Origin: Nitratireductor soli
Lineage (GTDB): Bacteria; Pseudomonadota; Alphaproteobacteria; Rhizobiales; Rhizobiaceae
Direction: 5' to 3'
Assembly (NCBI RefSeq): GCF_001050155.1
Contig: NZ_LFVY01000003.1
Location: forward strand, 62,001-126,000
DNA length: 64,000 nt
Under the pieces are notes generated by a model. It was not told where the DNA came from, searched no databases, and saw only the letters and a program-made list of their open reading frames with translations. Made by a program: the position numbers and the translations under genes. This document shows, piece after piece, positions 1 through 64,000 of this stretch; position 1 is the first letter of the stretch, and the number at the start of each line of letters is the position of its first letter.

Positions 1-36
1 CTGCTCGACCCGCGCCTGAAGAAGCGGGAGGGGTGA
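1..36 (+). CDS. C-terminus of a dipeptide-type ABC transporter permease (partial)
   Basis: The window opens inside a reading frame that ends LLDPRLKKREG-stop. The DPRLK tail is typical of DppC/OppC-type permeases (usually a longer ALDPRLK-like ending), and the next gene is a dipeptide-type ATPase. Only eleven codons are visible, so the call rests on this tail and on context. Confidence 0.6.
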   Translation: MLDPRLKKREG

Positions 37-38
37 CC

Positions 39-1700
39 ATGCAGTTCAAGACCCGTACTTTCGACGCCGCGCCGACAGTCCTCGACATCAAGAACCTGAC
101 AGTCGAACTGCCCGGCAACAAGACCGCCGCCCCCGTGCTCGATGCGGTGTCGCTGAGAATCCGTCAGGGCGAGACGGTTTGTCTCGTCGGCGAATCCGGC
201 TCGGGAAAATCCGTCACGTCGCTGTCGGTGATGGGGCTTCTGCCGAAGGGCGCACTGGCCGCCACGGGCGGACGCATCGAACTTGAAGGCAAGAACCTGC
301 TCGAGCTTGGACCACAGGCGATGCGCGACATGCGCGCGCAGAAGATATCGATGATCTTCCAGGAGCCGATGACCGCGCTCAATCCGGTGATGCGCGTCGG
401 CGACCAGATCGAAGAAGTGCTCGACACGCATACGAGGCTCGCCGCGCGCGAGAAGCGGGCGCGCGTGCTGGACATCATGAACCAGGTGCACCTGCCCGAT
501 GTGGAGCGCATCCACCGCTCCTATCCGCACCAGCTTTCCGGCGGCCAGCGCCAGCGCATCATGATCGCCATGGCGCTGATCCTCGAGCCGCTACTGCTGA
601 TCGCCGACGAGCCCACCACGGCGCTCGACGTGACGACGCAAAAGCAGATCCTGAGCCTGATCGCCGAATTGCAGGAAAAGCATGGCACCGCCGTTCTGTT
701 CATCACCCACGACATGGGCGTGGTGGCCGAGATCGCCGACACGGTGCATGTCATGAAGCTCGGCCAGATCGTCGAGCAGGCGCCGGTGGAAGAATTGCTG
801 CGCCGGCCAAGGCAGGACTACACGAAGCAATTGCTGCAATCCGTGCCCAGCCTGACGCCGCGCGCGCCACGGCCACAGCCGCAGGGTGAGGCCGTGCTTT
901 CCGTCAACGGCCTGCAGAAGATCTACGGCGCCCACGGCGTGTTCGTCCGGCGCGAGCCGACGCGGGCGGCAAGCGACGTCAATTTCTCCATTCCGCGCGG
1001 CCGCACGCTCGGCATCGTCGGTGAAAGCGGCTCGGGGAAATCCACCGTCGCCCGCTGCATCATGCGGCTGATCGATCCGACCGAGGGCGAAATCCGCGTC
1101 GGCGACAGGGAAATCGCCACGCTGTCGCGGCGCGCGCTCAGGCCCTATCGCAAGCATATCCAGATCGTCTTCCAGGACCCCTTCCGCTCGCTCAACCCGC
1201 GCTGGACCATCGGCCAGAGCCTGATCGAGGGGCCGCTGAACATCGGCACCGACAAGAAGGCCGCGCTGAAGCGAGCCGCCGAACTCCTGACCCTGGTCGG
1301 CCTGCCCGACGACGCGGTCAACCGCTACCCGCACCAGTTTTCCGGCGGTCAGCGGCAGCGCGTGGCGATCGCCCGCGCCATCGCCATGGAGCCGGACGTG
1401 CTGGTCGCCGACGAAGCGGTTTCGGCCCTCGACGTGTCCGTCCAGGCACAGGTGCTGCAATTGCTCGACGAGTTGCAGCAGAAGCTCGGCATCGCCATCC
1501 TGTTCATCACCCACGATTTGCGCGTTGCCGCGCAGATCTGCGACGAGGTCGTGGTGATGCAGCATGGCCATATCGTCGAGCACGACACCGCTGCCAACGT
1601 GCTTGCCAACCCGCAGCACACCTACACGCGCGCGCTGATCGAAGCCGCCCCCGGCCGTGCCTGGGACTTCGCCAATTTCCGTGAACTGCAGACCGCCTGA
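39..1700 (+). CDS. Fused double ATP-binding protein of a dipeptide/oligopeptide-type ABC transporter (DppD-DppF / GsiA-like)
   Basis: About 553 residues holding two complete ABC ATPase halves. The first has Walker A GESGSGKS, the signature LSGGQRQR and Walker B LLIADEPTT. The second repeats GESGSGKS, FSGGQRQR and VLVADEA. After each half comes an oligopeptide-transporter tail (RRPRQDYTKQLLQSVP and NPQHTYTRALIEAAPG), typical of DppD/DppF fusions such as GsiA. It would energise uptake of a peptide or peptide-like solute at the inner membrane. ATG at 39 is chosen because a GGGAGGGG ribosome site lies 5 nt upstream. A GTG at 33 overlaps the previous stop. Two M20 amidohydrolases follow, suggesting an N-acyl amino acid or small peptide as substrate. 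The substrate itself is not decidable from sequence. Confidence 0.93.
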   Translation: MQFKTRTFDAAPTVLDIKNLTVELPGNKTAAPVLDAVSLRIRQGETVCLVGESGSGKSVTSLSVMGLLPKGALAATGGRIELEGKNLLELGPQAMRDMRAQKISMIFQEPMTALNPVMRVGDQIEEVLDTHTRLAAREKRARVLDIMNQVHLPDVERIHRSYPHQLSGGQRQRIMIAMALILEPLLLIADEPTTALDVTTQKQILSLIAELQEKHGTAVLFITHDMGVVAEIADTVHVMKLGQIVEQAPVEELLRRPRQDYTKQLLQSVPSLTPRAPRPQPQGEAVLSVNGLQKIYGAHGVFVRREPTRAASDVNFSIPRGRTLGIVGESGSGKSTVARCIMRLIDPTEGEIRVGDREIATLSRRALRPYRKHIQIVFQDPFRSLNPRWTIGQSLIEGPLNIGTDKKAALKRAAELLTLVGLPDDAVNRYPHQFSGGQRQRVAIARAIAMEPDVLVADEAVSALDVSVQAQVLQLLDELQQKLGIAILFITHDLRVAAQICDEVVVMQHGHIVEHDTAANVLANPQHTYTRALIEAAPGRAWDFANFRELQTA

Positions 1701-1735
1701 AACGGTCTCATGTCTTTGTCTGGGAGAGAAAATCC

Positions 1736-2899
1736 ATGCCAGTGCTGCCGAGAATCGCCGACTATGCCGACGAGCTGACGGAAATCCGCCGCGACTTCCA
1801 CGAGCACCCCGAGATCGGCTTCGAGGAGGTGCGCACCTCCGGCATCGTCGCCGAGCTGTTGCGGAAATGGGGCGTCGACGAGGTGCATACGGGCCTCGGC
1901 AAGACCGGCGTCATCGGCATCATCAACGGCCGCAAGGAAGGCGGCCGGACAATCGGCCTGCGCGCCGACATGGACGCGCTGCCGATGGACGAATTGACCA
2001 ATCTGCCCTACGCCTCGAAGAATCCCGGCGCCTTCCATGGCTGCGGTCATGACAGCCACACGGCCATGCTGCTCGGCGCCGCCCGTTACCTGGCCGAGAC
2101 GCGCGATTTCGCCGGCCGCGCCGTGATGATTTTCCAGCCGGCGGAGGAGGGGCTGGGCGGCGCGCGCGCCATGCTCGCCGACGGGCTGTTCGAGAAATTT
2201 CCCTGCGACGAGATCTACGGCATGCACAACAACCCGCTGGCGCCGCCCAACCAGTTCGGCGTCAAGCCGGGGCCTGCCATGGCGGGCGCGACCTTCTTCG
2301 ACATCACCATCAACGGCGTCGGCAGCCACGGCGCCATGCCGCAGCATTCCAGGGACCCGATCGTCATCGCCACGGCGCTGGTGCAGAGCCTGCAATCCAT
2401 CGTCAGCCGCAACGTGCCGCCGACGGAACCCGCCGTCGTCTCGGTGACGCAGATCCATTCCGGCTCGGCCTACAATGTCGTGCCTGACAAGGCGGTCATC
2501 TCCGGCACGATCCGCTATTTCGCCGACAGTGTGCGCGACACGATCCTCGACCGGGTGACGAAGATCTGCGCCGGCTTCGCCGAAAGCTACGAGGTCGAGA
2601 TCGTCCCCGACCTCAGGCCGACCTTCGACGTGCTGATGAACGACGCCGATCTGAGCCAGGCCTATCTGGAGGCGGCAAGCGAGATCGTCGGCGTGGACAA
2701 CGCCACCGTGACGACGGAACTGGTCACCGGCAGCGAGGATTTCGCCGACATGCTGAAGGCGGTGCCCGGCGCTTATTGCACACTTGGCCACAGCGGTTCG
2801 GTGCCGGTCCACAATCCGGGCTTCATCCTCGACGACGCCATGCTGCCCGTCGGCGCCAGCATCATGGCGCGCATCGTCGAAAAGCGGCTGGCGGCGTAG
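1736..2899 (+). CDS. M20 family metallo-amidohydrolase (hippurate hydrolase / N-acyl amino acid deacylase-like)
   Basis: 387 residues, the usual length of the M20D amidohydrolase group. Metal-site motifs are visible: RADMDALPMDE, then HGCGHDSHTAMLLGAA, then FQPAEEGLGGA, and a late H in HNPGF. The dimerisation segment GSHGAMPQHSRDPI is also typical. Members hydrolyse N-acyl amino acids, hippurate, IAA conjugates or small peptides in the cytoplasm. A GGGAGA ribosome site precedes the ATG. It lies 35 bp after the transporter ATPase and in the same direction, so it probably processes the imported compound. The exact substrate is unknown. Confidence 0.9.
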   Translation: MPVLPRIADYADELTEIRRDFHEHPEIGFEEVRTSGIVAELLRKWGVDEVHTGLGKTGVIGIINGRKEGGRTIGLRADMDALPMDELTNLPYASKNPGAFHGCGHDSHTAMLLGAARYLAETRDFAGRAVMIFQPAEEGLGGARAMLADGLFEKFPCDEIYGMHNNPLAPPNQFGVKPGPAMAGATFFDITINGVGSHGAMPQHSRDPIVIATALVQSLQSIVSRNVPPTEPAVVSVTQIHSGSAYNVVPDKAVISGTIRYFADSVRDTILDRVTKICAGFAESYEVEIVPDLRPTFDVLMNDADLSQAYLEAASEIVGVDNATVTTELVTGSEDFADMLKAVPGAYCTLGHSGSVPVHNPGFILDDAMLPVGASIMARIVEKRLAA

Positions 2900-2954
2900 G
2901 CGCGCGGTTTTCCATGCCGTGCCCTTGCACGCTCCCCCAACCAGGACCGATTTG

Positions 2955-4085
2955 ATGAACTTTCAGAAACTGCCTTTCGACACCGACACGATGCTCGCCG
3001 GCTTGCGGCCATGGATCGAATGTGAAAGCCCGACCTTCGATGCCACAGCCGTCGACCGCATGATGGACCTTGCCGCCTACGACCTGGCGGCGGCCGGCGC
3101 CGAGATCGGGCGCATTCCCGGCCGCATGGGCTTTGGCGGTTCGGTGCGCGCGCGCTTTCCGCACAAGGATTTCGGCAAGCCCGGCATCCTGATTTCCGGC
3201 CATATGGACACGGTACACCCGGTCGGCACGCTGGCGAAAAACCCCTGGCGCATTGAGGGCGGGCTCTGCTACGGCCCCGGCATCCAGGACATGAAGGGCG
3301 GCAACTATGTGAGCCTCGAGGCGATCCGCCAACTGGCGCTGGCCGGCATCGAGACGCCGCTGCCGGTCACCGTCCTGTTCACGCCCGACGAGGAGATCGG
3401 CACGCCCTCGACGCGTGCGCTGATCGAGATGGAGGCGCGCAAGAACAAATACGTCCTCGTGCCCGAGCCGGCGCGGCCCGATGGCGGCGCGGTGACCGGG
3501 CGCTATGCCATCGCCCGCTTCAACGTGAAGACCACCGGCCGGCCGAGCCATGCCGGCTGGGCGCTGAAGGACGGCCGCTCGGCGATTGCCGCCATGGCGC
3601 GCAAGATCATCGAGATCGAAGCGATGACCGGCGAGGATTGCACCTTCTCCGTCGGCGTCATCCATGCCGGCCAGTGGGTCAACTGCGTCTCATCCTCCTG
3701 CGACGCGGAGGTCCTGTCGATGGCCAAGCGGCAGGCCGACCTCGACCGTGGCGTCGAGCGCATGCTGGCCCTGTCGGGCGAGGAGAACGACGTGGTGATC
3801 GAGGTGACACGCGGCGTCACCCGTCCCGTCTGGGAACCGGACGAGGGCACGATGGCGGTCTACGAGCTGGCGCGCGAGATCGCCGGCAAGATCGGCTTCG
3901 ATCTGAGCCACGCCAGCGCGGGCGGCGGCTCGGACGGCAATTTCACCGGCGCCATGGGCATTCCGACGCTCGATTCGATCGGCGTGCGCGGTGCTGGCCT
4001 GCACACGCTGAACGAACACATCGAGATCGACAGCCTGGTCGAGCGGGCGCAGCTCGTGGCCGGCCTGCTGCTGCGGCTGAAATAG
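2955..4085 (+). CDS. M20 family peptidase (ArgE/DapE/carboxypeptidase G2-like)
   Basis: 376 residues from the ATG at 2955 (MNFQKLPFDTD). Metal-binding motifs appear in order: GHMDTVHPVG, DMKGGN (bridging Asp), DEEIGTPSTR (catalytic Glu and metal Glu), PEPARPDGG, and a terminal LHTLNEHI histidine. The RPSHAG segment marks the dimerisation domain. Family members remove C-terminal or acyl-linked amino acids. It is the second M20 enzyme in the same operon, 55 bp after the first, and belongs to a different M20 subgroup. The two may act on different bonds of the same imported molecule, which is inference. The reading frame stays open upstream, but the earlier part overlaps the preceding gene and has no family similarity. 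Confidence 0.88.
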   Translation: MNFQKLPFDTDTMLAGLRPWIECESPTFDATAVDRMMDLAAYDLAAAGAEIGRIPGRMGFGGSVRARFPHKDFGKPGILISGHMDTVHPVGTLAKNPWRIEGGLCYGPGIQDMKGGNYVSLEAIRQLALAGIETPLPVTVLFTPDEEIGTPSTRALIEMEARKNKYVLVPEPARPDGGAVTGRYAIARFNVKTTGRPSHAGWALKDGRSAIAAMARKIIEIEAMTGEDCTFSVGVIHAGQWVNCVSSSCDAEVLSMAKRQADLDRGVERMLALSGEENDVVIEVTRGVTRPVWEPDEGTMAVYELAREIAGKIGFDLSHASAGGGSDGNFTGAMGIPTLDSIGVRGAGLHTLNEHIEIDSLVERAQLVAGLLLRLK

Positions 4086-4155
4086 CGCCCCTGCGGTCTC
4101 CTGGATCGTTTCGGGTTTTGGTGACAATACTCTACATCTTATTGCATTGATCCGG

Positions 4156-4277
4156 TGCGTGGTTCGACAGGCTCACCATGAGGGAGGTATATGGTTGCAA
4201 AGCCAATCTGCGACGTCCCGGAACCAGGCCCCCTGCCAAGCCCGACCGCCCTCATGGTGAGCCTGTCGAACCACGCA
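4156..4277. repeat. 29 bp perfect inverted repeat pair (REP-like doublet) between convergent genes
   Basis: The 29 bp unit at 4156-4184 (TGCGTGGTTCGACAGGCTCA, continuing to CCATGAGGG) recurs as its exact reverse complement at 4249-4277. A 64 bp spacer lies between them. The pair fills the space between the convergent M20 peptidase and the lrp-type regulator. It could form a long hairpin and act as a bidirectional terminator or an RNA stabiliser. It looks like the paired REP elements (BIMEs) of proteobacteria. No transposase for it is seen in this window. Confidence 0.85.
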
Positions 4278-4284
4278 TGGCGCT

Positions 4285-4764
4285 CTAGAAATCGAGCTGG
4301 GCGCCGTCCACCACCTCCTTCATGACGAAGAAGGTGCGCGTCTGCCGCACGCCGGGCAGGGCGATCAACTGGCTGCCATGCAGCCGGTTGAAATCGGCCA
4401 TGTCGCGTACGCGGATTTTCAGGAAGTAATCGAAATCACCGGCCACCAGATGGCAGTCGAGGATGAAGGGCAGCTTCCTCACCGCCGCCTCGAAAGCGGC
4501 GAAACTCTCCGGCGTCGAACGGTCGAGCACCACGCCGACCATCACCAGCGCGCCGCGCTCGACCCGCTCCGGCGCGATCGCCGCGTGGACGCCGCGAATG
4601 TAGCCCGCCTTGAACAGCCGCTCCGTGCGGCGGTGGCAGGTGGCCGCGCTGACGCCCGCCAGCCTGGCCAGTTCCGCATTGCTCAACCGGCCATCACGCT
4701 GCAACTGACGCAGGATCCTGCGATCGATCCGGTCCAGCATTTCGTCTTCGGAAGCTTCTTTCAT
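4285..4764 (-). CDS. Lrp/AsnC family regulator, probable AcdR-type controller of ACC deaminase
   Basis: 159 residues. The N-terminal winged helix-turn-helix (MLDRIDRRILRQLQRDGRL, then SNAELARLAGVSAATCHRRT) is followed by an alpha-beta RAM ligand domain (GVVLDRSTPESFAAFEAAV, VAGDFDYFLKIRV). This is the standard two-domain Lrp layout. It is transcribed divergently from acdS, 144 bp away. In Pseudomonas and several rhizobia an Lrp-type protein (AcdR) in this position controls acdS. Regulation of acdS here is therefore likely but inferred. A downstream ATG at 4740 would also give a full DNA-binding domain. Confidence 0.9.
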   Translation of the reverse strand: MKEASEDEMLDRIDRRILRQLQRDGRLSNAELARLAGVSAATCHRRTERLFKAGYIRGVHAAIAPERVERGALVMVGVVLDRSTPESFAAFEAAVRKLPFILDCHLVAGDFDYFLKIRVRDMADFNRLHGSQLIALPGVRQTRTFFVMKEVVDGAQLDF

Positions 4765-4770
4765 TTATGA

Positions 4771-4784
4771 CAGAGAATCCTCTG
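4771..4784. promoter_or_regulatory. Candidate Lrp-type operator in the lrp-acdS intergenic region
   Basis: CAGAG-AATC-CTCTG is an inverted repeat with 5 bp arms, 7 bp upstream of the regulator start. It lies in an AT-rich stretch between the divergent genes. Position and symmetry fit an Lrp-family site, but the motif is short and there is only one. Confidence 0.3.
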
Positions 4785-4908
4785 CTTTCATCCGAAGATT
4801 GATCAAATCGCTCCTGATTTATATGGCCTAGCATCGAACTTTGAAAGCACCTTCCGCATATCCTGCGCTAGCCTTGCGGCACAATTCGCTCATCCGGAAA
4901 GGCAGCCC

Positions 4909-5922
4909 ATGCTGGAAAAGTTCGACCGCTACCCGCTCACCTTCGGCCCCACCCCCATCGAGAAGCTGGCGCGTCTTTCGGCGCATCTGGGCGGCGGGGT
5001 GGAGCTTTACGCCAAGCGCGAGGACTGCAATTCGGGCCTCGCCTTCGGCGGCAACAAGCTGCGCAAGCTGGAATACATCGTGCCCGACGCGATCGCGTCA
5101 GGCGCCGACACGCTGGTGTCGATCGGCGGCGTGCAGTCAAACCACACGCGCATGGTGGCGGCGGTCGCCGCCAAGATCGGCTTCAAGTGCCGGCTGGTGC
5201 AGGAAAGCTGGGTGCCGCACGAGGACGCCGTCTACGACCGGGTCGGCAATATTCTCCTGAGCCGCGTCATGGGGGCAGAGGTGCAGATGGTCGACGAGGG
5301 GTTCGACATCGGCATCCGCCAGAGCTGGGAAGACGCGCTTAAGGACGTCGAGGCGAAAGGCGGCAAGCCCTATCCGATCCCCGCCGGGGCTTCGGTGCAC
5401 AAGTATGGCGGGCTCGGCTATGTCGGCTTCGCCGAGGAGGTGCGCGCCCAGGAGGCCGAACTGGGCTTCAACTTCGATTACATCGTCGTCTGCACCGTCA
5501 CCGGCTCGACCCATGCCGGCATGCTGGTCGGTTTTGCCGCCGATGGGCGCGCCCGCAACGTCATCGGCATCGATGCCTCGGGGACGCCCGGCCAGACCCG
5601 CGCACAGGTGCTCGACATCGCCCGCCGCACGGCTGAACTGGTCGAACTCGGTCAACCCATCGCGGACGAGGATCTGGTGCTGGTCGAGGACTATGCCTAT
5701 CCGGCCTATGGCGTGCCTTCGGAGGAAACCAAGGAGGCGATCCGACTCTGCGCGCGGCTTGAAGGCATGATCACCGACCCGGTCTACGAGGGTAAATCCA
5801 TGCAGGGCATGATCGACCTGGTGAAGAAGGGGTACTTCCCGACAGGCTCGAAGGTGCTCTACGCCCATCTCGGCGGCGTGCCGGCAATCAATGGGTACAG
5901 CTACGCCTTCCGCAATGGCTGA
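4909..5922 (+). CDS. acdS: 1-aminocyclopropane-1-carboxylate (ACC) deaminase
   Basis: 337 residues, matching the ~338 of known AcdS. This PLP enzyme cleaves ACC, the plant ethylene precursor, to 2-oxobutyrate and ammonia. The PLP lysine is K50 in [12 protein letters not shown], and [17 protein letters not shown] follows. The residues that separate true ACC deaminase from D-cysteine desulfhydrase are both present: Glu294 in DPVYEGKSM and Leu321 in YAHLGGVPA (Glu295 and Leu322 in standard numbering). A divergent Lrp regulator is adjacent, as in the free-living acdR-acdS arrangement. I saw no sigma-54/NifA-type site upstream, so symbiotic control is not suggested. It implies life in contact with plants. 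Confidence 0.96.
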
Positions 5923-5980
5923 CCCGGCGCCGGCGCAAGCCGTGGCGAGGAGCTGCGCCGTGGCCACGCCGCCGATCGCT

Positions 5981-6082
5981 AGACCGGTTCATCGTTTCGT
6001 TGAAACGCTGCCCCGCTCTATCTGTTTGTTTTCCCGCATTTATGCGGACGTCAGGTGATTCCACCTGACTGCAGAATGCTCT
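5981..6082 (-). repeat. ~102 bp RIME-like palindromic intergenic repeat, copy 1
   Basis: This stretch runs AGACCGGTTCATCGTTTC ... CGCATTTATGCGGACG ... TGACTGCAGAATGCTCT and contains internal palindromes (GTTTCGTTGAAAC; CAGGTGATTCCACCTG). It is a close match to copies at 19918-20018 and, reversed, at 37111-37212 and 40105-40206. Size and two-palindrome layout resemble the rhizobial RIME element. The remainder of the 5923-6145 gap shows no gene. Confidence 0.85.
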
Positions 6083-6145
6083 AAGTCCAGCTTGGCGGGC
6101 GGACCACAAACATTGTTGGCAGTTTCGTATTGCTCTCGGCGGAAT

Positions 6146-6562
6146 TCATCCGTGTGGCATTCGCTCGAATGTCTGCAGTGAGGAGTCCATCGTGTCCCAC
6201 GCATGGCCGCGAATGGCGTATGTGACCGCCTGCGGATTGAACTGGCCAGGGTCGTCCAGGCTGGTCGCGGCGACCGCAATCAGGTCCGGCATTGCGACGA
6301 ATGTCAGATAGACAGGCGTTCCACAGGTCGGGCAGAAAGCGTGGACCTTTTCGTTGCCGCTGTCGCCAGCGACCCGCCAGGTGTTCGCTTCGCCACTAAC
6401 CGTCACATCGGCCCGCCGAGGGAAGGTCAGATAGGACCCATGCCCCGTGCCGCTTCGTTGCTGGCAATCGCGGCATTGGCAGTGGTTCTCGAAGATGGGT
6501 TCGCTGCGCGTTTCATAGCGGATCGCGCCGCACGCACATCCGCCGCTATAGGTCTTGCTCAT
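6146..6562 (-). CDS. GFA-family (CENP-V/GFA domain) zinc protein
   Basis: 138 residues from the third of three clustered ATGs, which has a GGGAGA ribosome site 6 nt upstream. The cysteines form the GFA zinc sites: GGCACGAIRY, HCQCRDCQQRSG and AFCPTCGTPVY. The family is named for glutathione-dependent formaldehyde-activating enzyme, but most members, this one probably included, have no proven reaction. The protein is about the usual length for the single-domain group. It lies 39 bp downstream of the SRPBCC gene on the same strand, so it may be the last gene of the arsR operon. Confidence 0.87.
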   Translation of the reverse strand: MSKTYSGGCACGAIRYETRSEPIFENHCQCRDCQQRSGTGHGSYLTFPRRADVTVSGEANTWRVAGDSGNEKVHAFCPTCGTPVYLTFVAMPDLIAVAATSLDDPGQFNPQAVTYAIRGHAWDTMDSSLQTFERMPHG

Positions 6563-6607
6563 CATCATTCTCCCGCTGGCATGCGTGTTGATTGACGCGT
6601 CAAGCGA

Positions 6608-7075
6608 TCACGTCGATTTCGGCTTGGCGAAGACGTCGATGCCGCGACCGGTTTCCAGGAAGGACTTCAGGCTGGAAAGCACGGCCGGCCATCCCTTGCT
6701 GACACCGTTCGCCATTCCGCTGCCGGCTTCGAGTTCGTCATGGCTGACCGTCAGCCGGACCATGTGGTCGTATTCGACGATCTCGAACGTCACCCGGCTA
6801 TGGCTTTCTGGATCTGAGGCCTGCGAAGCGTTAGCCCAGCTCATGACGAGGCGGGTCGGTGGCGAGATCTCGATAACCTTGCCAACGAGTTCGACAGTCC
6901 GCTCATCATCGGCGCGGACATGTTCCCAGTTCGATCCGGGCTTCCAGTCGGAGACGTTCTCATGGCCCCAATAGCGCCTGGCGACGTCCGGTTTGGTTAT
7001 GGCCTCGAACACCTTTTCCGGCGTCGAGAGAATATAAGTCACGTAGACAAAGCTGGTCATCTCTCTGGTCATCAT
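6608..7075 (-). CDS. SRPBCC / AHSA1-domain protein
   Basis: 155 residues from an ATG that overlaps the arsR stop codon by one base (TAATG), a coupled arrangement. The sequence is an Aha1-type START-like fold: FVYVTYILSTPEKVFEAI at the start, RRYWGHENVSDWKPGS, and a C-terminal helix GWPAVLSSLKSFLETG. Such proteins bind hydrophobic ligands and are very often encoded directly after an ArsR-type repressor, as here. A second in-frame ATG directly follows the first. The reading frame extends further upstream, but that part overlaps arsR and is not family-like. The ligand is unknown. Confidence 0.9.
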   Translation of the reverse strand: MMTREMTSFVYVTYILSTPEKVFEAITKPDVARRYWGHENVSDWKPGSNWEHVRADDERTVELVGKVIEISPPTRLVMSWANASQASDPESHSRVTFEIVEYDHMVRLTVSHDELEAGSGMANGVSKGWPAVLSSLKSFLETGRGIDVFAKPKST

Positions 7076-7389
7076 TACTCTCCTTCGAGTTCCTTCTTCA
7101 GGTCGTGCAGCAGGCTGAGCCGCTGATGTTCGAATTTCCGCACCCACCGTTCGTAGACCTCGTGGAGCGGCACGGGGTTGACGAAATGCAGCTTTGCCCG
7201 ACCACGCCTGACCGTGCTCACCAGATTGGCCGCCTCCAATATCCCGAGGTGCTGCGTGGCGGATTGCCGGGCCATGTCCAGGCCTTCACAGAGCTCGCCG
7301 AGCGTCTGCCCGTTCCTCTCACAAAGAAGGTCAAGCAGCTTTCTGCGTGTCGGGTCGCCCAGCGCTTTGAAAACCTTGTCTGCGTGCAT
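7075..7389 (-). CDS. ArsR-family (SdpR-like) transcriptional repressor
   Basis: 104 residues from MHADKVFKALGDPTRR. A compact winged helix-turn-helix is visible: KLLDLLCERNGQTLGELCEG then LDMARQSATQHLGILEAANL, and a wing RRGRAKLHF. The C-terminus VPLHEVYERWVRKFEHQRLS matches the subgroup encoded with SRPBCC partners. No metal-binding cysteine pair typical of arsenic sensors (ELCVCDL) is present, so a metal signal is unlikely. An upstream in-frame ATG at 7437 lies within the operator palindrome, so the start at 7389 is preferred. Confidence 0.9.
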   Translation of the reverse strand: MHADKVFKALGDPTRRKLLDLLCERNGQTLGELCEGLDMARQSATQHLGILEAANLVSTVRRGRAKLHFVNPVPLHEVYERWVRKFEHQRLSLLHDLKKELEGE

Positions 7390-7417
7390 CGGCGTCCCTC
7401 GACTATGAGAGCACGTT

Positions 7418-7437
7418 ATGCAGGTAAATACCTGCAT
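7418..7437. promoter_or_regulatory. Perfect 20 bp palindromic operator upstream of arsR
   Basis: ATGCAGGTA-AA-TACCTGCAT has 9 bp arms and a 2 bp centre, and starts 28 bp upstream of the arsR start codon. Its size and symmetry are those of an ArsR dimer site, so autorepression of the arsR-SRPBCC(-GFA) operon is likely. I see nothing else in 7438-7615. Confidence 0.7.
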
Positions 7438-7615
7438 GTCAAGTGAAAGCCAAGCCCGAGGTCCAGCCGTTCAGATCAATGACGGCAATGTGGGCTTGCC
7501 GTTCGCCCTGGCGCTATCCGATGACGATCAGCCGGCTGCCGCCGGGCGCTCGTCAAAAGCACGTGCTGCGCGACCGACACGGCGCAACGCGCGTTTGGTC
7601 AAGACTGGAAACGCC

Positions 7616-8071
7616 TCACTTGCCCGCAATCAGCCGCCTCGGCCCGGCGCCCTGCCTGCCAAGCGCATCGGCGGGATTGCGGAGCGGGCATTCCTCCAGC
7701 GACAGGCAGCCGCAGCCGATGCAACTGGCGATCTGGTCGCGAAGCTGCGTCAGCCCGTCGATGCGCTGCTGCAGCATGTCCTTCCAGGCATCGGTGAAAT
7801 GCTGCCAGTCGCGGGCATTGGGCACATGGTCGTGCGGCAGGTCGGCCAGCGCCTCGCGGATGACCGCCAGCGGAATGCCGGCCTGTTGGGCGATGCGGAT
7901 GATGGCGATACGGCGCAGTACGGCGCGGTGATAGCGGCGCTGGTTTCCCGCGGTACGCCATCCCTCGATCAGCCCCTTCGCCTCGTAGAAATGCACCGTC
8001 GAAACGGCAACGCCGCTACGCCTGGCCACATCACCCACCGTCAGGGCCCGCTTGATGAAGTCGCTTGCCAT
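7616..8071 (-). CDS. soxR: SoxR, redox-sensing MerR-family activator
   Basis: 151 residues. The N-terminal MerR helix-turn-helix is TVGDVARRSGVAVSTVHFYE with the AGNQRRYHRAVLRRIA wing. The dimer helix leads to the [2Fe-2S] site C117-x2-C120-x-C122-x5-C128 in CIGCGCLSLEECPL, which defines SoxR. It senses redox-cycling compounds through cluster oxidation. ATG at 8071 is preferred to an upstream ATG at 8080, because the latter lies inside the operator repeat. It sits 76 bp downstream of the RES toxin gene on the same strand. No typical SoxR target (soxS, efflux pump or oxidoreductase) is divergent from it here. Confidence 0.95.
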   Translation of the reverse strand: MASDFIKRALTVGDVARRSGVAVSTVHFYEAKGLIEGWRTAGNQRRYHRAVLRRIAIIRIAQQAGIPLAVIREALADLPHDHVPNARDWQHFTDAWKDMLQQRIDGLTQLRDQIASCIGCGCLSLEECPLRNPADALGRQGAGPRRLIAGK

Positions 8072-8076
8072 CGTGT

Positions 8077-8106
8077 CCATAACCTCAACTATGAATGAGG
8101 TTATGG
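8077..8106. promoter_or_regulatory. SoxR-box in the soxR promoter
   Basis: CCATAACCTCA and TGAGGTTATGG are perfect 11 bp arms around an 8 bp centre. The inner 18 bp, CCTCAACTATGAATGAGG (8083-8100), lines up with the standard soxbox CCTCAAGTTAACTTGAGG at both ends. It lies directly before the soxR start, so SoxR probably controls its own gene. Confidence 0.75.
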
Positions 8107-8147
8107 ACATTCGGCTGTCCGGATGCAAGTGGCTGCGGGCCACGGCT

Positions 8148-8855
8148 TCAGACGATGCGGAAAACCTGTCCGCCGCCGGCATCGCGGTAGAGATCCACCC
8201 GCGCGCCGTCCCAATGATAGTCAAGGTGGCGGCCCTGCACCGGGGCGGCCGCGCAGTCTGGATAAAACAGGCCAACGCATTCGCCGCCCTCGCGGCGCAC
8301 GCTCGGATAGGCGATCCCATCCGAATCGTCGGCGTGCAGGCGCGCGGCGAGTGCCTGGCTATGCGTATAGTCGTCGGGCGACAGCGCCGACTGCCAGCCG
8401 CCGCCACGCAGATCGTGCAGCCGGGCATCGACGTCGACGATGATCTCGCGAAACTGTGCCGTCCAGCCGGCCGGCTCGGCGGTCGCCGCCATGAAGCGGG
8501 CGTGGTGGTGGATGGTTTCGAACAGTGCCGTCTCGAACGCGTCGGCCACGTAGAGCACACCGTAGCTTCCGGCGCTGAAGCGGCTCGGCCGGTCGGGGCT
8601 GACATGGGTGAAGGGCGCCATCAGATAGCTGGCGCCGGGTCCGGAGACGCGGCGGTGCGGCGGCACCAGGTCCAGATTGCCGATGCTCTCCATCAGCCGC
8701 GGATTGGTCTTCTGCTCGGCGGCCAGCAGCAGCGGCCAGTCGGCCGGGTCTGCAATGTCCTCGAACAGGTCGATGGGCGGATGGATGCTGCGGATGATGC
8801 GCACCGCGCCGGCCCATTCGACATGCGTGAGGGGAGGGGTGTCCGCCCCGCTCAC
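8148..8855 (-). CDS. RES-domain toxin (NAD+-degrading) of a Xre-RES toxin-antitoxin pair
   Basis: 235 residues with the RES family pattern: an early arginine region VRIIRSIHP, the central block GSYGVLYVADAFETALFE with conserved Glu, and the late YPSVRREGGECVGLFYP with Ser. Characterised RES toxins (for example MbcT) destroy cellular NAD+ by phosphorolysis or hydrolysis. The gene overlaps the upstream antitoxin by 4 bp (ATGA), the normal antitoxin-first order of these modules. Function is assigned by family. Activity of this copy is untested, but the frame is intact. Confidence 0.9.
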   Translation of the reverse strand: MSGADTPPLTHVEWAGAVRIIRSIHPPIDLFEDIADPADWPLLLAAEQKTNPRLMESIGNLDLVPPHRRVSGPGASYLMAPFTHVSPDRPSRFSAGSYGVLYVADAFETALFETIHHHARFMAATAEPAGWTAQFREIIVDVDARLHDLRGGGWQSALSPDDYTHSQALAARLHADDSDGIAYPSVRREGGECVGLFYPDCAAAPVQGRHLDYHWDGARVDLYRDAGGGQVFRIV

Positions 8856-9265
8856 CAGCCGCCCCGCTCGGCATCCAGGTAGCGGCGCACGCGCATCAGG
8901 TCGGTCAGTTCGCCGCCGAGCATGATGTCGAGCGCCGAGCGGCCGGCGAAGGCGGCGTTAACCTTGCCGATCCATTGATAGGCGCGCTGCGGTTCGCGGA
9001 AGATCAGGCGCAGCGCCTTGTGGATGCCCATCAGGTTGGAAAGCCTGGCCTTGCCGTCGCGGTCGATGCGGCCCATCTCACCGCTTTTCCAGCGGCGATA
9101 GGTGCGCAGGGGCATGTCGAGCAGTACGGCAGCCTGCTCGTCGGTCAGATCCCACAGGCGAAACAGGTTGACCGCCGCGCGGAACATCGCCGCCGCCTCG
9201 TCATCGCTGATCGGGCTTGGCCGGAAGTCGCGGGCCAATGTGTCGACAGGTTGCAGAAGCGCCAT
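8852..9265 (-). CDS. Xre/MbcA/ParS-family antitoxin partner of the RES toxin
   Basis: 137 residues from the ATG at 9265, chosen because AAGGAG lies just upstream. The frame extends seven codons further without a ribosome site. The N-terminal Xre-like helix-turn-helix includes LTDEQAAVLLDMPLRTYRRW. The C-terminal DUF2384-type toxin-binding domain includes AYQWIGKVNAAFAGRSALDI and LTDLMRVRRYLDAERGGW. The C-terminal end normally plugs the NAD+ pocket of RES toxins. It overlaps the toxin gene by 4 bp. Autoregulation through the symmetrical site upstream is likely. Confidence 0.9.
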   Translation of the reverse strand: MALLQPVDTLARDFRPSPISDDEAAAMFRAAVNLFRLWDLTDEQAAVLLDMPLRTYRRWKSGEMGRIDRDGKARLSNLMGIHKALRLIFREPQRAYQWIGKVNAAFAGRSALDIMLGGELTDLMRVRRYLDAERGGW

Positions 9266-9280
9266 TTCGCTTTCTCCTTT

Positions 9281-9314
9281 TGGCATTAAATAGATTATTC
9301 AATGCCATTTGGCA
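9281..9314. promoter_or_regulatory. Candidate operator of the Xre-RES module
   Basis: Three TGGCA/TGCCA half-sites occur in 34 bp: TGGCATT at 9281, AATGCCA at 9301 and TGGCA at 9310. They form one inverted repeat with a 13 bp spacer and one tight palindrome TGCCA-TT-TGGCA. They lie immediately upstream of the antitoxin ribosome site, where Xre-type antitoxins bind their own promoter. Confidence 0.5.
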
Positions 9315-9362
9315 AGATCAGGCCGTAAATCGCCTGTCGCGGCCATCCGAAAAGCCTGCCTT

Positions 9363-10478
9363 TCAGAGAATGCGCTCCTGCGTCTCGGGGTCGAACAGCA
9401 GCGCCTTGTCGAGGTTGAAGGCGAGACGGGCCGTCTGGCCGGCGGCGATCGGCGCGTCGGCGCGCAGTCGGGCGACGATCTCGCGCCCCCCGAGACGGGT
9501 GACGGCGAACGTGTCGGAACCAGCCGGCTCGATCACCTCGATCTCGCAATCGAGTTCGCTCACCTGCGTGGCGTTGCGGTCGGCGCTGTCCAGGTCGGTC
9601 AGCGCCTCCGGCCTGATGCCGAACACCACCTTCTGCCCGTGCCGGGAGGCAAGGCCGCCGGCGCTGTTGCCCAGTGGCAGCAGCAGCGGCTGGCCTTCAT
9701 CGCGCTGCATGGAAATGCCGACCTTGCCGCCATCAACTTCGACGGTGGCCGGGATGAGGTTCATCGACGGTGAGCCCATGAAATCGGCGACGAACAGATT
9801 GGCCGGCTTGTTGTAGATCTCCGCCGGCGTGCCGAATTGCTGCAGCACCCCGTCTTTCAGGACGGCGATGCGGGTGGCCAGTGTCATCGCCTCGATCTGG
9901 TCGTGCGTCACATAGACGATGGTCGTCCCCATGCGCTGGTGCAGGCGCTTGATCTCGGTGCGCATGTCGACGCGCAGCTTGGCGTCGAGATTGGATAACG
10001 GTTCGTCGAACAGGAACACCAGCGGGTCGCGCACCAGCGCCCGACCCATGGCGACGCGCTGGCGCTGGCCACCGGAAAGCTGGCTCGGCTTGCGGTCGAG
10101 CAGCGCGCCGATCTGCAGCGTCTCGGCCACCTTGGCAATCGCCGCATCGCGCTCGGCTTTCGCCACACCGCGGATCTCCATGCCGAAGCCGATGTTCTGC
10201 GCCACCGTCATGTTGGGGTAGAGCGCGTAGGACTGGAACACCATGGCGATGTCGCGCTGCGAGGGGTGCAAGTCGTTGACGACCTTGCCGTTGATGCTGA
10301 TCGAGCCGCTGGTGATGGCTTCAAGCCCGGCAATCGTGTTGAGCAGGGTCGACTTGCCGCAGCCCGAGGGGCCGACCAGCACCAGAAAGCCGCCTTCCTC
10401 TATCTCCAGGTCGATGCCCTTCAGCACATCGACCTTGCCGAAGGATTTTTTCAGTTTCTCGATCTTCAGAAACGACAT
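9363..10478 (-). CDS. Sugar ABC transporter ATP-binding protein (MalK/UgpC family; GtsD/MsmK-like)
   Basis: 371 residues. Walker [11 protein letters not shown]-loop MVFQSYALYPNMTV, signature [19 protein letters not shown], Walker [17 protein letters not shown] and H-loop VTHDQIEAMTLA are all intact. The C-terminal third is the TOBE/OB regulatory domain of CUT1 ATPases (VFGIRPEAL, VIEPAGSDTFAV). It powers the sugar transporter formed with the two permeases directly upstream; only 3 bp separate the genes. It is the last gene of the operon. Substrate is inferred from the binding protein. Confidence 0.95.
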   Translation of the reverse strand: MSFLKIEKLKKSFGKVDVLKGIDLEIEEGGFLVLVGPSGCGKSTLLNTIAGLEAITSGSISINGKVVNDLHPSQRDIAMVFQSYALYPNMTVAQNIGFGMEIRGVAKAERDAAIAKVAETLQIGALLDRKPSQLSGGQRQRVAMGRALVRDPLVFLFDEPLSNLDAKLRVDMRTEIKRLHQRMGTTIVYVTHDQIEAMTLATRIAVLKDGVLQQFGTPAEIYNKPANLFVADFMGSPSMNLIPATVEVDGGKVGISMQRDEGQPLLLPLGNSAGGLASRHGQKVVFGIRPEALTDLDSADRNATQVSELDCEIEVIEPAGSDTFAVTRLGGREIVARLRADAPIAAGQTARLAFNLDKALLFDPETQERIL

Positions 10479-10481
10479 GGG

Positions 10482-11369
10482 TTACCCCTTCACGGCGCCG
10501 GCCATCAGGCCGCGCACGAAATAACGTCCGGAGACGACGTAGACGATCAGTGTCGGCAATGCGGCGAGGATCGCCCCGGCGAAATGGACGTTGTACTCCT
10601 TCACGCCGCCAGACGAGGAAACGAGATTGTTCAACGCCACCGTCATCGGCTGGGAATCGAAATCGCCAAACGAAACGCCAAACAGGAAGTCGTTCCAGAT
10701 GTTGGTGAACTGCCAGATCACCGTGACGACGATGATCGGCGCAGAGGACGGCAGCAGGATGCGGCGGAAGATCTGGAAGAAGCCGGCGCCGTCGATCTGC
10801 GCCGCGCGCACCAGCTCGGTCGGAAAGGCGGCGTAGTAATTGCGGAAGAACAGCGTCGTGAAACCGAGACCGTAGACCACATGGATCATCACGAGCCCCG
10901 TCGTCGTCCCGGCGATCCCGAGCGTACCCAGAATGCGCGCCGCCGGGATCAGGGCGATCTGAAACGGAATGAAACAGGAGAGCAGGATCAGCCCGAAGAT
11001 CACATCGTCGCCGCGGAAGCGCCATTTGGTCAGGATGTAGCCGTTCAGCGCGCCGAGAATGGTGGAGATCGCCACCGCCGGCACCACCATCAGGACGGAA
11101 TTGAAGAAATACGGCTTCAGCCCCGTTGGCTGCACGCCGATCTGGGCGCTCGACCAGGCCTTGGCCCACGGCTCGAAGGTCAGCACGGAGGGCAGGGACA
11201 GCATGTCGCCCTGGCGGATCTCGGCCAGCGGCTTCACCGAGTTCACCGTCATCACGTAGAGCGGCAGCAGATAATAGAGCGCAAACAGGATCAGGACCGC
11301 GTAGAGCAGCACGCGCAGCATCTTGTTGCCGGCGCTGACGGCGCCGACGGGGATTGGCTTCGCGCTCAT
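10482..11369 (-). CDS. gtsC: Sugar ABC transporter inner-membrane permease (MalG type; GtsC-like)
   Basis: 295 residues from MSAKPIPVGAVSAGNKM. An N-terminal membrane segment (LYAVLILFALYYLLPLYV) is followed by several more. The EAA loop that docks onto the ATPase is visible as ELVRAAQIDGAGFFQIFRRI. The ending FVRGLMAGAVKG is typical of MalG-type proteins in glucose/mannose transporters. The start overlaps the upstream permease by 4 bp. The open frame continues upstream, but that part is out of family and overlaps the neighbour. Confidence 0.92.
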   Translation of the reverse strand: MSAKPIPVGAVSAGNKMLRVLLYAVLILFALYYLLPLYVMTVNSVKPLAEIRQGDMLSLPSVLTFEPWAKAWSSAQIGVQPTGLKPYFFNSVLMVVPAVAISTILGALNGYILTKWRFRGDDVIFGLILLSCFIPFQIALIPAARILGTLGIAGTTTGLVMIHVVYGLGFTTLFFRNYYAAFPTELVRAAQIDGAGFFQIFRRILLPSSAPIIVVTVIWQFTNIWNDFLFGVSFGDFDSQPMTVALNNLVSSSGGVKEYNVHFAGAILAALPTLIVYVVSGRYFVRGLMAGAVKG

Positions 11370-12244
11370 CGCTGCCTCCCCGGCCTGAGCTCGGAATAAA
11401 GATAGGGGATGATGATCGAGAAGATCATCACCAGCATGATGATGGCCGATGAGGCGCCGATGCCCATCTGGTTGCGGGTGAAGGTATAGGAATACATGAA
11501 GGTCGCCGGCAGCTCGGTCGCCTGGCCCGGCCCGCCGCCGGTCAGCGCCACCACCAGGTCGTAGGATTTGATTGCCAGATGCGCCAGGACGACGAAGGCC
11601 GACAGGAAGACGGGCCGCATCATGGGGATGATGATGCGGCGATAGATGGTGACGTTCGAGGCGCCATCCATCTGCGCCGCCTTGATGATCTCGCCGTCGA
11701 CGCCGCGCAGGCCGGCCAGGAACATCGCCATGACGAAACCGGAGGACTGCCACACGGCGGCGATCACCACCGTGTAGATCGCCAGGTTGCGGTCCTTGAT
11801 CCAGGCGAATTCGAAGCCGGTCCAGCCCCATTGATGCATGGTGTTTTCCAGGCCGATGCCGGGATCGAGGAACCATTTCCATGCCGTTCCCGTGACGATG
11901 AAGGACAGCGCCATCGGGTACAGGTAAATCGGCCGCAGAAAGCCTTCGCCGCGGATCTTCTGGTCGAGCAGGATGGCCAGGAACAGGCCGAGCACCGAGC
12001 AGATGACGATGTATAGAGAACCGAAGATCGCCAGATTGCTCAGCGCCCGCCACCAATGGCGCAGGGCCCACAGCTTTTCGTAATTGTCGAAGCCGACGAA
12101 GCCGTAGGACGGCAGCATGCGCGAATCCGTCATCGACAGATAGAAGGTATAGACGATGAAGGCGTAGACGAAGACCACGATCAGCGCGACGCTGGGGCTC
12201 AGCACCAGGCGCGGGATGATGTCCTGCAGGCGGTTGCGGTTCAT
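11366..12244 (-). CDS. gtsB: Sugar ABC transporter inner-membrane permease (MalF type; GtsB-like)
   Basis: 292 residues, with about six membrane segments starting at LSPSVALIVVFVYAFIVYTF. The EAA loop is GEIIKAAQMDGASNVTIYRRI. The lower part (LTGGGPGQATELPATFMYSY) is a frequent CUT1 motif. Length and lack of a large periplasmic loop fit short MalF-like subunits. It forms the heterodimeric channel with the following permease. It lies 89 bp after the binding-protein gene, with a GC-rich hairpin between them. Confidence 0.92.
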   Translation of the reverse strand: MNRNRLQDIIPRLVLSPSVALIVVFVYAFIVYTFYLSMTDSRMLPSYGFVGFDNYEKLWALRHWWRALSNLAIFGSLYIVICSVLGLFLAILLDQKIRGEGFLRPIYLYPMALSFIVTGTAWKWFLDPGIGLENTMHQWGWTGFEFAWIKDRNLAIYTVVIAAVWQSSGFVMAMFLAGLRGVDGEIIKAAQMDGASNVTIYRRIIIPMMRPVFLSAFVVLAHLAIKSYDLVVALTGGGPGQATELPATFMYSYTFTRNQMGIGASSAIIMLVMIFSIIIPYLYSELRPGRQR

Positions 12245-12292
12245 GCGGGGTGTCCGATCGAAGGTCGTGGCGCCACGATGCCCCTCTCTGGC

Positions 12293-12325
12293 CTGCCGGG
12301 CGAGGCGCTCTGCCCCGCCCGACAG
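12293..12325 (-). terminator. Stem-loop between binding-protein and permease genes
   Basis: On the minus strand CTGTCGGGCGGGGC pairs with GCCTCGCCCGGCAG around a 5 nt loop, with small mismatches. Hairpins at this point in CUT1 operons commonly limit transcription into, or protect message ahead of, the permease genes. There is no U-tract, so partial termination or stabilisation is an inference. Confidence 0.45.
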
Positions 12326-12333
12326 ACCCGGTG

Positions 12334-13587
12334 CTACTGCGCTGCGGCGATGGCGTTCTTCAGCTCGTCGACGGCTTCCTCGGAGGTCAGCTCACCGTTG
12401 AAATGCTGCGTGACGACATCGTTGACCGCGTTCTTGACGGCGGCCGGCGCGCCATGGCCATGCGCCATGGAACCGAACAGCGAGCCGCTGGTGTTGGCCT
12501 CGGCCAGGTCCTGCATGCCCTTCTTTCCGCAATCGTCGAACGCGTCGTTCGGCACGTCGGTGCGCGCCGGCACGGAGCCCTTGACCACGTTGAAGGCCGA
12601 CTGGAAGACCGGATCCATGACGGCGGATGCCATCATCTTCTGCGCCTTCTGCTTGTCCTCACCAACCTGGAACAGGACGAACTGGTCGGAGTTGAAGGTC
12701 ACCGAGCCCTGCGTGCCGGGGAAGCGTATGCAGACGAAATCCTCGCCCGGCTTCTTGTCGGCCTTGAGAAACTCGCCCTTGGCCCAGTCACCCATCATCT
12801 GCATGCCGCCGGTGCCTTCGATGACCATGGCCGAGGCCAGGTTCCAGTCGCGGCCGGAGAAATTGTCGTCCACATAGGTGCGCAGTTTCGCCATCCGGTC
12901 GAAGGCTTCCTTCATCTTGTCGGAGCCCAGCGCCTCGGGGTCGAGGTCATTCAGCGCCGCCTTGTAGAAGTCGTTGCCGAGCGACAGGACGACAGCCTCG
13001 AAGACGGTCGCGTCCTGCCAGGGCTGGCCGCCATGGGCGAGCGGCGTGATGCCGTTCTCCTTCATCTTGTCGAGGACGGCGACGAGTTCGTCCCAGGTCT
13101 CCGGCGCCTTGCCGCCGGCCGCATCAAGGGCCGCCTTGTTGATCCACACCCAATTGGTGGAGTGGACGTTGACCGGCGAGGCGATCCAGTTGCCTTCATA
13201 CTTCGAGAAATTCTGCAAGGCGGCCGGAACCACGTCGCCCCAACCTTCCTGGTCGGCCACGTCGTTCAGATTGGCGACCACACCCTGCTGGGCCCAGTCG
13301 AGAATGTCGAAGCCGAGCATCTGCACGGCGGTCGGCGCGTTGCCGGACGTGACGCGGGCGCGCAGCACCGTCATGGCTTCCGTACCGCCGCCGCCGGCCA
13401 CCGGCATGTCCTGCCAGGTGACGCCCTTCGATTCGAGATCTTCCTTCAGGACGTTAAGCGCCGCGGCCTCGCCGCCCGAGGTCCACCAATGCAGAACCTC
13501 CACATTGTCCTCGGCCACAGCACTGCCGGCGGTGAAAGATAGAATGGCTGCTCCCGCCGCGAGCGCGGCGATTTTGCGAATGATCAT
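12334..13587 (-). CDS. gtsA: Glucose/mannose-type extracellular solute-binding protein (GtsA-like)
   Basis: 417 residues with a signal peptide ([20 protein letters not shown], cleavage near SAVA-ED). The mature start [20 protein letters not shown] and the segments [18 protein letters not shown] and [20 protein letters not shown] closely resemble GtsA, the glucose/mannose binding protein of Pseudomonas. It would bind the sugar in the periplasm and deliver it to GtsBC with the MalK-type ATPase. It is the first gene of the operon, with a palindromic LacI-type operator 43 bp upstream. Substrate identity is by similarity only. Confidence 0.9.
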
Positions 13588-13629
13588 GACAGTCCTCCCA
13601 ATGGGATCGCTTGCTCACGCGATCTATCT

Positions 13630-13647
13630 ATTTATAACGTTATAAAT
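13630..13647. promoter_or_regulatory. Perfect 18 bp LacI-type operator
   Basis: ATTTATAACGTTATAAAT is a perfect palindrome with the central CG usual for LacI-family sites. It lies 43 bp upstream of the gtsA start in the gap shared with the divergent lacI-type gene. The rest of the 13588-13835 gap shows only a weak 13 bp palindrome (AAATCG-A-CGATTT, 13779-13791). Confidence 0.75.
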
Positions 13648-13835
13648 CCCGGTGCGGTCAATCAGATTCTCATCGGCGAAAGGCGAGGAGGCAAAGCGTT
13701 GATTATCAAAGGATTTTCTCGCATAAGCATGCTGCCGTCAGGTGTCGGGCAGCGAATTTGTATCGATTGAAATGTGCAAAATCGACGATTTAGGCATGTT
13801 GCCGCGTAGCGCCGCCCCGTCGCGAGGGACATGAG

Positions 13836-14894
13836 ATGGCGGCGTCCTCGGAGCGGCCCACCCTGCGCACCATCGCCGACCTGACCGGCCTTGCCGTGAC
13901 GACCGTTTCCCGCGCGCTTCTCGATGCGCCGCAGATCGCGCTCGAAACCCGCCAGCGAGTGCAGCAGGTGGCGCGCGAGGTCGGCTATCAGCCCGACCGC
14001 GCGGCACAGCACCTGCGCACCGGCCGCACCAATGTCATCAGCTTCGTGCTCGATCCGCATGACGAGCTTCTTGGCTTCTCGACATCGATGATCCGCGGCC
14101 TGACACATGCGCTGCGGGACACGCAATATCATCTCGTCATCACACCGCATTTCGCCGAAACGCCGGCGATCGAACCGATCCGCTACATCCTGCGCAACCG
14201 CATGGCCGATGGCGTCGTCTTCTCCAGAACCGAGCCCTTCGATCCGCGTGTCGAACTGCTTCTGGAGAACGACTTCCCCTTCATCTCGCACGGCCGCACC
14301 AACCTGCCCGACCCGCATCCCTTCGTCGACTACGACAATGCCGCGTTCTCCTCCCTGGCGGTGCGCCGGCTGGTGGCCAAGGGCCGGAAACGGCTGGCGT
14401 TGATCCTGCCGTCCGACCGCTTCACCTTTCATCAGCATCTGCGCGATGGGTTTCTGGCTGCCGCGCGGGAGTTGGGGGTCGCCTGCGAACTGCCCAGCGA
14501 CATCAATCTGGACAGCAGCACGACTGATCTCTCCGCCTGGCTGCGTTGGCGCCTCAGCGAACCTGCGGCGCCCGACGGCATCGTCTGCGCCGGCGAGGTC
14601 TCGGCCCTGTCGATCATGGCGGCGCTCAGCGACCAGGGGCTTTGCGTCGGCGAGGACCTCGATCTGGTCGTCAAGCAGACGTCGCGGCTTTATGACGAGG
14701 TCCGGCCGCGCGTCGATGCCGTTTATGAGGATATCGCCCAGGCGGGGGAATTGCTGGGCCAGCTTCTGATCCGCCGGATAGCCGGCGAAGACCCCGCCGG
14801 TCTGCGCCATCTGCAGGCGCCGGCGCCGCGCTTTGCGGAATCGCACAAGCAGCCGATGCAGCCGGCACCTGCGTCAGGCGTCCGCCCTCAGTAG
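13836..14894 (+). CDS. LacI-family transcriptional regulator of the sugar transporter operon
   Basis: 352 residues. The N-terminal LacI helix-turn-helix is TLRTIADLTGLAVTTVSRAL, with the hinge GYQPDRAAQHLRTGRTNVIS. The rest is a periplasmic-binding-protein fold for the effector (VVFSRTEPFDPRVELLLEND, FPFISHGRTNLPD). It is divergent from gtsA across a 248 bp gap that contains a perfect 18 bp operator, so repression of the sugar transporter is the likely role. The last 21 bp overlap the convergent TetR gene. The effector sugar is unknown. Confidence 0.93.
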   Translation: MAASSERPTLRTIADLTGLAVTTVSRALLDAPQIALETRQRVQQVAREVGYQPDRAAQHLRTGRTNVISFVLDPHDELLGFSTSMIRGLTHALRDTQYHLVITPHFAETPAIEPIRYILRNRMADGVVFSRTEPFDPRVELLLENDFPFISHGRTNLPDPHPFVDYDNAAFSSLAVRRLVAKGRKRLALILPSDRFTFHQHLRDGFLAAARELGVACELPSDINLDSSTTDLSAWLRWRLSEPAAPDGIVCAGEVSALSIMAALSDQGLCVGEDLDLVVKQTSRLYDEVRPRVDAVYEDIAQAGELLGQLLIRRIAGEDPAGLRHLQAPAPRFAESHKQPMQPAPASGVRPQ

Positions 14895-15422
14895 CCGGCG
14901 CAGCGCTTGCGTGACCTCTTCGGTCTCGACATCGTCGACGACGTTGATCGACAGCAGTTCCATGGCGCGGATTCCATGCACGACGAGCAGGGTGATCACA
15001 GCCAGGGCCGGATCGCTGGCGCCCGCCTTCATCCGGTCGAGAACAGCGCGCTCGAACCGCTGAACCGGCTTGAGAAACTCCGGATCCTCGGCGAGTGCGG
15101 CGAGAAGGCCGGAAGGCGGCGGCTGACGGCGCGCCCGCTCACCGACAAAAAGGTCGATATAGGCCTGGACCGAACCGTTGACGACGCCGGCATTGGCCGC
15201 TTCGCGCTGGCGCAAATCAGCATCCTCCTGGCGCAGGAATTCCTCCACAAGCGCCTCGAAAAGCTTCGATTTGCTGGAGAAATGATAAAGCAGGCCGCCC
15301 TTGGAGACGCCGGCGCGCGCCGCCACCGCGTCGAGCGACATGCTGCCTGCCCCCGTCTCCCGGACAATCTCGCCCGCGGCTTCCAGAATCTTGTCGCGCG
15401 CGCCGGAACGGGATTTTGTCAT
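14874..15422 (-). CDS. TetR/AcrR-family repressor of the adjacent RND pump
   Basis: 182 residues from MTKSRSGARDKILEAA, chosen because GAGGA lies 5 nt before this ATG. Another ATG four codons upstream lacks such spacing. The helix-turn-helix is MSLDAVAARAGVSKGGLLYH with the usual FSSKSKLFEALVEEF continuation. The C-terminal half is the variable ligand domain. The gene is divergent from the efflux operon, and a perfect TACCGTC-CA-GACGGTA operator lies between them. Repression of the pump and of itself is inferred. The inducer is not predictable. Confidence 0.93.
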   Translation of the reverse strand: MTKSRSGARDKILEAAGEIVRETGAGSMSLDAVAARAGVSKGGLLYHFSSKSKLFEALVEEFLRQEDADLRQREAANAGVVNGSVQAYIDLFVGERARRQPPPSGLLAALAEDPEFLKPVQRFERAVLDRMKAGASDPALAVITLLVVHGIRAMELLSINVVDDVETEEVTQALRRLLRADA

Positions 15423-15447
15423 GGCGATCCTCATGGCATCTTGACAT

Positions 15448-15463
15448 TACCGTCCAGACGGTA
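15448..15463. promoter_or_regulatory. TetR-type operator between regulator and RND operon
   Basis: TACCGTC-CA-GACGGTA is a perfect inverted repeat with 7 bp arms, 25 bp upstream of the tetR start codon and about 130 bp upstream of the adaptor gene. Size and symmetry are those of TetR dimer sites controlling efflux pumps. Confidence 0.7.
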
Positions 15464-15592
15464 CAGTAACGCGTCAAGGGTTTGCAAGCCTTATCTGCGG
15501 TCTGCCCTCTTGAGTCTTGCAATCCATGTCGCTATTTGCGCCACTCCTGATTAAGCTAACACCATACAGATACGCTGCCGGGGTCTTACGAC

Positions 15593-16774
15593 ATGATCAA
15601 GCGCCTACTCATCGCCATCGTTCTGCTTGCGGTCGTCGCAGGCGGCATAGTCGGCTTCAACATGTTCCGCGACCAGGCGATCCAGCAGTTCTTCGCCAAC
15701 ATGCCGGTCCCCTCGGTCGCCGTCTCGACGGTCGAAGCCAAGGACGGCAGTTGGACGCCGTCCGTCGACGCGATCGGCACCGTCAACGCCATTCGCGGCG
15801 TCGACCTGACCGTCGAGACGACCGGTATCGTCACGGAAATTGGCTTCACCGCCAACCAGCAGGTCAAGGAGAACGACAATCTCCTGCAACTGGACGACAA
15901 GGTGCAGCAGGCCGATCTGCAGGCATCGCGCACCCAGGCAACCCTCGACCAGCAATCGCTCGACCGGGCGCGCGAGTTACGCAGCCGCGGCGTCGGCTCC
16001 GGCGTCACGCTTGAAACCGCCGAGGCAGCCGCCTCCGCCTCCGCTGCCCAGGTGCAGAAACTGGAGGCCCTTCTGCAGCAGCGCCAGCTGCGCGCGCCAT
16101 TCAACGGCACCATCGGCATTCCGCGCATCGACAGGGGGCAATATCTGTCGCCCGGCACGATCGTCGCGACGCTGCAGGACCTGGAGACGATGCGCGCTGA
16201 CTTCACCGTGCCGGAGCAGCAGCTCGGCCTTTTGAAGATCGGCCAGCCCGTGCGCCTGTGGCTGAACGACGGTGACGATGTGTTCAACGGCGAAATCATC
16301 GGCATCGACCCGAAAGTCGATCCGTCGAGCCGGCTGGTTTTGGTGCGCGCCGAGATTTCCAACCCCGAGGGCAAATTGACGCCCGGCCAGTTCGTTCGCG
16401 TCAAGGTCGACCTGCCGCAGGAAGACGGCGTTATCGCCCTGCCGCTGACGGCGGTCGTCACCAGCCTCTATGGCGACTACGTCTTCGCCGTGCGCGAAGC
16501 CGAAGGCGACAAGGATGCGACGAAGGACACGGCTGACGGCGCAGGCGAGAAGAAATTGCAGGCCCGCCAGGTCTTCGTCCAGGTCGGCCGCCGCTCCGGC
16601 GCCCAGGCGGAAATCCGTTCGGGCATCGAGCCGGGCGACATCGTCATTACGGCCGGCCAGAACCGCCTGTCGAACGGCACGCCGGTGACCATCGACAACA
16701 CGATCAACCCGGGCAATCCGGACCCCGCATCCACACAGGCGGATGCCGAGACCGACAAGGCGACGGCCCAATGA
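15593..16774 (+). CDS. RND efflux periplasmic adaptor (membrane fusion protein)
   Basis: 393 residues. An N-terminal anchor (MIKRLLIAIVLLAVVAGG) is followed by the beta-barrel/lipoyl halves (GTVNAIRGVDLTVETTGIV and APFNGTIGIPRIDRGQYLSP) split by a coiled-coil hairpin (QADLQASRTQATLDQQSLD). The C-terminal membrane-proximal domain ends in a charged, Ala/Thr-rich tail. It bridges the RND pump and an outer-membrane channel. No OprM/TolC gene is in the operon, so an unlinked channel must be used. It overlaps the pump gene by 4 bp. Confidence 0.94.
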   Translation: MIKRLLIAIVLLAVVAGGIVGFNMFRDQAIQQFFANMPVPSVAVSTVEAKDGSWTPSVDAIGTVNAIRGVDLTVETTGIVTEIGFTANQQVKENDNLLQLDDKVQQADLQASRTQATLDQQSLDRARELRSRGVGSGVTLETAEAAASASAAQVQKLEALLQQRQLRAPFNGTIGIPRIDRGQYLSPGTIVATLQDLETMRADFTVPEQQLGLLKIGQPVRLWLNDGDDVFNGEIIGIDPKVDPSSRLVLVRAEISNPEGKLTPGQFVRVKVDLPQEDGVIALPLTAVVTSLYGDYVFAVREAEGDKDATKDTADGAGEKKLQARQVFVQVGRRSGAQAEIRSGIEPGDIVITAGQNRLSNGTPVTIDNTINPGNPDPASTQADAETDKATAQ

Positions 16775-19700
16775 GCTTCTCCGATATCTTCATCCGCCGG
16801 CCGGTCCTGTCGACCGTCCTGGCGCTGCTGATCCTTCTGCTCGGTTTCCAGGGCCTGTTCAACCTGCAGGTTCGCCAGTACCCGGAGGTCGAGGAAACGG
16901 TCATCACCGTTACCACCATCTATCCGGGCGCCAGCGCCGACCTGATCCAGGGCTTCATCACCGCGCCGATCTCGGCGGCGGTGGCGACGACGGAGAATGT
17001 CGACTATGTCACCTCGCAGAGCCGGTCCTCGGCCAGCACGGTGAGCGTGCAGATGCGGCTCGGCTCCAATCCGGACGTGGCGCTGACCGAAGTCATGTCG
17101 AAGGTGCAGCAAGTGCGCAGCCAGCTGCCGGCCGACGCCAAGGACCCGACCATCGTCAAGGGCACGGGCATGCAGTTCGCCACCATGTATCTGGCGATGC
17201 AGAACCCGAACATGACCGGCGAGCAGCTCACCGAATACATCGAGCGTGTCATCCGCCCGCGCATGTCGACCATTCCCGGTGTTGCCGAGGTGCAGGTCAT
17301 CGGCGCGGCGAACTATTCGATGCGTGTGTGGATCGATCCGGTCAGGCTCGCGGCGCGCAAGCTGACGGCCGCCGAGGTGTTGGCCGGCATCAAGGCGTCG
17401 AACTTCCTCGCGGCTCCCGGCAAGACGAAGAACGAGTATGTCGCCTATGCCATCACCATGCAGTCGACCCTGCAGACACCGGAGGCGTTCGGCGCGTTGC
17501 CGCTGAAGGCGACAGGCGACGATGTGGTGCGCCTGCGTGACGTGGCCGAAGTGGAGCTTGCCGCCGAAAGCACCGACATGGTGGTGAATTTCAACGGCCA
17601 GCCAGGCACCTTCATCGGTGTTTTCCCGACCCCGGGGGCCAACCCGCTCGACGTGGCCGGCGCCGTCACCGAGGAACTGCCGACGATCCAGGCAAGCCTG
17701 CCCGAGGGCATGAGCATCGAGATGCTCTATGACGCCACCGAATCCATCAGCGCCTCGATCGACGAGGTGTTCAAGACCATCGCCGAGGCGGTCGCCATCG
17801 TCGTGGTGATCATCCTCCTGTTTCTCGGCTCGTTCCGTTCGGTGCTGATGCCGATCGTCACGATCCCGCTGTCGCTGATCGGCGTCTGTTTTGTCCTGTT
17901 CGCCCTCGGTTATTCGATCAACCTCCTTTCGCTGCTGGCCATGGTGCTCGCCATCGGCCTGGTGGTCGACGACGCCATCGTCGTGGTGGAGAACATCCAC
18001 CGCCACATCGAGGAAGGTCTGACGCCGCGGCGCGCAGCCTTTGTCGGCATGAAGGAAATCACCGGCCCCGTCGTCGCCATGACGATCACCCTGGCCGCCG
18101 TGTTCGCGCCGCTCGCCTTCACCGGCGGGTTGACGGGTTCGCTGTTCCGCGAATTCGCCATGACGCTGGCGGGAGCCGTGGTTATTTCCGGTATCGTCGC
18201 CCTGACCATCACACCGATGATGTCGGCGCGCATCCTGAAACGGGGCAATCACAGCCGCTTCCAGATCTTCGTCGACCGGACCTTCGACCGGCTGGCCAAT
18301 TTCTATGAGCGCATGGTTGGCGGCTCGCTGAAATACCGTCCAGTGACACTGCTTATCGTCCTCGTGCTGATCGGCCTGACGGGCTTCATGTTCATGAACA
18401 CGTCGAGCGAGCTGGCACCGGAGGAAGACGAGGGTGCGCTGTTCTCGCTGATCACGGCGCCTCCTTACGCGACGAGCGACTACACCAAGCTCTACACCGA
18501 CCAGATGCGCGAACTGACCAAGGACCTGCCGGAACTGAAAGCCAACTTCTCCATCGTCGGCTTTGGCGGGCAGACCAATTCGGGCATCGCGCTGTGGGCG
18601 TTCAACGACTGGGCCGATCGCGACCGTTCGCAAAAGGAGATCCAGCAGGACATTCAGGCGCGGCTGTCGAAGGTGGCCGGCGTGCAGGCGCTGGTCTTCG
18701 CCCCGCCCTCGCTGCCTGGCGCCGGCGGCGGCTTGCCCATCTCGCTGGTCATCCAGTCGACCAGCGACGCTGCCCGTGTCTTCGAGGTGGCCGAGAAGAT
18801 CAAGGAAGAGGCGCAGGCTTCCGGCCGCTTCATCGTCGTGCAGAACTCGCTGGCCTACAATGCCCAGCAGGTGGTGGTGACCGTCGACCGCGACCGCGCC
18901 GCCGCGCTGAACCTGCCGATCAGCGATGTCGGCACGACGCTCAGCCTGCTCGTCGGCGGTGGCGCGATTGCCCAGTTCGATCGTGATTCCAACAGCTACG
19001 ACATCATCATGCAGGTGCCGGAAGAATATCGCGAGAACCCGGAACGGCTCGGCGATTTCTTCGTCCGCAGCACGACCGGCGAAATGGTGCCCCTGTCGGC
19101 GGTGGTGACGATCTCCACCGGCGTGACGGCGGCCGCCATCGAGCAGTTCAACCAGCTCAACTCGGCGACCATCTCGGCGCTGCCCGTGCCCGGCGTCTCG
19201 ACGGGCGACGGCCTCGCCGTGGTCGAGGAGATTGCCAGGAACACCATCCCGGACGGCTTCTTCATCGAGTATTCGGGCCAGTCCCGCCTCGAGGTGGAGC
19301 AGGGCAGCACGATCCTGATCGCGTTCGCGCTCGCCGTGATCGTCATCTACCTGGTCCTGGCGGCGCAGTTCGAAAGCTTCCGCGATCCGCTGATCATCAT
19401 GATGACGGTGCCCTTGTCGATCTTCGGCGCGGTGCTGCCGCTCAATCTCGGCCTGTCGACGCTGAACATCTACACGCAGGTCGGACTGATCACGCTGATC
19501 GGCCTGATCACCAAGCATGGTATCCTGATGGTCGAGTTCGCCAACCAGCAGCGTGAGGAACACGGGATGAACCGCTTCGAAGCGATCATCGCCTCGGCAA
19601 AGGTGCGCCTCAGGCCGATCCTGATGACCACGGCGGCCATGTCGCTCGGCGTCGTGCCGCTGATCATGGCCGATGGCGCGGGTGCCGCGGCCCGCCACTC

Positions 19701-19854
19701 GATGGGTCTCGTCATCTTCACCGGCCTGATCATCGGCACCTGCTTCACATTGTTCGTCGTGCCGATGTTCTACACCTTCATCTCGCAGGAGAAGATGCGA
19801 CACGAGGAAGACGATTACCCGGTGAGCGCGGCACCGCCGACGCCGGCCGAATAG
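16771..19854 (+). CDS. RND multidrug efflux pump, inner-membrane subunit (HAE1 / MexB-like)
   Basis: 1027 residues, the standard length for AcrB-type pumps. Twelve membrane segments in two halves can be traced. The first helix is VLSTVLALLILLLGFQGLF. The proton-relay helix holds the paired aspartates in LAIGLVVDDAIVVVENIHRH, and the RND signature GMKEITGPVVAMTITLAAVF follows. The second half repeats the pattern with LITLIGLITKHGILMVEFAN. Two large periplasmic porter domains lie between. It is coupled to the adaptor gene by a 4 bp overlap and followed by a strong hairpin. Drug range cannot be read from sequence. Confidence 0.96.
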   Translation: MSFSDIFIRRPVLSTVLALLILLLGFQGLFNLQVRQYPEVEETVITVTTIYPGASADLIQGFITAPISAAVATTENVDYVTSQSRSSASTVSVQMRLGSNPDVALTEVMSKVQQVRSQLPADAKDPTIVKGTGMQFATMYLAMQNPNMTGEQLTEYIERVIRPRMSTIPGVAEVQVIGAANYSMRVWIDPVRLAARKLTAAEVLAGIKASNFLAAPGKTKNEYVAYAITMQSTLQTPEAFGALPLKATGDDVVRLRDVAEVELAAESTDMVVNFNGQPGTFIGVFPTPGANPLDVAGAVTEELPTIQASLPEGMSIEMLYDATESISASIDEVFKTIAEAVAIVVVIILLFLGSFRSVLMPIVTIPLSLIGVCFVLFALGYSINLLSLLAMVLAIGLVVDDAIVVVENIHRHIEEGLTPRRAAFVGMKEITGPVVAMTITLAAVFAPLAFTGGLTGSLFREFAMTLAGAVVISGIVALTITPMMSARILKRGNHSRFQIFVDRTFDRLANFYERMVGGSLKYRPVTLLIVLVLIGLTGFMFMNTSSELAPEEDEGALFSLITAPPYATSDYTKLYTDQMRELTKDLPELKANFSIVGFGGQTNSGIALWAFNDWADRDRSQKEIQQDIQARLSKVAGVQALVFAPPSLPGAGGGLPISLVIQSTSDAARVFEVAEKIKEEAQASGRFIVVQNSLAYNAQQVVVTVDRDRAAALNLPISDVGTTLSLLVGGGAIAQFDRDSNSYDIIMQVPEEYRENPERLGDFFVRSTTGEMVPLSAVVTISTGVTAAAIEQFNQLNSATISALPVPGVSTGDGLAVVEEIARNTIPDGFFIEYSGQSRLEVEQGSTILIAFALAVIVIYLVLAAQFESFRDPLIIMMTVPLSIFGAVLPLNLGLSTLNIYTQVGLITLIGLITKHGILMVEFANQQREEHGMNRFEAIIASAKVRLRPILMTTAAMSLGVVPLIMADGAGAAARHSMGLVIFTGLIIGTCFTLFVVPMFYTFISQEKMRHEEDDYPVSAAPPTPAE

Positions 19855-19868
19855 CGCAGGAAGAGACC

Positions 19869-19892
19869 AGGCCTCCGGTACGCCGGAGGCCT
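19869..19892 (+). terminator. Hairpin after the RND operon
   Basis: AGGCCTCCGG-TACG-CCGGAGGCCT is a perfect 10 bp stem with a 4 nt loop, 15 bp after the pump stop codon. No U-run follows, as is common for terminators in this group. Confidence 0.7.
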
Positions 19893-19917
19893 GATCAATG
19901 CCGGCTACAGCGCTTTC

Positions 19918-20018
19918 AGACCGGTTCATCGTTTCATGGAAACGCTGCCTCGCTCTATCTCATTGCTTTTCTGCATTTATACGGACGTCAGGTGATTCCG
20001 CCTGACTGCAAAATGCTC
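19918..20018 (-). repeat. ~102 bp RIME-like palindromic intergenic repeat, copy 2
   Basis: Same orientation as copy 1 (AGACCGGTTCATCGTTTC ... GACTGCAAAATGCTC), with changes such as TTTCATGGAAAC in place of TTTCGTTGAAAC. Compensating changes in the arms keep the hairpins. It sits between the RND terminator and a decayed sigma-factor fragment. Confidence 0.85.
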
Positions 20019-20035
20019 GTGTGACGGGTGAGACT

Positions 20036-20250
20036 GCCGAGATGCCTTGGCTTGTCGGGGTTGCGCATTGCGCAGACTGCCGTAATCCTGCAGCCCTCGA
20101 CTGCAGCGTGATGGTCTGCAACGCGTTGCCGTCCTCGATCGCCACGAAGCCCGGCAAGCCGTCGATATACGGCATGAACCGCGGACGAACCTCTTCATCG
20201 GATAGCGGCCGGCCCGATGCCCGCAGGCACCGGAGGCCATGCATGCCCAC
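20036..20250 (-). pseudogene. Remnant of an ECF41/SigJ-type sigma factor (C-terminal end, frameshifted)
   Basis: One minus frame reads EEVRPRFMPYIDGLPGFVAI, then ALQTITLQ. The next frame continues with RITAVCAMRNPDKPRHLG. Joined across a one-base shift near 20086, these match the C-terminal SnoaL-like end of ECF41 sigma factors (RPRFARINGLPGFV ... GRITAIYVMRNPDKLRHL). The sigma-2 and sigma-4 domains (about 230 residues) are absent, so only the last ~60 residues remain. Downstream lies repeat copy 2. The space 20251-20399 holds no recognisable gene. Confidence 0.7.
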
Positions 20251-20399
20251 AATCCCACGTCATTTTTTATGTTGCCAGGCAACCCGAATTGATCGCTGAT
20301 TTGCGGGTCGGCATTCCTTTCCGCCACATTCTTCGCGTCGGTTGCACGCGGGATAGCTTCGGGTTTGGGCCTTAGTGACATTGGTGTGAAAGGAACAAC

Positions 20400-20807
20400 A
20401 TGATGATTCTACGCAAAAACCCGCGCAAGCTTGTCGCCGTGCTCGGCGTAGCACTCGGCACCGCGCTCATTGCTCCCGTCTTTGCGCAGGATGCCGCACC
20501 GGCAGCCCCTCCGGCAGCGCAATCACAAACCTTCGACGACCAGAAGCTGGAGGCTTTCACCGTCGCCTTCCTGGCTGTCAGTGACGTCAAGGAACAATAC
20601 ACGCAGCGCTTCCGCGAAGCCCCGTCGGACGGCGAAAAGCAGAAGATCCAGACTGAGGCAACGCAGAAAATGGAGCAGGCCGTGGCACAGACCAACGGCA
20701 TATCCGTCGATGAATACAACCAGATCATCCAATCGGCGCAGACCGACGAGGCCCTGGCGCAGAAGCTCAACGGCATGATCGGCCAGGCAGCACAACCGGA
20801 GAACTGA
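20400..20807 (+). CDS. DUF4168 domain secreted protein
   Basis: 135 residues with a signal peptide (KLVAVLGVALGTALIAPVFA-QD) and a short Ala/Pro/Gln linker. The rest is a single DUF4168 domain: TFDDQKLEAFTVAFLAVSDV at the front and NGISVDEYNQIIQSAQTDEA at the end. It is predicted to be a small helical periplasmic protein. The family has no established function. It stands alone, with decayed DNA upstream and thiD convergent downstream. An ATG one codon later is an alternative start. Confidence 0.85.
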   Translation: MMILRKNPRKLVAVLGVALGTALIAPVFAQDAAPAAPPAAQSQTFDDQKLEAFTVAFLAVSDVKEQYTQRFREAPSDGEKQKIQTEATQKMEQAVAQTNGISVDEYNQIIQSAQTDEALAQKLNGMIGQAAQPEN

Positions 20808-21029
20808 CGGAAACCTGCGCAAAGGTTGGGCCGGCGCCTCCACCAAGTGAAGACATTGCCTGAATGCCGGCCCCGCGGTTGCCCAGACGGTCCGCCACGA
20901 ATCGCAAGCTGACACAGCCGGCTCATTATGTCGAGATCATCCGGGAAGCCAGGCTTGTCACGCGCTCCGACGGGGCGAGCGGCTCCGCATCTTCAACGAT
21001 GCGGCCGTCGAATGTGGAACGCCTGATCT

Positions 21030-21779
21030 TCAAACACCGTCCCAGCGCTCGGCGACATGGGTCTTCGCCGCCTTGATGCTCTCTTCGAGCCCTTTGCCGC
21101 GCGCCAATCCGGCGGCGATGGCGCTGGCAAGCATGCAGCCCGTGCCGCGCATCGTGCCCGTCAGGCGCGGGCCTTCGAAACGCAGTGGAGCTTCATCCGC
21201 CCGGATGAGAACATCGACGGCACGCCGGCCCAGCCCGTGCCCGCCCTTGACCAGGATTGCCGGCGCGCCGGCGTCCAGAAGCTGCCTTGCCTGGGCGTGG
21301 ATTTCTGCTTCATCATGCGCTGGAGGACCTTCGGCGAGGATCGCCAGCTCGGGCAGATTGGGGGTGAGGAGCGCGCAGAGCGGCATCAGCGCGCCACGCA
21401 GCAGGTCGAGCGCGTCATCCGACAGAAGCGGCCGTCCTGACGAGGTGGCGATCACCGGGTCGAGCACCGCCGGCACCGACCCATGCGCGGCAAGGACGGA
21501 TGCCACGCATCCGACGACATCCCGTTCGCCCAGCATGCCGATCTTGATCGCCGAAACACGGTTGGCTTCGAGTGCGGCGCGCATCTGTTCCTCGACCAGA
21601 CCGGCCGCGCATGTCTCGACCCGCGTCGCCGCCGCGTGCGTCTGCACCGTCACCGCCGTCACGGCAAGACAGGCGCGCAGGCCGAAGGCCGCGACCGTTT
21701 CGATGTCACGCACAATGCCCGCGCCGCCCGAGGAATCGGAACCGGCGACCACCAGCACATGTGGCGTGTTCAGCGCCAT
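21030..21779 (-). CDS. thiD: Hydroxymethylpyrimidine/phosphomethylpyrimidine kinase
   Basis: 249 residues from [20 protein letters not shown]. This ribokinase-like enzyme phosphorylates HMP and HMP-P to HMP-PP for thiamine synthesis. The N-terminal substrate motif AGSDSSGGAGI, the KIGMLGE segment and the C-terminal anion-hole motif GTGCMLASAIAAGLARG with catalytic Asp region are present. The start overlaps the end of thiE by 10 bp. It is the last gene of the thi operon. The 222 bp gap after it (20808-21029) contains no recognisable feature. Confidence 0.94.
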   Translation of the reverse strand: MALNTPHVLVVAGSDSSGGAGIVRDIETVAAFGLRACLAVTAVTVQTHAAATRVETCAAGLVEEQMRAALEANRVSAIKIGMLGERDVVGCVASVLAAHGSVPAVLDPVIATSSGRPLLSDDALDLLRGALMPLCALLTPNLPELAILAEGPPAHDEAEIHAQARQLLDAGAPAILVKGGHGLGRRAVDVLIRADEAPLRFEGPRLTGTMRGTGCMLASAIAAGLARGKGLEESIKAAKTHVAERWDGV

Positions 21780-22375
21780 TGCGCCGTCGCTGCCAGCCAT
21801 TGGCGCATGCGCGCTTCCGGGTCGGCATTCAGCGTGATGTCGGTGACGACGGCAGCACTGTCGGCGCCGGCCGCAAACACGCCCGGCAGCCGCTCCGGGT
21901 TCAGCCCGCCGATGGCGACCAGCGGCATGGCACCGATCTGCTTCTTCCAATCGGCCAGCCGGGCGAGCCCCTGCGGCGCCCATGTCATCTTCTTCAGAAT
22001 GGTCGGATAGACAGGACCGAGCGCCACATAATCGGGCTTGGCCGCCAACGCCGTCGCCAGCTCCGCCTCGTCATGCGTGCTGATGCCCAGCTTCAGCCGC
22101 GCCGCGCGGATCGCGCCAAGATCGGCCTCCGCCAGATCCTCCTGGCCGAGATGGACGAAGTCGCAGCCCGTCTCGATGGCGAGCCGCCAATGATCGTTGA
22201 CGATGAGCTGGCAGCCATGCGCCGCGCAAATCCGCTTCGCCACGACGATCTCCTCGCGCAATGCCGCCGCGTCCATCTCCTTGATGCGCAATTGCACGAG
22301 CCTGACGCCAAGCGGCACCAGCCGGGCGATCCACGCCGTGCTGTCGACGATCAGATAGAAGGGATCGAGCGTCAT
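21770..22375 (-). CDS. thiE: Thiamine-phosphate synthase
   Basis: 201 residues, a compact TIM barrel of usual ThiE length. It joins HMP-PP and thiazole phosphate carboxylate to make thiamine phosphate. Recognisable segments are [29 protein letters not shown] with [26 protein letters not shown] and [12 protein letters not shown]. The gene starts with ATG at 22375, overlapping the thiG stop by 4 bp. The upstream open frame belongs to the thiG shadow, not to this protein. Confidence 0.95.
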
Positions 22376-23145
22376 TCGAACACCGCCTTGCCGATGACCG
22401 GCGTCGAAGGCACCGCCATGTCGCGCGGCGCGAGCGGGCCGGCGAGAAAGCCGCGCCGGCCGGCCTTGACCGCCTCGGCGAACGCCGACCCCATCGCAAC
22501 CGGATCGCCCGCCCTGGCCACCGCCGTGTTGAGCAGCACCGCGTCGAAACCCAGCTCCATGACCGCCGCCGCATGCGAAGGCCGGCCAAGCCCCGCATCG
22601 ACCACCAGGGGAATATCCGGGAAATGCGCCCGATAGGCACTGAGCGCATCGGGATTGACCGGTCCCCGCGCCGAGCCGATGGGCGCGCACCAGGGCATCA
22701 GCACCTGGCAACCCGCCTCCAGCAATCTCTCGCCCACCGTCAGATCCTCGGTGGTATACGGGAACACCTTGAAACCGTCGTTTGCCAGGATGCGCGCCGC
22801 CTCGACGAGGCCGAACACATCCGGCTGCAACGTGTCGTGATGGCCGATCACTTCGAGCTTGATCCAGTCCGTGCCGAACAATTCGCGCGCCATATGCGCA
22901 GTGGTGACCGCCTCCTTCACCGAATGGCAGCCGGCCGTGTTGGGCAGGACGCGCACACCCAGTTCGTTGATCAGTTCCCAGAACCGTCCGCCGGTGCGCC
23001 CGCCGGCGGTTTCGCGACGCAGTGAGACCGTGACGAGATCGACGCCCGCCGCGCGCACCGCATCGGCCATGACGGCCGGCGAGGGATATTGCGCCGTGCC
23101 GAGGAACAGCCGCGAGGATAATTGCGTGCCATAAAGTTCGAGCAT
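22372..23145 (-). CDS. thiG: Thiazole synthase
   Basis: 257 residues. ThiG forms the thiazole phosphate ring from deoxyxylulose phosphate, dehydroglycine and ThiS thiocarboxylate. The catalytic lysine lies in [17 protein letters not shown]. Other conserved stretches are [45 protein letters not shown] and [15 protein letters not shown]. It is preceded by thiS with 3 bp between, and overlaps thiE by 4 bp, so the three are translationally linked. The dehydroglycine source is ThiO encoded upstream of the inserted brnTA pair. Confidence 0.96.
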
Positions 23146-23148
23146 CGT

Positions 23149-23346
23149 TCAGCCCCCCTGCATCGGCGCGAGGATTTCGATCCGGTCGCCATCGCTCAGG
23201 CCGCACGCGGCCCGCTCGCCGGCCGGCACGACGTCGCCGTTCAGCGCCGTGGCGAGGAAGCTTGGATCGTAGTCGAGTTCGTCGAGAAGCGCGGCAAGCG
23301 TCCGCGCGTCGACGGCGTGCTCTTCGCCGTTAATTGTGAGCTTCAT
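23149..23346 (-). CDS. thiS: Sulfur carrier protein ThiS
   Basis: 65 residues, a ubiquitin-like fold ending in the required GG (ILAPMQGG). It carries sulfur as a C-terminal thiocarboxylate to ThiG. It lies 3 bp upstream of thiG. In related genomes thiO directly precedes thiS. Here a BrnT/BrnA pair on the opposite strand separates them by about 670 bp, so thiSGED must either be read through from the thiC promoter or use a new promoter within 23347-23447. Confidence 0.93.
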   Translation of the reverse strand: MKLTINGEEHAVDARTLAALLDELDYDPSFLATALNGDVVPAGERAACGLSDGDRIEILAPMQGG

Positions 23347-23447
23347 TGAAGAACTCCCTGGACGGCAATCTGATCATGATATCTGTAAGGGCAGCGCATT
23401 TTTGAACCCGCCCCTTGCGGCAGATATTTTATGGGGGTACATTTAAT

Positions 23448-23741
23448 ATGAAAACGCCCCGGCGCTTTTCCTGGGATCCCGCCAAGAACGAGCGCAATGT
23501 TGCCCTGCGCGGGCTTTCCTGCGATGCCGCGGGCGAATTCGTGTTCGGTTCGGCGGTTATTGCTGTCGATGACCGGAAGGATTACGGCGAGCAACGGCAG
23601 GTGGCGTTGGGTGTCATTGGCCACAGGCTCCATGTTCTCGTCTTCACCCTGCGCGCCGAAACATGTCATGTCATCTCGCTGCGTAAAGCCAACAGGAGAG
23701 AAATCGGGCGCTATGTTGAGCAAACGGAAGCAGATGGCTGA
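23448..23741 (+). CDS. brnT: BrnT-family toxin
   Basis: 97 residues from MKTPRRFSWDPAKNERNV. The family pattern is clear: F-W-D-AKN-N at the start, SCDAAGEFVFG, the DDRKDYGEQRQVALGVI core and the RKANRREIGRYVEQ end. BrnT is a RelE-like ribonuclease that stops translation. The stop codon lies 29 bp inside the downstream antitoxin gene. The pair sits on the opposite strand within the thi operon, between thiO and thiS. An ATG 11 codons upstream gives a non-family extension. Confidence 0.92.
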   Translation: MKTPRRFSWDPAKNERNVALRGLSCDAAGEFVFGSAVIAVDDRKDYGEQRQVALGVIGHRLHVLVFTLRAETCHVISLRKANRREIGRYVEQTEADG

Positions 23742-24012
23742 GGCCCGCCGCATCGCTCTGAAGAATCTCGCCGAGATCACCGACGCGGAAGATGCGGCGA
23801 TCACAGCGGACGCTGTTGCCGATCCCGATAATCCGCCAGCCGACGATCTCATTCGCCGACGTGGCCGGCCGCCGCTGGAAAACGGCAAGCGTCCAGTCAA
23901 ACTGCGGCTCGATCCGGATGTCATCGAGCATTTCCGCGCCAGCGGTCCGGGTTGGCAAACCCGCATGAACGATGCCTTGCGCGAAGCCGCAGGCCTCAAG
24001 AAAGCAGGATAG
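23713..24012 (+). CDS. brnA: BrnA-family antitoxin
   Basis: 99 residues from MLSKRKQMAEARRIALKNLA. The C-terminal ribbon-helix-helix DNA-binding part is RPPLENGKRPVKLRLDPDVI then EHFRASGPGWQTRMNDALRE, as in BrnA/DUF4415 antitoxins. It overlaps brnT by 29 bp in toxin-first order, the normal arrangement for this type. The stop codon is 4 bp from the convergent thiO stop. BrnA usually binds and represses the brnTA promoter. I could not identify a convincing operator in 23347-23447. Confidence 0.92.
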   Translation: MLSKRKQMAEARRIALKNLAEITDAEDAAITADAVADPDNPPADDLIRRRGRPPLENGKRPVKLRLDPDVIEHFRASGPGWQTRMNDALREAAGLKKAG

Positions 24013-24016
24013 GCAT

Positions 24017-24988
24017 TCAACAAACCGGAACCTCCACGCTCAAGATCATCGCTGCCGCCTGCCGCGCCATCGCCGGCGACAGCAGGAAGCCGTGCCGGTA
24101 GAGCCCGTTGACGCGGACGCCACGTTGCGTCCGCGTCACGCGTGGCAGGTTGTCGGCATAGGCCGGGCGGATGCCGACGCCCGTCTCGACGATCTTCGCT
24201 TCGCCGAAACCCGGATGCAGGCTGTAGGCGGCATTCAACAACTCCATCATGGACCGCGCGCTGATGGGACCGGGATCGTCGCTTTCGATCATCGTCGCGC
24301 CGACCATGAAACGCTGATCCGCGCGCGGCACGATGTAGAGGGGAATGCGCGGATGCAGCAGCCGCACCGGCCGCGACAGCGTCACATCGGGGGCATGAAG
24401 GATCAGCATTTCCCCGCGCACGCCGCGCAGCGCCGCGTCCTGCGCCGCCATTCCGGTGCAGTCGGCTTCGACATCGGCGCGAAAAACCGTCTCGCTGCCG
24501 AAATGAACCTTGACGCCCATGGCCACCAGCCTGTGGCGCAGCGCAACGAGCGCGCGACGCGGATCGAGATGCGCTTCGCCGGGGAAGAACAATCCACGCT
24601 GGAAACGGCCCGCCAGGTCGGGCTCCAACGCCGCCACGCCCGCACTGTCCAGCCAGTCGTGTCCGCCGGTGCGGGCGGCAAAACGGGCAAGCTCGCCCAC
24701 ATCGCGCGCCGGCGCGACGACCAGCGTGCCGTTGCGCGTCACATGGCGGGGCGGGGGGCCGGGCAGGGCGCTGTCCCACCAGTCCGCCGCCACCCGCCCG
24801 AGCGTCAGCACCGGCGCCTCGGCGCTTTCGCGCTCGCACCACGGCGCCAGCATGCCGCCGGCAAGCCACGAGGCGCCGCCGGCGGCATCGGCCCTGATGT
24901 CGGTGATCGTGACGGCAACACCTTGCCGCGCCAGTTCATGCGCCAGCGTGAGGCCGGCAACGCCGGCTCCGCGGATCAGGACCCGCAT
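24017..24988 (-). CDS. thiO: Glycine oxidase ThiO
   Basis: 323 residues from MRVLIRGAGVAGLTLAHELA, an FAD-binding GxGxxG Rossmann start. It belongs to the DAAO family and oxidises glycine to dehydroglycine for thiazole synthesis. Other family features are GGASWLAGGMLAPWCE and the C-terminal GVRVNGLYRHGFLLSPAMA. It starts 4 bp downstream of thiC. An upstream extension of the frame is arginine-rich and overlaps thiC, so it was rejected. The 3' end abuts brnA tail to tail. Confidence 0.94.
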   Translation of the reverse strand: MRVLIRGAGVAGLTLAHELARQGVAVTITDIRADAAGGASWLAGGMLAPWCERESAEAPVLTLGRVAADWWDSALPGPPPRHVTRNGTLVVAPARDVGELARFAARTGGHDWLDSAGVAALEPDLAGRFQRGLFFPGEAHLDPRRALVALRHRLVAMGVKVHFGSETVFRADVEADCTGMAAQDAALRGVRGEMLILHAPDVTLSRPVRLLHPRIPLYIVPRADQRFMVGATMIESDDPGPISARSMMELLNAAYSLHPGFGEAKIVETGVGIRPAYADNLPRVTRTQRGVRVNGLYRHGFLLSPAMARQAAAMILSVEVPVC

Positions 24989-24992
24989 CGCC

Positions 24993-27110
<2,118 letters not shown>

Positions 27111-27184
27111 GGGCGATGGGAGGGATGGTTGTCAAGCCGGGTAATGGAGGCGATTTGGAAGGCGCGTTCGAAGCCCTCCGCCCG

Positions 27185-28348
27185 TCAAACGCCCCAGGCG
27201 CGCCGCACCCGCTCGCCAATCCCCGTCAGGCGCTTGACCGGTTCATTGGCAAAGACGAAGCGCAGATAGCGCCCGGCGCGCGCTTCGTCGCCCCAACCGG
27301 TCATCGGCGTGGCGGCAATCAGCCCCTTGTCGAACAGAAGCCTGGAAGCATCCGCCGGCTTCATGCCGAGCGCCACCGTGTCGATCAGCAGCGACCAGCC
27401 GCCATCGGGGCGCACCACCGGCAGACCGGCAAGCTCGTCGAGGATCACGTCGCGCCGCGCCCGCCATTTGGCGGTGGCTGCGGCGATGCCATCGTTCGGC
27501 GCGGTGATGGCCGCCGCCGCGCCCGGCATGGCGATGCCCACCTGGCAGACGACATTCGATAGGCTGACCAGGCCGATGTCGTTCATGATGGCGCGCGGGC
27601 CGGTCACCCAGCCGACGCGCCAGCCGATCATGCGGTACTCCTTCGACACGCAGCCGACGCTCACCGTACGCTCCGCCAGCCCGTCGAGACTGGCCGGATG
27701 AATGACCGGCTCGCCGGTGAAGAGAATGCGCTCCATCGCCGCGTCGTGCAGCAGCCAGGCCCCGGTCCTACGCACCACATCGGCGATTGCCTCCCACTCG
27801 GCCCGTGTGTGGACGATGCCGGACGGCATGGATGGGCTCATGGTGAGGACGGCTTTGGTCTTGTCGTTGGCGGCCTTCGCCAGGGCCTCCAGATCGAGCC
27901 GCCAGCCGCCGTCGATCACCGCCAGTGGCACCAGGCGCGGCACGCCGCCGGCCAGCCGGATGCGGTTCAACAAGCCGGCATAGGCGGGGTCGGTGATGAT
28001 CACCTCGTCGCCCGGCTCGAGCATTGCCAGCAGCGCATTGAGGATGCCCGAAAGCCCGCCGGCCGAAATCACGCACTGGCTTTTCCAGTCATAGGAAACG
28101 CCGGTGGTCTCGCCCAGCCGCGCGCAGGCTGCCTGACGCAGCGCATCGATGCCGAAAAAGGGCAGGTAGCTGTTGGCGTCGTCGCGGTTGATCGCCGCCC
28201 GCGTCGCGGCGATCGCCTCGCGCGGCGGGGCAATATCGGTGTCGAGATTTTCCAGCCGCAGCATCTCGGCGCTGCCGGCCGCATCGGCGGCGTCGCCCAT
28301 CTTGTCGACGCCAATGCCGGGAATGTGACGCAGTCGCTCAACAGTCAT
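27185..28348 (-). CDS. PLP-dependent class I/II aminotransferase
   Basis: 387 residues from MTVERLRHIPGIG, chosen because AAAGGAGAAG lies 3 nt upstream. Fold type I motifs are visible: YLPFFGIDALRQAACARL, SAGGLSGILNALLAMLEPGD, TDPAYAGL, the PLP lysine in VGCVSKEYRMIGWRVGW, and the late RFVFANEP arginine. This is the aspartate/aromatic-aminotransferase-like group, common in rhizobia without a defined substrate. It is divergent from a GntR regulator across a 108 bp gap with an inverted repeat, so the two are probably one regulatory unit. Confidence 0.9.
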   Translation of the reverse strand: MTVERLRHIPGIGVDKMGDAADAAGSAEMLRLENLDTDIAPPREAIAATRAAINRDDANSYLPFFGIDALRQAACARLGETTGVSYDWKSQCVISAGGLSGILNALLAMLEPGDEVIITDPAYAGLLNRIRLAGGVPRLVPLAVIDGGWRLDLEALAKAANDKTKAVLTMSPSMPSGIVHTRAEWEAIADVVRRTGAWLLHDAAMERILFTGEPVIHPASLDGLAERTVSVGCVSKEYRMIGWRVGWVTGPRAIMNDIGLVSLSNVVCQVGIAMPGAAAAITAPNDGIAAATAKWRARRDVILDELAGLPVVRPDGGWSLLIDTVALGMKPADASRLLFDKGLIAATPMTGWGDEARAGRYLRFVFANEPVKRLTGIGERVRRAWGV

Positions 28349-28361
28349 GGCTTCTCCTTTC

Positions 28362-28386
28362 GTATCCACTACATTAAATTGGATAC
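28362..28386. promoter_or_regulatory. Candidate GntR operator between aminotransferase and gntR
   Basis: GTATCCA (28362-28368) and TGGATAC (28380-28386) are 7 bp inverted arms with an 11 bp AT-rich spacer. A second palindrome, ATTGA-TG-TCAAT, lies at 28397-28408. Both lie between the divergent genes, nearer the aminotransferase start. Confidence 0.5.
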
Positions 28387-28456
28387 AGAAAAGTGAATTG
28401 ATGTCAATCATCGTCGGGATTAGACAGACCGATCGGCATCGGCGGTTTGGACAGGC

Positions 28457-29122
28457 ATGGACCCACACATGGACCAAGCAACGGAAAAACGCGGCGAGCA
28501 GGCCGAACGCATCGCCGCCGGCCTCAGGTGGGAGATCGTCTCGGGTGGCCTTGCCGCCGGCGCGGCGCTGCGCCAGGAGAAGATCGCCGACAGCTACGGC
28601 ACCAGCCGCATGCCGGTGCGCGACGCATTGCGTCTTCTCGAGGCCGAAGGGCTGGTGCAGATGATGCCCAATCGCGGCGCCATCGTCGCGCCGCTCGATG
28701 CCGGCGAGTTCCAGGAAATCTACGAGATGCGCGGCGCCGCCGAGGGGCTGGCGCTGAAGCTTTCCATTCCCGAACTGACCAACCGGCAGATCGAGCGGGC
28801 GGGCGCCATCCACGAGCAGGCGGAGCACGCCTCTATCAAGGAATTCGGCGCGCTCAACAAGGCGTTTCACATGACGCTGTACGAACCCTGCGCACGGCCG
28901 CGGCTGCTCGCCCATATTTCCGGGCTCAACGATCTGGCGGACCGCTACATGCGGCTGGCGGCGCTGCAGCTCGACTATGTGCGGCAATCGCATGCGGAGC
29001 ACCAGGCGCTGCTCGACGCTTGCCGCCGCCGGGACGAGGCGGCGGCGCTGGCGATCCTGTCGGCGCATATCGCCGATGCCGGCCAGGCGCTTCACAAGCT
29101 CCTGTCAGCGAAAATTGCCTGA
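28457..29122 (+). CDS. GntR-family regulator, FadR subfamily with FCD domain
   Basis: 221 residues. The N-terminal winged helix is LRQEKIADSYGTSRMPVRDA then LRLLEAEGLVQMMPNRGAIV. The C-terminal FCD helical bundle carries likely metal-site residues: the E-x3-E-R region around IYEMRGAAEG, NKAFHMTLY and SHAEHQALLDA. FCD regulators bind small organic acids or amino acids. Divergence from the aminotransferase suggests control of that gene by its substrate or product. The next gene downstream is a remnant, so no other clear target is adjacent. Confidence 0.92.
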   Translation: MDPHMDQATEKRGEQAERIAAGLRWEIVSGGLAAGAALRQEKIADSYGTSRMPVRDALRLLEAEGLVQMMPNRGAIVAPLDAGEFQEIYEMRGAAEGLALKLSIPELTNRQIERAGAIHEQAEHASIKEFGALNKAFHMTLYEPCARPRLLAHISGLNDLADRYMRLAALQLDYVRQSHAEHQALLDACRRRDEAAALAILSAHIADAGQALHKLLSAKIA

Positions 29123-29150
29123 AGCCCGTCCGGCGGAAAAGCTCGCGCGT

Positions 29151-29420
29151 TCACAAGGCGAACGTGCGCCCAGGCCAAGGATTGATTCCGTCCCGCAGCC
29201 AGAACAGCGTGTCGATCCAGAAGCCAGCGGCGTGACTGTCGTGGAACAAGCTGAAGTGTCCGACTTCCGGCCTTCCCATATGGCCTGGATGCAGGAGTAC
29301 GGCCGTCCGCTGCGCGCCGGTGTAGCAGCGAAGCGTTCGCCGAATTGCCGGAACGGTGCCGATCTCGTCATCGGACATGGTGATCGCGAGAATGGGGGCG
29401 GTGACTGAAGCCATTCGCAT
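29151..29420 (-). pseudogene. C-terminal remnant of an alpha/beta hydrolase
   Basis: The minus frame reads TAPILAITMSDDEIGTVPAI, HPGHMGRPEVGHFSLFHDSH and GFWIDTLFWLRDGINPWPG. This matches the end of alpha/beta-fold hydrolases with the catalytic Asp (DDE) and His (VGHF) regions. The nucleophile half (about 190 residues) is missing; a TetR promoter occupies the place where it should continue. I infer a truncated, non-functional gene. Confidence 0.65.
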
Positions 29421-29476
29421 CAATATCGCGTTCCGTATGGTGTTGTGTATATCCACTGTTCGGTATACCATATAGC

Positions 29477-30142
29477 ATGGCCAGCAAAAATCTCCCGACT
29501 CGTGACCGCATTGTCAACGCAGCCGCCAAGCTCTTTCAGGGTGAGGGCGTTCGGGACGTGAGCGTCGACATGGTGGCCGCGGAAGCGGGCCTCACGAAGA
29601 GGACGCTGTATTATCATTTTCGCAGCAAGGACGATGTCATCGCCGCTTACCTGCAGGCGCGCGACCAGCCCAATCTAGCCATGTTCAAGCGGTGGTTCTA
29701 CGAAACCGACGGCGGCCTGGCGGAAAAGGTGGAAGGCATTTTCCGCAATCTCGCCCTTGCCGCGCGGCATCCGAAATGGAAGGGCTGCGGGTTTCTTCGC
29801 ACATCTGTCGAACTCGTGAAAACGCCCGGTCACCCCGCGGTCCTGGCGGCGCGGACGCATAAGAAGCGCGTTGAGGATTGGCTTTGCACGGAACTGGCGA
29901 AGGCTGGATTGGCAAGCTCCAGCCAAGCCGCTGCCCGCCAGATCATTTTGCTCCTCGACGGTTCGTTCTCCACGGTTCTGTTGCATCGCGACCCATCGTA
30001 CATGGAGGCGGCAGGGGACGCAGCCCGTCGCCTCATTCACGGTTACCTCCCGCCGGCGGATACCCTGGATGATTTCTCGGTCAGTGCCCCGGCCACTCCG
30101 TCCAGGCCGCAGAATTCGGAACCGGGAAGACCATTGCTGTAG
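29477..30142 (+). CDS. TetR/AcrR-family regulator
   Basis: 221 residues. The N-terminal helix-turn-helix is VDMVAAEAGLTKRTLYYHFR, with SKDDVIAAYLQARDQPNL following. The C-terminal domain includes KWKGCGFLRTSVELVKTPGH and a conserved AHKKRVEDWL-like stretch (ARTHKKRVEDWLC), as in the YcdC/TetR_C group. A GGTATACC palindrome lies just before the start (29461-29468). Both neighbours are decayed genes, so its former target may be lost. The remaining target is unknown. Confidence 0.9.
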   Translation: MASKNLPTRDRIVNAAAKLFQGEGVRDVSVDMVAAEAGLTKRTLYYHFRSKDDVIAAYLQARDQPNLAMFKRWFYETDGGLAEKVEGIFRNLALAARHPKWKGCGFLRTSVELVKTPGHPAVLAARTHKKRVEDWLCTELAKAGLASSSQAAARQIILLLDGSFSTVLLHRDPSYMEAAGDAARRLIHGYLPPADTLDDFSVSAPATPSRPQNSEPGRPLL

Positions 30143-30191
30143 CCCGCACCATTGATGCGGAGCGGGAATTCGCACCTTCGGGAAGCGCGTA

Positions 30192-30722
30192 GTGGCTCTG
30201 TATGATCTTTACAGTTGCCAAGCGGCATCACGCGCCAGATGCGCCGAGCTCCGGATTGTCCGGATGCGTGGTTCGCATCCCGAGCAGTCAGCGCGCGAGG
30301 ATCGACGATCTCAGCCGTTTCCGGCGAACCGCAAAGGCTCCCAGTCGCCTGGCAAACGCAATCTGCAACTCACCGGTCTCGCCATGGGGTATGGTACGAT
30401 CTTTCTCGCGCTGGCCGAGACAATAGCCGAAACACCAATGGTGTTTGATTTCAGTTTCGCCTACGTTGCTTCACTGCTCTGCCTGGCGGCGCTCGGAACC
30501 GTCATAGGCTATGGCGCATACTTCGTCATCGTGGGACGCATAGGCCCGGAGAGGGCCGCCTATTCCATCGTAGCGACACCCGTTTGCGCCCTGGCCGTCT
30601 CCACGGCGCTAGAGGGATTGATGTGGGAACTGAACACTGTTCTTGGAATGCTTCTCGTCGTCACAGGCAACGTGCTCGTCCTTTCCAGGCGAGGGGCTCC
30701 GCATGCCAACCTCAAGGTGTGA
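30192..30722 (+). pseudogene. Remnant of an EamA/DMT-family transporter (second EamA domain only)
   Basis: From about 30355 the frame reads LQLTGLAMGYGTIFLALAET, AYVASLLCLAALGTVIGYGA, VGRIGPERAAYSIVATPVCA and VLGMLLVVTGNVLVLSRR. This is the second half of a DMT permease, with roughly four membrane helices. The five or six helices of the first EamA domain are missing. The 5' part of the frame (30192-30354) is Arg/Ser-rich and not transporter-like. A short expressed protein is possible, but I judge this a truncated gene. Confidence 0.65.
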
Positions 30723-30858
30723 AGAGCCACGCTGGTTCGGAACGGTTTCCCATCCGGAAGTTCCCACTGAACTGAAAATCAAATTCGAGACGGCACGCGA
30801 ATAAAACCGTAACTCGGCAGAACCAAGTATACATCGGGCTTCAGTGCAAAGACGGCAG

Positions 30859-31533
30859 ATGATCGAAATAAGAAACGTTTCCCTGAACTATGACAGCCTG
30901 TCGGTGCTTCGCGATGTCAGCTTGACGCTGTCGGAGAAGCGGATTGCCATCGTCGGTTCGAACGGGTCCGGCAAGAGCAGTTTCGCCCGCCTTCTCAATG
31001 GACTCCAACTGCCGACGGAGGGAACGGTTGTGGTCGATGGGTTCGACACGAAGAAGGATGGCAAGCAAATCCGGAAAAGGGTCGGCTTTGTCTTCCAGAA
31101 CCCCGACAATCAGATCGTATTCCCCGTTGTTGACGAGGATTTGGCCTTCGGGCTGAAGAATCTCAAGCTTCCGCCGGAGGTGATCGAGCAGAAGGTAACC
31201 GAGGCCTTGAGCCGGTATGACCTGCTCGCCTTCAGGAAGCATGCGTCCCACCATTTGAGCGGCGGGCAAAAGCAGCTCATCGCGATCTCCGGGGTTCTTG
31301 CCATGGAGCCCCGCTACGTCGTCCTCGATGAACCCACCACTCTGCTCGACCTGCGCAACAAGAGACGCATCGCCGAAGTCATCGATTCCCTGGAGCAGAC
31401 CGCCATCGTCGTCTCGCATGATCTCGATTTCCTGAGAAACTTCGATCGCGTGATCGTTTTCGAGGATTGCCGCGTGGTCATCGACGACACGCCATCGACG
31501 GCATTGGCGCGCTATGTCGAGAGGCTCTCATGA
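30859..31533 (+). CDS. bioM: Biotin ECF transporter ATPase BioM
   Basis: 224 residues from [20 protein letters not shown]. This is an ECF-type A subunit (CbiO-like). Walker A is GSNGSGKSS, the ECF-ATPase Q-helix region is [20 protein letters not shown], the signature is LSGGQKQL, and Walker B is [13 protein letters not shown]. It overlaps bioN by 4 bp. Together BioM and BioN energise the BioY substrate binder for high-affinity biotin uptake. An ATG 5 codons upstream is possible. No BioR-type TTATMKATAA box was seen upstream. Confidence 0.94.
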
Positions 31534-32129
31534 GTCTTGGAAACTACGTTCACAGGGAATCGCCGATCCACAGGATGCCGGCGGGCTCCAAGGTCCTGAT
31601 TCTGGTGATCGGCGGTACGGCCCTCTTTCTGGTTCCTGATCTCTTGATCATGATCACCATCCTGGCCGCCACCATCGTGCTGTATCGCGTCGCCAGGATC
31701 CCGATGGGGATTATGGTTGCGCAAGTTCGCCCGATCGTCTGGATTTTCGTGCTGATCTTCGTCTTTCAGCTCTTTACGCGCGATGTGGCTTTCGCCGGCA
31801 TGGTCGTTTCGCGGTTCGTCGCACTGCTGCTCCTGGCATCGCTTGTGACCCTCACCACACCCGCATCGGAGATGATCGACGCCATCGAAAGGCGGATAGG
31901 CTGGATGAGAGTGATCGGCGTCAATCCGGCGAAAATCAGCCTTGGCCTGTCACTCGCCCTGCGCTTCATTCCCGTCGTCGCGAAGATAACGTCCGAGGTC
32001 CGGGAGGCGCAGCGCGCACGGGGACTGGAATGGAGCGTGATAGCCGTCGCACTGCCCGTGATCATCAGAACGCTGAAAATGGCGGATGACGTAGCAAATG
32101 CCATCGATGCGCGCGGTTACGATCCATAG
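31530..32129 (+). CDS. bioN: Biotin ECF transporter transmembrane (T) subunit BioN
   Basis: 199 residues with about four to five membrane segments, beginning [20 protein letters not shown] and [20 protein letters not shown]. The coupling-helix Ala-Arg-Gly signature of T subunits appears twice: [10 protein letters not shown] and [11 protein letters not shown]. These contact the BioM ATPase. The gene overlaps bioM by 4 bp and is followed by bioY after 27 bp. It is somewhat shorter than stand-alone EcfT, as usual for BioN. Confidence 0.94.
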
Positions 32130-32156
32130 ATTACCCAAAGTTGAAAGAGAAAGAAC

Positions 32157-32717
32157 ATGTCGACCAAGGATATCGTCTATATTGCGTTGTTTGCAGCCGT
32201 CACGGCTGCGGTAGGGTTGTTCCCGCCATTCCCATTGCCTGTTACGGGCGTGCCCATCAGCGTGCAGAGCATAGGTCCTTTGCTTGCCGGAACAATTCTT
32301 GGGGCAAGGCGAGGGTTCCTCTCGCAGCTTCTCTTCGTCGTTTTGGTGGCGGTTGGCCTGCCTCTGCTGGCCGGGGGCCGTGGCGGCTTTGGCGTGTTCC
32401 TGGGCCCGTCGGCCGGCTACCTGCTCGCTTGGCCGCTGATCGCGCTCTTTGTCGGCTATATGGTTGAGCGCTACTGGAGAAATCTGACGCTTCTGAAGAC
32501 CATCGCCTTCTCCCTGATCGGCGCATTGGGCATCAGCAATCTGATGGGCATTCCGTGGATGGCGGCTCTGCTCGGCCTCAACCTCGTTGAAGCTGCGATA
32601 AGTTCTCTCGCTTTCGTGCCCGGCGATATTGCCAAGGCCATCCTTGCCTCCTTTATCGCCATGGCCGTCCGCTGCTCCTATCCGATCATCGAGCGGGAAA
32701 AAGCGCCGGCTACGTGA
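32157..32717 (+). CDS. bioY: Biotin ECF transporter substrate-binding (S) subunit BioY
   Basis: 186 residues and six membrane helices. BioY signatures are FPLPVTGVPISVQSIGPLLA near the start, LLAGGRGGFGVFLGPSAGYL in the middle, and FVPGDIAKAILASFIA at the end. BioY alone can bind and transport biotin. With BioMN it gains ATP-driven affinity. It is the last gene of the bioMNY operon. A two-part hairpin and a possible small ORF with a strong ribosome site follow. Confidence 0.96.
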   Translation: MSTKDIVYIALFAAVTAAVGLFPPFPLPVTGVPISVQSIGPLLAGTILGARRGFLSQLLFVVLVAVGLPLLAGGRGGFGVFLGPSAGYLLAWPLIALFVGYMVERYWRNLTLLKTIAFSLIGALGISNLMGIPWMAALLGLNLVEAAISSLAFVPGDIAKAILASFIAMAVRCSYPIIEREKAPAT

Positions 32718-32727
32718 TCATCGGGGC

Positions 32728-32771
32728 TTGCAGGTTTCAGGAACCGGCCGTCGAATTGCCGGTTTCTGCAA
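32728..32771 (+). terminator. Two-part stem-loop after bioY
   Basis: Outer arms TTGCAG (32728-32733) and CTGCAA (32766-32771) enclose inner arms AACCGGC and GCCGGTT (32742-32748, 32758-32764). It starts 11 bp after the bioY stop. It could be a terminator, though no U-run follows and a ribosome site begins immediately after. Confidence 0.4.
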
Positions 32772-32784
32772 ACAGGAGGTGATG

Positions 32785-32871
32785 ATGGAGAGCGATCGGT
32801 TTGCAGAGCCTATCCACACTTGTTGTGGAAACGAACCCGCACACCCAATTCAGAGCTCCTCGACCCATTGA
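32785..32871 (+). CDS. Possible 28-residue small protein after bioY
   Basis: An optimal ribosome site AGGAGG (32774-32779) stands 5 nt before ATG at 32785. The 28-codon frame includes RFAEPIHTCCGNEPAHP, with a Cys-Cys pair and several His. It overlaps the convergent thiolase gene by 22 bp. I do not recognise it. The near-perfect ribosome site is the only reason to list it. It may be chance, a leader peptide or a small protein co-transcribed with bioMNY. Confidence 0.3.
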   Translation: MESDRFAEPIHTCCGNEPAHPIQSSSTH

Positions 32872-34046
32872 AAGAGCGCCGTCAGTCCCAGCCCCCCACC
32901 AATTCCCAGCATCGCCATGCCCAGCGCGCCGTCGGTCTGGCGACGCGCGAACTGGGAGAAAAGCCGTGTCACCAGAATGGCGCCCGATGCGCCGAACGGA
33001 TGCCCAAGGGCAAGGGCACCGCCTTCGCGGTTGACCCGTTCGGCCGCGATATCAAGCCGGTCGATCGATCCGAGGACCTGCGCGGCGAACGCCTCATTGA
33101 ATTCAACGAGGTCGATGTCTTTCAGGGCAAGCGCGGGTTGGCGCCGCAGCAGGCGCTGCGTCGATCCGACCGGCCCCAGTCCCAGGAGATTTGGATCGAC
33201 ACCGGCCGACGCGGCGTCGATGAACATCAGTCCCTTTTTGACGCCGAGCGTGCGTGCAAGGCGCCGGCTCGTGATCAGGGTCACGGACGCGCCATCGTTC
33301 AACGGGCACGCATTGCCGGCCGTGACGGTCCCGTTGTCGACAAAGACGGGCGGAAGTGCCGACAGCGCCTCCATCGATGCGTTCCGGCGTGGGCACTCAT
33401 CGCGCTCTATAAGCATCCCTCCGCTCTCGACCGGCACGATCTCCTGATCGTAAGCCCCCGCGTCCATCGCCGTGACGGCCTTTTCATGGCTGGAAAGGGC
33501 GAAAAGGTCCTGCCGCTCGCGCGAAACACCGCATGCGCGCGCGACATTCTCAGCCGCGACACCCATTTCCGGGTCGCCTATGTCGTCGGGAGAAAACCGA
33601 GCCCGGCCATAGAAGCGAGGGAGGCCGGCTTTTCCACGCGGCTTCTCGACGCGCCATGGCGCTCTGCTGACCGATTCGACGCCGCCGGCCAGGTAGCACT
33701 CGCCGGCGCCGGCCTGCACCATTCTCGATGCGAGAATGACCGCCTCGAGCCCGGACCCGCACTGACGATCAACGGTGACGCCCGGAACCGTGACGGGGAG
33801 GCCGGACGCCAATGCGGACAAGCGGGCAATGTTGCCGCCTCCGGCCGTCGCATTGCCCAAAATCACGTCATCGACCGCGTCCGGCTCAAAGCCGACTTGC
33901 CCGATCATATGACGGATTACCGGGGCGACGAGATCCTGCGGTTCGAGCGCCTCGAACGCGCCGAACGCCCGCCCCACCGCCGTGCGGAAGGCCGCGACGA
34001 CGACCGGTTGCCGATCGGCGTCAACTGGATGTTTCGACAGCTGCAT
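32850..34046 (-). CDS. Thiolase-family protein lacking the second catalytic cysteine
   Basis: 398 residues from MQLSKHPVDADRQPVVVAAF, preferred because GGAAAGG precedes it; an earlier ATG at 34097 would overlap the ligase gene by 77 bp. The acyl-accepting Cys96 (TVDRQCGSGLEAV), the NEAFAAQ motif and His349 (ALGHPFGASGA) are conserved. The usual C-x-GGG base motif near the end reads LGIGGGLG, with Gly381 in place of cysteine. Thiolases normally need that cysteine for Claisen proton transfer, so the reaction may differ. It overlaps the acyl-CoA ligase gene by 26 bp. Context: biotin transport, ligase and thioesterase genes. Confidence 0.88.
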   Translation of the reverse strand: MQLSKHPVDADRQPVVVAAFRTAVGRAFGAFEALEPQDLVAPVIRHMIGQVGFEPDAVDDVILGNATAGGGNIARLSALASGLPVTVPGVTVDRQCGSGLEAVILASRMVQAGAGECYLAGGVESVSRAPWRVEKPRGKAGLPRFYGRARFSPDDIGDPEMGVAAENVARACGVSRERQDLFALSSHEKAVTAMDAGAYDQEIVPVESGGMLIERDECPRRNASMEALSALPPVFVDNGTVTAGNACPLNDGASVTLITSRRLARTLGVKKGLMFIDAASAGVDPNLLGLGPVGSTQRLLRRQPALALKDIDLVEFNEAFAAQVLGSIDRLDIAAERVNREGGALALGHPFGASGAILVTRLFSQFARRQTDGALGMAMLGIGGGLGLTALFQWVEEL

Positions 34047-35565
34047 ACTGGCCTTTCCGCAGAGCTTCCGCGACCTTGCCCCTGGCGATCTTCCCACTCG
34101 TCGTGACCGGCCAGGACTGCGTCCGGAAAAGATTTCTCGGCAGTTTATAGCGGGGCAGGAATGTGCCCGCGGCTGAAAGGACGCCGTCGCCGTCTTCGAA
34201 ACTGCCGCTTAAAACCGCGACGAGCCGCGTTCCCAGATGATCGTCCTCGACACCCAGCACGACGGCTTCATCGACATCGGCGATATTGCGCAGCGCGGTC
34301 TCTATCTCCGAAGGATAGACATTGAAACCACCGGTGACCACCATGCCGCCCTCACGGCCGATAACCCTCAAAGCTCCGTTCCCGTCGAGTTCGCCGATAT
34401 CGCCCACCGTTGCGCCGCCGGCGTCTGCCCGAAACGCCTTACCGTCGTCGCCCCACAAATACCCGTCGCAGATCAGGTCACTGTGCACATGGATCGTTCC
34501 GACCTCGCCTGGGCCGAGCACTTGTCCACCCGAATTGCGGATGCTGAGCCCGACGCCCGGAAACGGCTTTCCCACCGTCTGGAGGGGTGTCTCGGCATCG
34601 AAGGGGACGACGGTCGACACGGAGATGAAACCGAGTTCCGATGCGCCGTAATACTCCATGATGCGCGCGTTCGGGAACATCGCGCGCATTTGGCCAACCT
34701 GTTTGCTGCCCAGCTTGGACCCGGCCGTCAGGACATTGCGGATCATTGGAAACCCGCCCGGCTTCGCGATGGCGGTTTTGGCAAGGCCGCTGATCATCGT
34801 CGGGACCGCGACGAACCTTTGAATGCCCTCACGGCTCAGCAGATCGGCGACGCCTTCGGCCTGCCACTGCCTGATCGAGTGGAACGTGCCGCCGCTATGC
34901 AGGGCTTCGGCCAATGCGTAGAGCGCCAAGCCGTGGGCGAGGGCACCGGGACAGCACGTCGTTGGACCATTCTCCAATCCGAAGAGGGACCGGCCCCTTG
35001 AAAAGCTTGCCCGCCACGAGGCGCGCGACCGACTGTAGGCCTTCGGCAGCGCCGTGGTTCCCGAGGTGAAACTCACCAGGAACGTATCGTCGCCATCAGC
35101 GTCAACATCGGCATCGCCGGCCGCTGCCGGTTGATCTCCCTGCGCAAGACGATCGAACGATGACGCCAGCTCGATCGCCAGCCCCATCCTCGCGGCGATT
35201 TTCGCCGCATTCGAATTCATCGTCCCGGTTACGATCAGGTCAGGCCGGAGCCTGGTCAGTATTTCCTCGAGCTGGGTCGCCGGCATCGTGGGATCAAGCA
35301 CCGCGCAGGCATTCTTCCCCGTGGTGGCGCCGACGAACAGCTCGGCAAAGAGAGGGTGGTTTCCAAGGTCGAGCGCCGTTATCTTCCTGACGCCACCGGG
35401 AACCGACTGCCCGTCCCGCGTCCCCGGCAATGTCGCGATGTATGAGGCGAAAGACCTCGAGCGGCTCGCAAGGTCGGCATAGGTGCGGATCTGACCATCG
35501 AGCACGAATGCCGGCTTGTCCGGCGTGACGGCGGCATGATGGTCGATCTCCAGGTGAAACGGCAT
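34021..35565 (-). CDS. AMP-forming acyl-CoA ligase (ANL superfamily)
   Basis: 514 residues. The P-loop motif is FTSGTTALPKAYSRS, the A5 motif is EYYGASELGF, the A7 region is GDIGELDGNGALRVIGR and the C-terminal catalytic lysine lies in TTSGKIARGKVAEALRKG. These show an intact adenylate-forming enzyme that activates a carboxylic acid to a CoA thioester. It is most like fatty or aryl acid CoA ligases, but the acid cannot be read from sequence. The placement with thiolase, thioesterase and bioMNY resembles Bacillus subtilis yhfUTS (BioY paralogue, CoA ligase, thiolase), which suggests a biotin-related acid. That is inference. Confidence 0.9.
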   Translation of the reverse strand: MPFHLEIDHHAAVTPDKPAFVLDGQIRTYADLASRSRSFASYIATLPGTRDGQSVPGGVRKITALDLGNHPLFAELFVGATTGKNACAVLDPTMPATQLEEILTRLRPDLIVTGTMNSNAAKIAARMGLAIELASSFDRLAQGDQPAAAGDADVDADGDDTFLVSFTSGTTALPKAYSRSRASWRASFSRGRSLFGLENGPTTCCPGALAHGLALYALAEALHSGGTFHSIRQWQAEGVADLLSREGIQRFVAVPTMISGLAKTAIAKPGGFPMIRNVLTAGSKLGSKQVGQMRAMFPNARIMEYYGASELGFISVSTVVPFDAETPLQTVGKPFPGVGLSIRNSGGQVLGPGEVGTIHVHSDLICDGYLWGDDGKAFRADAGGATVGDIGELDGNGALRVIGREGGMVVTGGFNVYPSEIETALRNIADVDEAVVLGVEDDHLGTRLVAVLSGSFEDGDGVLSAAGTFLPRYKLPRNLFRTQSWPVTTSGKIARGKVAEALRKGQYAAVETSS

Positions 35566-35593
35566 GGCGAAAGCCTTGGCAAGGGTGAGGGCG

Positions 35594-36013
35594 TCAGGGC
35601 GCGCTGCGCAGAGCCGCGGCGGTCAATTCGGGAACAGGTCTGGGCCGGCCCGCCTTGAGGTCGACGCAGACCCAGACGATCATGCCTGTCGCACAATTTT
35701 TTCCGGTTTCCGCGCGCGCGAGGTTTATCTCGAAGGCCAGGCTGGATGTGCCCAGATGGGCAATGCGAACGCGCGCGTCGACCACATCATCGACACCGAC
35801 GGGGCTATGGAAGGTGATCTCGGCCTTCTTGACGTGATAGCCGATATCAGGGTCTCCGTGTCGAAAATGCTGATAAAGCCCCGACGCGTGAAGATACTCG
35901 ACGATGGCGTCCTGGCAGTAATCGAGATAAACGGAATTGTGGACGTGGCCGAAGATGTCGATATGGCGCATTGAAACGCGGAAGCGGGCATGGTGCTTTT
36001 GCTCCTCAGCCAT
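35594..36013 (-). CDS. YbgC/4-hydroxybenzoyl-CoA-type hotdog thioesterase
   Basis: 139 residues. The hotdog active-site motif RHIDIFGHVHNSVYLDYCQD holds the catalytic Asp and is typical of the 4HBT group, with AEITFHSPVGVDDVVDARVR forming the sheet edge. It should hydrolyse an acyl-CoA thioester in the cytoplasm. It is the first gene of a minus-strand operon with the CoA ligase 28 bp downstream and the thiolase after that. It is divergent from the reductase gene across 53 bp. Having a thioesterase beside a CoA ligase suggests release of a processed acid. Specific substrate unknown. Confidence 0.9.
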   Translation of the reverse strand: MAEEQKHHARFRVSMRHIDIFGHVHNSVYLDYCQDAIVEYLHASGLYQHFRHGDPDIGYHVKKAEITFHSPVGVDDVVDARVRIAHLGTSSLAFEINLARAETGKNCATGMIVWVCVDLKAGRPRPVPELTAAALRSAP

Positions 36014-36066
36014 GAGAACCCCGACAATCTGCCTTCATCTTTCAAACCTTAATCAACGGGGATTCA

Positions 36067-37047
36067 ATGCACCAGAGGGCAATCGTCCACGAGTTTGGTG
36101 ACGCGCGCGAGGTCGTGGAACTCGAGCGCTACGACCCGGGTCCGTTGGCGGCGGACAAGGTGCGTGTTCGAATGACGGTCCGGGCGATAAACCCGTCCGA
36201 TCTCATCACGATTTCTGGGGCATATCGGTCAAGAACACAATTGCCTTTCCTTCCCGGGTTCGAGGGCGTCGGCGTGGTCGAGGCATGCGGCGCTGATGTC
36301 AGTGGAAGCAGAAGGGGCGCGCGGGTCGTTCCCATCGGTTCTGCCGGTGCCTGGCAGGGGGTCAGGGACTGTGATCCCTCGTGGTGCCTGCAGGTTGCCG
36401 ATGGTGTCGATGATGAGCAGGCCGCGATGAGCTACGTCAATCCGATGACGGCATGGGCCATGCTGCATGCGGTGGCGAAAATTCGTCCCGGCATGCGCAT
36501 CGCCGTCACGGCCGCCGGTTCCGCGATAGGCCAGATGATCGTCAAGCTGGCGAATTCGGTCGGGCTGCGCCCGATAGCGTTCCTTCGAAGTGAGCGGGCG
36601 GCGCGGAACATCGCGCATTTGTCCGCTGATGTGGTCCGATACGCCGGCGGTGACGCGCTTTCAGGCTTGTGCGGCAGCGCATCCGCTGTCGAAAAGGTCG
36701 ACAGGATATTCGATTGTATCGGCGGACGGGAAAGCCTGGCCCTTGCTTGTCTTCTGCGCGAGGGTGGCATGTTCGTCCATTACGGCCTCTTGTCGGGACA
36801 ACCCATCCCGCCGGAATTCTGGTCAGCCAGGCGCGACATCGACTTCAAGATGTTCCATCTGCGAAACTGGATCCGCGAGGTTCCGATCGAGCAGGTCCAC
36901 AGCACTTACGCGCAGGTGAGCGCATCGATCGTCACCGGCGATATCCGGTCGGGAATACGCGAACGCTACGCTCTGGGCGATGTGAAATCGGCATTGCGCG
37001 ACGCGATCAACCCTTCGGCCGAGGGCAAGGTGCTTATCGTGAACTGA
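36067..37047 (+). CDS. MDR-family quinone/enoyl-thioester reductase-like protein
   Basis: 326 residues. A GroES-like front half (DKVRVRMTVRAINPSDLITI, FLPGFEGVGVVEACGADV) and a Rossmann half with cofactor motif TAAGSAIGQMIVKLANSVG identify the medium-chain dehydrogenase/reductase superfamily. The zinc-ligand cysteines of alcohol dehydrogenases are absent. VNPMTAWAML resembles the enoyl-thioester reductase (ETR/MECR) subgroup, so NADPH reduction of an unsaturated acyl thioester is plausible. The gene is divergent from the thioesterase and may share its control region. ATG at 36067 follows GGGGATT. Confidence 0.85.
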   Translation: MHQRAIVHEFGDAREVVELERYDPGPLAADKVRVRMTVRAINPSDLITISGAYRSRTQLPFLPGFEGVGVVEACGADVSGSRRGARVVPIGSAGAWQGVRDCDPSWCLQVADGVDDEQAAMSYVNPMTAWAMLHAVAKIRPGMRIAVTAAGSAIGQMIVKLANSVGLRPIAFLRSERAARNIAHLSADVVRYAGGDALSGLCGSASAVEKVDRIFDCIGGRESLALACLLREGGMFVHYGLLSGQPIPPEFWSARRDIDFKMFHLRNWIREVPIEQVHSTYAQVSASIVTGDIRSGIRERYALGDVKSALRDAINPSAEGKVLIVN

Positions 37048-37110
37048 AGGCCGGCAAGCCAAAGCCAAGTCCCGACCCTGTCGCATCAGCGCGAGAATCG
37101 GAACCGACCT

Positions 37111-37212
37111 AGAGCGTTTTGCAGTCAGGTGGAATCACCTGACGTCTGCATAAACGCGGAAAAACAACGAGATAGACCGGGACAGCGTTTCTGCGAAACG
37201 ATGAACCGGTCT
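37111..37212 (+). repeat. ~102 bp RIME-like palindromic intergenic repeat, copy 3 (opposite orientation)
   Basis: AGAGCGTTTTGCAGTCAGG ... AGATAGACCGGGACAGCG ... GATGAACCGGTCT is the reverse complement form of copies 1 and 2. Palindromes CAGGTGGAATCACCTG and GTTTCTGCGAAAC are kept. It fills most of the 3' gap between the MDR and biotin ligase genes and overlaps the last 2 bp of the latter. Confidence 0.85.
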
Positions 37213-37990
37213 AAGCGCCGACATCACCCGTCGAGAACGATCGAACGGTGCCGTCAGACAGTTTCAGTTGCAGAAGCCCGGTTTCGTTGACGCCGAGGCA
37301 AAGACCGGTAACACGGTCGGTTCGAGCCTCATTGAGCGCGATCGTCACCTCTTCGCCGCGCCGCCAGATATTGCTGGTGTACATTGCCGCCAAGGGCGCA
37401 AACCCGTCCAGCGTCCACTTCTGAAACTGCGCCAGCCAGCGATCGGCGATCATCTCGATCAGCGCCAATCGTTCGATATTGCAGAACCGGCCAAGAGAGG
37501 TGGTCGGATAGATGGCATCGGGCAATTCGGCCACCAGGTTCACGCCTATTCCCACGTAGATCCGTGTCGCGCTGGTCTCGATCAGGGTTCCCGAAATCTT
37601 GGCGTCGTCGACGACGATATCGTTCGGCCACTTGATGCACACGGCCGCCCGATCGCCGACCAGGGTCTGCAGAACATCGTGAACAGCCAGGCCGGTCATT
37701 AGAGGCAAGGTCGGCGAGCCGAGAAATGAAAAGGGAAGGGGCACTGCTATCGTCATGGCGACATTGTCTGCAGGCGCGTACCACGCCCGCCCGTAGCGGC
37801 CGCGCCCGGAGGTCTGCTTGCGCGCCGAAACCACAAACACACCGCTTTTGCCGCCGTCGGCCAACCGCTTCGCTTCTGAATTGGTGCTGTCGAGTTCCTC
37901 GTAGTCCTCGATCACCTTTTCAGCATCAACTCCGTCCATGACATTGCAAACCGTTCTGATCAGATCGACCGCTGCGGAATCAACCTTCAT
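37211..37990 (-). CDS. birA: Stand-alone biotin protein ligase (BirA-type, no DNA-binding domain)
   Basis: 259 residues. It attaches biotin to carboxylase carrier domains through biotinyl-AMP. The signature SGRGRYGRAWYAPADN (GRGRxGR loop), the KWPNDIVV motif and GIGVNLVAELPDA are all present, with a C-terminal SH3-like domain (SDGTVRSFSTGDVGA). There is no N-terminal helix-turn-helix, so it is not a repressor. The first ATG (37990) lies one base after the flagellin terminator T-run. A second ATG (37939, MDGVDAEKV) keeps the whole catalytic domain. Its place next to bioMNY suggests a cluster-specific copy. Confidence 0.9.
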   Translation of the reverse strand: MKVDSAAVDLIRTVCNVMDGVDAEKVIEDYEELDSTNSEAKRLADGGKSGVFVVSARKQTSGRGRYGRAWYAPADNVAMTIAVPLPFSFLGSPTLPLMTGLAVHDVLQTLVGDRAAVCIKWPNDIVVDDAKISGTLIETSATRIYVGIGVNLVAELPDAIYPTTSLGRFCNIERLALIEMIADRWLAQFQKWTLDGFAPLAAMYTSNIWRRGEEVTIALNEARTDRVTGLCLGVNETGLLQLKLSDGTVRSFSTGDVGA

Positions 37991-38020
37991 TAAAAAAAGG
38001 GGGCGCTTTCCGCGCCCCCT
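37991..38020 (-). terminator. Rho-independent terminator of the flagellin gene
   Basis: On the minus strand GGGGGCGC-GGAAA-GCGCCCCC is followed by seven T residues. This is a textbook terminator 24 bp after the flagellin stop. The start codon of the biotin ligase follows directly. Confidence 0.93.
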
Positions 38021-38043
38021 TCACCAATATGGACCAGGTCGGC

Positions 38044-38964
38044 TTATCTGAACAGCGACAGAATCTGCTGCGTGTTGGAATTCGCAATCGACAGAGCCTG
38101 GATACCGAGCTGCTGCTGCACCTGAAGTGCCTGCAGGCGGGTCGATTCTTCGTTCATGTCGGCATCGACCAACTGACCAACGCCGCGATCCATGGCGTCG
38201 GAGAGCGACTTGATGAAATTGGACTGGAGATCGATGCGCGTCTTCGCGGCACCGAGTTCCGACGCACCCGTGGCAAGACCCTTGGCCACAGTTTCAATGC
38301 CGGTCAGCAATTCGTCGAACGCTGCGTCATCGAGCGTGGCATCCGTGACATCGAGATTCAGCACGTTCATGCCCTGAACGGCCGCGTTCGTTGCACCGGT
38401 CCACAGCGTGTCCAGAATGCCGGTGTTGCCACCGGTCGAATCGAGCAGGCGAATGTTCGTCAGGGAGACAGCGATCTCACCGGTCGTGACAACGCCGGCA
38501 GCGTCCCGATTGTAGGACGAAACAATCGACAAGTTCGCGGCACCGGCAGGATCGGTCTCGAGCAGATTGGAGCCGGCATAGCTGGCATTTCCAACGCTGT
38601 CGCTCAGATGGGCCTGATAAGCCTTGATGGCATCCTGGATCTTTGCACGATCCGCTGGGCTCGCCGTCTTGGCGCTAAGAACCTGCTGCTTGATCTGGTC
38701 GACAACGTCAATCGAATCCTTGATCGCCGTATAGGCAGTATCAACCTTGCCCGCGCCAAGGCCCAGGCCGTCCAGGACAACCGAGTTTGCCTTGTTGTCG
38801 GAGCGCATGGTCGTTGCGATCGACCAATAGGCGGCATTGTCCGACGCTTCAGCTACCTTCATGCCCGTTGCGATACGGCTCTGCGTCTGGGCAAGGTTCT
38901 TGTTGGTCATGGTCAGGGTTTGAAGCGCCGTCATTGCGGACGCGTTCGTGAGAATGCTCGACAT
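38044..38964 (-). CDS. fla: Flagellin
   Basis: 306 residues from MSSILTNASAMTALQTLTMT. Conserved D0/D1 ends are clear: NKNLAQTQSRIATGMKVAEA at the front, and LQALQVQQQLGIQALSIANS then NTQQILSLFR at the back. The short variable centre matches the ~300-320 residue flagellins of rhizobia. Export is by the flagellar type III route, without a signal peptide. It has its own terminator and no flagellar neighbours (flaF, flbT and fli genes absent here), so it is an orphan copy. The 240 bp upstream (38965-39204) shows no gene. Confidence 0.96.
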   Translation of the reverse strand: MSSILTNASAMTALQTLTMTNKNLAQTQSRIATGMKVAEASDNAAYWSIATTMRSDNKANSVVLDGLGLGAGKVDTAYTAIKDSIDVVDQIKQQVLSAKTASPADRAKIQDAIKAYQAHLSDSVGNASYAGSNLLETDPAGAANLSIVSSYNRDAAGVVTTGEIAVSLTNIRLLDSTGGNTGILDTLWTGATNAAVQGMNVLNLDVTDATLDDAAFDELLTGIETVAKGLATGASELGAAKTRIDLQSNFIKSLSDAMDRGVGQLVDADMNEESTRLQALQVQQQLGIQALSIANSNTQQILSLFR

Positions 38965-39204
38965 GGCATCTGACTTTCTGTTGAGATTGTGGATGACATA
39001 CCGGGCTCGCCGGTAAGATGGAGCGGCTTCATGCCTTCGACCGGATGCGGTGATCCATCTTGCTGGCCACAATCCGTAACGGCTATTTCTTAATGAAAGG
39101 AGAACGCCAGGATTGAGGTGGCTGTCAAAGTCAAATGGAGCCCATTCCGGATGCGTTGAAACGCGCATAACATATATTATGGAACTTAAGCGGGACATCC
39201 GTCG

Positions 39205-40071
39205 TCAGACCTTCATGGGCGACAGCATGAATGCGTGTCCCTCCGGCAAGTATGGCCCGCGCACCATATAGCCTGTGTCTTCGGAAGTGGTTTGCGCCGG
39301 GTTCCATGCCAGCCGGTCCGGCGTGATGAACACGCGAGCTGAGGCGAAGCCGCCTCCCAGCGCCGCCGCGATCCCTTCGAGCGGCGGGATTGCAGGCGCG
39401 ACGACATCGAGCAAGGTCAACGTTGGCTCGCCTATGGCCCGGACCGCCGCCAACGCATCGAAATCCGGCAGATGCATGAGCGCGATGTCCGGATCCTCCA
39501 CCGCCTTCAGGAAGAACAGCGCCGGATGATCGCAAGCCGAGCACACGCGCGATACCGGTGTCCTGCGCGCGAACAGGTCGCGTGCAAGCGCGACATCGCG
39601 GTCCGAGGCAAGCGACAGGCGGCGATGGTTCGCCAGCGCTCGACCCGGTGCGAGCGGGCCGGAGAAGACGGTTTCGCGGACCTGGCGGAAACCAAACGGC
39701 GTATAGAGATCGGGGGTCCCGGTTGTCAGGACCACCAGACTGGCGCGCGCGTCGGCGTAGGCAAGCGCCCTTGCCATCAGGTCGTGGAAAAGACCCCGCC
39801 CGCGCCATGCCGGTCGCACCGCGACGGACTGCACGCCAAAGGCCTCCACCCTGTCGCCCTGGAGCCACAACTCCCGTTGGTACAGGCTGACATTGGCGAT
39901 CAGCTCCACGTCGCGCCACCAGCCGAAGGAAACGACGCTCGGGTCATGGCCAAGCCTGTCTAGCGGCGTTACGTCAACCGCGAACATATCCTGTATCAGG
40001 CGGGCTATCTCGGCGCCCCCTTCGGGTGAGGCGGCGAAACCGAAGCGGAAGTCGAGGTCAGGCGACGGCAT
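39205..40071 (-). CDS. GNAT-family N-acetyltransferase
   Basis: 288 residues. The acetyl-CoA loop of GNAT enzymes is visible in VQSVAVRPAWRGRGLFHDLM (R-x2-G-x-G/A), preceded by beta4 VEAFGV. LYTPFGFRQVRETVFSG forms the end of the first domain. The remaining ~150 residues make a second domain, which may be a degenerate GNAT or carrier fold as in two-domain family members. The substrate is unknown. It is unrelated to its flagellin neighbour, which is transcribed in the same direction 240 bp later. Confidence 0.85.
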   Translation of the reverse strand: MPSPDLDFRFGFAASPEGGAEIARLIQDMFAVDVTPLDRLGHDPSVVSFGWWRDVELIANVSLYQRELWLQGDRVEAFGVQSVAVRPAWRGRGLFHDLMARALAYADARASLVVLTTGTPDLYTPFGFRQVRETVFSGPLAPGRALANHRRLSLASDRDVALARDLFARRTPVSRVCSACDHPALFFLKAVEDPDIALMHLPDFDALAAVRAIGEPTLTLLDVVAPAIPPLEGIAAALGGGFASARVFITPDRLAWNPAQTTSEDTGYMVRGPYLPEGHAFMLSPMKV

Positions 40072-40104
40072 GGCGGGATCCGGTATTGGACATTGCGCGC
40101 CTCC

Positions 40105-40206
40105 AGAGCATTTTTGCAGTCAGGAGGAACAGCTGACGTCCGCATAAATGCGGAAAAACAATGAGATAGACCGATTCAGCGTTTCCATGAAACACTGAAG
40201 CGGTCT
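40105..40206 (+). repeat. ~102 bp RIME-like palindromic intergenic repeat, copy 4
   Basis: AGAGCATTTTTGCAGTCAGG ... GATAGACCGATTCAGCG ... AACACTGAAGCGGTCT, in the same orientation as copy 3. The first palindrome is degraded (CAGGAGGAACAGCTG), while CGCATAAATGCG and GTTTCCATGAAAC remain. It lies between the GNAT gene and ugpC. Confidence 0.82.
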
Positions 40207-40233
40207 GGCATGCGCCAGCCTTCCTGCGCTTCC

Positions 40234-41310
<1,077 letters not shown>

Positions 41311-41326
41311 GCCGATTTCGGTCCTT

Positions 41327-42163
41327 CTATTTCTCTGTCTCGACGAGGCCCTTGACGAACAGGCGTTGCATGAACAGCACAACCGCCACGGGCGGCAGGA
41401 CAGCCAGCATCGCGGCGGCCATGGTCACGGGCCAGTTGCCGTAGTCGTCCGCAGTAGGCATCATCTGTTTCAGTCCCATGACAATTGTATTCATTTCCGG
41501 CTTGGTGGTGATCAGCAGCGGCCACAGGAACTGGTTCCATCCATAGATGAACAGGATGACGAACAGCGCCGCGATGTTGGTCACCGACAGGGGCAGCAGG
41601 ATATCCTTGAAGAAGCGCAGTGGCCCCGCCCCGTCGACGCGCGCCGCCTCGACCAGTTCGTCCGGCACCGTCATGAAGAACTGGCGGAACAGGAAGGTCG
41701 CCGTCGCCGAAGCGATCAGTGGCAGGATCAGCCCGGTATACGAATTGAGCAGGCCGAGCGAGGCGGCGACCTGATATGTCGGCACGATGCGCACCTCGAC
41801 CGGCAGCATCAGCGTCATGAAGATCGCCCAGAACGCCAGCATGCGGAACGGAAAGCGAAAATAGACGATGGCATAGGCCGACAGGATCGAGATGGCGATC
41901 TTGCCGACGGCGATGCCCATCGCCATGACGAAGGAGTTGAAGAGCATCCGCCCCACCGGCGCCGTGATGCCCTGGGTCAACGCCTGGGTATAGTTGTCGA
42001 TCAGGTGCGGCCCCGGCAGAAGCGGCATCGGCGGCCGAATGATCTCGAAATGCGTCAGCGTCGAGCCGACGAAGGTCAGGTAGATCGGAAAGCAGACAAT
42101 GGCGATGCCGACGATCAGCACCGCGTGCACCAGGAACGTTCCGAAACCGCGTTTTTCAACCAT
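41327..42163 (-). CDS. ugpE: sn-Glycerol-3-phosphate ABC transporter permease UgpE
   Basis: 278 residues with six membrane segments (first: [20 protein letters not shown]). UgpE-like features are [20 protein letters not shown] and the EAA loop [20 protein letters not shown]. It ends [13 protein letters not shown]. It pairs with UgpA to form the channel. It lies 12 bp downstream of ugpA. Substrate assignment depends on the operon. Confidence 0.94.
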
Positions 42164-42175
42164 CCTGCCCGCCCC

Positions 42176-43057
42176 TCAATAATGCACGCGCCGCTCGATG
42201 TAGCGGAACTGGATGACGGTGAGCACGCCGACGACGACCATCAGGATCACCGACTGCGCCGCGGATGAACCAAGATCCTGGCCGACGAAGCCGTCGGAGA
42301 ACACCTTGTAGACCAGGATGGTGGTCGACTGGCCGGGGCCGCCGGCGGTCATGGTGTGGATGATGCCGAAGGTTTCGAAGAAGGCGTAGACGATGTTGAC
42401 GACGAGCAGGAAGAAAGTGGTCGGCGACAGGAGCGGAAAGATGATGGTGCGGAAACGGTGCCATTTGCCGGCGCCGTCGATCGCCGCCGCCTCGATCAGG
42501 CTCTTGGGGATCGCCTGCAGGCCGGCGAGGAAGAACAGGAAATTGTAGCTGATCTGCTTCCATGCCGCCGCGGCGATGACCAGCGTCATCGCATGGGACC
42601 CGTTCAGAACCGGGTTCCAGTTGAAGCCCATCGCCTTCATGTAGAAGGCCAGGACGCCGATCGACGGCTGGAACATGAACAGCCACATCACGCCGGCCAC
42701 CGCCGGCGCCACCGCATAGGGCCAGATCAGCAAGGTCTTGTAGGCCCCTGCGCCCTTGATCACCTGATCGGCCAGGACGGCGAGCAGCAGCGCCACCGAC
42801 ATGGATGTCAGCGTGACGAAACCGGTGAAGACGGCGGTCGTGGCGAACGACTGCAGGTAATAGCGGTCGTTGAACAGATACTCGAAATTGGAGAACCAGA
42901 CGAAACGCGCGCTGAGACCGAACGGGTCGGGCAGAAGCAGCGACTGGTAGAGCGCCTGACCGGCCGGCCAGAAAAAGAAGACGATGGTCACAGCCAACTG
43001 CGGCGTCAGCAGCAGGTACGGCAGCAGCCGGTTGTCGAAGGTTACGCGTTTTTCCAT
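42176..43057 (-). CDS. ugpA: sn-Glycerol-3-phosphate ABC transporter permease UgpA
   Basis: 293 residues from [20 protein letters not shown], a typical UgpA start. Six membrane helices follow. [20 protein letters not shown] is a recognised UgpA segment, and the EAA loop is [20 protein letters not shown]. The ATG at 43057 has GGAGGA-like sequence upstream. An upstream frame extension overlaps nothing but is not family-like. It is the second gene of the operon, 61 bp after ugpB. Confidence 0.94.
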
Positions 43058-43118
43058 GGCGGAAGGAGGAACCGGCGCGCGGCCGGCAGGTTGCCCCGCC
43101 GGCCGCAAGCCCTGTCCG

Positions 43119-44441
43119 TCAGCGTGCCGACTGTTCGAAACGGCGCAGCAGCTCGTTGCCGCGCGACACCGCTTCGTCGAGCGCCGTCTTGGCGTCCTTC
43201 TGGCCCTGCCAGACCGCTTCCAGCTCCTCGTCGATGACGGTGCGGACCTGGTCGAAATTGCCGAGCCGGATGCCTTTCGAGTTGGCGGTCGGCGCCTTGC
43301 CCGTCATCTGCAGGATGGCAATGTCGGTGCCAGGGTTCTCGTTGTAGAAGCCCTGTTCCTTGGTCAGGTCGTAGGCCGCCGTGGTGATCGGCAGGTAGCC
43401 CGTATCCTGGTGCCACTGCGCCTGCACTTCCGCGCTTGACAGATAGGTCAGGAACTTCGCCACGCCGGCATATTCGTCCGATTCATGGCCCGACATCACC
43501 CACAGCGAAGCGCCGCCGATGATCGTGTTCAGCGGGGCGCCTTCAACGTCCGGCCAGTAAGGCAGGTTGGTCACGGAGAACGGGAAATCGGCTTCCGCCT
43601 TCACCCCGGCATAGCCGGCTGACGATTCGGTGAACAGGGCGCACTCGCCGGAACGGAAACGCGCGCCGCCCTCGTTGCGGCGGCCCGAATAGCTGAACAG
43701 ACCGTTCTTCGCCCATTCGGCCATCTTGCCGATGTGCTTGGCCTGCAGGTCGCCATTGAAGACGAGCTCCGTGTCGACGCCTTCGAAGCCGTTTGCCTTG
43801 GTCGAGAACGGCACGTCATGATAGGCGCCGAGCGTTTCCACGTGGACCCACGATTGCCAGGCAGTCGTGAGCGGGCAAGCCGAGCCGCCCTCCTTCAGCT
43901 TGATGAGGATTTCCTCGACTTCCGGCCAGGTGGTCGGCTTGGTCTCCGGGTCGAGCCCGGCCGCCTCTAGCGCGTCCTTGTTGATGTAGAGGACCGGCGT
44001 CGACGAATTGTAGGGCAGCGACAGCATCTGGCCCTCGGCCGTCGTGTAGTAGCCGGCAACAGACGCCAGATAGGCGCTCGGGTCGAACGGCTCGTTGGCC
44101 TCGGCCATCACTTCATGGACCGGCTTGATGGCGCCCTTGGCGGCCATCATCGTCGCCGTGCCGACCTCGAACACCTGCAGGACGTGCGGCTGCTCGCCGG
44201 CGCGGAAGGCGGCGATGCCGGCATTCAGCGCCTCGGAGTAGTTGCCCTTGTTGGTGCCGACGACCTTGTAGTCGCCCTGGCTGGCATTGAAATCACTGAT
44301 CTGCTTGTCGATCAGTTCGCCGAGACGGCCGGAAAACGCGTGCCAGACCTGGATCTCGGTCTGCGCCGCCGCGGTGCCGACCATGGCGGGCACCACCGCC
44401 GTCAGCACTGCCGCCGCGGAAATCATTGCGCGAAAATTCAT
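43119..44441 (-). CDS. ugpB: sn-Glycerol-3-phosphate-binding periplasmic protein UgpB
   Basis: 440 residues, as for E. coli UgpB (438). Signal peptide: [20 protein letters not shown], cleavage near TAAA-QT. The mature start [20 protein letters not shown] and the segments [20 protein letters not shown] and [20 protein letters not shown] match the UgpB family. It collects glycerol-3-phosphate, or glycerophosphodiesters, from the periplasm. It is the first gene of the operon and divergent from a lipid acyltransferase gene. The 211 bp gap (44442-44652) shows no clear Pho box that I could identify. Confidence 0.94.
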
Positions 44442-44652
44442 TGTTGTTCTCCCTACTATCCTGAATCGCCGGGTTGAAGTCCGGTCTCTATTGGTCGGCT
44501 TGTGTAACGCCCCGATGACACCATCAACAGAATGCATTGTCCATCTTTTTTCCCCATTGGAAATTTCATGCCGCCGACCGGTTGGCGTTTCCGGCCGCCC
44601 CGGCCTATACATCGCATGGCATAACAGTTTCGGACGAATCGACGGGGGAACG

Positions 44653-45294
44653 ATGGATTTCGTGGCGGGCATTGCGGCGGCGGCAATCATTCTGTTCGCC
44701 CGTTTCATCACTGCCGTGCGCGCGGTCTGGCAAGGCATAGAGCCCGTGCCGCGCCAGCGCGTCTATTTCGCCAATCACGTCAGCCATGGCGATTTCATCC
44801 TGTTATGGACCGTTCTGCCGGTGCGCATGCGCCGCCGGACCCGCCCGGTCGCCGGCGCCGATTACTGGTTGAAATCGCCGATCCGCCGCTTCATCGGCCG
44901 CGATGTCTTCAACGCCGTGCTGATCGACCGCAACCGCGACAGCCGCACGGACGATCCCGTTGCCCAGATGACCGAGGCGCTCGATGGCGGCGCTTCGCTG
45001 ATCGTCTTTCCCGAGGGCACGCGCAACGAAACCGGCACCCGCCTGCTGCCGTTCAAGAGCGGCCTCTACCATCTGGCTAAGGCGCGACCGGCGGTCGACC
45101 TGGTGCCGGTATGGATCGACAATCTCAATCGCGTCATGCCGAAGGGCGAGTTCGTCCCCGTGCCGCTCATCTGCACCGTCACCTTCGGCGCGCCGCTTCA
45201 TGTAGGCAGTGATGAAGCAAAAGATGCCTTTATCGCCCGCGCCGAACAGGCGCTTCTTGCCCTTTCCCCCGACACGCAGAGCAACGGCCGATGA
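44653..45294 (+). CDS. PlsC-type 1-acylglycerol-3-phosphate acyltransferase-like protein
   Basis: 213 residues from MDFVAGIAAAAIILFARFIT, with a GGGGGAA ribosome site 2-3 nt upstream. The acyltransferase motifs are intact: block I NHVSHGDFILLW (H-x4-D) and block III VFPEGTRNETG, with PVWIDNLNRVMPKGE as block IV. An N-terminal membrane helix is present. It should acylate a lysophospholipid or similar acceptor. It is the first gene of a four-gene lipid operon and overlaps the next gene by 4 bp. It is probably a paralogue of the housekeeping PlsC, serving a special lipid. Confidence 0.9.
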   Translation: MDFVAGIAAAAIILFARFITAVRAVWQGIEPVPRQRVYFANHVSHGDFILLWTVLPVRMRRRTRPVAGADYWLKSPIRRFIGRDVFNAVLIDRNRDSRTDDPVAQMTEALDGGASLIVFPEGTRNETGTRLLPFKSGLYHLAKARPAVDLVPVWIDNLNRVMPKGEFVPVPLICTVTFGAPLHVGSDEAKDAFIARAEQALLALSPDTQSNGR

Positions 45295-46241
45295 CCGCAG
45301 CGCATCTCGATCTGATCAAGCTTCTGGCCGGGCTCGCCGCCATTCTCGTGGCGGCATCGATAGCCGGCTATGTTCTCCAGCGCCGCCTGTCGCCAGATGG
45401 TTCCAACGCCGTTGTCGAAAACCTCAACGACCGGGTCAAGGCCTGGTGGGTGATGATCGTCCTGATGGGCCTGGCGCTGCTGTTCGGCCGCATCGGCATC
45501 GTGCTTCTGTTCGGCTTCGCCTCCTTCGCCGCGCTGCGCGAGTTCGTCACGCTCACCGACACACGGCGTGGCGATCACTGGGCGCTCGCTTCGGCCTTCT
45601 TCCTCATCCTGCCGTTCCAGTACTATCTGATCTTCATAGACTGGTACGGGATGTATTCGATCTTCATCCCCGTCTACGCCTTCCTGCTTCTGCCCATCGC
45701 CGCGGCGCTGCGCGGCGACACCGACCAGTTTCTGGTCCGCATCTCCGAGGTGCAATGGGCGCTGATGATCTGCGTCTTCTGCGTCTCCCACGTGCCGGCT
45801 CTCCTCACCCTGCAGATCCCCGGCTATGAGGGCCGCAACCTGCTCCTGATCGCCTTCCTGGTCGTCGTCGTGCAGTCGAGCGACGTGTTGCAATATGTCT
45901 GGGGCAAGCTCTTGGGCCGCACGAAGATCGCCCCCGACCTGTCGCCGTCGAAAACCGTCGAGGGCTTCATCGGCGGCGCGGCGAGCGCCACGCTGCTCGG
46001 CGCCGCCCTGTCCTGGATGACACCGTTCACGCCCGTTCAGGCGGGCGCGCTGTCGCTGGTCATCGTCCTGATGGGTTTCTTCGGCGGCCTCGTCATGTCG
46101 GCCATCAAGCGTGATCGCGGCGTCAAGGATTGGGGCCATCTCATCGCCGGCCATGGCGGCTTCATCGACCGGCTGGATTCGGTGATCTTCTCCGCGCCGA
46201 TCTTCTTCCACATCGTCCGCTACTGGTGGTCGACCACGTGA
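45291..46241 (+). CDS. CdsA-family phosphatidate cytidylyltransferase-like protein
   Basis: 316 residues with about eight membrane helices. The C-terminal CDS signature region is LSPSKTVEGFIGG, then KRDRGVKDWGHLIAGHGGFI and DRLDSVIFSAPIFF. This contains the metal-binding Asp residues and the S-x-K-x-E-G motif of CDP-diacylglycerol synthases. It would make a CDP-activated lipid for the phosphotransferase encoded two genes later. It overlaps the acyltransferase by 4 bp and the next small membrane gene by 4 bp (GTGA). The four-gene set resembles E. coli ynbAB-type clusters. Confidence 0.92.
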   Translation: MTAAHLDLIKLLAGLAAILVAASIAGYVLQRRLSPDGSNAVVENLNDRVKAWWVMIVLMGLALLFGRIGIVLLFGFASFAALREFVTLTDTRRGDHWALASAFFLILPFQYYLIFIDWYGMYSIFIPVYAFLLLPIAAALRGDTDQFLVRISEVQWALMICVFCVSHVPALLTLQIPGYEGRNLLLIAFLVVVVQSSDVLQYVWGKLLGRTKIAPDLSPSKTVEGFIGGAASATLLGAALSWMTPFTPVQAGALSLVIVLMGFFGGLVMSAIKRDRGVKDWGHLIAGHGGFIDRLDSVIFSAPIFFHIVRYWWSTT

Positions 46242-46618
46242 GCGGCACCTTCGCCCGCCTGGCGAAAAGCAGCGCCACCCACATGGCCGTCGCCTTCCTG
46301 GCCATGGGTTCCTGGGCGGTGTTCGCCAACCGCGCGCATCCGCTGCCGGGCCCGTTGCTGGCGGGCCTCGTCCAGGGCACGCTGTCCGCCTTCATCACGC
46401 TTTTCCTGAAGCGTTTCATCGAGAATCTGGTGACGCGTTTCGCAGGAGTTTCGGGGCTTGTTCTACCGCCGCTCTTTGCCGGCCTCACCTCGCTCACGCT
46501 TCTGTATTCCATCCACAGCCTGGCGGGCACACCGGAAATCCTGGCAACGATTGCCGTGCCTCTGACGGTCGCCACCTTCTATGCCACCCTCTACACCTAC
46601 ACGCTTTGGAGCGCCTGA
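46238..46618 (+). CDS. Small membrane protein of the lipid operon
   Basis: 126 residues with a GTG start that overlaps the cdsA-like stop (GTGA). Three to four membrane helices are evident: THMAVAFLAMGSWAVFANRA, PGPLLAGLVQGTLSAFITLF, SGLVLPPLFAGLTSLTLLYS and LATIAVPLTVATFYATLYTY. I do not recognise a named family. Its fixed place between a CDP-lipid synthase and a CDP-alcohol phosphotransferase suggests a structural or transport role for the same lipid. An ATG-initiated longer form overlaps the previous gene by 112 bp and is less likely. Confidence 0.75.
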   Translation: MSGTFARLAKSSATHMAVAFLAMGSWAVFANRAHPLPGPLLAGLVQGTLSAFITLFLKRFIENLVTRFAGVSGLVLPPLFAGLTSLTLLYSIHSLAGTPEILATIAVPLTVATFYATLYTYTLWSA

Positions 46619-46620
46619 GC

Positions 46621-47259
46621 ATGAGTGAGACCGAGAACCGCCGCCCGCTGGCCAGCCGCGACACCGGTTGGGCACGAACCCTGACACGCCGGCTCGCCGC
46701 CACATCGATCACGCCAAACCAGGTTTCCATGGCCAGCATGGTGTTCGCCGCGCTCGCCGGCCTCGCCTTCTGGCAGGCGGGCGGCGCCGAAGGCATCGCG
46801 CGGCCGATCCTCCTCGTCCTCGGCGGCGTGTTCGTCCAGCTTCGCCTCCTGTGCAACTTGCTGGACGGCATGGTGGCGGTCGAGGCGGGCAAGGGCTCGC
46901 CCGATGGCGCATTCTGGAACGAATTTCCCGACCGCATCGCCGACGTGCTGATCCTGGTCGGCCTCGGCTATGGCGTCGGCCGGCCGGCGCTCGGCTTCGC
47001 CGCCTCAGCGTTCGCCATCCTGACAGCCTATGTGCGCGAGCTGGGCCGCGCCGCCGGCCAGCCGGCCGATTTCTCCGGGCCCATGGCCAAGCCGCACCGC
47101 ATGGCGGCGGTCACCGCCGCCGCAGTGCTGTCCCTGTTCGAGCCATTATGGGATGGCCGCGGCGAGATACTGACGGCAGCGCTGTGGGCCGTCGCCATCG
47201 GCGCGGCATTCACCGCCCTGCGGCGGTCGGCGCGGCTTGTGGCAGCGCTCAGGCGTTAA
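46621..47259 (+). CDS. CDP-alcohol phosphatidyltransferase-family protein with altered metal motif
   Basis: 212 residues with several membrane helices. The family motif is D-x2-D-G-x2-A-R-x8-G-x3-D-x3-D. Here it reads N79-x2-D82-G83-x2-A86-V87-x8-G96-x3-N100-x3-D104 (LLCNLLDGMVAVEAG, then GAFWNEFPDRIAD). The first and third Asp are Asn, and the Arg is Val. In characterised members the Asp residues bind two metal ions and supply the base, so chemistry or substrate is probably different. It starts 2 bp after the small membrane gene and ends 11 bp inside the convergent DUF4287 gene. Confidence 0.88.
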   Translation: MSETENRRPLASRDTGWARTLTRRLAATSITPNQVSMASMVFAALAGLAFWQAGGAEGIARPILLVLGGVFVQLRLLCNLLDGMVAVEAGKGSPDGAFWNEFPDRIADVLILVGLGYGVGRPALGFAASAFAILTAYVRELGRAAGQPADFSGPMAKPHRMAAVTAAAVLSLFEPLWDGRGEILTAALWAVAIGAAFTALRRSARLVAALRR

Positions 47260-47473
47260 GGCGTCCCGCATGCCTTGCGCGATGATGGGCGACCAGAGCG
47301 CTGGCGTGCCCGTGCCCCAATCCATGCTCCGCCTTGAGCACGGATACCATCTCCATATGCTTCTTGTTCTTCATTCCATCGAGGATCGCCAGCCAATGAC
47401 TGATCGGCTCGCCGTAGGTCTTCTCGATGGACGGGAAATACGAAACGGGGCCCTTCACCTTGTCGTCGGGCAT
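47249..47473 (-). CDS. DUF4287-domain small protein
   Basis: 74 residues, essentially one DUF4287 domain: GPVSYFPSIEKTYGEPISHW, then MVSVLKAEHGLGHGHASALV and AHHRA. AGGAGAG lies 7 nt before the ATG. The family is common in soil bacteria and has no established function. The gene overlaps the end of the phosphotransferase gene by 11 bp, tail to tail. The 216 bp between it and purU (47474-47689) shows no gene. Confidence 0.88.
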   Translation of the reverse strand: MPDDKVKGPVSYFPSIEKTYGEPISHWLAILDGMKNKKHMEMVSVLKAEHGLGHGHASALVAHHRARHAGRLNA

Positions 47474-47689
47474 TTCGGCACTCTCCTGTCTTGATGATCG
47501 TCTCTTCTATCCATGGACGATCGAGCAGCACAACATCCGACAGAGGCTGACGATTTTGCGCTTGCCCTGCGCCTGAATGGCCGGCGACGATGAGACACTA
47601 TGCCGGTTTCAATCCTGGCTCGATGGCGTATAGATCGCTCACCCGTCCATCACACGCCCATCCACCGACGCTGTTAGCCAGGCCACGCC

Positions 47690-48544
47690 ATGACCGAGAA
47701 GACGTTCGACATCAATCTTTCCTGCGCCGACCGTCCCGGCATCGTCGCCGCCGTGACGACCGAGCTTGCCGGGCTGGGCGCCAACATCGCCGAATCCAAC
47801 CAATTCTGGGACCGGCAGACCAACCGCTTCTTCATGCGCCTGTCGATCAGCGCGCCGGAGACGCTTGGCCGCGACAGCCTGCTGCGCGCGCTCGAGCCGG
47901 CGATTGCCCGCTTCGACATGAAGACGGCGCTCGCCGACCGCACGCGGCGGCCGAAAATCGTCATCATGGTGTCGAAATTCGATCACGCGCTGCTGCATCT
48001 GCTTTATCAGATCCGCGTCGGCTGGCTCGACGCGGAGGTGGTGGCCATCGTCTCCAACCATGACGATTCGCGCCGCACGGCGGAAATGGAAAACATCCCC
48101 TATCACCATTGGAAGGTGAACAGGGAGAACAAGGCCGAACAGGAGGCGAAACTGCTCGCCCTGTTCAACGAGACCGGTGCCGATCTGCTGATCCTGGCCC
48201 GCTACATGCAGGTCCTGTCGAACGACCTGTCCAACCGGCTGTTCGGCAAGATCATCAACATTCATCACTCGTTCCTGCCCAGCTTCAAGGGCGCCAAACC
48301 CTATCACCAGGCGCATGAGCGCGGGGTGAAGCTGATCGGCGCCACCGCGCATTACGTCACGCCGGACCTCGACGAGGGGCCGATCATCGAGCAGGAAACC
48401 GAGCGCGTCACCCATGCGCTGAGCGCCGAGGATTTCGTCGCCGCCGGCCGCGACATCGAAAGCCGCGTGCTGGCCCGTGCGGTCAAGCTGCACCTGGAAA
48501 ACCGCGTCATGCTGAACGGCCATAAGACAGTGGTGTTCGGCTAA
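47690..48544 (+). CDS. purU: Formyltetrahydrofolate deformylase
   Basis: 284 residues. An N-terminal ACT domain (FDINLSCADRPGIVAAVTTE) is followed by a formyltransferase-fold catalytic domain with NIHHSFLPSFKGAKPYHQAH, TAHYVTPDLDEGPIIEQE and the catalytic Asn/His/Asp set. PurU hydrolyses 10-formyl-THF to THF and formate, balancing one-carbon pools. It is a single-gene unit next to a convergent GntR regulator. Confidence 0.96.
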   Translation: MTEKTFDINLSCADRPGIVAAVTTELAGLGANIAESNQFWDRQTNRFFMRLSISAPETLGRDSLLRALEPAIARFDMKTALADRTRRPKIVIMVSKFDHALLHLLYQIRVGWLDAEVVAIVSNHDDSRRTAEMENIPYHHWKVNRENKAEQEAKLLALFNETGADLLILARYMQVLSNDLSNRLFGKIINIHHSFLPSFKGAKPYHQAHERGVKLIGATAHYVTPDLDEGPIIEQETERVTHALSAEDFVAAGRDIESRVLARAVKLHLENRVMLNGHKTVVFG

Positions 48545-48554
48545 ACCCGACGCG

Positions 48555-49286
48555 TCAAGCGGCGGAATCGCCCGAAACGAAACCGCGCGCGCCAAACAGC
48601 CGGCGCGACGCCTCCAGCGCCTGCATCACCTGGGTCCGCACATCGCGCGTGTGCCGGCGCACGGCCTCGGCCGCTGCCTCCGCGTCGCCCTGCCGGACGA
48701 GTGCGATCATCGCATTGTGCTCGCGATGGGCGGCGGCGCGCGCCGGCGGCGAGCTGGCGACCAGCCAGCGGGCGCGAATGGTGCGATTGACGCAATCCTG
48801 CACCGCGTCGCGCAAGAACCGGTTGTGCGACAACTCCGCCAGCCAGACATGAACATCGAGACCGGCGGCGAACCAGCTCTCCGGCGTGGAATCGCCCAGG
48901 CTGCGGTCGACCGCTTCCTGCAAGGCGTCAAGTTCGGCTGGTGTGGCACGGCCGCAGGCCATGCGGATCGCCGCCGTCTCGACGACTTCGCGGTACTCGA
49001 AAATTTCCTCGAGCTGCCTGAGATCGAACGGAGCGATGGCATAGCCGCGCTCGGCGCGCACCACCAGCCCCTCGCGAATGAGCTCGGCCAGCGCCTGGCG
49101 GATCGGCGTGCGTGAAACGCCATAGGCGGCTTCCAGCAAGCGCTCGCTGGTTGCTTCGCCCGGCGCCAGCCGCAGGGCGAGGATATCGCCCCTGATCAGC
49201 GTCAACGCGCGGGCGCCGAGCGGCTGCTCGCGATCGTTTTGACCGGTCCGGTGTAGATGAGGGGCGGTGGCGGGCGACTTGGACAT
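48555..49286 (-). CDS. GntR-family regulator (FCD domain)
   Basis: 243 residues from MSKSPATAPHLHRTGQNDRE. The winged helix is TSERLLEAAYGVSRTPIRQA then LAELIREGLVVRAERGYAIA. The FCD domain follows with EIFEYREVVETAAIRMACGR and DVHVWLAELSHNRFLRDAVQ. The start codon overlaps a short inverted repeat, and a flavin monooxygenase gene is divergent. It probably regulates that gene or itself. An upstream extension of 40 residues is out of family. Confidence 0.92.
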   Translation of the reverse strand: MSKSPATAPHLHRTGQNDREQPLGARALTLIRGDILALRLAPGEATSERLLEAAYGVSRTPIRQALAELIREGLVVRAERGYAIAPFDLRQLEEIFEYREVVETAAIRMACGRATPAELDALQEAVDRSLGDSTPESWFAAGLDVHVWLAELSHNRFLRDAVQDCVNRTIRARWLVASSPPARAAAHREHNAMIALVRQGDAEAAAEAVRRHTRDVRTQVMQALEASRRLFGARGFVSGDSAA

Positions 49287-49299
49287 ACCGCGACGGTAT
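49285..49299. promoter_or_regulatory. Candidate GntR operator at the gntR start
   Basis: ATACCG-CGA-CGGTAT has perfect 6 bp arms and a 3 bp centre. It touches the start codon of the GntR gene and lies 118 bp upstream of the divergent monooxygenase. A-T-A-C/G-T-A-T half-sites are common for FCD regulators. Confidence 0.5.
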
Positions 49300-49417
49300 A
49301 CCAGCCCATTCCGGCAAGGCAATCGACCCCTCTCGAGCGGCGGCTTGAACAACGCCTCTTGGATCAACCGGCAGCACACCCATATGACGGAAAGCGCCAA
49401 TGCCACGGAGCCTCCCC

Positions 49418-50428
49418 ATGATCCCCTATTCGGTCCTCGATCTCGCCCCCGTTCCCGAAGGAGCGACCGTCGCCGACGCGTTGCGCAACACGCTCGACCT
49501 TGCCCGGCACGCGGAAGAATGGGGCTACCGTCGCTATTGGCTCGCCGAGCACCACAACATGACCGGCATCGCCAGCGCGGCGACTTCGGTGCTGATCGGC
49601 CAGGTGGCCGCGGCGACGAAAACGATCCGTGTCGGCGCCGGCGGCGTGATGCTGCCCAACCACGCGCCGCTGATCATTGCCGAGCAGTTCGGCACGCTGG
49701 CGACGCTTTATCCCGACCGCATCGATCTGGGGCTGGGCCGCGCGCCCGGCACGGACATGGCAACCGCCCGGGCGCTGCGCCGCGGCCTCGAGGAGGGCGA
49801 CGGCTTTCCCCGCGACGTGGTGGAACTGATGACCTATCTCGGCGACGAACAACCCGGCCAGAAGGTCCGCGCCGTGCCCGGCATCGGCACCCATGTGCCG
49901 GTGTGGATTCTCGGTTCGAGCCTCTATGGCGCGCAGCTCGCCGCCCATCTCGGCCTGCCCTACGCCTTCGCCTCGCATTTCGCGCCCGCCGCGCTCGATC
50001 AGGCGATCGACATCTATCGCCAGACCTTCCGCGCCTCGGAATACCTCGAAAAGCCGCATTTCATGATGGCGCTGAACGTGTTTGCCGCCGACACGGACGA
50101 AGAGGGCCTGCTCCTCAAATCATCCATGCAGCAAGCGTTCGCCAATCTGCGCACGGGCCGTCCGGGTCCGTTGCCCCGTCCGATGGAGAACGTCGAACAG
50201 AGCTTCGACCCGGGCATTGCCGCAAGCGTCGCGCAGGCGCTTGCCTGCACGGCCGCCGGCAGCCGGCAAACCGTGGCCGGGCAACTTGGCGCCCTGATCG
50301 GGCGCTACCGGCCGGACGAGGTGATCCTCACCGGGCAGATCCACGACCATCAGGCACGGCTCAAATCGTTCCACATCGCAGCCAAAGTTCTCGGCGCTTC
50401 GGAGTTCGGCCGACAGGCCGCCGAGTAA
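49418..50428 (+). CDS. LLM-class flavin-dependent oxidoreductase (luciferase-like monooxygenase)
   Basis: 336 residues from [24 protein letters not shown] lies 8 nt before this ATG; another ATG six codons upstream (49400) is possible. The TIM-barrel LLM pattern includes [40 protein letters not shown] and [20 protein letters not shown]. Members of the MsnO8 group use FMNH2 to oxidise varied substrates. It is divergent from a GntR regulator, which may sense its substrate. Reaction unknown. Confidence 0.92.
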
Positions 50429-50678
50429 GTGGATATCGGAGCAGGATATCGCCGCCGGAATTTCATCCGGAGAACGAGCCGGCCCGATGGGAAATCATAA
50501 ATGTTCTACACAACAACGATATACTTCCATAAATAATCCAAAAAACTACCTGTATTTAGTTTGATCGACCTCAAATAATGGAACAAAAGACCAAAACGCC
50601 TCCCGATCCTGTTATCGTGAAAGGAACCAAGAATGCGACCAATCGCACCTTTCACAACACGGGAATGGGAGAGAGAGA

Positions 50679-52190
50679 ATGTCGCCCTCGACAAAGGAAT
50701 TGCCCAGCTTACTGCTGGCGCTGACGCCTGTGGCGTTGACGCTTGTGGTTCTCGGTCTGCAGCTTTTCTACTTCAACGATTTCACGCCCCACGTGCCATT
50801 GGCCATCGGCCTGGCCATCACCGGCCTTGTCGGCATCAAGCTGGGGTTTGACTGGCACGCGATAGAAAAAGGCGTGTTCCACGTCATCCACGTATCGCTG
50901 CCTTCCGTGTCCGTGCTGATAACCGTCGGCATGATCATCGGCGTGTGGATCGCCAGCGGAACCGTCCCGACGCTCATCTACTATGGGCTGACGGTCCTTT
51001 CGCCGCAGATATTCCTGGCCGCGGCGATGCTGTTGTGCGCCGTCGTCTCGCTGTCGCTCGGAACGTCCTGGGGTACGGTCGGCACGGTCGGTCTGGCGCT
51101 GATGGGCATCGGCGCCGGCTTCGGCATTCCGGTCTACTGGACCGCCGGCGCGGTGGTGTCCGGCGCCTTCTTCGGCGACAAGGTCTCGCCGCTTTCCGAC
51201 ACCACCAATCTGGCGCCGGCGGTCACCGGGGTCGATGTGTTCTCGCACATCAAGAACATGATGCCGACCACCATACCCTCCATGCTGATCGCCTTCGTCA
51301 TCTATCTCTTCGCCGGCTATTCGCTGATCAAGGCCGATGGAGCATCTTTCGAGAAGATCAGCACCATCACCACCGCGCTTCAGGAAAATTTCCTGATTTC
51401 GCCCTGGCTGCTTCTGCCGGCCATCCTGGTGATCGCGCTGGCGGTCAAGCGCATGCCGCCAATTCCGTCCCTGTTCGCCGGCGTTCTGGCAGGCGGGTTA
51501 ACGGCCATGCTTGCGCAGGGCGTCGGCCTGCATGAGGTCTTCACCTATGCCAATAGCGGCTACAAGATCGATACCGGTGTCCAGGAGATCGATTCACTGC
51601 TCAATCGCGGTGGCATCCAATCGATGATGTGGACCATTTCGCTGGTGCTGATCGCCCTTGGTTTCGGCGGCGCGCTGGAGAAAACCGGCTGCCTGGAAAC
51701 GATCATCCGGGCCATCATGAAGCGGGTGAAGAGCTTCGCCGGCATCCAGACGGCGGCAATCGGCACGTCGATGGCGACCAATCTCGTCGCCGGCGACCCC
51801 TATCTGTCGATCGCACTGCCGGGCCGGATGTATGCTCCGGTCTATCGCGGCATGGGCTATTCGACGCTCAACCTGTCGCGCGCTGTCGAGGAGGGCGGAA
51901 CGCTCATCTCGCCACTCATTCCGTGGAATGCCGGCGGCGCCTTCGTCATCAGTGCATTGGCGCTTGGCGTTTCCAGTGGTCACATGGAGAACCTGCTCTA
52001 CATCCCGCTGGCCTTCGCCTGCTGGCTCTCGCCGCTGATCGGACTGGTCTATGCCCATACCGGCCTTTTCTCGCCGCGCGCCACTGAGGCGGAGATGCAG
52101 GGTTGGCACGACAGCGGCGAAGCCATCGCCGACCTGAGCGATCATGGCTGGGAGACGCCGGCAGCGCCACGTCCCGCACCTGCTGAATAG
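50679..52190 (+). CDS. nhaC: Na+/H+ antiporter NhaC family
   Basis: 503 residues with about twelve membrane helices. Recognisable NhaC segments are MIIGVWIASGTVPTLIYYGL, SLGTSWGTVGTVGLALMGIG, GAFFGDKVSPLSDTTNLAPA and ATNLVAGDPYLSIALPGRMY. GDKVSPLSDTT is the ion-site hallmark. It exchanges external protons for internal Na+, or related organic ions in some members. It stands alone behind a 250 bp AT-rich region (50429-50678) that probably holds its promoter. A strong hairpin follows the gene. Confidence 0.95.
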   Translation: MSPSTKELPSLLLALTPVALTLVVLGLQLFYFNDFTPHVPLAIGLAITGLVGIKLGFDWHAIEKGVFHVIHVSLPSVSVLITVGMIIGVWIASGTVPTLIYYGLTVLSPQIFLAAAMLLCAVVSLSLGTSWGTVGTVGLALMGIGAGFGIPVYWTAGAVVSGAFFGDKVSPLSDTTNLAPAVTGVDVFSHIKNMMPTTIPSMLIAFVIYLFAGYSLIKADGASFEKISTITTALQENFLISPWLLLPAILVIALAVKRMPPIPSLFAGVLAGGLTAMLAQGVGLHEVFTYANSGYKIDTGVQEIDSLLNRGGIQSMMWTISLVLIALGFGGALEKTGCLETIIRAIMKRVKSFAGIQTAAIGTSMATNLVAGDPYLSIALPGRMYAPVYRGMGYSTLNLSRAVEEGGTLISPLIPWNAGGAFVISALALGVSSGHMENLLYIPLAFACWLSPLIGLVYAHTGLFSPRATEAEMQGWHDSGEAIADLSDHGWETPAAPRPAPAE

Positions 52191-52202
52191 CTCCAATGCC
52201 CG

Positions 52203-52226
52203 AACAGGCCCCCAACGGGGCCTGTT
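52203..52226. terminator. Hairpin terminator shared by nhaC and the convergent phosphatase gene
   Basis: AACAGGCCCC-CAAC-GGGGCCTGTT is a perfect 10 bp stem with a 4 nt loop, 12 bp after the nhaC stop. Its end touches the stop codon of the convergent phosphatase gene. It can act in both directions. Confidence 0.8.
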
Positions 52227-52732
52227 CACCGCACGGGCAGGTGAAAGGGCTTGCCCTCGAACGCGTCGGCGCCCCTGCCGATTCTCTGGATCGCCTGCAT
52301 CATGCGCCCTTCGCGCCTGAGCAGCGCATCACCAAGCGCCACGATACGGCGATTGGGCGTGGCAAACGGCGCCCGTGCCCGCAACATGCGCGCCAACTCG
52401 AACTCGTCCGTTTCGCGCGCCAGGGCGGCGGCAATCACGTAGGCGGCGGCGGTCGAGCGGCTGATCCCCGCGTGGCAATGCACCACCATCGGCGTGCGGC
52501 AATCCCACGCGCGGGCAAAAGCCAGGAGGGCTTCCACATGTTCGCCTGCCGGCGCCACCAGGCCGGCCCGCTGCTCATTGATGTCATGCATGGCCAGATG
52601 CAGCCGGTTCTCCGCCGCCAGCCCGTCCACGCACGGCGGCGGCTCCTCGCTCGAGGTGAGGGAAACCAGATGGCTGGCACCTGTCGCCTTGAACGTTCGT
52701 TCGAGCTGCGACATCGGGCATATGTAAAGCAC
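52226..52732 (-). CDS. Protein tyrosine phosphatase-like protein coupled to cobC
   Basis: 168 residues from a GTG that overlaps the cobC stop by one base (TAGTG). The cysteine phosphatase loop is intact: VHCHAGISRST with Cys86 and Arg92. An upstream Asp in AMHDINEQ could be the general acid. Similar stand-alone proteins of ~165 residues start MIHVCSLSRL, and here the start reads VLYICPMSQLERTFKATGAS. The substrate is unknown. Coupling to a cobalamin gene is curious and may only reflect position. Confidence 0.85.
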   Translation of the reverse strand: MLYICPMSQLERTFKATGASHLVSLTSSEEPPPCVDGLAAENRLHLAMHDINEQRAGLVAPAGEHVEALLAFARAWDCRTPMVVHCHAGISRSTAAAYVIAAALARETDEFELARMLRARAPFATPNRRIVALGDALLRREGRMMQAIQRIGRGADAFEGKPFHLPVR

Positions 52733-53790
52733 TAGCCAATCCTCGCCTTGCCGCCGGCCCCCTGCCAGGCCTGCAGCGCCATTTCGAGCCGGGCATGGCC
52801 GGCCTCGTCGCCGGGCAAGCCGAGACGCAGGCAATCGGGCCGACCGGCAAAGCGGCGCACGAGGATGCCATGCCGGCCGAACGTTTCGAACAGGCCGGCG
52901 GCGGCGGGCGCGCGCAGGAAGCGGAACAGATCCGTGCCGCCAGCCACGGCAAGCCCGTGCGCGGCCAGCGCTTTGTCCAGCCGAGCAGCATCCGCCGCAA
53001 GCCGCCTTCGCATCGTCTCCTGCCATGCATCGTCGGCCAGCGCCGCCAGGCCGATGTCCAGCGCCGGGCCGGCAACGGCCCACGGCCCCAGCCAGCCGGC
53101 AAGGCGCGCGGCCGTCGCGGGCGCAGCAATGGCAAAGCCAAGGCGCACGCCGGCCAGACCGAAAAACTTGCCGAAGGAGCGCAGCACGACGAGACCACCC
53201 GCCGCCACGTCGCCGGCAACGCTTTCAGCGCGCGGCCCGACATCCATGAAGGCTTCGTCGACGACCAGCAAACCACCCTTGCCACCCAGATGCGCAGCCA
53301 ATTCAAGCAGCCGGTCGCGGAAAACCACCCGACCGTCAGGGTTGTTCGGATTGACCACGATCGCCAGCCGCGCGGCGAACAGGCGCTCGAAATCCTCCAC
53401 CTCCTCGACCGCGTGGCCGGCCAGCGTGGCCGCGCGAGCGTGCTCCGCATAGGTCGGAGCGAGCACCATGGCGGGCCCCGCCGCGAGCAACGATGCGACC
53501 AGCGGCAGGAGAATCTGCGTGCCAGGGGCGGCAGCGACATGCGCGCCGTCGGGAGCGCCATAGACCCGCGCGGCGAGCGCCGTCAGCTCGGCCAGGCGCG
53601 TCCCCTCGGGAAGGCGCGTATAGGCGGTGGCGGGCAACGGCGAAAACGGATAGGGGTGCGGGTTGATGCCCGTGGACAGGTCGAGCCATGGCGTCGGCGC
53701 ATCGGGAAACAACGCCGCCGCCCTGACAAGGCTGCCGCCATGGTCGGTCACCGCTTTCGCCGCGTCAGACAGTTGAGGCCTGATGTCCAT
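52732..53790 (-). CDS. cobC: L-threonine-O-3-phosphate decarboxylase (cobalamin pathway)
   Basis: 352 residues, a PLP fold-type I enzyme like histidinol-phosphate aminotransferase. The start DHGGSLVRAAALFPDAPTPW and LDLSTGINPHPYPF is typical of CobC (CobD in Salmonella). The PLP lysine lies in LRSFGKFFGLAGVRLGF, with NPNNPDGRVV upstream. It makes (R)-1-amino-2-propanol phosphate for the nucleotide loop. It is head to head with cobD, overlapping by 8 bp, so the two genes share a very tight divergent promoter region within coding sequence. Confidence 0.94.
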   Translation of the reverse strand: MDIRPQLSDAAKAVTDHGGSLVRAAALFPDAPTPWLDLSTGINPHPYPFSPLPATAYTRLPEGTRLAELTALAARVYGAPDGAHVAAAPGTQILLPLVASLLAAGPAMVLAPTYAEHARAATLAGHAVEEVEDFERLFAARLAIVVNPNNPDGRVVFRDRLLELAAHLGGKGGLLVVDEAFMDVGPRAESVAGDVAAGGLVVLRSFGKFFGLAGVRLGFAIAAPATAARLAGWLGPWAVAGPALDIGLAALADDAWQETMRRRLAADAARLDKALAAHGLAVAGGTDLFRFLRAPAAAGLFETFGRHGILVRRFAGRPDCLRLGLPGDEAGHARLEMALQAWQGAGGKARIG

Positions 53791-54748
53791 CCTGATTGCC
53801 CTTTCTTCAGTCCTGGTCGAGCTGGCGGCGGGCTATCCGCAGCGTCTGTATCACGCGATCGGCCATCCGGTCACCTGGATCGGCAGGCTGATCGCCTTCC
53901 TCGACGCACGTTGCAACCGCGAAACCCTGTCGCCAGGCGCGCGCCGTCTTTCCGGCGTTCTCTGCCTCATCGTCGTACTTCTCGTGGCCGGCGGCGCGGC
54001 ACTCATCCTGCAGCAAAGCCTGTCCGGCTGGATCGGCTTGCTGGTGGCTGCCCTTGCCGGCAGCACGCTGGTGGCGCAGCGCAGTCTCGCCACCCATGTC
54101 GAGGCGGTCGCCGCCGGATTGGAAAGCGGCCTGCCAGCCGGTCGGCGAGCGGTGTCGCAGATCGTCGGGCGCGATCCCGAAAGCCTCGACGAGGCCGGCG
54201 TGGCGCGCGCGGCGATCGAGAGCCTGGCGGAAAACGCCTCCGACGGCGTGGTGGCGCCGATCGTCTGGCTGGCCATTCTCGGCCTGCCGGGCGGCGCGCT
54301 CTACAAGGCGGCCAACACCGCCGACAGCATGATCGGCCACCGCACGGCGCGTCATGAGGATTTCGGCTGGGCGGCGGCGCGTTTCGACGATCTGGTCAAC
54401 CTGCCCGCCTCGCGGTTGACGGCGTTGCTGTTCACCGCCGCCGCGTTGCTGGTGCCCGGCGCCTCGGCGGGCAATGCCTGGCGGGCCGTGCGGCGCGACG
54501 CCCGGCGCCATCGTTCGCCCAATGCCGGCTGGCCGGAAGCGGCCATGGCCGGCGCGCTCGGCCTGGCGCTGGCCGGCCCGCGCCGCTATGGCGGTGTCGA
54601 GGTCGCCGACGCGATCATGGGCGAAGGCGGACGGCGCGAGGCCGACGCCGGCGACATCCGCCGGGCGCTGAAGCTCTACTGGGTGGCGGACGCGCTGCTC
54701 GTCGGCCTGCTGGCGATCGCTGCGCTGCTGATTTTCCTGCATGGCTGA
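53783..54748 (+). CDS. cobD: Adenosylcobinamide-phosphate synthase
   Basis: 321 residues with several membrane helices. CobD (CbiB) joins aminopropanol phosphate to adenosylcobyric acid. Family motifs are HPVTWIGRLIAFLDARCNRE, ARAAIESLAENASDGVVAPI, GGALYKAANTADSMIGHRTA and RRDARRHRSPNAGWPEAAMA. The gene overlaps divergent cobC by 8 bp. It ends 28 bp from the convergent cobO. Confidence 0.95.
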   Translation: MSILIALSSVLVELAAGYPQRLYHAIGHPVTWIGRLIAFLDARCNRETLSPGARRLSGVLCLIVVLLVAGGAALILQQSLSGWIGLLVAALAGSTLVAQRSLATHVEAVAAGLESGLPAGRRAVSQIVGRDPESLDEAGVARAAIESLAENASDGVVAPIVWLAILGLPGGALYKAANTADSMIGHRTARHEDFGWAAARFDDLVNLPASRLTALLFTAAALLVPGASAGNAWRAVRRDARRHRSPNAGWPEAAMAGALGLALAGPRRYGGVEVADAIMGEGGRREADAGDIRRALKLYWVADALLVGLLAIAALLIFLHG

Positions 54749-54776
54749 TCACCCCGTGCGGCGGTTCGAGCCACGC

Positions 54777-55391
54777 CTAAAACTCCACGCCCTTCTGCGC
54801 CTTCACGCCGGCGGCGAAGTGGTGCTTGACCTGGCCCATCTCGGTGACCAGGTCGGCGGCCTCGACCAGCGCCGGCTTGGCGTTGCGCCCGGTGACGGCG
54901 ACGTGCAGATCGTCGCGCCGCGCCTTCAACGCCGCCACCACGCTTTCGAGATCGAGATAGTCGTAGCGCAAGGCGATGTTCAGCTCATCGAGCACGACAA
55001 GGCCGATCGACGGATCGGCCATCAACTCCTCGGCCTTCGCCCAGGCGCGTTCGGCAGCCGCGATGTCGCGCTGGAGATCCTGCGTTTCCCAGGTGAAGCC
55101 CTCGCCCATCGTGTGCCATGAGACGCGGTCGCCGAAGGCGGCGAAGGCATCCTTCTCGCCGCTGTGCCAGGCGCCCTTGATGAACTGCACGACGCCGACG
55201 CGCCGTCCGTGGCCCAGCATGCGCAGCGCCAGGCCGAAAGCAGCGGTCGTCTTGCCCTTGCCCGGTCCCGTATTGACGATCAACAGGCCCTTCTCGACGG
55301 TCTTCTCGCCGACTTCCGCATCCTGCACCGCCTTGCGCTTGGCCATCTTGGCCTTGTGCCGCTCGGCTTGCCTGTCGTCGATCTCGCGCAT
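54777..55391 (-). CDS. cobO: Cob(I)yrinic acid a,c-diamide adenosyltransferase
   Basis: 204 residues, the CobA/CobO type. The P-loop is VNTGPGKGKTTAAFGLALRM. Other conserved parts are GVVQFIKGAWHSGEKDAFAA, GLVVLDELNIALRYDYLDLE and VAVTGRNAKPALVEAADLVT. It adds the 5'-deoxyadenosyl group to the corrinoid cobalt. It is the last gene of the riboswitch-controlled cbtB-cbtA-cobP-cobO operon, 19 bp after cobP. Confidence 0.96.
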   Translation of the reverse strand: MREIDDRQAERHKAKMAKRKAVQDAEVGEKTVEKGLLIVNTGPGKGKTTAAFGLALRMLGHGRRVGVVQFIKGAWHSGEKDAFAAFGDRVSWHTMGEGFTWETQDLQRDIAAAERAWAKAEELMADPSIGLVVLDELNIALRYDYLDLESVVAALKARRDDLHVAVTGRNAKPALVEAADLVTEMGQVKHHFAAGVKAQKGVEF

Positions 55392-55410
55392 TTCAAGTCA
55401 CCTTCACGGG

Positions 55411-55956
55411 TCATTTCACTTTCATGGGCAGGCCGGCGACCATGAGGATGACCTCATCGGCCACTGCCGCGATCTGCTGGTTCAGCCGGCCCGCCGCATC
55501 GCGAAAGCGGCGCGCCAGCGCATTGTCGGGCACGATGCCGAAGCCGACTTCGTTGGAGACGACGACGCTCGGCCCACGCCGGGCGGCAAGCAGGCGGGCC
55601 AGGCCGGCGCTTTCTCCCTCGACGTCCCGCCCGGCAAGCATCAGGTTGCTGAGCCACAGCGTCAGGCAATCAAGCAGCAACGGCTGCTCGCCCGGCACCG
55701 TGACGAGTGCCCCGGCCAGGTCCAGCGGTGCTTCCACCGTATGCCAACCCTGAGCGCGCCTGGCCCGATGTTCGCCGATGCGGGCGCGCATCTCGTCGTC
55801 GAAAGCCTGCGCCGTGGCGATGTAGGCCCACGGCGCGGGATACGCGGCGACAAGACCCTCCGCATGCGCGCTCTTGCCCGAGCGCGCGCCGCCGAGCACC
55901 AGGGTCAGACGCCTAATGTCAGGCAGGGCGGGGTCAGGCCAAGCGGGGTCAGGCAA
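55411..55956 (-). CDS. cobP: Adenosylcobinamide kinase / adenosylcobinamide-phosphate guanylyltransferase
   Basis: About 181 residues. The nucleotide-binding start RRLTLVLGGARSGKSAHAEG, the catalytic-His region RIGEHRARRAQGWHTVEAPL, and LLLDCLTLWLSNLM and VSNEVGFGIVPDNALARRFR identify CobP/CobU. It phosphorylates cobinamide and adds GMP. No good ATG is in place. The TTG at 55956 is my choice, overlapping cbtA by 8 bp. The nearest ATG (56019) would overlap cbtA by 71 bp. The first codons contain a short repeat encoding PDPA-W/L. Confidence 0.92.
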   Translation of the reverse strand: MPDPAWPDPALPDIRRLTLVLGGARSGKSAHAEGLVAAYPAPWAYIATAQAFDDEMRARIGEHRARRAQGWHTVEAPLDLAGALVTVPGEQPLLLDCLTLWLSNLMLAGRDVEGESAGLARLLAARRGPSVVVSNEVGFGIVPDNALARRFRDAAGRLNQQIAAVADEVILMVAGLPMKVK

Positions 55957-56707
55957 GACGGCGCTGCGGTTTTGCCGAGAGTCCCGCCGCGAAACGCGTG
56001 CGCAGCAGCGCCACGGCAACGCCCAACGCCAGCCAGAACACCAGATTGGTGATCGTCACCGCAACGACGAAGCGTCGGTGCAGGTCGGCCGGCACCGGCG
56101 TGTCATGGCTGACCGGCTGCGGCGCGCCGATGATGTGCGGTGCGGCGATCAGCACGACGCCGATCAGCGCCCACAGTGGCGTCGCGCGGAAGGCGATCAG
56201 CGCCAGGCCGCCGGCCGTCGCCGCGACAGTGCCGATCCACCAGACCTGGCGGGCGATCAATTCGGCGGCCGGCATGGCCGGCAGTTCCGGCGGCAGGCCA
56301 AGACCCGGCGCCAGGGTGAAGACGGCGAAGCCGGCGAAACCCCAGATCAGGCCCTGGCGCCAATTGGCGATGCCGCCGGCGAGTTCCGACGCGGCGACCA
56401 GCAACAGGGCGAAACCGATGCCGGTAACGATATTGGCCAGCGCGGTGTAGGCAAGGCGCTCAAACCCGTCCGCCGGCGCCCAGGCTTCCCCGCCATGGCT
56501 GTGGCCGGCGGCTGCGTGGTCGTCGACAGCGGCTTCCCCGACCTCACCGGATGTTGCTGCATGGCTGTGCGGCGCCTCGGCGCCCTCGAAGGTCTCCGCC
56601 TGGAGAATGAGCGGAACGGTGTAGCCGGCCTGCAGCACCGTCATGACGATGCCTGCCAACAGGCCCGCCAGCGCCGCGGTGAACACGACGTTGCGAAAGA
56701 TGTTCAT
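55949..56707 (-). CDS. cbtA: CbtA, predicted cobalt transporter subunit
   Basis: 252 residues with about six membrane helices (first: VVFTAALAGLLAGIVMTVLQ). A His-rich loop lies after the first helix (EAPHSHAATSGEV, DDHAAAGHSHGGEAW), likely metal-binding. WWIGTVAATAGGLALIAFRA and APHIIGAPQPVSHDTPVPAD are typical CbtA segments. CbtAB is a predicted B12-regulated cobalt importer. It lies 15 bp after cbtB under the minus-strand cobalamin riboswitch. Confidence 0.94.
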   Translation of the reverse strand: MNIFRNVVFTAALAGLLAGIVMTVLQAGYTVPLILQAETFEGAEAPHSHAATSGEVGEAAVDDHAAAGHSHGGEAWAPADGFERLAYTALANIVTGIGFALLLVAASELAGGIANWRQGLIWGFAGFAVFTLAPGLGLPPELPAMPAAELIARQVWWIGTVAATAGGLALIAFRATPLWALIGVVLIAAPHIIGAPQPVSHDTPVPADLHRRFVVAVTITNLVFWLALGVAVALLRTRFAAGLSAKPQRRLA

Positions 56708-56722
56708 GATCTCGTACTCGCT

Positions 56723-56902
56723 TTAGTGGCAGGGAAACGCCATCGAATGGCGATAATCGTGACCGGCATTGTGCACCGCTTCGATATGGGAGAAGCCCAT
56801 GAAGCCGATGATGAACAAGCCGAGCAGGCCCGCCAGGGCGAGTTGCAGAGCGCGCGATTGCGTGGAAGCGTCCACGCTGTGCGTGGTAGAAGCAGGCGTC
56901 AT
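56723..56902 (-). CDS. cbtB: CbtB, predicted cobalt transporter subunit
   Basis: 59 residues from MTPASTTHSVDASTQSRALQ, one membrane helix (LALAGLLGLFIIGFMGFSHI) and the invariant His-rich tail EAVHNAGHDYRHSMAFPCH. The family is defined by this HNxxHDxRHxxxFPCH end. It is the first gene after the cobalamin riboswitch and pairs with cbtA. An ATG 7 codons upstream is less likely to be used. Confidence 0.94.
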   Translation of the reverse strand: MTPASTTHSVDASTQSRALQLALAGLLGLFIIGFMGFSHIEAVHNAGHDYRHSMAFPCH

Positions 56903-56947
56903 CACAAATCCTTTCCCCTCCACCCGAGGGTTTGGTGTCCGTTTCCG

Positions 56948-57118
56948 TCACCGGCAGGTTTCCTGGCTTGCGGGTCGATGCTTTTTCCTGCCTTCCCAAA
57001 GCCGAAGCTTCAGTGGCGTCGTCGGAAAAAACTCTCCGCCTACAGTTGCGGGGGCAGCCGCGGCATTGGCGCTTGCGCGCCGCACCGCATTCCCTTCGGG
57101 TTCGCTTTCGCGGCACCG
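56948..57118 (-). promoter_or_regulatory. Cobalamin riboswitch controlling cbtB-cbtA-cobP-cobO
   Basis: On the minus strand the B12-box parts appear in order: GAAGGGAATGCGGTGCGG, CCGCGGCTGCCCCCGCAACT, GACGACGCCACTG, TTTGGGAAGGCAGG, and AAGCCAGGAAACCTGCC. The last is the conserved B12 box. It ends about 45 bp before cbtB. Adenosylcobalamin should switch the operon off. Its core is almost identical to that of the divergent riboswitch on the other strand. Confidence 0.94.
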
Positions 57119-57218
57119 ATGACAGGTCGGAGCATAACGAAAACGCCGCCCGCCGCAAACGGTTTGTTGCGCGCATTGACAGGAGGGTTCGGCGAGCCGT
57201 AAATGCGCCAATGACGGT

Positions 57219-57392
57219 CCTCCTCCCGCAACGGAGGAGGCTAAGAGGGAATGCGGTGCGGGTGTCTTCACCCAATGCCGCAACTGTCCCCGCAACTGTA
57301 AGCGGAGAGTTTTTTCCGACGACGCCACTGAAGCTTCGGCTTTGGGAAGGCAGGAAAAAACGCTGATCCGCGAGTCAGGAAACCTGCCGTCG
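57219..57392 (+). promoter_or_regulatory. Cobalamin riboswitch controlling DUF1636-cobW-cobN-cobG-cobH
   Basis: A perfect 8 bp hairpin (CCTCCTCC-CGCAAC-GGAGGAGG, 57219-57240) leads into AAGAGGGAATGCGGTGCGG, then GTCCCCGCAACTGTAAGCGG, GACGACGCCACTG, TTTGGGAAGGCAGG and the B12 box GAGTCAGGAAACCTGCCG. It ends 53 bp before the first coding sequence. Between the two riboswitches (57119-57218) lies only space for two divergent promoters. Confidence 0.94.
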
Positions 57393-57444
57393 AAAACAGA
57401 AATCCTGACCGCCTGGCGGGTGTCCCGGGCAAGGAGCGTGCACA

Positions 57445-57936
57445 GTGACCATCGACAGCGCCATTGCGCGCGATCCCCTGCCCGATTGTGGAGAACCGAC
57501 CGGCGAGCCGGATGCCGAAAGCGCCGCAACCGTTGCTGTGGCCGGCGCTGTAACTGTCGTCGTTTGCAGCTCGTGCCGGCATCCCGACACGCCAGCCACC
57601 ACCGCTTCCGGTGAAGCCGGCGCGGCGCCACGCCCCGGCTCGCTGCTTGCCGCCGATGCAGCGCGCGCGGCGGAAGCAAGCAGCGTCATCGTCAAGCACA
57701 TCGCGTGCCTGGGCAATTGCAAGCGCGGCTTGAGCGCCGCCATGCTGAAGCCCGGCGCCTGGAGCTATGTGTTCGGCGGGCTCGATGTCGACAGCGGCGC
57801 CGACCTGATCGCCGGGGCCGAACTGTTTGCCGGCTCAGTGGATGGCTTCATGCCCTTCCGCGCCCGGCCGGAAAGCCTCAAGCAGGGCCTCATCGCCCGC
57901 ATCCCCACATTCGATAGCCTGAAGGATCTGCCATGA
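57445..57936 (+). CDS. DUF1636 metal-binding protein
   Basis: 163 residues from a GTG with AAGGAG 8 nt upstream. After a low-complexity Ala/Thr-rich start come VTVVVCSSCRHPDTPA and IVKHIACLGNCKRGLSAAML, giving a C-x2-C and C-x3-C pair as in thioredoxin-like [2Fe-2S] ferredoxins. The C-terminal part is FGGLDVDSGADLIAGAELF and FMPFRARPESLKQGLIARIP. The family has no proven role, but is repeatedly linked to cobalamin loci. It overlaps cobW by 4 bp and is first in the riboswitch operon, so a role in metal or electron supply for corrin synthesis is inferred. Confidence 0.88.
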   Translation: MTIDSAIARDPLPDCGEPTGEPDAESAATVAVAGAVTVVVCSSCRHPDTPATTASGEAGAAPRPGSLLAADAARAAEASSVIVKHIACLGNCKRGLSAAMLKPGAWSYVFGGLDVDSGADLIAGAELFAGSVDGFMPFRARPESLKQGLIARIPTFDSLKDLP

Positions 57937-58970
57937 CCGCCTCCCTCGATCGCGTTCCCTGCACCGTCGTCACCGGCTTTCTCGGCGCCGGCAAAACCAC
58001 CCTCATCCGCAATGTGCTCGAGCACAGCCATGGCAAGCGGCTGGCCATCATCGTCAACGAGTTTGGTGACGCCGGCATTGATGGCGAAATTCTCAAGGGC
58101 TGCGGCGTCGACAACTGCCCGGAAGAGAACGTCCTGGAACTCGCCAATGGCTGCATCTGCTGCACCGTGGCCGACGATTTCGTCCCCGCGCTCGACCAGA
58201 TCCTGGCGCGCGAGCCGAAGGTCGATCACATCCTGATCGAGACGTCCGGCCTGGCGCTGCCCAAGCCGCTGGTGCAGGCCTTCCAGTGGCCGGCGATCAG
58301 GAACCGCGTCACCGTCGACGGCGTCATCGCCGTGGTCGACGGACCGGCGCTGGCCGAAGGCCGGGTGGCCTTCGACATGGACGCGCTCGACGCACAGCGC
58401 GCGGCTGACGATTCGCTCGACCATGACGATCCGATCGAGGAGGTCTTCGAGGATCAGGTGGCCTGCGCCGACCTCATCATCCTGTCGAAGAGCGACCTGC
58501 TCGACCCCGCCGCCGCCGCGCGCGCCCGCGCCCGCATTGAGGCGCATCTGGCGCGCAACGTCACCATTGTGCCTTCCGCCCATGGCAAGGTCGATCCGGC
58601 GCTGCTGCTCGGTCTTGGCCTGGCAGTCGAAGACGACATCGAGAACCGCAAATCCCATCATGACGGCGCCGACGATCACGAGCACGACGACTTCGACACC
58701 TTCGTCGTCGATCTGCCGGCGGTGCTGCATCCCGACGATCTGCAACGCCGGGTGACGGCGGCGGTCGACACCGGCGAGGTGCTGCGCCTCAAGGGGTTCG
58801 CCCATGTGAAAGGCAAGCCGATGCGCCTGCAGGTGCAGGCGGTCGGGCCGCGTGTCTCGCACTATTACGACCGCCCGTGGAAAGCCGGCGAGCTGCCGGA
58901 AACGCGTCTGGTGGTGATCGGCCTGAAGGGCATCGACCGGTCGCGCATCGAGACCCTCCTTTCGGCCTGA
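57933..58970 (+). CDS. cobW: CobW, G3E-family GTPase (cobalt chaperone)
   Basis: 345 residues. The P-loop is VTGFLGAGKTTLIRNVLEHS, the GCxCC metal site appears as ANGCICCTVADDFVPALDQI, and the GTPase motifs LIETSGLALPKPLV and LSKSDLLDP are present. A His/Asp-rich loop (HHDGADDHEHDDFDTF) and the C-terminal CobW_C domain complete it. CobW is thought to deliver Co2+ to the CobNST chelatase. It lies between DUF1636 (4 bp overlap) and cobN (4 bp gap). Confidence 0.95.
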   Translation: MTASLDRVPCTVVTGFLGAGKTTLIRNVLEHSHGKRLAIIVNEFGDAGIDGEILKGCGVDNCPEENVLELANGCICCTVADDFVPALDQILAREPKVDHILIETSGLALPKPLVQAFQWPAIRNRVTVDGVIAVVDGPALAEGRVAFDMDALDAQRAADDSLDHDDPIEEVFEDQVACADLIILSKSDLLDPAAAARARARIEAHLARNVTIVPSAHGKVDPALLLGLGLAVEDDIENRKSHHDGADDHEHDDFDTFVVDLPAVLHPDDLQRRVTAAVDTGEVLRLKGFAHVKGKPMRLQVQAVGPRVSHYYDRPWKAGELPETRLVVIGLKGIDRSRIETLLSA

Positions 58971-58974
58971 TCCA

Positions 58975-61900
58975 ATGCACATCCTCGCCACCACCACCGC
59001 CTCGCTGGACGATCTGATCGAGCCTGTCGATCTGCGTCTGCAGCCGGCGGAGATGGCGGCGCTGTCGTTCACCGACAGCGACCTGGCAGGGATGGCCGCC
59101 GCCTGGCAGGCGGAGCGCGATGCGCCGCCCTCCCTGCGGCTCGCCGCCCTGCGCGACCTGCGCCACCCGATGTCCGTCGATCTCTGGCTCGACAGCGCGG
59201 CAGCCCACGCGCGCATCATCCTGGTGCGCGTGCTGGGCGGCTATGACTGGTGGCGCTATGGCTGCGACCGTCTGGCGGCGCTGGCGCGAGATCGGGGCAT
59301 CGCATTGGCATTGCTGCCGGGTGAGGGGCAGGCGGACGATGCGCGACTTGCCGAACGCTCCACCGTCTCACCGAGGGAACGCATGGCGCTGCTCGCCTGT
59401 TTCCGCGAGGGCGGGCCGGACAATATGCGCGCTGCGGTGCGGCGCATGGCGCGATTGACCGGGCGCGATGTGGAGGCTCCGGCAGCGACGCCGCTCGCCA
59501 GGGCCGGCTTCTACGCCCCGGGACACGGCATCGTGCCGCTCGATTTCTTCACGGCCAGGCTGGACGCCGCACAGCCGGTCGTGCCGATCCTGTTCTACCG
59601 CTCGATGCTTCTGGCCAGCGATGTAGCGCCGATCGATGCGCTTGCCGAGGCGCTTCTGGCGCGCGGCATCCATGCCGTGCCGATCTTCGTTTCCAGCCTG
59701 CGCGAAACCGTGGCGGCGGACCTTGTGGCCGGCGCGACGCAGGAACTGGGAGCCTCGGCGCTGATCACCGCAACCGCCTTTTCCAGCGGCGCGGAACCCG
59801 GCGAGAAAACCCTGTTCGACCGGCTCGGCCTTCCCGTCTTCCAGGTGGTGACGGCGACGACCCGACGGCAGGCCTGGCAGGAGGGCCAGCGCGGCCTCGC
59901 TCCCGCTGACCTCGCCATGCACATGGTGCTGCCGGAGCTGGATGGCCGCATCATGGCCGGCGCCATCTCCTTCAAGGATGACGCGATGCTGGACGAGGGC
60001 CTGTCCTTCGGCGTGCAGCGCAACCGGCCGGAAGAGGACCGCATCCGCCAGGTGGCAGCGCGCATTGCCGCCTTTCTGGCGCTGCAGGCGAAGCCGCGCG
60101 CAGAACGACGCCTCGCAATCCTCCTGCCCGACTATCCGAGCGCGCCCGGACGCACCGGCTACGCGGTCGGCCTCGATGTGCCGGCCAGCGTGCTTGCCAT
60201 GCTGCACGACCTCAAAGAAGCCGGCTACACGGTTGCCGACATTCCGGCCACGCCGCGCGATCTGATGCGGGCGCTCGAAACAGCCTCGGATGGATTATCC
60301 TTATCCGACTATGCGAACTTCCTGCCCGATGTGCCCGAAAGCGCAAGGGAAGCGCTGGATGGAACATGGGGGCCGGCCGAGGACGACGCTGAAGATGGTC
60401 GTTTCGCTTTTCGCGCCGCGCATTTCGGCCACGTGACCGTGGCGCTGGCGCCGGACCGCGGACGGGCCGCCGACCGGCGCGTCGATTACCACGATCCCGT
60501 GCTTGCGCCACGCCATGCGCTGGTGGCCTTCGGCTTCTGGATGCGCAAGGCGCTCGGCATCGACGCGCTGATCCATGTCGGCGCGCATGGCACGCTGGAA
60601 TGGCTGCCCGGCAAGACCGTGGCGCTGACCGAGAACTGCTTTCCCGAGATCGTCACGGGCGCCCTGCCCGTCATCTATCCCTTCATCGTCAGCAATCCCG
60701 GCGAGGCCGCGCAGGCCAAGCGGCGCATCGGCGCCGTGACACTCGGCCATCTGACGCCGCCGCTCATCGGCGCGGGCCTGTCCGACGACCAGCGCGAGCT
60801 GGAACGGCTGGTCGACGAATACGCCCAGGCCGACGGGCTGGACCGCCGCCGCCGCGACCGGCTGGCCAAGCTGATCGTCGAGACGGCACAGCGCACCGGC
60901 CTCACACGCGAGGCCGGCGTGGAAGACGCCGGCGACACGGACGCGGCGCTGATGCGGATCGACGCCTGGCTGTGCGACCTGAAGGATTTTGCCATCAAGG
61001 ACGGCCTGCATGTCTATGGCCGCAGATCGGAGGCCGGGGACACGCCCGAGCGTTCCGCCTGCGCGAAGGCCGAGCGCGCCGCGCTGCTGGCGGCACTGGA
61101 CGGCCGGCACATCGCGCCCGGCCCCTCCGGCGCGCCCTCGCGCGGCCGCACCGATGTCCTGCCCACCGGCCGCAACATGTTCACCGCCGACCCGCGCACC
61201 CTGCCGACACCGACCGCCACGGCGCTCGGCCGGCTGGCGGCGGACGAGGCCGTGCGCGCCTATCTCCAGGACCATGGCGACTGGCCCCGCGCGCTGGTGA
61301 TCGATCTGTGGGGCAGCGCCAGCCTGCGCACGGGCGGCGAGGAGATCGCCCAGGGCCTGGCGCTGATGGGCTGCCGCCCGCAATGGGACGATGCGACGGG
61401 CCGCGTGACCGGCATCGAGGTGCTGCCGCCGGCCGGCATCGGCCGGCCGCGCATCGATGTCACCTGGCGCATTTCCGGCCTGTTCCGCGACATGTTCCCG
61501 ACGCAGATCGCCCTTCTGGACACGGCGTCGGCCGCCGTTGCCGCCCGTGACGAGGAGGCCGGCGAGAACCCGCTGGCGGCTGCCGCGCGCGCCAGCGGCG
61601 CGATCCCGCCGCGCATTTTCGGCTCCGCCCCCGGCACCTATGGAGCCGGCCTGGAAGACAGGCTGGCGCGCGGCGACTGGCACGAGCGCGCCGAGCTGGG
61701 GCAGGCCTATCTCGACGCCGCTTCTCACACCTTCGGCGGCGTTGAGGGCGAGGGAACGCACGCCGGGGGCGCATTCGCCGCACGGGTCGCCGAGGCCGAC
61801 ATGCTGCTGCACACGGGCGACGATGCCGGGCGCGACATCCTCGAAGGCTCCGCCGATGTCGCCTTCATCGGCGGTTTTGCAGCGGCGGTCGAAGCGCTTG

Positions 61901-62313
61901 GCGGCAAGGCCGATCTCGTCGTGCTCGACACGACCAACCCGGAGCGTCCCCGCGCCCGCTCGCTGGCACAGACGATCGCCCGCACCGTGCGCGCCCGCGC
62001 GCTCAACCCGCGCTTCATTGCCGGCCAGTTGCGCCACGGGCCGCGCGGGGCGGCCGAACTCACCGAGACGGTCGACCGGCTGATCGGCTTCGCCGAAACC
62101 ACGAGCGCCGTCCCCGGTGCGCTGATCGAGGCCGTGTTCGACGCCTATCTGGGCGACGCCGCGGTGCGCGCCTTCCTGCTCGCCGAAAACCCGGCGGCCG
62201 CCAACGCCATGGCCGAGCGTTTTGCCGCGGCGCGGCGGCGCGGCCTTTGGCACCCGCGCCGCAACTCCGTCGATGGCGATCTCGCCGCGCTGATCGCGGA
62301 GGCGCTCGCATGA
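58975..62313 (+). CDS. cobN: Cobaltochelatase subunit CobN
   Basis: 1112 residues, slightly shorter than Pseudomonas denitrificans CobN (~1275). CobN is the large, corrin-binding subunit of the ATP-dependent aerobic cobaltochelatase CobNST. Clear family segments are HVGAHGTLEWLPGKTVALTE, YPFIVSNPGEAAQAKRRIGA, LPTGRNMFTADPRTLPTPTA and FRDMFPTQIALLDTA. It overlaps cobG by 4 bp. The cobS/cobT subunits are not in this window and are usually elsewhere in rhizobia. Confidence 0.96.
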   Translation: MHILATTTASLDDLIEPVDLRLQPAEMAALSFTDSDLAGMAAAWQAERDAPPSLRLAALRDLRHPMSVDLWLDSAAAHARIILVRVLGGYDWWRYGCDRLAALARDRGIALALLPGEGQADDARLAERSTVSPRERMALLACFREGGPDNMRAAVRRMARLTGRDVEAPAATPLARAGFYAPGHGIVPLDFFTARLDAAQPVVPILFYRSMLLASDVAPIDALAEALLARGIHAVPIFVSSLRETVAADLVAGATQELGASALITATAFSSGAEPGEKTLFDRLGLPVFQVVTATTRRQAWQEGQRGLAPADLAMHMVLPELDGRIMAGAISFKDDAMLDEGLSFGVQRNRPEEDRIRQVAARIAAFLALQAKPRAERRLAILLPDYPSAPGRTGYAVGLDVPASVLAMLHDLKEAGYTVADIPATPRDLMRALETASDGLSLSDYANFLPDVPESAREALDGTWGPAEDDAEDGRFAFRAAHFGHVTVALAPDRGRAADRRVDYHDPVLAPRHALVAFGFWMRKALGIDALIHVGAHGTLEWLPGKTVALTENCFPEIVTGALPVIYPFIVSNPGEAAQAKRRIGAVTLGHLTPPLIGAGLSDDQRELERLVDEYAQADGLDRRRRDRLAKLIVETAQRTGLTREAGVEDAGDTDAALMRIDAWLCDLKDFAIKDGLHVYGRRSEAGDTPERSACAKAERAALLAALDGRHIAPGPSGAPSRGRTDVLPTGRNMFTADPRTLPTPTATALGRLAADEAVRAYLQDHGDWPRALVIDLWGSASLRTGGEEIAQGLALMGCRPQWDDATGRVTGIEVLPPAGIGRPRIDVTWRISGLFRDMFPTQIALLDTASAAVAARDEEAGENPLAAAARASGAIPPRIFGSAPGTYGAGLEDRLARGDWHERAELGQAYLDAASHTFGGVEGEGTHAGGAFAARVAEADMLLHTGDDAGRDILEGSADVAFIGGFAAAVEALGGKADLVVLDTTNPERPRARSLAQTIARTVRARALNPRFIAGQLRHGPRGAAELTETVDRLIGFAETTSAVPGALIEAVFDAYLGDAAVRAFLLAENPAAANAMAERFAAARRRGLWHPRRNSVDGDLAALIAEALA

Positions 62314-63527
62314 CGATGCGGCGCGGCGCCTGCCCCACCCTTCTCCAGCCGATGCAAACCGGCGACGGGCTGCTGGTGCGCTTTGCGCCCGGCCCTGGCC
62401 GGTTGACACCCGTGCGGCTGAGGGCCATCGGCCAGGCGGCGGAGCAGCATGGCAACGGCCTCGTCGAGATCACCTCGCGCGGCAAGCTGCAGGTCCGCGG
62501 CCTGAGCGCGCAGAGCGCGCCATTGCTTGGCGAGCGAATTGTCCAACTGGACCTCGGCTTGGCCGATGGGCTTCAGGCGGAGGTCGGAGCGCTCGCCGGA
62601 TCGGCGGCGGATGAAATCGCCGATCCCCTGCCGCTGGCAACCACGGTCGCGCAACTGGCCGCCGACAATGGCTTGACCCATGCGCTTGCGCCGAAAGTGT
62701 CGGTCACGATCGACGGCGGCGGCGCGTTGCATCTGGCTGAGATCGGCGCGGACATCAAGATCGAGGCGATATCAGGCGCCCGCTGGCGGATCGGCATCGG
62801 CGGCAACAGCGCCAAGGCACGTTGGCTTGGCCAGGGCGATGCGGCGCAAACGGCACGGACCGCCATCGTCATCCTCGGCCTGCTGGCCAACAAAGGCGCT
62901 GCGATGCGTGTCCAGCACCTGCACGGCGATCTGCTGGACGGGCTTGCAGCGGATTTGGCGCCAACCGCGCCATTGCCGGCCTTTGATCACCCTTCGCCTG
63001 TCGGCGTCTTTCCCCTGCGCGACGGGAGCGAAGCATATGGCTTCGCCCTGCCCTTCGGCCAGGCGCGCGGCCAGGATCTGGCGGCCTTCGCCGAGGCGGC
63101 CATCGACGCCACCGAGATCAGGCTCGCGCCCGGCGGCGGGCTGCTTGTCCTCGGCCTGCCGGAAGATCAGGCACCAGCCTTGCGCGAAACCGCCAGGCGA
63201 CTGGACTTCATCGCCGATCCGACGGACACGCGCCTCTCCATCGTCGCTTGCGCCGGTGCGCCCTCTTGTGCGGCCGCGCTTTTCGACGCCAAGGCCGTGG
63301 GCCGTGACCTGGCCAGCTCGGGCCTGCTCGACGGGTCGCTGCGCGTGCATCTCGCCGCCTGCGCCAAGCTGTGCGCCCAGCCCGCCGGCCCAAAGATCAC
63401 CCTGATCGGCCGCAAACGCGGCTGCACGCTTGCCGCCGACAACGCCACACCCGCCGATGCGCTTGAAGCCTTTCTCGGCGAGCGCGGCGAAGCGCATCGC
63501 ACCACGCCCCGCCGAAAGAAAACCTGA
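62310..63527 (+). CDS. cobG: Precorrin-3B synthase
   Basis: 405 residues from MTMRRGACPTLLQPMQTGDG. CobG is a sulfite/nitrite-reductase-like monooxygenase that uses O2, which marks the aerobic route. The N-terminal ferredoxin-like half contains FAPGPGRLTPVRLRAIGQAA and VEITSRGKLQVRGL. The 4Fe-4S/siroheme-type cysteines are in IVACAGAPSCAAALF and LAACAKLCAQPAGPKI. It overlaps cobN by 4 bp and touches cobH by one base (TGATG). Confidence 0.94.
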   Translation: MTMRRGACPTLLQPMQTGDGLLVRFAPGPGRLTPVRLRAIGQAAEQHGNGLVEITSRGKLQVRGLSAQSAPLLGERIVQLDLGLADGLQAEVGALAGSAADEIADPLPLATTVAQLAADNGLTHALAPKVSVTIDGGGALHLAEIGADIKIEAISGARWRIGIGGNSAKARWLGQGDAAQTARTAIVILGLLANKGAAMRVQHLHGDLLDGLAADLAPTAPLPAFDHPSPVGVFPLRDGSEAYGFALPFGQARGQDLAAFAEAAIDATEIRLAPGGGLLVLGLPEDQAPALRETARRLDFIADPTDTRLSIVACAGAPSCAAALFDAKAVGRDLASSGLLDGSLRVHLAACAKLCAQPAGPKITLIGRKRGCTLAADNATPADALEAFLGERGEAHRTTPRRKKT

Positions 63528-64000
63528 TGCCCCAGACCGACTACATACGCGACGGCAATGCCATATATGAGCAGTCCTTCGCCATCATCCGCGCCGAGGC
63601 AGACCTTGCCCGCTTCTCCGAGGAGGAGGCCGATGTGGCGGTGCGCATGATCCACGCCTGCGGACTGGTCGAGGCAGCGCGGCATTTCGTCTTCTCGCCC
63701 GGTTTCGTGGGAGCGGCGCGCAGCGCGTTGAAAGCCGGCGCGCCGATCCTGTGTGACGCGGAGATGGTGGCGCGCGGCGTGACGCGGACCCGCCTGCCCG
63801 CCGAAAACGATGTGATCTGCACCCTGCGCGATCCGCGCACCGCGGTGCTGGCCGAGGAGATCGGCAACACGCGTTCGGCGGCGGCGCTGGAATTGTGGGA
63901 CGAACGGCTGGAGGGCGCGCTGGTCGCCATCGGCAATGCGCCGACGGCCTTGTTCCACCTGCTCGACATGCTCAACGCCGGCGCGCCAAAACCCGCCGCC
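63527..64000 (+). CDS. cobH: Precorrin-8X methylmutase (partial, cut by window end)
   Basis: 158 codons are visible. CobH moves a methyl group from C-11 to C-12 to give hydrogenobyrinic acid. Conserved stretches are DYIRDGNAIYEQSFAIIRAE, AVRMIHACGLVEAARHFVFS (with the catalytic His), CDAEMVARGVTRTRLPAEND and VAIGNAPTALFHLLDMLNAG. Full CobH is about 210 residues, so about 50 lie beyond the window. The start ATG overlaps the cobG stop by one base. Confidence 0.95.
   Translation, partial: MPQTDYIRDGNAIYEQSFAIIRAEADLARFSEEEADVAVRMIHACGLVEAARHFVFSPGFVGAARSALKAGAPILCDAEMVARGVTRTRLPAENDVICTLRDPRTAVLAEEIGNTRSAAALELWDERLEGALVAIGNAPTALFHLLDMLNAGAPKPAA

Follow-up and report, generated by a model that had tools for sequence, protein, structure and literature searches.

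In Bacillus and Staphylococcus, the BirA regulon contains bioY together with yhfT–yhfS, which places BioY alongside a CoA ligase (YhfT) and a thiolase homologue (YhfS). With biotin, BirA of Staphylococcus aureus represses yhfT–yhfS in an Escherichia coli reporter strain (PMC6391492, accessible text; the same is stated in the accessible text of PMC7235819 and PMC11089781), and in S. aureus the yhfT–yhfS transcripts outlast those of the biotin-synthesis genes after biotin (PMC7235819, accessible text). In Sinorhizobium meliloti, BioY, the AMP-binding protein SMc00965 and the thiolase SMc00966 are co-expressed, decreasing jointly with nolR (PMC12445080, accessible text). Within the accessible literature, the ligase–thiolase pair of the biotin regulon is credited only with putative functions; PMC12642757 mentions neither yhfT nor yhfS. 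A search of the openly licensed literature returned no work on the function of a pathway of this kind, which is consistent with an earlier note on this DNA that called it undescribed.

Here we describe a related locus in a 64-kb stretch of the Nitratireductor soli genome (hereafter, the window). It shares BioY, the ligase and the thiolase homologue with the Bacillus and Staphylococcus arrangement, and adds a complete BioMNY importer, a putative enoyl reductase, a thioesterase and a biotin ligase.

Architecture of the locus

The importer genes lie on the plus strand and comprise bioM (ECF-transporter ATPase, 30859–31533, with an alternative GTG start possible at 30844), bioN (CbiQ-type ECF T component, 31530–32129) and bioY (biotin S component, 32157–32717). 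BioM matches PF00005 (2.6e-27), its best NCBIfam match (TIGR04520) being under the cut-off of that model; BioN matches PF02361 (8.4e-22), and BioY matches PF02632 (5.8e-33) and PDB 4dve (8.8e-22). ATPase, T component and BioY are present together, as in a BioMNY biotin transporter. The enzymes form a minus-strand run, composed of a 4HBT hotdog thioesterase (35594–36013; PF13279, 2.4e-20), an AMP-forming acyl-CoA ligase (34021–35565) and a thiolase-fold protein (32850–34046; TIGR01930, 392 bits), with 28 bp between the thioesterase and ligase genes and an overlap between the ligase and thiolase genes. The earlier note had placed all of these genes in one minus-strand operon. This holds for the thiolase, ligase and thioesterase but not for bioMNY, whose plus-strand genes converge on the enzyme run and therefore lie outside its operon in this genome. 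An MDR protein gene (36067–37047, plus strand) is divergent from the thioesterase gene, and a biotin protein ligase gene (259 residues; 37211–37990, minus strand) completes the locus. The identities of all eight genes named within 30859–37990 are upheld and, as the earlier note had it, these 7.1 kb contain neither a hydratase nor a hydroxyacyl dehydrogenase gene.

For the ligase, NF005797 is the best model by far (279 bits, below its equivalog cut-off of 518); the next-best ligase of the host genome scores 182 bits against it. The thiolase scores 388 bits against NF005212, below the cut-off of 498. We take these two models to represent YhfT and YhfS, respectively. The likeness of the window proteins to YhfT and YhfS is read from these two models, with both scores below the equivalog cut-offs. 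The models matched by the two proteins carry mostly fatty-acid-metabolism names.

Recurrence beside biotin importers

We sampled 297 genomes of the host's order, scoring at most five initial candidates in each and counting as a clear ligase orthologue any match of 336 bits or more; at least 17 genomes have one. Transporter genes adjoin the ligase in 15 of these 17, and bioY is directly upstream of it in 13. The ligase–thiolase pair also stands beside a biotin importer in 4 of 7 cases in an Actinomycetota sample and in two enterobacteria (Gammaproteobacteria). The bioY–ligase–thiolase association thus crosses phyla, as had been claimed, being seen in Alphaproteobacteria, Gammaproteobacteria and Actinomycetota. 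The neighbourhood survey proposed in the earlier note, when carried out in the host's order, supports the association from the side of the ligase but not from that of the importer: BioY is found in 200 of the 297 genomes, mostly without a clear ligase, so that the association runs one way. These neighbourhoods show that acyl-CoA ligases and thiolase-fold proteins of this type repeatedly have the importer genes as genomic partners, and we consider it very probable that this is a genuine biotin-linked module.

Gene order varies. Two Azospirillum plasmids carry BioMNY, ligase and thiolase in a single same-strand run. In Sinorhizobium strain Ak57, bioMNY, ligase and thiolase are on one strand, with the thioesterase and MDR genes next to them, and in Streptantibioticus (searched by tblastn) a divergent MDR gene is followed by thioesterase, bioM, bioN, bioY, ligase and thiolase. 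SMc00965 and SMc00966 of S. meliloti are presumably the genes found in strain Ak57; bioY–SMc00965–SMc00966, as far as the accessible text of PMC12445080 describes them, are of the same types as in the window, but same-strand with bioMNY rather than convergent. The ligase reading frame is broken in the two Sinorhizobium records examined. The MECR-like reductase and the thioesterase characterize a subclade made up of the window, Rhizobium, the two enterobacteria, Streptantibioticus, Sinorhizobium and Shinella, although the thioesterase is only weakly matched (29–32% identity) in the last two genera; in one further genome (G024), a short contig carries the thioesterase but not the reductase. SDR and crotonase genes flank the cluster only in the two enterobacteria, which are close relatives of each other. 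Within a set of 18 loci, only three (L002, L003 and L004) belong to the module; the remaining 15 yielded no convincingly similar second module gene.

In six Rhizobium loci (L021, L022, L023, L027, L037 and L038), the enzymes lie away from bioMNY. This separation and the convergence of bioMNY in the window were counted against the functional proposal made below, as were the one-way association with BioY, the restriction of SDR and crotonase to two close relatives and the weak thioesterase matches. The convergence would also suit a chance neighbourhood without function, as would the many BioY-bearing genomes of the order that have no ligase. However, recurrence in Alphaproteobacteria, Gammaproteobacteria and Actinomycetota and the same-strand runs elsewhere contradict such an origin, to which we give almost no weight.

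Biotin ligase, biotin synthesis and BioY

The biotin protein ligase matches TIGR00121 (113 bits, cut-off 83.1) and no HTH family in a Pfam scan, which assigns it to Group I. It had been described as private to the cluster; this is refuted, because the biotin-ligase model finds exactly one site in the host genome (99.48% complete), this very gene. Of the stretches scanned for a biotin ligase, just four have one next to the module: the window, L002, L003 and, with a weak match, L062. A plasmid search with the biotin ligase gave six records, and the one examined, from Pantoea (L030), shows no module.

BioY has a single match in the entire host genome, which has no match for bioB or bioD and hence no indication of de novo biotin synthesis by these two genes; N. 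soli is a probable biotin auxotroph with one importer. Among 22 module genomes searched, bioB is unmatched in 17 and present in five, bioD is unmatched in 18 and above cut-off in three, and biotin protein ligase is above cut-off in all 22. These counts bear on the suggestion that the enzymes feed de novo biotin synthesis with a precursor of the pimelate or desthiobiotin type. A ligase, a condensing-type enzyme, a reductase and a thioesterase would be able to build a C7 chain; the absence of both bioB and bioD matches from the host and from most module genomes leads us to reject this route for the host and to regard it as highly improbable in general.

BioB is less frequent in module genomes than in the others when all 297 order genomes are compared (2/17 versus 99/280, one-sided p = 0.035) but not among the 200 that bear BioY (2/17 versus 26/183, p = 0.56). 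Because the effect disappears within the BioY-bearing genomes, we do not claim a special link between the module and bioB loss, which tracks BioY and not the module itself. Inclusion of five lower-scoring genomes picked post hoc (G108, G232, G205 and G079, with bioY about 1.2 kb or less from the ligase, and G256, with a ligase–thiolase pair and bioY absent from the stretch examined) gave p = 0.006 and p = 0.37, respectively. The arginine of GGRGG and the residues of GD..K, presumably the ligand residues of BioY, are common to the window BioY and to that of L033, which lies away from the module, and therefore no change of specificity can be read from them.

Thiolase active site

The second catalytic cysteine of thiolases serves as the base/acid of Claisen chemistry. 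In a comparison with E. coli AtoB, the window protein belongs to the same family and has the nucleophilic cysteine (AtoB C88) and the GHP-loop histidine, but lacks the cysteine of the CxG motif (AtoB C379), where it has glycine. All 38 thiolases paired with such ligases keep the first two residues and lack the third, which is replaced by glycine (15), alanine (21) or serine (2). By contrast, the five other thiolases of the host genome, used as a control, all retain both the CxG cysteine and the NEAF asparagine. This Cys-less state is new here, and the proteins that share it form one clade (support 1.0, in a tree with only six outgroup sequences). An AlphaFold thiolase model (four sequences) had a mean pLDDT of 37.5 and was set aside. 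Because the CxG cysteine is absent from the family, plain thiolysis or β-oxidation by these proteins appears unlikely, contrary to the thiolytic shortening of the substrate entertained in the earlier note. The window protein and 18 others retain the NEAF asparagine; the remaining 19 have lost it. Its loss would argue against condensation in those 19, next to which no window-like thioesterase or MDR gene was found.

Cys–His enzymes without the Claisen base remain capable of acyl transfer. This, together with the fatty-acid names of the matched models, would suit a biotin-sparing lipid metabolism, in which the ligase activates outside fatty acids, the thiolase-like protein shifts the acyl group from CoA to a thiol such as ACP, and the link to the importer reflects a common need (biotin, and hence acetyl-CoA carboxylase, being short) rather than a common substrate. 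Control of S. aureus yhfT–yhfS by the biotin ligase/repressor, with transcripts that outlast the biotin-synthesis ones (PMC7235819, accessible text), also fits. We nevertheless judge both the lipid role and the common need to be unlikely: the tight same-strand linkage to the importer in many genomes exceeds what a shared need usually yields, and the gene types that recur in the module stretches, the flanks of which are partly annotated, include no fatty-acid importer or ACP gene. Alternatively, the ligase may activate biotin itself, for retention once imported or for cysteine-mediated transfer to an acceptor, with the thioesterase as the reverse step. Such biotinyl-CoA chemistry suits modules reduced to two genes, and also the 19 of 38 thiolases that have lost both Claisen residues, yet it would leave the enoyl reductase superfluous and must account for a biotin protein ligase in each of the 22 module genomes; we find it distinctly improbable.

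Putative reductase and possible direction of the pathway

Among solved structures, the MDR protein is closest to 3gms (2.7e-48), ahead of human MECR (4e-31). The tyrosine of its GAY motif aligns with that of the MECR GNY motif and is aligned in 11 of 11 copies; we take it to be the active-site residue of MECR-type reductases. Homology and the aligned tyrosine suggest that the protein resembles MECR/ETR-type 2-enoyl-thioester reductases. That 3gms is named merely as a putative quinone reductase was counted against the proposal.

Because the reductase is MECR-like with an aligned tyrosine and the cluster has no acyl-CoA dehydrogenase gene, the enzymes may work synthetically, with a biotin-type acid brought in from outside as their substrate; we see a nearly even chance of this. 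Biotin degradation through β-oxidation is a route known from older literature, and the names of the ligase and thiolase would suit side-chain β-oxidation to bisnorbiotin. The missing dehydrogenase gene and CxG cysteine, a reductase type that indicates the opposite direction and a host that is probably auxotrophic with one importer make such catabolism very improbable.

A proposed model for biotin salvage

With a thiolase look-alike that lacks a catalytic residue, the set may repair or otherwise process imported biotin-like molecules. We tentatively propose, at somewhat less than even probability, that it is a conserved module of biotin acquisition that acts after import; we infer that its substrate is a biotin-type acid. 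In favour of the proposal we count the linkage to the importer, the co-expression in S. meliloti and the single BioY and biotin ligase of a host with no bioB or bioD match. BioMNY would import the carboxylic acid, the ligase would convert it to a CoA thioester and the thiolase-like protein would take up the acyl group on its nucleophilic cysteine. A base-less thiolase-fold enzyme could be a decarboxylating condensing enzyme or an acyltransferase. Where the Cys–His–Asn set is kept, as in the window, the acyl group would be joined to a malonyl-CoA-derived two-carbon unit, making the base unnecessary. Reduction and dehydration would be performed by enzymes encoded elsewhere in the host genome; in the two enterobacteria, the SDR and crotonase would complete a C2-extension set. 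The enoyl reductase and then the thioesterase would yield the free acid for use by the biotin ligase. Bisnorbiotin and biotin make the most concrete substrate–product pair, the two-carbon re-extension allowing auxotrophs to salvage a shortened side chain; we hold this specific version to be doubtful.

Importer-side recurrence, bioB unmatched in 17 of 22 module genomes and a thiolase residue lost in 38 of 38 narrow the possible chemistry. If true, a vitamin repair route would alter the genome-based prediction of biotin auxotrophy, and side-chain repair would also account for yhfT–yhfS in the Bacillus and Staphylococcus biotin regulon.

Regulation

BirA-type control of the window genes is unlikely, judging from the biotin ligase, because it has no HTH. 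No riboswitch was matched at the Rfam gathering score within 30.8–38.1 kb. A BioR-type box is not found in the entire 64-kb window at up to one mismatch; at two mismatches there are 14 matches, versus 8 expected. A terminator-like hairpin (38022–37996) lies between the biotin protein ligase gene and a flagellin gene.

Organization of the cluster

The cluster (30859–37990) combines a plus-strand bioM–bioN–bioY set with a convergent, minus-strand thiolase–ligase–thioesterase run, in which 28 bp separate the thioesterase and ligase (acyl-CoA ligase) genes and the ligase and thiolase genes overlap. Divergent from the thioesterase gene lies an MDR gene, followed by a biotin protein ligase gene on the minus strand. 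The gene names of the earlier note agree with Pfam and NCBIfam scans, and the minus-strand run that it described is seen; if its text is read as placing bioMNY inside that operon, it is wrong. Immediately 5′ of bioM, a short open reading frame (30192–30722, plus strand) with a partial match to the EamA transporter family is probably a gene fragment.

The Nitratireductor soli assembly (5.1 Mb, 99.48% complete) holds one match for BioY, one for biotin protein ligase (the window copy, so that ‘private’, as this ligase had been called, is the wrong word) and none for bioB or bioD. These counts indicate that the organism is very probably a biotin auxotroph relying on the importer and biotin protein ligase encoded here.

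An altered thiolase

We aligned 38 thiolases adjoining a module-type ligase (32 from stretches with transporter genes) with Escherichia coli AtoB. The nucleophilic cysteine and GHP-loop histidine are conserved in all 38, whereas the second cysteine, present in the canonical enzyme, is replaced in every one (by Gly in 15, Ala in 21 and Ser in 2); the NEAF asparagine is also lost in 19. As a control, all four residues are present in each of the five other thiolases of the N. soli genome. The 38 form one clade (support 1.0, with an outgroup of only six sequences). By the established thiolase mechanism, an enzyme without the second cysteine has neither the base needed in acetyl-CoA condensation nor the acid needed in thiolysis, but could still form an acyl-enzyme. 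Decarboxylating condensing enzymes use Cys-His-Asn without a base, an arrangement that the window thiolase shares, and Cys-His alone is compatible with acyl transfer. Judged by its residues, the module protein is no ordinary thiolase.

Conservation of the module

We used a ligase alignment to search 297 Rhizobiales genomes, scoring at most five first-look candidates per genome, so the counts are lower bounds. At least 17 genomes have a match of no less than 336 bits, and the best score outside this group is 265. Reading all 17 neighbourhoods showed that 13 have bioY immediately 5′ of the ligase gene on the same strand, with the thiolase gene after it; the linkage proposed in the earlier note is conserved in relatives. 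Among the 17, the window has its ligase–thiolase pair convergent with bioMNY, a 4.2 kb contig (genome G024) carries ligase, thiolase, thioesterase, bioM and bioN, and two genomes (G281 and G023) have no transporter gene within the 18–20 kb read around the ligase. The association is one-way: BioY occurs in 200 of the 297 genomes, against at least 17 with such ligases, and is common without the module.

Beyond the order, a sample of 398 Pseudomonadota genomes, with three candidates scored per genome, gave seven ligase matches at E ≤ 1e-85. Five of these belong to the order set, and in the other two bioY again lies upstream. Among 296 Actinomycetota genomes, transporter genes adjoin four of seven ligases at 295 bits or more. 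The sole match in 197 Enterobacterales genomes is the sample’s centre genome itself, and the module is therefore rare there. Plasmid records yielded 126 matches at E ≤ 1e-30, 113 of them in Rhizobium; the four Rhizobium records read contain the MDR, thioesterase, ligase and thiolase genes, and bioMNY is not beside them. When 47 stretches were scanned together, a thiolase adjoined the ligase in 38 and 33 contained transporter genes, in a biased set (L056–L059 were chosen for a known nearby bioY, others for low ligase scores) that omits L022, L023 and the duplicate L069 and leaves weak ABC-ATPase matches in L063 uncounted.

For all five module ligases scanned, the best model is NF005797, and NF005212 is first or second for all five thiolases, each below its equivalog cut-off; we take these models to be YhfT and YhfS. 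In a control set, the NF005797 cut-off was exceeded in 1 of 14 genomes. Excerpts of the literature place yhfS–yhfT under BirA (PMC6391492, PMC7235819, PMC11089781) and give their functions as putative only (PMC6391492, PMC7235819). Although its components carry ordinary names, the module is real and conserved and includes an altered enzyme: a variant of a known association.

Direction and possible substrate

The MDR protein of the window resembles human mitochondrial 2-enoyl-thioester reductase (MECR; 4e-31), whose aligned tyrosine is kept in it and in ten other module copies compared; its top solved match is 3gms (2.7e-48), named only as a putative quinone reductase. MECR-type reductases act in synthesis. 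This resemblance, a thioesterase that would free the acid and a window cluster without an acyl-CoA dehydrogenase gene point the same way, towards a module working in the synthetic direction. Among the stretches read, window-like thioesterase and MDR genes are confined to one subclade of the thiolase tree.

We favour a synthetic step after import that would act on a biotin-type acid as inferred substrate; in its most concrete form, the module would re-extend bisnorbiotin. Three observations weigh strongly against this reading: 19 thiolases lack the asparagine, many genomes with BioY have no module, and the Rhizobium loci lie apart from bioMNY. The module may instead belong to a biotin-sparing lipid metabolism, or may be understood in terms of biotinyl-CoA. 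With BioY presence allowed for, module genomes are not special in lacking bioB.

Gene orders in relatives and other features

Streptantibioticus cattleyicolor has a divergent MDR gene, then thioesterase–bioM–bioN–bioY–ligase–thiolase (tblastn). Azospirillum lipoferum has bioM–bioN–bioY–ligase–thiolase–MFS gene, and A. thermophilum is alike; the MFS transporter encoded after the module on two Azospirillum plasmids (L025, 11595–12830; L034, 9171–10420, annotated in two pieces) may export or import the module substrate. The Rouxiella badensis cluster has the biotin ligase gene before bioMNY, an SDR gene overlapping its start by one base and a crotonase gene that converges on the thiolase gene; the same genes, SDR and crotonase included, occur in Serratia sp. 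M24T3. The biotin-ligase model matches two places in the Serratia genome and only the cluster copy in the Rouxiella sequence searched. For Sinorhizobium meliloti, an excerpt of PMC12445080 describes a joint response of BioY, SMc00965 and SMc00966 to NolR. In two Sinorhizobium records (L032, 9569–11066; L026, 8552–10047) the coding sequence of the module ligase is divided between two reading frames, while those of bioY and the thiolase are open. On Rhizobium etli CFN 42 p42f (L027, 575–14695) the module lies ~8 kb from panC–panB, which puts two cofactor-related loci in one region.

Elsewhere in the window, a TPP riboswitch (26975–27104, minus strand) scores above the gathering threshold. Two cobalamin riboswitches lie back to back, 62 bp apart (56936–57135, minus strand; 57198–57405, plus strand), flanked by CbtA on one side and by CobW and CobN on the other.
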